Source: Methanoregulaceae archaeon (GTDB taxonomy: Archaea > Halobacteriota > Methanomicrobia > Methanomicrobiales > Methanospirillaceae). Taken from it: 15,994 bases of DNA. Below are positions 1 through 15,994 of the stretch, piece after piece; position 1 is the stretch's first letter, and each line of letters starts with the position of its first letter. A program made the position numbers and the translations under genes. The DNA is taken from the NCBI GenBank assembly GCA_028679405.1, contig JAJRBP010000168.1, positions 1-15,994 on the forward strand, given 5' to 3'. The notes beneath the pieces were generated by a model, which saw only the letters and a list, made by a program, of their open reading frames with translations, ran no database searches and was not told the DNA's origin.

Positions 1-366
1 GGGCTTCCGCAGATCTCTTCCATCGGGGAGATGCGTGAGGCGGGGGAGGCGATCCTTTCAGCCGGAGCGGAGTACGTCCTCGTGAAGGGAGGGCACCTGA
101 CGGAAGGGCCGGCTGTTGACCTTCTCATCGGTCATGGCGAGGTTCTCCTCCTCAGTTCCCCCAGGCACCCTTCGCCAGCTCATGGGACCGGGTGCTGTCT
201 GTCTGCCGCGATCACCGCATACATTGCGATGGGCGTACCTGTGCCCGGGGCGTGCAGGGCAGCAAAGGAGTTCGTCACTCTGGCGATCAGTTCGGCTGTA
301 GGGAGCAGGAGTGGCCATCCGATGGTTCAGCCATGTTATCGGAAGGACTTTGGGGGGGTCCTGTAA
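1..366 (+). CDS. thiD: Hydroxymethylpyrimidine/phosphomethylpyrimidine kinase, C-terminal part
   Basis: The reading frame is open from the first base and ends at TAA 364-366, so the N-terminal half lies outside the window. ThiD is a cytosolic ribokinase-fold enzyme that phosphorylates HMP and then HMP-P in thiamine pyrophosphate synthesis. Visible family marks are VLVKGGHL (strand leading to the substrate lid) and HGTGCCLSAAITAYIA, the anion-hole/catalytic segment normally read as HGTGCTLSAAIAA. The protein ends about 45 residues after that motif. There is therefore no fused ThiN (thiamine-phosphate synthase) domain, which many archaeal ThiD proteins carry. Other ribokinase-fold vitamin kinases such as PdxK are less likely given the exact GTGC motif. 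The next gene starts 15 bases downstream and may be co-transcribed. Confidence 0.9.
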   Translation, partial: GLPQISSIGEMREAGEAILSAGAEYVLVKGGHLTEGPAVDLLIGHGEVLLLSSPRHPSPAHGTGCCLSAAITAYIAMGVPVPGACRAAKEFVTLAISSAVGSRSGHPMVQPCYRKDFGGVL

Positions 367-381
367 TCGGGGGGTTTATCT

Positions 382-1401
382 GTGGGCCCCGCAAATCCGA
401 ACATGTCCATGATCCGGGTGCTCCTTGTCGGATGCGAACAGGTAATCCAGGGTACCGTGAAGGAGACGGGTCAGCCTCCGGAAAACATCCAGTACCTTTC
501 GGCAGGATCGGGATCGGAGGCGAAGGTGATCATCAGGAAGGATCGTCCTCACCTGGTGATATCCAGATCGGATCTCCCCGATATGAGCGGGGGGGACCTC
601 GCAGGGACGGTTCAGAAAGAGGTTCCCTGTCTCCCGTTCGTGATATTACCTGAAGGTATGCAGATTCCCTGGGAATTTCTGGAATGGCTCGGTGGAGGGT
701 CATGCCCGCCTGATGACGATTGTGGCATGGGGATGGCTTCGGCAGCCCTTCCGGTAGCGAATGCCACCCTGAACAAGGCAAACTCCCAGGTCAGGCACGC
801 CATATTAAACCACCTGACCATCCTGCTCGGCTACCTCGAGATCGCGTCCGAGATGAAAGGCCAGGAATTTCCTGCCGCATTCATGGAGAAGATAAGCCAG
901 GCCGCGTCCGCGATTCACCGGTGTGTTCTTCTTACCAGGGACTACCAGGGGATAGGGCAGGTTCCTCCCTGCTGGCACCCCCTCTCATCAGTCCTCCGGG
1001 AATCCGCCTCGTTATCAGATATCGTCCTTTCAGGACCGGTTGGTGAAACGGCAAACGTGTATGGGGATCAGATCCTCGGAAAGGCTTTCGTCCGCATTTT
1101 CTCGATGATCAGGGATTCCACCGGGGACGGGGGGCGCGCAGAATATGAGGTCGGTGAGATGTCTGGGGATATGATCGTCACGATCCGCTGCACAGATGAA
1201 CGGATCCAGTGGAACGAAGGGGCGGAGAATGTCGAACTGGCGCCGACAAACCTGAATGCCAGGTCTGTATTTCCAGCGAGGGAAATCCTTGCGATCACCG
1301 GTATCGGGGTCCAGGTGAGTGGAAAGCCAGGGACTCTTGCGATCGGTATCAGGATACCGGGAGGCATGTACCGGAAAGCGGGGTTACCCCGCATCCCCTG
1401 A
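382..1401 (+). CDS. Degenerate receiver / histidine kinase-like protein (probable pseudokinase)
   Basis: A 339-residue soluble protein in three parts. Residues about 10-105 resemble a response-regulator receiver (IRVLLVG start, SDLPDMSGGDL after strand 3). Residues about 136-190 resemble the dimerisation helix pair of methanogen histidine kinases (VRHAILNHLTILLGYLEIA, His139). Residues about 220-335 resemble a HATPase domain ending in REILAITGIGV and a PGGMYR tail. Key residues are missing. The phosphoacceptor Asp is Arg62 (codon 565-567) and the acidic pair of strand 1 is Gly-Cys-Glu. The N box reads VRIFSMIRDS without the usual Asn, the D-box DxGxG is absent, and the glycine-rich loop GLGLFL is replaced by NARSVFPA. 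It probably does not autophosphorylate by the usual route. The start used is GTG 382 after a G-run at 369-374; ATG 403 or 409 would give a more standard receiver N-terminus. Partners are unknown; the downstream receiver-PAS-DAC protein is the obvious candidate. Confidence 0.72.
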   Translation: MGPANPNMSMIRVLLVGCEQVIQGTVKETGQPPENIQYLSAGSGSEAKVIIRKDRPHLVISRSDLPDMSGGDLAGTVQKEVPCLPFVILPEGMQIPWEFLEWLGGGSCPPDDDCGMGMASAALPVANATLNKANSQVRHAILNHLTILLGYLEIASEMKGQEFPAAFMEKISQAASAIHRCVLLTRDYQGIGQVPPCWHPLSSVLRESASLSDIVLSGPVGETANVYGDQILGKAFVRIFSMIRDSTGDGGRAEYEVGEMSGDMIVTIRCTDERIQWNEGAENVELAPTNLNARSVFPAREILAITGIGVQVSGKPGTLAIGIRIPGGMYRKAGLPRIP

Positions 1402-1437
1402 TACACCTGGGATTTCCGGAGGATGACATTCCTCAAT

Positions 1438-1457
1438 ACTTATTTAATTTTATATCG
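1438..1457 (+). promoter_or_regulatory. TATA-box region for the receiver-PAS-DAC gene
   Basis: A strikingly AT-rich stretch (TTATTTAATTTTATAT) lies in the 114-base gap between the pseudokinase gene and the ATG at 1516. A TATA element here would place the transcript start near 1475-1485 and give a leader of about 35 bases. No good Shine-Dalgarno is visible just before ATG 1516, so leader length and initiation mode remain uncertain. Confidence 0.5.
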
Positions 1458-1515
1458 AAAAACAATGATAGCCCAGAAGTTTGACCCTGGCGAAGCATGT
1501 AAGATGGATTCCTGA

Positions 1516-3189
1516 ATGATCACAGTTCTTCTTGTCCACGACAGCACCGAACTTCTCGATGCCGCCCGATCCTACCTTGAGAAGATGGGGGAAGTCCGGG
1601 TCGATACAGTCTCCTCCACAAAGCAGGCGATGGATATCCTCAAGAACCGGAGCTATGACGTGATCGTCTCGTACTATCACCTGCCCGAGATTAACGGGAT
1701 AGAATTCCTTGCGGACCTGAACGGGATCGAATTTCTCAAGTATCTCAAGGCACAGGGAAGCACAGCCCCATTCATCCTGTATACAAGGCACCGCGACCGT
1801 CTCACCATCGAGGATCTCAACCTCGCGATAGAAGTGCCTCTGAAAGGAGGATCCGGGGCAAACATCCAGTTACCAGAACTCCGGGACGTCATCAAGCAGA
1901 CGGTGATGAGGAAGAAGGCCGAGCGCGACCTGAATGCAAGGTTCGAGATCGTCTCATCGATACTCTCGGCTACACCGCTCGCCATATGCCAGTTACGGAA
2001 CCGGACGTTCGAATGGGTGAACGGACCAATGACCGCGATTCTGGGATATGGGTCCGGCGACCTCCAGGGGAAAAATGCCATGGTTATTTTCCCCGACAAG
2101 GCAGAATATGACCGCGCCTCCCGCGAGCTCGTGGTCCGGGTGGACGATCTGGGATTCGGGTATACCGAGACGAAACTGCTTCGGAAAGACGGGGGAGTGT
2201 TCCTGTGCCGGTTAAGGGCGCGGCTCCTGGACCCTGCCGATCCCTCGAAAGGGGAGATCTGGCTCGGGGAGGATACGACACAGATACGTCAGCTTGAGGA
2301 GTCCCTCAAAGAGGCGGAGCTCAGGTACAAGGAACTCCTCCAGAGCACCGGGGCTCTCGTGATGAAGATGGACACCGACGGGGTGATCACCTTCTTCAAC
2401 AAGGCCGCACAGGCATTCTTCGGATACTCAGGGCCGGAAATCATCGGAAAGCCGGTACTCGGGTCGCTCATACCGAAGGAACCGGGAACCGATCGTGATA
2501 TGATCACCCTCGTCAATGAGCTCGGGCTGAACCATGAAGCGTCCAGCATCCGGATCAACCAGATGCAGGTCCGGACCGGGGAAAGAGTATGGATCGCGTG
2601 GACCAACAAGGCGATCCGTGATGATTCCGGGGCGGTAACCGAAATTCTCTGTATCGGGCATGATATTACCGATCATGAGAGCCGGGACCGTGTCAGGATC
2701 AGCACGGCAATGTGGCGGGAAAGAGTAATAGCCGGGACCGATGTCCGTGAGGACGTTTTCGAGTCGGTTTTCCACATAGGGTGGGAGATATCGCGCGAGG
2801 GGAGGGAGGGCCATGCCGTCGGAACGGCGTTTCTTATCGGGGACTCCCAGAACGTCCTGGCACGTTCGAAACAGCTGATCCTCAATCCCTTCGAGGGTCA
2901 CCGGAACGAGGACCGGATGATCACGAATACAGGAATAAAGGAGAATATCAAGGAGCTTGCCCAGCTCGACGGCGCATTCGTGATCCGGGGGGACGGGCTG
3001 ATCGAGGCGGCAGCCCGGTACATCACCATCGACACGAGCTCCGTCGGAATCCCGAAGGGGCTTGGGACGAGGCACTCGTCGATCGCTGGTATGACTCAGG
3101 CAACCAAGGCGATTGGTATCGTCATTTCGCAAAGCGGCGGTAAGATCTCGATCTTCCGAAACGGAAAGATCGTCCAGGAGATCTCGTGA
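1516..3189 (+). CDS. Receiver-PAS-PAS-diadenylate cyclase (c-di-AMP synthase), soluble
   Basis: A 557-residue cytosolic protein with four modules. Residues 1-130 form a receiver-like domain (MITVLLVHDS; SYYHLPEINGIEFL; FILYT; LKGG). A PAS domain spans about 141-257 and a second about 263-386, ending in IGHDITDHE. Residues about 395-557 form a DAC (DisA_N) domain. The DAC signature motifs are intact in spacing and content: LDGAFVI (Asp485-Gly486-Ala487, metal/ATP) and GLGTRHSSIAG (Arg519-His520), then AIGIVISQSGGKISIFRNGK. DAC domains condense two ATP to cyclic di-AMP, a second messenger tied to potassium and osmotic control. Archaeal DACs commonly have Arg-His followed by small residues, as here, instead of the bacterial RHR. 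The receiver lacks the phosphoacceptor: Tyr53 (codon 1672-1674) sits where Asp is expected, and the acidic pair is His8-Asp9. It also carries a 9-residue internal duplication. Control is therefore probably through PAS ligands or protein contacts. No TM segment is visible. Domain call strong; activity inferred. Confidence 0.88.
   Translation: MITVLLVHDSTELLDAARSYLEKMGEVRVDTVSSTKQAMDILKNRSYDVIVSYYHLPEINGIEFLADLNGIEFLKYLKAQGSTAPFILYTRHRDRLTIEDLNLAIEVPLKGGSGANIQLPELRDVIKQTVMRKKAERDLNARFEIVSSILSATPLAICQLRNRTFEWVNGPMTAILGYGSGDLQGKNAMVIFPDKAEYDRASRELVVRVDDLGFGYTETKLLRKDGGVFLCRLRARLLDPADPSKGEIWLGEDTTQIRQLEESLKEAELRYKELLQSTGALVMKMDTDGVITFFNKAAQAFFGYSGPEIIGKPVLGSLIPKEPGTDRDMITLVNELGLNHEASSIRINQMQVRTGERVWIAWTNKAIRDDSGAVTEILCIGHDITDHESRDRVRISTAMWRERVIAGTDVREDVFESVFHIGWEISREGREGHAVGTAFLIGDSQNVLARSKQLILNPFEGHRNEDRMITNTGIKENIKELAQLDGAFVIRGDGLIEAAARYITIDTSSVGIPKGLGTRHSSIAGMTQATKAIGIVISQSGGKISIFRNGKIVQEIS
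1693..1746 (+). repeat. In-frame 27-bp tandem duplication inside the receiver domain
   Basis: Two adjacent 27-base units (1693-1719 and 1720-1746) encode NGIEFLADL and NGIEFLKYL. NGIEFL is repeated exactly in protein while the DNA differs at synonymous third positions (gggata/gggatc, ttcctt/tttctc). The duplication is therefore not very recent and has kept its frame. It lengthens the loop/helix after strand 3 by nine residues compared with the usual receiver length. Confidence 0.85.
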
Positions 3190-3208
3190 GCGCTGCCGGT
3201 TCATTCAT

Positions 3209-3220
3209 TATAAATATATA
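3209..3220 (+). promoter_or_regulatory. TATA box of the small zinc-ribbon gene
   Basis: TATAAATATATA at 3209-3220 is a near-ideal archaeal TATA element directly after the DAC gene stop. It predicts a transcript start near 3238-3242 and a leader of about 28 bases before ATG 3268. This points to a separate, possibly strong promoter rather than read-through from the DAC gene. Confidence 0.7.
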
Positions 3221-3237
3221 ATGGTTGCATACGTTTA

Positions 3238-3258
3238 CATGCAGACTACCACTGCATG
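3238..3258 (+). repeat. Small hairpin in the zinc-ribbon leader
   Basis: A perfect 7-bp inverted repeat, CATGCAG (3238-3244) and CTGCATG (3252-3258), with a 7-base loop. It lies at or just after the predicted transcript start and ends 9 bases before the ATG, so it could influence translation or serve as an operator. Function is not shown by sequence. Confidence 0.4.
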
Positions 3259-3267
3259 AGCAAATAG

Positions 3268-3435
3268 ATGAATGGAAAGAAATTTGGCGGCCCGAGAGAC
3301 TTTGGACCGCGAGAGATGACAAAGACAGTCTGTTCTGACTGCGGTAAAGAATGCGAAGTACCGTTCAAGCCAACGGAAGGAAGACCCGTGTATTGCCGGG
3401 AATGTCTTCCCAAGCACAGAAAACCCAGGTTCTAA
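3268..3435 (+). CDS. Small CxxC-x17-CxxC zinc-ribbon protein (55 aa)
   Basis: ATG 3268 to TAA 3433-3435 gives a basic 55-residue protein. A Gly/Phe/Arg-rich N-terminus (MNGKKFGGPRDFGPREM) precedes a Cys4 knuckle: Cys22-x2-Cys25, 17 residues, Cys43-x2-Cys46, with an extra Cys29, then a basic tail ending KHRKPRF. The exact CxxC-x17-CxxC spacing matches a small zinc-ribbon family common in methanogens and in some bacterial proteins, usually linked to nucleic-acid binding. The FGGPRDFGPR segment resembles RGG-like RNA-binding tails, which fits a role near RNA, but this is inference. It has its own TATA box and a leader hairpin. Substrate and partners are unknown. Confidence 0.8.
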   Translation: MNGKKFGGPRDFGPREMTKTVCSDCGKECEVPFKPTEGRPVYCRECLPKHRKPRF

Positions 3436-3784
3436 TCGAGTGGAAAAAGGATTCGGGGTCTGCCAAGGACCTCAAAATCCCTTATTCCGGCGGTAATTTT
3501 CTTCTTCTCTGATAAAGCCTCGAGGAACAATAATATGGCATAGATTTCCCGGGTCTTTGCACAGGTCCGTTCATCCTTCATCTTACCGGGAAGAGGCGGG
3601 AATACCCAGAAAACTGGTTTCAAAGTGGAAAACAGCCTTTCCTTCCCTGTTATCGATCTGGCAGCCCAACAATATCACCTGGTATCTGCTTTTATATTAC
3701 ACCGGGCCTTTACGAGTGTGGGCAGGAACACAAAAAAAACGTTTTTAATTCCCTTCAATACCCGGGGCAGGAGAGTCTCTGCCA
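3436..3784. other. Intergenic region between two convergent transcription units
   Basis: About 350 bases of lower GC content with no convincing gene. A minus-strand frame (3432-3623, TTG start, or ATG at 3581) would encode a basic peptide containing TREIYAILLFLEALSEKKK. Its codon use is mixed, it has no clear ribosome site, and it overlaps the zinc-ribbon stop, so I do not call it. A TATA-like TAATATAAAAG on the minus strand near 3690-3700 could serve it. On the plus strand the pyrimidine-rich AATTTTCTTCTTCTCT near 3493-3508 could end the zinc-ribbon transcript. An A8/T5 pair at 3732-3746 probably ends the ATP-grasp operon. Confidence 0.5.
3732..3746 (-). terminator. Oligo-T terminator of the RLAN/ATP-grasp operon
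   Basis: A8 on the plus strand (3732-3739) gives a run of eight T on the minus strand, 45 bases beyond the ATP-grasp stop (3785-3787). Oligo-T runs are the usual archaeal intrinsic terminators. A T5 run on the plus strand (3742-3746) sits next to it, so the site could stop transcription in both directions. Confidence 0.6.
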
Positions 3785-4678
3785 TTACCCCGAAGAGGAA
3801 GCCGGTTGCCCTTCGAGGAGACAGCGGACGATGCGGTCATAAATGTGCGGATAGTAGTCATCCTCACCGCTCTCGAGCGAAGGGTTGTCGTTCACCTCGA
3901 TGACGTACGCCTCGCCATTATTTTTCTTGATATCAATCCCGTAGAGACCTCTTCCGACCGCTGCTGCCGCCTGGATGCCGAGCTGTATCACCTCCGGGGG
4001 GACCCTGTCCTCCGGGACGCTCTCGACCCCGCAGTACACGACGTGACCGTTCACTGAAGCCTGGATCTTGAAGGTAACCGAAGGAATCGTGTACTTGCAC
4101 GCATACAGGAGCGAACCATCTAGTACCCCGATCCGCCAGTCGTACATGCTCTCCACGAACTGCTGCACGACAATCCAGTCCGACATCCTGATGAAACGCC
4201 GGGCGACCTTGAGAAACTCCTGGGCGGAGTCCACTTTTTCGACCCTGAGCGAGAACGAGGTGGAAGGTTCTTTCAGGACCAGCGGGGTGCCCATCTCCCC
4301 GAAGAGCTGGTTGACCTTCTCGTGCGATATCTCGTTCCTCGAGAGAAAGGCCGTTTTAGGGATCTTCACACCGGCCGCCATCATGTGCGAATACATGTTC
4401 ACCTTGTCCGAACAGATCCTGATGGACCGGGGATCATCGATCACCGGAATCCCTGATAACTCTGCCATACGGGAAGCTACGTAGGTGATGTTCATGGGAT
4501 CTGTCCTGGCCCTTATGAAGAGGGCATCCATATCAGGGATCTTATGGATATCGACGGGAAAGATGAACTCTGCCGAGTGCCCGAGTCCTTCAGCGACATC
4601 GCGGCAGCGGATGAGTGCATTCAGCTGCTCCGCATTTGAAAGGGTTTTCCGGTCCACGAATATGCCAAGTCTGCTCAT
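3785..4678 (-). CDS. RimK-like ATP-grasp ligase (partner of RLAN protein)
   Basis: A 297-residue cytosolic ATP-grasp enzyme. The N-terminal pre-ATP-grasp region (1-90) contains ALFIRARTDP and ends at DKVNMYSHMMAAGVKIPKT, where Lys92 begins the typical RimK helix. The ATP-binding lysine region is LVLKEPSTSFSLRVEKV (Lys136), with adenine hinge VVQQFVE (171-176). The metal-binding end is YGIDIKKNNGEAYVIEVNDN (Asp249, Glu261, Asn263). ATP-grasp ligases of this type join a carboxylate, via an acyl phosphate, to an amine or thiol. The substrate cannot be read from the sequence: a peptide or protein tail, or a small metabolite, are both possible. Its ATG overlaps the stop of the upstream RLAN gene (ATGA, 4675-4678), implying translational coupling and a stable two-protein complex. 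The final Ser-rich tail is likely disordered. Confidence 0.85.
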   Translation of the reverse strand: MSRLGIFVDRKTLSNAEQLNALIRCRDVAEGLGHSAEFIFPVDIHKIPDMDALFIRARTDPMNITYVASRMAELSGIPVIDDPRSIRICSDKVNMYSHMMAAGVKIPKTAFLSRNEISHEKVNQLFGEMGTPLVLKEPSTSFSLRVEKVDSAQEFLKVARRFIRMSDWIVVQQFVESMYDWRIGVLDGSLLYACKYTIPSVTFKIQASVNGHVVYCGVESVPEDRVPPEVIQLGIQAAAAVGRGLYGIDIKKNNGEAYVIEVNDNPSLESGEDDYYPHIYDRIVRCLLEGQPASSSG

Positions 4679-5322
4679 AGAAACGCCTGGTTCTTGATAT
4701 ATGCCTGCAGGAGCGACCGTTCCCCTTCGGAGAGCCGGGTATACCGCGTCGGGGTCAGCGAAGAGAGCGAGAAGCAGCCGTTTGAGCGAATGAAAACCAT
4801 GTTTACGAGGGGAATCCCGAAAATCTCGTAGATCCTTCCTGAATACTCCTCAATTGCCTGGTCCTGTTCGAAAGTCCTTCCAAACACCGAGATGACAGAC
4901 TCGATCGATGCTCCTTCGGGGAGCCTCTGGTAACAGAACGGGTACTTCCCCTTGTTTGTGATATGTTTCACTACCTCCTTTCCCGTGTCGGGATCGGTTA
5001 CGACGAAGAACTCTGAGGAGGTGGCGAAGTAGTTCAGCCCATAGACCACTGCGGGAACCGGAATGAAGGAATGGGATATGCCCCACTCCGATACGGGAAT
5101 GCCTGCAAGTGCAGCCTTCTCAAGGCAGATGGGGATGACATAGGCATCGAGCACGGAGGCACTGGCGGGTGCGACCCGGAGTCCTGCCATCTCATGGGAC
5201 AGGATGGTATAGTAGGGCTCGGTCTTGTAGTAATAATTCTCGCTTATCACGTGGAGGGTATCCCCGCGCTTCACCTCGAAGATGGCGTCTTTGAGGATCT
5301 GGTGCTCCTTCTTTCCGTTCAA
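4675..5322 (-). CDS. RLAN-domain protein (RimK-like ATP-grasp N-terminal domain), stand-alone
   Basis: A 215-residue soluble protein. Residues 21-70 (DTLHVISENYYYKTEPYYTI, then LSHEMAGLRVAPASA) and about 145-213 (ending in the SLLQAYIKNQAFL helix) match the RLAN domain. In many bacteria this domain precedes an ATP-grasp module in one chain. The middle part (FFVVTDPDTGKEVVKHITNK, then YPFCYQRLP) is an extra segment I do not recognise. Here the domain is a separate gene coupled by ATGA to the ATP-grasp ligase. The start is TTG 5322: an in-frame stop lies three codons upstream, and a good GGGTGA ribosome site ends 6 bases before it. Likely role: substrate recognition or chaperoning for the ligase; this is inference from family architecture. 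Confidence 0.75.
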   Translation of the reverse strand: MNGKKEHQILKDAIFEVKRGDTLHVISENYYYKTEPYYTILSHEMAGLRVAPASASVLDAYVIPICLEKAALAGIPVSEWGISHSFIPVPAVVYGLNYFATSSEFFVVTDPDTGKEVVKHITNKGKYPFCYQRLPEGASIESVISVFGRTFEQDQAIEEYSGRIYEIFGIPLVNMVFIRSNGCFSLSSLTPTRYTRLSEGERSLLQAYIKNQAFL

Positions 5323-5402
5323 GGCAGGTCACCCTGCAGGAACCATACCGACCAGGTAGCAGGTGCATCCGGTGTTCTCCTTCCCCGCTCGCAAATTCCC
5401 AT
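5319..5402 (-). CDS. Possible 27-codon leader ORF ahead of the RLAN gene
   Basis: ATG 5402 opens a 27-residue frame (MGICERGRRTPDAPATWSVW...) whose TGA (5321-5319) overlaps the RLAN TTG start as TTGA. GGGGTAAGG immediately precedes its ATG. Stop/start overlap is typical of coupled genes, and Trp and Arg are present as in leader peptides. However, the peptide is short and has no recognised homology, so it may be chance. Confidence 0.25.
   Translation of the reverse strand: MGICERGRRTPDAPATWSVWFLQGDLP
5329..5334 (-). promoter_or_regulatory. Ribosome binding site fixing the TTG start
   Basis: GGGTGA on the minus strand (plus-strand 5329-5334), 6 bases from TTG 5322, matches the anti-Shine-Dalgarno complement GGAGGTGA. 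It is the main reason to accept the unusual TTG start. Confidence 0.65.
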
Positions 5403-5581
5403 CCTTACCCCAGATCCGTGGTCAGAAGGCGGGATACACGTTCGTTCTGCCCCCCCCTTACGTCAGCACCCGCTGCCGGGAAATCACCACAAACAAAACC
5501 GGGAGACAGCCATCTATGGTGTGTGGGGTCGTCGTCTTCATCCGTTAATGTCAGACTCATTTGAAACCAGACCGGATCGGG

Positions 5582-5591
5582 AGTATAAAGT
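5582..5591 (-). promoter_or_regulatory. Candidate TATA box for the RLAN/ATP-grasp operon
   Basis: The minus strand reads CTTTATACTC at 5591-5582, a fair TATA element, immediately downstream of the 17-base inverted repeat 5593-5609. A start near 5555-5560 is predicted. The same bases read TATAAA on the plus strand, so direction is not certain. Confidence 0.35.
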
Positions 5592-5592
5592 G

Positions 5593-5609
5593 TATGATCT
5601 ACTATCATA
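5593..5609. promoter_or_regulatory. Operator-like inverted repeat TATGAT-N5-ATCATA
   Basis: A perfect 6-bp inverted repeat with a 5-base centre abuts the TATA-like element at 5584-5589. Dyads of this size next to a TATA box are typical binding sites of archaeal HTH regulators, where they would block or assist TBP/TFB. The regulator is unknown. Confidence 0.4.
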
Positions 5610-5815
5610 TCCGACGTTTTAATAATTTTGTGGGATACGGATAAAGGAGAGGAAATGGGAACCTGACCATCGGATTGTAAGGAAATCCTAAAATATGCGT
5701 AGAAATGAAAGGAGATGTCAGGTGAGGGCCGGGGATCTTATCCATGGACCAATTCGTTCCATGGAAAGACTGTTTTTCGATGAAAATATATGGGGAGATG
5801 GGGGATTAGTGTCAC

Positions 5816-6847
5816 ATGCAGGTCAGGTGCCTGGCGGTCCTCGGGGTACTTCTGCTCGTGTCCATGGTCTCGGCTCATATCCCGGTCGTGCTGCCGGATG
5901 TCAACGGCTCCCCAGGTGCAGTCCTGGTCGAAGACACGATGAAGAGCATCGCACTCTATGGCAGGCTCCATACTCCGGGGGAGGCGGATTATTTCGCGCT
6001 GCCAATGGAGGCCGGGTCACTCCTCCGGGTAAGCCTCTCCACTCCGGATCCGGGACCCTTCTCACCCCTCCTCGTCGTGATGGGACCGGCACTCCCTGAA
6101 AACGATACTCTGCCCGGGTCGATAGTCGTTCCCGGAGGCTACCGGTCCATGGTCATTCCCGGTTCGAAAGGGCCGGATGCGGAGTACGAGCCGTTCACTC
6201 CGATGAGTACTTACCAGGTATCGGAGTATACATTCTCCGTAGATACTCCTGCAATCTACTATGTAGCGGTATACTCGGAGGATCTTCCCGGGAACTATAT
6301 TCTAGCAACCGGGGTCCGTGAAGAGTTCACGCTGACTGAATGGACGCTCATCCCGATCGGGGTGCTCGCCATAAGGATGTGGGAGAGGCAGAACCCGGTC
6401 CTGTTCCTCGGGCCGGTGGTCTTCACCGTCCTTTTCGGTCTCATTCTCACCATGAAGGGTGCGCTTTCAGGTATGCGGCCGGGAGCTGCAGGGGGATGTG
6501 CGATCATCGCCGGCCTTCTTTATGCCGGCAGCGGGTTCTCGACCATGGCCGAAATGTTCGCGGCCCTCTCTGTCTCGGGGATTTCATCGCTCGCCCTGGT
6601 CACTGCTGCACTCGTCGCGGTGCAGATACTCCTTGGAATACTCGCATTGCATATCGCCCTCCGGGGGAGCATGCAGGCAAGGGCCAGGACAGGCATGGCG
6701 GCGATCGGCATAGCAGGCCTGGTATTCTGGGCAGGGTTTTTGATCGGCCCGATAATCGCCCTTTTATCAGTTGTCCTGCCAGACAGGCGTTTCGAGCTCC
6801 ATGGGAGACCTGGTAATTCACCGATTCCGGATGCATTCCAGCACTGA
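5816..6847 (+). CDS. Exported membrane protein with beta-rich ectodomain and C-terminal TM bundle
   Basis: A 343-residue protein. A signal peptide (residues 1-20, cleavage likely after MVSA) leads to an extracytoplasmic beta-rich domain to about residue 170. That domain shows GRLHTPGEADYFALPMEAGS, SPLLVVMGPALP, IYYVAVYSEDLPGNYILATG and REEF, recalling PPC-like domains found fused to membrane segments in several archaea and bacteria. Hydrophobic helices follow at about 194-213, 224-243, 257-280 and 295-320, with a short candidate at 176-188. Conserved Asp-Tyr-Phe and YYVAV/GNY motifs suggest a structural or ligand-binding outer domain rather than an enzyme. ATG 5816 is the first start after in-frame TAG 5807-5809. 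GGGGGAT (5800-5806) is a possible ribosome site; the TATA-like element at 5783-5793 could instead give a nearly leaderless transcript. Function unknown. Confidence 0.75.
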   Translation: MQVRCLAVLGVLLLVSMVSAHIPVVLPDVNGSPGAVLVEDTMKSIALYGRLHTPGEADYFALPMEAGSLLRVSLSTPDPGPFSPLLVVMGPALPENDTLPGSIVVPGGYRSMVIPGSKGPDAEYEPFTPMSTYQVSEYTFSVDTPAIYYVAVYSEDLPGNYILATGVREEFTLTEWTLIPIGVLAIRMWERQNPVLFLGPVVFTVLFGLILTMKGALSGMRPGAAGGCAIIAGLLYAGSGFSTMAEMFAALSVSGISSLALVTAALVAVQILLGILALHIALRGSMQARARTGMAAIGIAGLVFWAGFLIGPIIALLSVVLPDRRFELHGRPGNSPIPDAFQH

Positions 6848-6936
6848 GAGTTTGGAGAGAAGGGTGAGAGAAATACGGACCTGCCGTAACAATTCCTGGC
6901 GGAAAAGCTCACATATCCCCCGGACAACAGAAGTGC

Positions 6937-7416
6937 ATGGATCTATTCGTCCTCCGCCACGGGAGAGCGGTCCGCGAACCACCCCGGGGCGGTTCAGATC
7001 GCGATCGGTCGCTCAGCTCCCGGGGCCGCGGGGATACCGAACGAACTGCCGGCTGGATCAGGGAATCCGGGCTTATCTTTGATACAATCGGTACGAGTCC
7101 GTACCTGCGGGCCGTGGAGACTGCGACGATCATAGCAGATGCGATCCCGCTTCGTAATCACCTCGAGGTGTGGGAGGAGCTCGCCCCGGGAGGGGAAAGA
7201 GAGGACATTATGGACAGAATTTATCGTTCGGGGGAATCCGTGCTCATTGTCGGACACGAACCGATGCTCTCCTCCCTGGTCTCAGATCTCATATCAGGAG
7301 GAACGGCACAGATTCACCTCGGGAAAGGCGGTCTTGCCAGGATCGGGAACCTGACGATGCTTGGACGGGGAGAACTGATATGGCTCCTGACCCGTGATTG
7401 CATGGGCAGCCCGTAA
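6937..7416 (+). CDS. sixA: SixA-like phosphohistidine phosphatase
   Basis: A 159-residue histidine-phosphatase-superfamily protein, the usual length for SixA. Catalytic residues are visible: LFVLRHGRA (Arg7-His8-Gly9), TSPYLRAVETA (Arg58), and VLIVGHEPML (His107). SixA removes phosphate from phosphohistidine in proteins; in E. coli the substrates are HPt/PTS-type proteins. Here it lies 47 bases upstream of ppk1, an enzyme that works through a phosphohistidine intermediate, and in a region with a histidine-kinase-like gene. A substrate in polyphosphate metabolism or signalling is possible but inferred. The ribosome site is weak. Confidence 0.85.
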   Translation: MDLFVLRHGRAVREPPRGGSDRDRSLSSRGRGDTERTAGWIRESGLIFDTIGTSPYLRAVETATIIADAIPLRNHLEVWEELAPGGEREDIMDRIYRSGESVLIVGHEPMLSSLVSDLISGGTAQIHLGKGGLARIGNLTMLGRGELIWLLTRDCMGSP

Positions 7417-7463
7417 AAATTCCTTACTTTCCAGTCAGGCGGCCTCAAATCATGGCATGAAAA

Positions 7464-9656
7464 ATGCAGGAGGAGATCGGGCGCGAAAACGCAAATACCC
7501 GAAAGGCGATAGATCAGGTAATGCAGAGGACGAAGATGGGTTCAGGGCCGAATCCGGTTGCTGACTGCGGGTGTCAGAGAGATCCTGCACATTACCTCAA
7601 CCGCGAACTGTCATGGGTTGAATTTGACCGGAATGTCCTGGATGAAGCAAAGGACACGACGCACCCACTCCTCGAGAGGGTGAAGTTCCTCTCCATCTTT
7701 GCAAACAACCTCGACGAGTTTTTTATGGTCAGGGTTGCCGGGCTCAGGCGCCAGCGGGCGAAAGGTGTGCTCGAAGCACCTCCGGACGGGCTGACACCGG
7801 CCCGGCAGCTGGAAGAGATCAGGTGCACCCTCCTCCCCCTCCTCGGCGAGGAATCGGAATGCTGGCATTCGGATCTTCTCCCTGCCCTCGGGGAGGCCGG
7901 GATCCGCATCCGCCGGTACGACGGACTCGGAGAAAAGGAGAAAGAGAGGTTGCGGGAGTACTTCTCACGCGAGATATTCCCGGTTCTCACGCCGCTCGCG
8001 TTCGACAAGTCGCACCCGTTCCCGTTTATCTCGAACCTTTCCCTGAATCTCGCCATCACCGTCCGGGACCCGGAGAGCGGGAACGACCTTTTCGCCCGGC
8101 TGAAGATCCCCACACCCCTCTTCCCCAGGCTCATCCAGATCCCGGCTGATGACGTGGATGCGTGCAACCGGGATGCAGGGACAGACCTTGTGTTCATCGA
8201 GGACCTGGTCGCGTCAAACCTAGGCCTGCTTTTCCCTGGTATGGAGGTTATCGCTTCGTACCCGTTCAGGATCACGAGGGATGCAGATCTCGAGATCCAG
8301 GAAGACGATGCCTCTGACCTCCTCACGGCCATCGAGGAATCGGTCGAGATGCGGCGGATCGGCGCTCCCGTCAGGATCGAGGTGGACCAGACGATGCCGG
8401 AGGGGATCCGCGGTATGCTTGCAAGGAAGCTTTCGGTGGAGCCACGGATGTTCGACCAGGTCACTCCCCCGATCGGGAAGGCGGACCTGATGCTCCTCCA
8501 TTCTCTCGACCGGCCGGAACTGAAGGATGCACCCTTCGTGCCGACGGTGCCCGGGAGACTTGAAAACCAGTTGCGGATCTTTCCGGAGATAATGAGCCGG
8601 GACATCCTTGTCTTCCATCCGTACGACAGTTTCCAGCCGATTGTGAACTTTCTCTGGCAGGCGGCCACCGACCCGGACGTGCTCGCGATCAAGATGACGC
8701 TTTACCGTGTCGGCCAGAACTCACCGATCGTGGAAGCTCTGCTGAAGGCACGCGAGAACAATAAGGCAGTCTCGGCGCTTATAGAGCTCAAAGCCCGCTT
8801 TGACGAGGAGAACAACATCGGGTGGGCCCGTGCGCTCGAACGCGCCGGTGTACACGTGGTCTATGGTCTCCCCGGACTGAAGGTTCACGCCAAGCTTTGC
8901 ATGGTCATCAGGAAGGAGAAGAGCGGGATCGCCAGGTATGTGCACCTCGGCACAGGCAATTACAACGCGGCCACAAGCCGGGTTTACACAGATATCGGTA
9001 TATTTACCGCTAACGACCTGATCGGGCAGGACGCGGCAGACCTCTTCAATGCCCTCACCGGGTACGCCCGCATACCTGCATACAGGAAACTTCTCGTCTC
9101 TCCGGGGACGATGAGGAACGGGCTCCTCGCCAGGATAGAGCGGGAGATATCCCTGCACAGGAAGGGAGGAAACGGTGCCATCGCCTTCAAGATGAATGCG
9201 CTCCAGGACCGGGAATGTATCGATGCACTGTACCGGGCATCGCAGGCCGGGGTGAGGGTGCAGCTCCAGGTGAGGGGGATCTGCTGTCTGCGCCCGGGCA
9301 TCCCCGGAATCAGCGAGAATATCACGGTCAGTGCGATCGTAGGGCGCTTCCTGGAACATGCCCGGATCTACTGCTTCAATAACGGTGGCGATGCCGAGAT
9401 CCTTATCGGGAGCGCGGACATGATGCCGCGAAACCTCGACAGGAGGGTCGAGACGCTCATGCCGGTCCTGGACCCGGAGATCAGGAGGAGAATCGCAGAG
9501 GTCATACTCCCGGTACATCTCAAAGATACGGTGAAAGCCCGGAGGCTTCGCAGGGATGGAAAATACGAACGGGTACAGGCTGGCCAGGAGGAAAAATCCC
9601 TGAATGCCCAGGACTGGCTGGTTGAACACCGCGGGTGCTGGCATGACCCCTCGTGA
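7464..9656 (+). CDS. ppk1: Polyphosphate kinase 1
   Basis: A 730-residue PPK1, slightly longer than E. coli Ppk (688). It makes inorganic polyphosphate from ATP, reversibly, through a phosphohistidine. Domain order is complete. The N-terminal domain begins at YLNRELSWVEFDRNVLDEA (44-62), followed by NNLDEFFMVR. The head domain includes TPLAFDKSHPFPFISNLSLN. The two catalytic PLD-like domains show SALIELKARFDEENNI and GLKVHAKLCMV (His475, the expected phosphorylated His), RYVHLGTGNYN, and the second histidine in GRFLEHARIYCF (His632) with IGSADMMPRNLDRRVE. About 40 residues precede the conserved start. ATG 7464 is used, and Met20 or Met25 are alternatives, as no strong ribosome site marks the start. 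The 3' end overlaps the CHAD gene by 14 bases. Confidence 0.96.
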   Translation: MQEEIGRENANTRKAIDQVMQRTKMGSGPNPVADCGCQRDPAHYLNRELSWVEFDRNVLDEAKDTTHPLLERVKFLSIFANNLDEFFMVRVAGLRRQRAKGVLEAPPDGLTPARQLEEIRCTLLPLLGEESECWHSDLLPALGEAGIRIRRYDGLGEKEKERLREYFSREIFPVLTPLAFDKSHPFPFISNLSLNLAITVRDPESGNDLFARLKIPTPLFPRLIQIPADDVDACNRDAGTDLVFIEDLVASNLGLLFPGMEVIASYPFRITRDADLEIQEDDASDLLTAIEESVEMRRIGAPVRIEVDQTMPEGIRGMLARKLSVEPRMFDQVTPPIGKADLMLLHSLDRPELKDAPFVPTVPGRLENQLRIFPEIMSRDILVFHPYDSFQPIVNFLWQAATDPDVLAIKMTLYRVGQNSPIVEALLKARENNKAVSALIELKARFDEENNIGWARALERAGVHVVYGLPGLKVHAKLCMVIRKEKSGIARYVHLGTGNYNAATSRVYTDIGIFTANDLIGQDAADLFNALTGYARIPAYRKLLVSPGTMRNGLLARIEREISLHRKGGNGAIAFKMNALQDRECIDALYRASQAGVRVQLQVRGICCLRPGIPGISENITVSAIVGRFLEHARIYCFNNGGDAEILIGSADMMPRNLDRRVETLMPVLDPEIRRRIAEVILPVHLKDTVKARRLRRDGKYERVQAGQEEKSLNAQDWLVEHRGCWHDPS

Positions 9657-11232
9657 TCAGGACCCGGACGTCCTCACGTACTGCGAGTTCGGGTCACTGA
9701 CCCTCCGGCGGCACCTTAAGGCGCTTCGTTCAGAGGTCGCCGGCGTCTCAGTCGGGGCTGATTCAGAAGCGGTTCACCGGATGCGGGTCGCCTCCCGTAG
9801 GCTCCGGGCCTCGCTCCTCCTCTTCCCTGAATGCCTCCCCGGTCCCGCGTATGATCGCTGGAGGAGTGAAATACGGGCGATAACAAAGTCTCTGGGCGAA
9901 GCCCGCGACCTGGATGTCCAGATCGAATTCATCGACAGGTACTTGCCGGATATCGGATCCGGACCAGGAAATACTGCCGGCATCGTCCTGCTCAGGAAGC
10001 AGATCAGTCGCCGCCGGAAGAAAGCCCAGGCCAGTGTCCGGAAGGCCCTGTCGACCCTCAGGTCTGACAAGACGGTTGAAGGGATCAGGCAGGCACTCCG
10101 CAGATACCCGGTCGGCAGGGAAAAAAAAGAAGGTCCCCGCTACTCTCCCGTCCTGTACGAGAGGGCCTTCGATATTGTAGTGAAACGGCTCCTCCGGGTG
10201 CTCTCATACGAAGCCGCGGTACTCTGCCATGACTGCATCTCCGAACACCACGCGCTCCGGATCGACGTGAAGCGACTCCGGTATACCCTGGAGGCATTCG
10301 CCCCGCTCTATCCTGACGGTTTAAAGGACAGGATCGGTGCGCTGAGAGAGATCCAGGACCTTCTCGGGGAGATGCACGACTGCGATGTCTGGATCGCGAT
10401 GCTTCCCCCGTTCCTGGATTCAACCGCCGCCGGCCCGGACCACTTGGTACCTTCAGGAGAAGATCTGACGGGGAAGATTCTTCTGGACCGGCAGGAGAGG
10501 CGGGAGGCATGCTACCGTGAGTTCAGGGATGCCTGGGACAGGGAGAAGCGCCACGATTCGTGGAGTGTCCTCATCTCCTCGCTTGCGACAGGGGGTGCAA
10601 TCAGCGAACTTGATCCCCTCCCGGAGGGAGCACAGATTGGGATCGTCGGCGACCTGAAAGGAAACCCCGCCATACTCCGGGCAATCCTCAGCGACTGCCG
10701 GCATGAAGGGATCGGAGCCCTCGTTATCTCCGGAGACCTTATTGGCCGGGGTCAGAAATCCGGTGAACTGATACGGCTCTGCCGCGACGAAAAGATCCCC
10801 GTCGCGCCCGGATCCGGTGACAGGAAGGTTATTAGAAAAGCTTTTCCTGCAATTCCTGGTTCCAGGCCGGGAAAGAAGAGCAAAAGGCGCCGGGATGTGC
10901 CGTATATTCCGGATACCGACGGGATCTCCTTCCTGTGCGGACTTCCATCCGGATTCGCGTTCTCTGTCGGGAACAAAAGGATCTGGATCGACCCGGCGGT
11001 CAGCTTAGGGAGAGAGCCTCAGGGTCAGGGTGCGATGACAGAAGCCCTGATGACCGCCTTCCCTGCCGATGTGATCGTGATCGGGGGACCTGAGTTTTCC
11101 CTGTCGGAAGGGGGGAGACTGGTCGTCTCGCCAGGTCCAGCCAGGGACACTGCGGGGACCGCACGGTATACCGTGATCCGCCCGGACAGCCTCGAGGTAA
11201 TCAGGAAGGAAGTCGCCCCCGGCTCGAAATGA
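9643..11232 (+). CDS. CHAD domain protein fused to a degenerate metallophosphoesterase-like domain
   Basis: A 529-residue protein from ATG 9643, preferred because GGGTG (9633-9637) precedes it by 5 bases; an upstream in-frame ATG at 9604 lacks such a site. Residues about 10-310 form a CHAD domain, an all-helical fold that binds polyphosphate. Its two conserved basic helices are AVHRMRVASRRLRASL (43-58) and ALRIDVKRLRYTLEAF (204-219), rich in exposed Arg/Lys/His. Residues about 330-515 resemble a YfcE/MJ0936-type calcineurin-like phosphoesterase: QIGIVGDLKGN for D-x-H-G-N, VISGDLIGRG for GDLxGYG, PGSGDR for GNHD, IGGPE for GHTH. Metal ligands are replaced (Lys339 for His; Ser391-Gly392 for Asn-His; no GHTH), so catalysis is unlikely. 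The 14-base overlap with ppk1 implies coupled expression. Likely a polyphosphate-binding accessory; the C-terminal module may bind a ligand or Ppk/Ppx. CHAD call strong, pseudo-enzyme reading moderate. Confidence 0.85.
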   Translation: MTPRDQDPDVLTYCEFGSLTLRRHLKALRSEVAGVSVGADSEAVHRMRVASRRLRASLLLFPECLPGPAYDRWRSEIRAITKSLGEARDLDVQIEFIDRYLPDIGSGPGNTAGIVLLRKQISRRRKKAQASVRKALSTLRSDKTVEGIRQALRRYPVGREKKEGPRYSPVLYERAFDIVVKRLLRVLSYEAAVLCHDCISEHHALRIDVKRLRYTLEAFAPLYPDGLKDRIGALREIQDLLGEMHDCDVWIAMLPPFLDSTAAGPDHLVPSGEDLTGKILLDRQERREACYREFRDAWDREKRHDSWSVLISSLATGGAISELDPLPEGAQIGIVGDLKGNPAILRAILSDCRHEGIGALVISGDLIGRGQKSGELIRLCRDEKIPVAPGSGDRKVIRKAFPAIPGSRPGKKSKRRRDVPYIPDTDGISFLCGLPSGFAFSVGNKRIWIDPAVSLGREPQGQGAMTEALMTAFPADVIVIGGPEFSLSEGGRLVVSPGPARDTAGTARYTVIRPDSLEVIRKEVAPGSK

Positions 11233-11261
11233 TCACAAGCGGCCGGTTTTCCCTGGATTCA

Positions 11262-12950
11262 TCAGAGCAGACCTGGATCCTGCAACTCCTCAGGGTGTCC
11301 TTCTCCCGGCCGGGCTTCCTCCAGGACCACATCGACGAGAAGCGGGATTGAGAATATCTTCTCGAACGCACGCTGCTCGTACTCGACCCCCCAGACCTCG
11401 AGCTGGCAGTCTCCCCTGGCGGTGATCTCAAGGCAGGCTCCATCCTTCTTTCTCCCGGTAAACCGGGCCTGGCGAACGAGGGCTGCATGGCTCCGGTCCA
11501 GGGTCTCGGCGAGCCTGAGAAAGGTCGAGAGGATCCTGACCCGTTTCTGGGTCTCACGGTCGAGATCTTCCATCGGTCCGTACTTCCCGCCCGGCACTTT
11601 CTTCCGGTGGTGCCTTGTGATCTGGGCCATGAACTCCTGTTCGACCCGGTTGAACCCGGGCAGCCCGACGTTCCTTATTATGTAGAAGGAGTGTGCGTGG
11701 TGATTGGTGTACGCGATGAAGGACCCGATATCGTGGAGGAATGCGGCGTACTCAAGGAGCTCCCGATCCGCATCGTTCAGGGAATGGAGACCAAGATCCC
11801 GTGACGAATCGAAGAGGTCGAGCGCGAGACGGGTGACCGTGCGGGCATGGAGCTCGTTGATCCCGAACGATCGCCCGAGCTGGATAATGCTCCGTTCACG
11901 GAGTGAAAGGTCCTGCATGAGGGGAAATTCCGCGATGCGACTCAGGTAGTCCTCGAGGAGGCCGTCCTGCAGGCCCCGCTGGGTGGTCACTACCCGGTCG
12001 ATTCCAAACGACTCCATAACCGCCTCGAGGATTGCTGTCCCTGCAATGATGATATCGGCCCGGTCGGGATTTATCCCTGGAATGGTGCGTCGTTTTTCCA
12101 GCGGGACAGAACAGAGAAGGACTGCTGCCTTCCTGAGCTCTGCCCGTGAGAATGAACCTGTACCTGCCTTCCCGATACCGTTCTTCCCGACGATCTCGGC
12201 AATACTGATGATCGTCCCGGAAGACCCGATGCCGAGCCCGATCTCCTCTCCGGGAAGGTCCTGCGCTGTCCGTATCAGCACATCCTTCGCATATCCCCTG
12301 ATCTCGTCGTACCGCCTGCGGGAGACTGGTTTCTCCTGCTGGTCCGGAAAGAACCGGTTCGTCAGGCGGATCGCCCCCAGCCTGAAACTCTCCAGGTAGG
12401 AATAGGTGAACCTGTCCCCGATTGCGATCTCCGTGCTCCCGCCGCCGATGTCGATAAAGAGTGCCGTCCTGCCGTCAAGATGAATGCCCGAGGCAACCCC
12501 GAGGTAGATCAGCCTGGCCTCTTCCCGGCCCGAGATGATCCTGACATCGAGATCCGCCTCGTGGCGGAGCCGGGCGAGGAGGTCGTTGCAGTTCCCTGCC
12601 TCCCTGGTGGCGGCAGTAGCGACTGCCACGACCTCTTCCGGATGGAAGGAGCATGCGAGTGCCATCAGGCGGCGGCATACGGATACGCACCGGTCGATTG
12701 CGTCAGGGAGAAGCCGCTCCTCCTGAAAAGACCCTTCACCGAGCCTGACTACCTCTTTCTGGCGCGTGAGGACGCGGTACGAACCGTTCGGGTTGATCCG
12801 GACGACCAGGAGGCGGACAGAATTTGTGCCGATATCGAGGAACGCAACGACTCTCTCAGAGGTGAGCTGATGTGTCGTACCCCCCGGGTTGTCGAAAGAG
12901 CGGTCGATACGTCCGTCGTCCGGGCCGGTCCCGGGATCCGGCAAGCTCAT
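11262..12950 (-). CDS. ppx: Exopolyphosphatase / Ppx-GppA family with HD-type C-terminal region
   Basis: A 562-residue protein of the ASKHA fold, close to the long bacterial Ppx form. It releases Pi from polyphosphate ends; the GppA reaction (pppGpp to ppGpp) is the family alternative. Motifs: FLDIGTNSVRLLVV (37-50), VATAATREAGN (110-120), ISGREEARLIYLGV (138-151, with catalytic-type Glu143), FIDIGGGSTEIAIG (165-178) and LGIGSSGTI (239-247). The C-terminal helical region carries an HD-like centre, LLEYAAFLHDIGSF (His406-Asp407) with His417/His418/His420 and RHHRK downstream. The first 33 residues precede the conserved core and contain no alternative ATG. A TATA-like element sits about 27 bases before the ATG, so the mRNA may be leaderless. 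It is convergent with the ppk1-CHAD gene, with 29 bases between stops, and divergent from the thioredoxin gene. Confidence 0.93.
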   Translation of the reverse strand: MSLPDPGTGPDDGRIDRSFDNPGGTTHQLTSERVVAFLDIGTNSVRLLVVRINPNGSYRVLTRQKEVVRLGEGSFQEERLLPDAIDRCVSVCRRLMALACSFHPEEVVAVATAATREAGNCNDLLARLRHEADLDVRIISGREEARLIYLGVASGIHLDGRTALFIDIGGGSTEIAIGDRFTYSYLESFRLGAIRLTNRFFPDQQEKPVSRRRYDEIRGYAKDVLIRTAQDLPGEEIGLGIGSSGTIISIAEIVGKNGIGKAGTGSFSRAELRKAAVLLCSVPLEKRRTIPGINPDRADIIIAGTAILEAVMESFGIDRVVTTQRGLQDGLLEDYLSRIAEFPLMQDLSLRERSIIQLGRSFGINELHARTVTRLALDLFDSSRDLGLHSLNDADRELLEYAAFLHDIGSFIAYTNHHAHSFYIIRNVGLPGFNRVEQEFMAQITRHHRKKVPGGKYGPMEDLDRETQKRVRILSTFLRLAETLDRSHAALVRQARFTGRKKDGACLEITARGDCQLEVWGVEYEQRAFEKIFSIPLLVDVVLEEARPGEGHPEELQDPGLL

Positions 12951-12970
12951 GCCCAGAATTTTCTTCCAGT

Positions 12971-12980
12971 CCCTTTTAAT
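12971..12980 (-). promoter_or_regulatory. TATA-like element of ppx
   Basis: The minus strand reads ATTAAAAGGG at 12980-12971, centred about 27 bases before the ATG at 12950. That spacing would put the transcript start at the start codon itself. The weak ribosome site upstream of the ATG fits a leaderless mRNA. Confidence 0.45.
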
Positions 12981-13031
12981 GTTCCGGATTGTACGGTCGG
13001 GCGATTCCTGAAGCGAAAGATATGTCGTCCG

Positions 13032-13053
13032 TATCCCGGGTGAAACCGGGATA
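13032..13053. promoter_or_regulatory. Inverted repeat between ppx and thioredoxin promoters
   Basis: TATCCCGG (13032-13039) and CCGGGATA (13046-13053) form a perfect 8-bp dyad with a 6-base centre in the 177-base divergent spacer. A second, mutually exclusive pairing exists between CCGTATC (13029-13035) and GATACGG (13055-13061). It lies upstream of both predicted start sites, so an operator controlling both genes is more likely than an RNA structure. Confidence 0.4.
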
Positions 13054-13082
13054 TGATACGGGAATCCGGAAAGTTCTGCGAA

Positions 13083-13092
13083 ATACTATATC
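13083..13092 (+). promoter_or_regulatory. TATA-like element of the thioredoxin-fold gene
   Basis: ATACTATATC at 13083-13092 is preceded by a purine-rich GCGAA. It predicts a start near 13115, just before the AGGTG ribosome site (13114-13118) of ATG 13128. A second element, TGTATATGCT (13101-13110), is too close to the ATG to be the main one. Confidence 0.4.
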
Positions 13093-13127
13093 GGATCACG
13101 TGTATATGCTCGCAGGTGTGAACCGGG

Positions 13128-13520
13128 ATGACAGACGAGGCTCCTCTGGAGGTTGACGACAAGACGTGGGAGAAGGTGGTGGAGAAGGGGGAGCTTCCCG
13201 TGGTGGTGATGTTCTATGGACCCACGTGCCCGTTCTGTCACGCGATGGAACCGTATTTCAGGCAGTATGCCGCCGAGTACAAAGGTACTATCGTTTTTGC
13301 GAGGGTGAATATCGAGACAAGCCTGTGGATTGCGGAGCGGTACGGTATCCGGGGTACCCCGACCTTCAAGTTCTTCTGCAGCGGCCGCCCGGTCTCGGAG
13401 ATGGTCGGTGCAGTCTACCCGGCTCTCCTGAAGAAGGCGGTGGACGAGGTCCTGAAACATGGCAGGGAGTGTATCCGGAGCTCGACTGAGATCGACTACG
13501 AGATCACAGGGTACGGGTGA
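13128..13520 (+). CDS. Thioredoxin-fold protein with CPFC active site
   Basis: A 130-residue cytosolic protein with no signal peptide. The thioredoxin fold is shown by VVVMFYGPTCPFCHAMEPYF, with active-site Cys34-Pro-Phe-Cys37, and by YGIRGTPTFKFF with the cis-proline (Pro78). Two further cysteines lie at Cys84 (KFFCSG) and in the tail (RECIRSS). CPFC differs from the classical CGPC, so its redox potential and partner are uncertain; it could act as a thioredoxin, a glutaredoxin-like protein or a redox chaperone. The C-terminal tail (about 115-130, acidic, Tyr-rich) is not part of the usual fold. AGGTG (13114-13118) precedes ATG 13128 by 9 bases. It is divergent from ppx. Confidence 0.9.
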   Translation: MTDEAPLEVDDKTWEKVVEKGELPVVVMFYGPTCPFCHAMEPYFRQYAAEYKGTIVFARVNIETSLWIAERYGIRGTPTFKFFCSGRPVSEMVGAVYPALLKKAVDEVLKHGRECIRSSTEIDYEITGYG

Positions 13521-13523
13521 AGA

Positions 13524-13554
13524 GTACCGCTTGAACCGGTACCGGTATTTTTTT
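13524..13554 (+). terminator. Hairpin plus T7 terminator of the thioredoxin gene
   Basis: Four bases after the TGA stop, GTACCG (13524-13529) can pair with CGGTAC (13537-13542), or TACCG with CGGTA (13543-13547), and the palindrome ACCGGTACCGGT spans 13535-13546. A run of seven T (13548-13554) follows at once. The T-run alone would be enough for archaeal termination. Confidence 0.6.
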
Positions 13555-13667
13555 CTGCATCCGCAGGCGGTCCTCCAAAACTATCCTGCCCCCAGGCCTC
13601 CGGAGAGAAGGCAGTCATGCGATGACGTCCACTCCGTCACGGCGGTCTTCATGGAGGCCCGGACAAG

Positions 13668-13713
13668 TCAGGAGTCCCCACAGATTTTCTACCGGCCTGC
13701 CGGGGATTCCTGA
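13668..13713. repeat. 12-bp inverted repeat in the thioredoxin/methyltransferase spacer
   Basis: TCAGGAGTCCCC (13668-13679) pairs with GGGGATTCCTGA (13702-13713), with 11 Watson-Crick pairs and one G-U in plus-strand RNA (an A-C mismatch on the minus strand). The 22-base loop contains a second small stem, CCGG-N4-CCGG. It ends 8 bases beyond the methyltransferase stop. It may protect a 3' end or block read-through; no T-run follows on the minus strand. Confidence 0.45.
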
Positions 13714-13721
13714 TCAGGTCA

Positions 13722-14597
13722 TCATCCGGCCTTTTGCAGCCAGATACTTCCACCAGGGTCTTTCAGGCAGAGGGGCATTTTTTCAGCGATGACTTCGCGG
13801 TAAAAATGTTCGAGATAGGTGGTAAAGAACGCGATACTGAACTTGTCGTTATATTCAAGAAATGCTCGCAGTATGTAGTTTTCATTCCAGGAGCGGCCTT
13901 CGCGTAACCACCTGCCCGGGTATTCGAACGGGTAGCTGACATCATGGAAATGGACAAGTACCCCATCGGACAGTTCAGGGAGGATATCGAAAAGAATCCT
14001 GTTCACATCGCTGCCGGCTTTCGCCACGTGGGTCGAGTCGATGAAGAGGATATCGTTCTTCCGGAGCGAGGAGAAGAGATCGATTCCGATATCCTGGAGT
14101 TTGGTCTCATAGAGGGTAATTTTATCCAGATCTCCACGTTGGAAAAGCGATTGGAGTCTTTTCGGGTATGGTTCGATGCAGGAGATCTGGATCGAATCTC
14201 CGAAAAAGATCTCATTCACGTCCATCATTGCCGCAGTCGAAAACCCGGACCCCACCTCGATGATCCGGCCGGGACGTTTTGCCCGAATCAGGCCATAGAG
14301 GAATATCGCATCGGCATACGAGTAATAGGGATTTGCCAGGAAGTACCTCTTCCCATTCGTCTTCTTTTCAGGAAAGGGCATCTCTTTGTAGAATTCAGAT
14401 ATCCTGTTCAGCAGCTCGAGCTGCGCATTGAGGTTGATCTCAATCCCTTTCAGTTGCTTCGGCCACGGCTGTGCCGCCATCTGTTCGGTGCGATCGATAT
14501 CCTCCAGTGACGGAATGGGGGAATAGAAATGTCCCGGCGGATAGTGTAGTATCTGGACAAACTGTGAAATACCGGGGATACGTGCAAATCCTTTCAT
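13722..14597 (-). CDS. Class I SAM-dependent methyltransferase (Methyltransf_24-like)
   Basis: A 291-residue soluble protein. The SAM-binding core starts at RIIEVGSGFSTAAMMD (111-126; motif I with Glu114 and GxGxST), followed by the acidic residue after strand 2 in SCIEPYPKRL (Glu142). Then come DILFIDSTHVAKAGSDVNRI (Asp187, His190) and GVLVHFHDVSYPFEYP (His218-Asp219). This arrangement is typical of the Methyltransf_24/CmcI-like group. Members methylate sugars, antibiotics or other small molecules and some act in surface polysaccharide loci; the substrate here is not deducible. The N-terminal 90 residues (ILHYPPGHFYSPIPSLEDID; YFLANPYYSYADA) are family-like and probably shape the acceptor site. 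Its GC content looks lower than that of the neighbouring genes. The small zinc-ribbon gene lies 67 bases upstream and could share its transcript. Confidence 0.85.
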   Translation of the reverse strand: MKGFARIPGISQFVQILHYPPGHFYSPIPSLEDIDRTEQMAAQPWPKQLKGIEINLNAQLELLNRISEFYKEMPFPEKKTNGKRYFLANPYYSYADAIFLYGLIRAKRPGRIIEVGSGFSTAAMMDVNEIFFGDSIQISCIEPYPKRLQSLFQRGDLDKITLYETKLQDIGIDLFSSLRKNDILFIDSTHVAKAGSDVNRILFDILPELSDGVLVHFHDVSYPFEYPGRWLREGRSWNENYILRAFLEYNDKFSIAFFTTYLEHFYREVIAEKMPLCLKDPGGSIWLQKAG

Positions 14598-14664
14598 GTT
14601 CGCTCATCCGGAAATACCGATCTTCAACATGCAACTTTCAGTACGGTGTTGCCTTACCCCTCGA

Positions 14665-14931
14665 TCATGTGGTCCGCGGCGCATCAGGCCGGCTCGCGGC
14701 AAGCGACCTTCCGGTTCCCATGTCGGGCCAGCTGAACGGTTTGAGTGCACCCTGTACCTCGGGGTGACGGTGCCTGCAGGCAGGGCAGACATATCCGCGG
14801 ACGGTAAACCCGCCCGGGATCTTCTTTCCAAGCATATCCTTATGTGAGAGCGTCTGCCCACAGGAACTGCAGAGCCAGCCCCCGTCCTCGAATGCCCTGT
14901 TCCAGGGATCATAGATAGGTCGGTTCGACAT
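14665..14931 (-). CDS. Small Cys4 zinc-ribbon protein (88 aa)
   Basis: From ATG 14931 the protein has 88 residues with two CxxC knuckles: WLCSSCGQTL (Cys21, Cys24) and GYVCPACRHRHPE (Cys49, Cys52). That spacing is compatible with one zinc site. The N-terminus (MSNRPIYDPWNRAFEDGG) is acidic/aromatic and the C-terminus is basic and probably disordered. A longer frame starts at ATG 14982, but a TATA-like element lies inside that extension, so the shorter start is chosen. No family is recognised. Such stand-alone ribbons often act in nucleic-acid binding or protein contacts. The methyltransferase follows on the same strand. Confidence 0.6.
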   Translation of the reverse strand: MSNRPIYDPWNRAFEDGGWLCSSCGQTLSHKDMLGKKIPGGFTVRGYVCPACRHRHPEVQGALKPFSWPDMGTGRSLAASRPDAPRTT

Positions 14932-14958
14932 ACTACCGGTGGCTGCCGCTTCGGTCCT

Positions 14959-14970
14959 CATAAGTATTTC
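14959..14970 (-). promoter_or_regulatory. TATA-like element for the Cys4 protein gene
   Basis: The minus strand reads GAAATACTTATG at 14970-14959, about 33 bases (centre to ATG) before ATG 14931. The transcript would start only a few bases ahead of the ATG. No ribosome site is visible, which fits a nearly leaderless mRNA and supports the shorter start. Confidence 0.45.
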
Positions 14971-15013
14971 GGACCAGGCCATTGCGGACCCGATCGCGGC
15001 CCCGGGATTTTTG

Positions 15014-15049
15014 CCTGGGAAAGGACGTGGATAAAAGTCTTTTCCCGGG
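15014..15049 (+). repeat. 13-bp hairpin in the spacer between fdhB and the Cys4 gene
   Basis: Bases 15014-15026 and 15037-15049 pair along 13 positions, two of them G-U when read as plus-strand RNA, around a 10-base loop (GTGGATAAAA). The same positions give A-C mismatches on the minus strand, so the structure favours a plus-strand transcript. No gene is seen on that strand. The rest of the 286-base spacer (14932-15217) holds promoter-like and terminator-like sequence only. Confidence 0.35.
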
Positions 15050-15134
15050 ATTCCACCAGTATCCGCGGGTAGATGCCTGGGGGGTTCCAGTTTTATGCGG
15101 GATGGCCGCTCGATGAAAGAACCTCTGATCTGAA

Positions 15135-15147
15135 GAAAAGTATATAC
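15135..15147 (+). promoter_or_regulatory. Isolated TATA-like element upstream of the fdhB 3' end
   Basis: GAAAAG followed by TATATAC (15135-15147) looks like a BRE-TATA pair in the plus direction, pointing toward the fdhB 3' end as an antisense start near 15168-15172. The core GTATATAC (15140-15147) is a perfect palindrome, so a minus-strand transcript toward the Cys4 gene is also possible. Confidence 0.3.
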
Positions 15148-15181
15148 GTAAGGGCGGTAAAGATACCCGTTTTCTTTCAGG

Positions 15182-15216
15182 TCCGGAAAATATCCGGAAA
15201 ATATCCGGAAAAAAAA
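15182..15216 (-). terminator. Tandem 11-bp T-tract array after fdhB
   Basis: Three copies of the 11-bp unit TCCGGAAAATA (15182-15192, 15193-15203, 15204-15214; the last ends in A's) lie directly beyond the fdhB TAA (15218-15220). On the transcribed minus strand this gives three successive T tracts of 4 to 8 bases, separated by CCGGA and spaced about one helical turn. Consecutive T tracts are efficient archaeal terminators, fitting a highly expressed fdh operon. Confidence 0.65.
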
Positions 15217-15217
15217 G

Positions 15218-15994
15218 TTACTTGAAGATATTCATGTAGATCATGTCGCTGCCCGTTGCCGCGAGACGCTCCCTCTCTGTCTTCTCGTCTGCGATGCCGA
15301 GGACAGGGAGGTTCATGTTGATGCCCGGGGTGTGGCCGAACATCTTCTCGAGCTCCACCTGCTGCGCATGCATGTGGAGGGAGTTGGGGATCTCCATCGG
15401 GCAGAGTTCCTGGCACTGGCCGCAGTTCACGCACGAGTCTGAAATATGTGCGTAGCGGATCAGGTGGAACATGAAGTTGGGGGGCACCTGTCCGGGCGGC
15501 ACGAGATACGCCTTCTTTGTGCTGCACTCGACGCAGTAACAGATCGGGCATGCCTCGATACAGGAATAACAGCGGATGCACCTCGACGTGTCCTTCACGA
15601 TCTTGGTGAGGCGCTCCCTGCCGGTCCCGAGTGCGGTGAAGTCCTTTGCCCGCCACTTGTCGCCGAGCTTGAGCATCGCGCCCTCGACCTTGGCGCGGAT
15701 CTCGACACCCTTCGGGTTCGCCGCCTCGGTCTGGATCATGCCGTCTTTCATCGCCTGCGTGAGGAGGTTTGCACCCTTCTCGCTGCAGACCTCGACAAAG
15801 GTTGCCTTCCCGGCCTTGTCGCCGATGACTCCCCAGTTCCCGCACGCGAGGTCGGCCTGCCTCGGCACCTTCAGCTTGCACCTGCGGCAGTTCGGCCTCC
15901 GGCCGTACCCGGCCTCCTCGAGCTCGTCCATGGAGATGCCCTTGTGGCCTCCCTCGTACTCGATGATGAACTGGCCCTTGTCGATCTCTTCCTT
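15218..15994 (-). CDS. fdhB: F420-dependent formate dehydrogenase, beta subunit (C-terminal 258 residues)
   Basis: The frame runs off the right edge, so the N-terminus is missing; the ATG at 15931 is internal. FdhB carries FAD and iron-sulfur clusters and passes electrons from formate (FdhA) to coenzyme F420, or through a heterodisulfide reductase complex, in methanogenesis from formate. Visible family marks in order: FIIEYEGGHKGISMDELEE, RRPNCRRCKLKVPRQADLAC, CGNWGVIG, TFVEVCSEKGA, then two ferredoxin-like clusters, SRCIRCYSCIEACPICYCVE with a further Cys just after, and SCVNCGQCQELCP. The related FrhB and Fpo/Fqo-type F420 subunits share parts of this, but the long C-terminal extension with both CxxCxxC clusters fits FdhB. 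Codon use is strongly biased to GC-ending codons (CTC, GAG, AAG), consistent with high expression. Its mRNA is followed by a T-tract array. Confidence 0.93.
   Translation of the reverse strand, partial: KEEIDKGQFIIEYEGGHKGISMDELEEAGYGRRPNCRRCKLKVPRQADLACGNWGVIGDKAGKATFVEVCSEKGANLLTQAMKDGMIQTEAANPKGVEIRAKVEGAMLKLGDKWRAKDFTALGTGRERLTKIVKDTSRCIRCYSCIEACPICYCVECSTKKAYLVPPGQVPPNFMFHLIRYAHISDSCVNCGQCQELCPMEIPNSLHMHAQQVELEKMFGHTPGINMNLPVLGIADEKTERERLAATGSDMIYMNIFK

Follow-up and report, generated by a model that had tools for sequence, protein, structure and literature searches.

What controls the synthesis of c-di-AMP in a methanogen whose diadenylate cyclase (DAC) domain is joined to a receiver and two PAS domains? 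The question is raised by one gene in the window, the 15,994-nucleotide stretch of DNA that was analysed. The nucleotide c-di-AMP is little studied in archaea. It appears to be essential in Haloferax, as stated in the available part of Braun et al 2019 (PMC6741144). The analysis indicated, with a probability of about 75%, that the gene encodes a cytoplasmic diadenylate cyclase making c-di-AMP under the control of its N-terminal pseudo-receiver-PAS-PAS module. Its family couples c-di-AMP synthesis to sensor domains and provides the sole DAC found in several genomes.

The features of the gene are summarized in Table 1. The Pfam domain search of the 557-residue protein returned the DAC domain (PF02457) with 69.1 bits against a curated cut-off of 27. 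The receiver and PAS profiles matched as well and gave the order receiver-PAS-PAS-DAC, in accordance with the preliminary description. No HisKA or HATPase domain was matched in this protein at E values up to 0.01. The receiver fold and the DAC fold were both present in the predicted structure, the full-length monomer model having a pTM of 0.40. The chassis had been likened to that of methanogen histidine kinases, and such a kinase was found at locus L172, where a protein of 824 residues carries a receiver, three PAS stretches and HATPase_c.

Table 1. Coordinates of the gene and of its domains and motifs in the window
Feature	Position	Strand	Basis
Pseudo-receiver-PAS-PAS-DAC gene, 557 aa	1516..3189	+	domain search
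Receiver-fold domain, a pseudo-receiver, residues 1-114	1516..1857	+	
Tyr53 at the position of the phospho-acceptor Asp	1672..1674	+	receiver alignments
Insertion of about 9 residues in the beta3-alpha3 loop, residues 58-66; register ambiguous as NGIEF is repeated	1687..1713	+	
Long signalling helix, residues 115-152	1858..1971	+	full-length structure model
PAS domain 1, residues ~153-254	1972..2277	+	
PAS domain 2, residues ~270-386	2323..2673	+	
DAC domain including its N-terminal helices, residues 399-557	2710..3186	+	
DGA motif, residues 485-487	2968..2976	+	aligned to DGA of CdaA
GTRHSS, residues 517-522, with Arg519-His520	3064..3081	+	aligned to GTRHR of CdaA
Gln539; Glu in CdaA and in the DacZ clade	3130..3132	+	alignment

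The phospho-acceptor position of the receiver was analysed across the family. The column was fixed with 25 canonical receivers, which were picked by an Asp-containing motif and hence are no test of Asp conservation. Among 69 distinct full fusions the column held Tyr in 57, Phe in 3, Gly in 3, Cys in 2, Asn in 2, Leu in 1, His in 1 and Asp in none; the 60 main-family fusions, the window's included, showed Tyr (56), Phe (3) and Cys (1). The 113 close proteins of a clustered database, a set that overlaps the 69 fusion ORFs and likewise includes the window's protein, had Tyr in 112, Cys in one and again no Asp. Asp was also absent from the column in all 26 side-branch database proteins, a count made ambiguous by a gap in four of them and by an Asp one residue off the column in P0165 and P0208. 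The switch Thr and Lys positions were variable in the 60 main-family members, and the alignment placed an insertion of about 9 residues after the acceptor site of the main fusion family. The five loci L172-L176 match approximately residues 1-390 of the fusion model and have receivers with Asp, so the loss of Asp marks the cyclase family and is common to all of it. Judged by these alignments, the receiver of the fusion is a pseudo-receiver. The earlier reading of a receiver-PAS-PAS sensory chassis thus stood as to domain order, with the receiver itself being degenerate. The result also cautions that proteins of this kind should not be taken for two-component outputs.

As a two-component output, the cyclase would be switched by phosphate that its receiver gets from a histidine kinase, the upstream ORF 382-1401 being the partner. 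The retained receiver fold is consistent with this. So is the finding that 13 of the 69 loci have, close to the cyclase, a gene like ORF 382-1401 (26-31% identity, a weak similarity); one of these genes, on L045, encodes PAS and HATPase_c domains. The explanation is nevertheless hardly credible, as the acceptor Asp was missing in every one of the 69 fusions and 113 database proteins, the switch Thr and Lys positions were not conserved, and ORF 382-1401 had no Pfam kinase match and a receiver match below the cut-off (16.5 against 30.2 bits). Phosphorelay control is unlikely since the acceptor is absent, and it was discarded as a candidate on this ground. With a pseudo-receiver, sensing must go via PAS ligands, protein contacts or a non-phosphate input to the receiver. 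The signal should be carried by the PAS domains and the helices. A pseudo-receiver takes part in regulation in ShkA of Caulobacter, a bacterial kinase, where it binds c-di-GMP according to the available part of PMC7288161; a similar ligand-binding role is no more than possible for the receiver of the fusion.

Sensor-linked GGDEF diguanylate cyclases such as PleD and WspR work through a sensor dimer that governs two half active sites, which join two nucleotides. The fusion would resemble them in its working, while its catalytic fold and product are unrelated and a phospho-switch is lacking. By this analogy, signals borne by the PAS domains most likely change how two DAC domains meet. The predicted module order is pseudo-receiver, helix, PAS1, helix, PAS2, flexible linker and DAC. 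Joining two ATP into c-di-AMP would require two DAC domains to face each other, and the helix-linked PAS dimer would set how frequently they meet. This frequency would change when the PAS domains sense a ligand or a redox state, and the pseudo-receiver would serve as a dimerisation, docking or ligand-binding module and not as a phosphate switch. No His was conserved in at least 80% of the 60 members in either PAS domain, hence there is no FixL-type heme ligand, and a FixL-type heme PAS was rejected.

The cyclase may instead be active in an essentially constitutive manner, the pseudo-receiver and PAS domains being a scaffold for oligomerisation or docking only. The lost phosphate site, the lack of a conserved PAS His and the lack of a constant neighbour gene across the 69 loci are in agreement with such a scaffold. 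However, the PAS region has several positions that were invariant in the 60 members, W167, N295, C379 and D383 among them, and a PAS pair joined to signalling helices usually acts as an input module, which makes a constitutive enzyme improbable.

The conservation of the active site was then analysed. The residues D485, G486, R519 and H520 were invariant in all 60 main-family members, which together with the DAC score bears out the preliminary reading that the output domain is a DAC whose catalytic motifs are conserved. The third position of the RHR motif was Asn in 33, Ser in 21, Ala in 4 and Arg in 1 of the 59 close fusions, and Arg (17), Leu (8) or Met (3) in the 28 rows of the DacZ clade. 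Position 539 was Gln in 58 of the 59 close fusions, Glu in all 28 DacZ-clade rows and also Glu in CdaA; other fusions beyond the close set had either Gln or Glu. In CdaA, the Glu aligned with Gln539 binds metal. The non-Arg third position and Gln539 suggest that metal use or rate may differ. The fusion should be catalytically active, with its metal use perhaps altered, in view of the conserved core residues and of its being the sole DAC in nine near-complete genomes.

Loss of catalysis, the domain serving as a nucleotide-binding sensor, would fit the RHS or RHN found in place of RHR in 54 of the 59 close fusions, as well as Gln539 in place of Glu. It is very unlikely given the four invariant core residues and the nine near-complete genomes that show no other DAC even though c-di-AMP appears essential in Haloferax in the part of PMC6741144 available.

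The spread of the active-cyclase candidate was examined in 186 genomes of the order, comprising the window's own genome (73% complete) and genomes at least 80% complete. The profile search revealed receiver-PAS-PAS-DAC in 63 of the 82 genomes of the window's family. The build had been regarded as exceptional, and it turned out to be an architecture common in Methanoregulaceae, very likely class DacX. All these family counts come from the top part of the match list, where no rows are missing. Full-length matches above 860 bits were obtained in 58 family genomes, with an in-frame TAG in that of G168; the fusion was cut at contig ends in G036, G144 and G163, interrupted in G159 and divergent in G008 (600 bits). 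Of the other 19 family genomes, which had no fusion at that level, several possess a membrane DAC or a PAS-type DAC of another kind. PAS-type DACs also occurred outside the family, in at least six genomes (G048, G053, G061, G080, G124 and G125), all of which also have DacZ_A. Searching a protein database with the DAC part of the sequence yielded 654 matches; among the 120 listed, 118 combined PAS with DAC and two combined AAA+ with DAC by precomputed Pfam annotation. A single-protein search of genome contigs found no relative, and the alignment-based search found 127, of which 80 were kept and 69 (L032-L100) used to compare the neighbouring genes. The records of fusion-bearing metagenome-assembled genomes name fens and lake sediments.

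Other DAC fusions were also noted. The two AAA+ ATPase fusions (P0070 and P0071) have DAC domains 73-74% identical to that of the window. A close DAC in L110 (Methanosarcinales archaeon METP1) is fused to an MIT-like domain below the threshold (25.1 bits, cut-off 30). L003 has another close DAC, fused to TPR repeats with predicted membrane helices. The AAA+ and MIT-like fusions were left out of the DAC tree.

DacZ, consisting of DacZ_A (PF21754) and DAC, is the DAC usually present in the order's other families, and it shares the DAC family and core motifs with the fusion. The fusion differs in having no DacZ_A, in its separate DAC clade and in Gln instead of Glu at 539. PF21754 gave no match in the 557-residue protein at E values up to 0.01, nor in its own genome (73% complete). 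The NCBIfam DacZ equivalog NF041371 scored 110 bits on the protein against a cut-off of 430. As none of the 186 genomes reached this cut-off, it did not discriminate, and PF21754 was used instead. DacZ_A was found in 103 of the 186 genomes, namely one of the 82 in the family (G002) and 102 of the 104 outside it. Among the 63 fusion genomes it was found in none.

A DAC tree was built for comparison. In a set of 61 genomes, 58 had a DAC; a DAC ORF was obtained at 90 of their 91 matched places and a fragment of 66 residues at the remaining one. The tree holds 94 rows, with one short row left out and five rows added. A branch with SH-aLRT 100 and length 2.3 separated the 28 DacZ-like rows from the others, among them the window's row, in a tree made by a quick method and having several long branches. 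The view that the protein is not of DacZ architecture was thereby confirmed, both by the missing DacZ_A and by the position of its DAC row. None of the 22 fusion genomes in the tree had a row in the DacZ clade; for the rest of the 63 this absence is based on PF21754 alone, a profile that misses the DacZ-clade DACs of G004, G019, G027 and G035. These four and G002, all of the window's family, keep a DacZ-clade DAC and none of them has the fusion. With fusion genomes devoid of DacZ and DacZ-clade genomes devoid of the fusion, the two kinds were mutually exclusive across the genomes examined. DacZ with added sensors, as an origin of the fusion, was ruled out by the tree and the DacZ_A survey. From these sequence data we infer that the fused cyclases took over from DacZ in Methanoregula-like genomes.

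The fusion was the sole DAC found in 10 of the 22 fusion genomes. Nine of these are at least 90% complete (G003, G010, G018, G020, G022, G024, G026, G030 and G034), and G021 (86% complete) also showed the fusion only. In G036 (96% complete) the single DAC is the fusion split over two contigs. As regards named species, the fusion is the only DAC found in Methanoregula formicica (G026); M. palustris (G002) has a PKD-membrane-DAC and DacZ, and M. hungatei (G023) a TPR-membrane-DAC and a PAS-DAC. What archaea sense to set c-di-AMP is therefore testable in cultured M. formicica. The preliminary description had asked about a DacZ beside the fusion, and none was found in the window's own genome (73% complete). 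This genome encodes a second DAC at L002 (1486-3219, - strand) with PKD domains and two membrane helices, predicted like those of the other DAC proteins by a simple hydropathy scan, so it does not depend on the fusion alone.

Class DacX, represented by M. boonei A7I8S2 (Methanoregulaceae), is reportedly due to the 2013 review of Corrigan and Grundling. The fusion very likely belongs to this named class. G003, which we take to be M. boonei, has one DAC only, and this shares the receiver-PAS-PAS-DAC architecture. The likeness was drawn via a citing paper: the available part of Braun et al 2019 (PMC6741144) gives archaeal DAC classes DacV to DacZ, attributes them to the 2013 review and has M. boonei as the DacX representative. 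Galperin 2018 (PMC5847659) describes, in the part available, methanogen REC-PAS-PAS regulators having no obvious output domain, and its main text does not mention DisA, DAC, diadenylate or c-di-AMP. Those regulators and the L172-type kinases have the same N-terminal chassis as the fusion, which differs from them by its DAC output and degenerate receiver. What is known is the class DacX by name; the pseudo-receiver of such fusions and the replacement of DacZ were not met in the open-access literature searched, and the 2013 review and Galperin 2023, outside its scope, may describe them.

These observations permit a wider and rather doubtful proposal. A whole branch of the methanogens may have dropped the housekeeping DacZ and let a cyclase with PAS sensors govern the c-di-AMP pool on which it depends. 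The receiver of this cyclase, rebuilt by Tyr for Asp and a 9-residue loop insertion, would regulate independently of phosphate and might be a site of nucleotide feedback like the ShkA pseudo-receiver. If true, ion transport would be informed directly by c-di-AMP of an intracellular cue, for instance the redox or energy state.

As for its action, c-di-AMP would most likely tune K+ and osmolyte transport via RCK_C (TrkA_C) proteins. The window's own genome encodes a Na+/H+ exchanger (L209) and a predicted ion channel (L213), each with TrkA_N and TrkA_C, which are candidate c-di-AMP targets. TrkH and DAC occurred together in 38 among 120 listed proteins. The TrkH-fused DACs of L154 and L171 lie outside the DacZ clade, and such fusions hint at K+ control in the order; a fusion of this kind would link c-di-AMP synthesis directly to K+ transport. 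In L154 (593-2653, + strand) TrkH (PF02386, 1e-47) is fused to DAC (PF02457), and in L171 (456-2597, + strand) TrkH (PF02386, 4e-48) is fused to a DAC cut by the contig end. No description of a TrkH-DAC fusion was found in the open-access literature searched, with the same two papers as possible sources. The DHHA1 search of the window's own genome matched only alanyl-tRNA synthetase (L214) and a DHH-CID/DHHA1 protein (L215), giving no clear c-di-AMP phosphodiesterase.

The genomic neighbourhood was compared across the 69 loci. In the window, the tail of a phosphomethylpyrimidine kinase gene is followed by ORF 382-1401, the DAC gene, an ATP-grasp and RLAN pair on the opposite strand and then a polyphosphate block. 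The ATP-grasp gene recurred in at least 22 loci, RLAN in at least 20, the ThiD-like tail in at least 14 and the kinase-like ORF in at least 13, these being lower bounds as many contigs are short. Some of the loci, but not all, have a DEAD-box helicase gene upstream or an amino acid permease gene downstream. No constant neighbour was present that would tie the cyclase to a pathway. A PHROGs search gave two families of unknown function. ORF 382-1401 (+ strand) has a sub-threshold receiver match, a kinase-like H-box seen by eye and no HATPase match, and it shows weak similarity to a protein with PAS and HATPase that lies close to the cyclase in another locus. The pair at 3785-5322 (- strand) consists of RimK-like ATP-grasp and RLAN, and in some loci a GCS2-family glutamate ligase lies between the two. 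The polyphosphate block at 7464-12950 comprises PPK1, a CHAD-domain protein and a Ppx/GppA exopolyphosphatase with an HD domain; the C-terminal part of the CHAD-domain protein gave a weak match of the diadenosine-tetraphosphatase kind.
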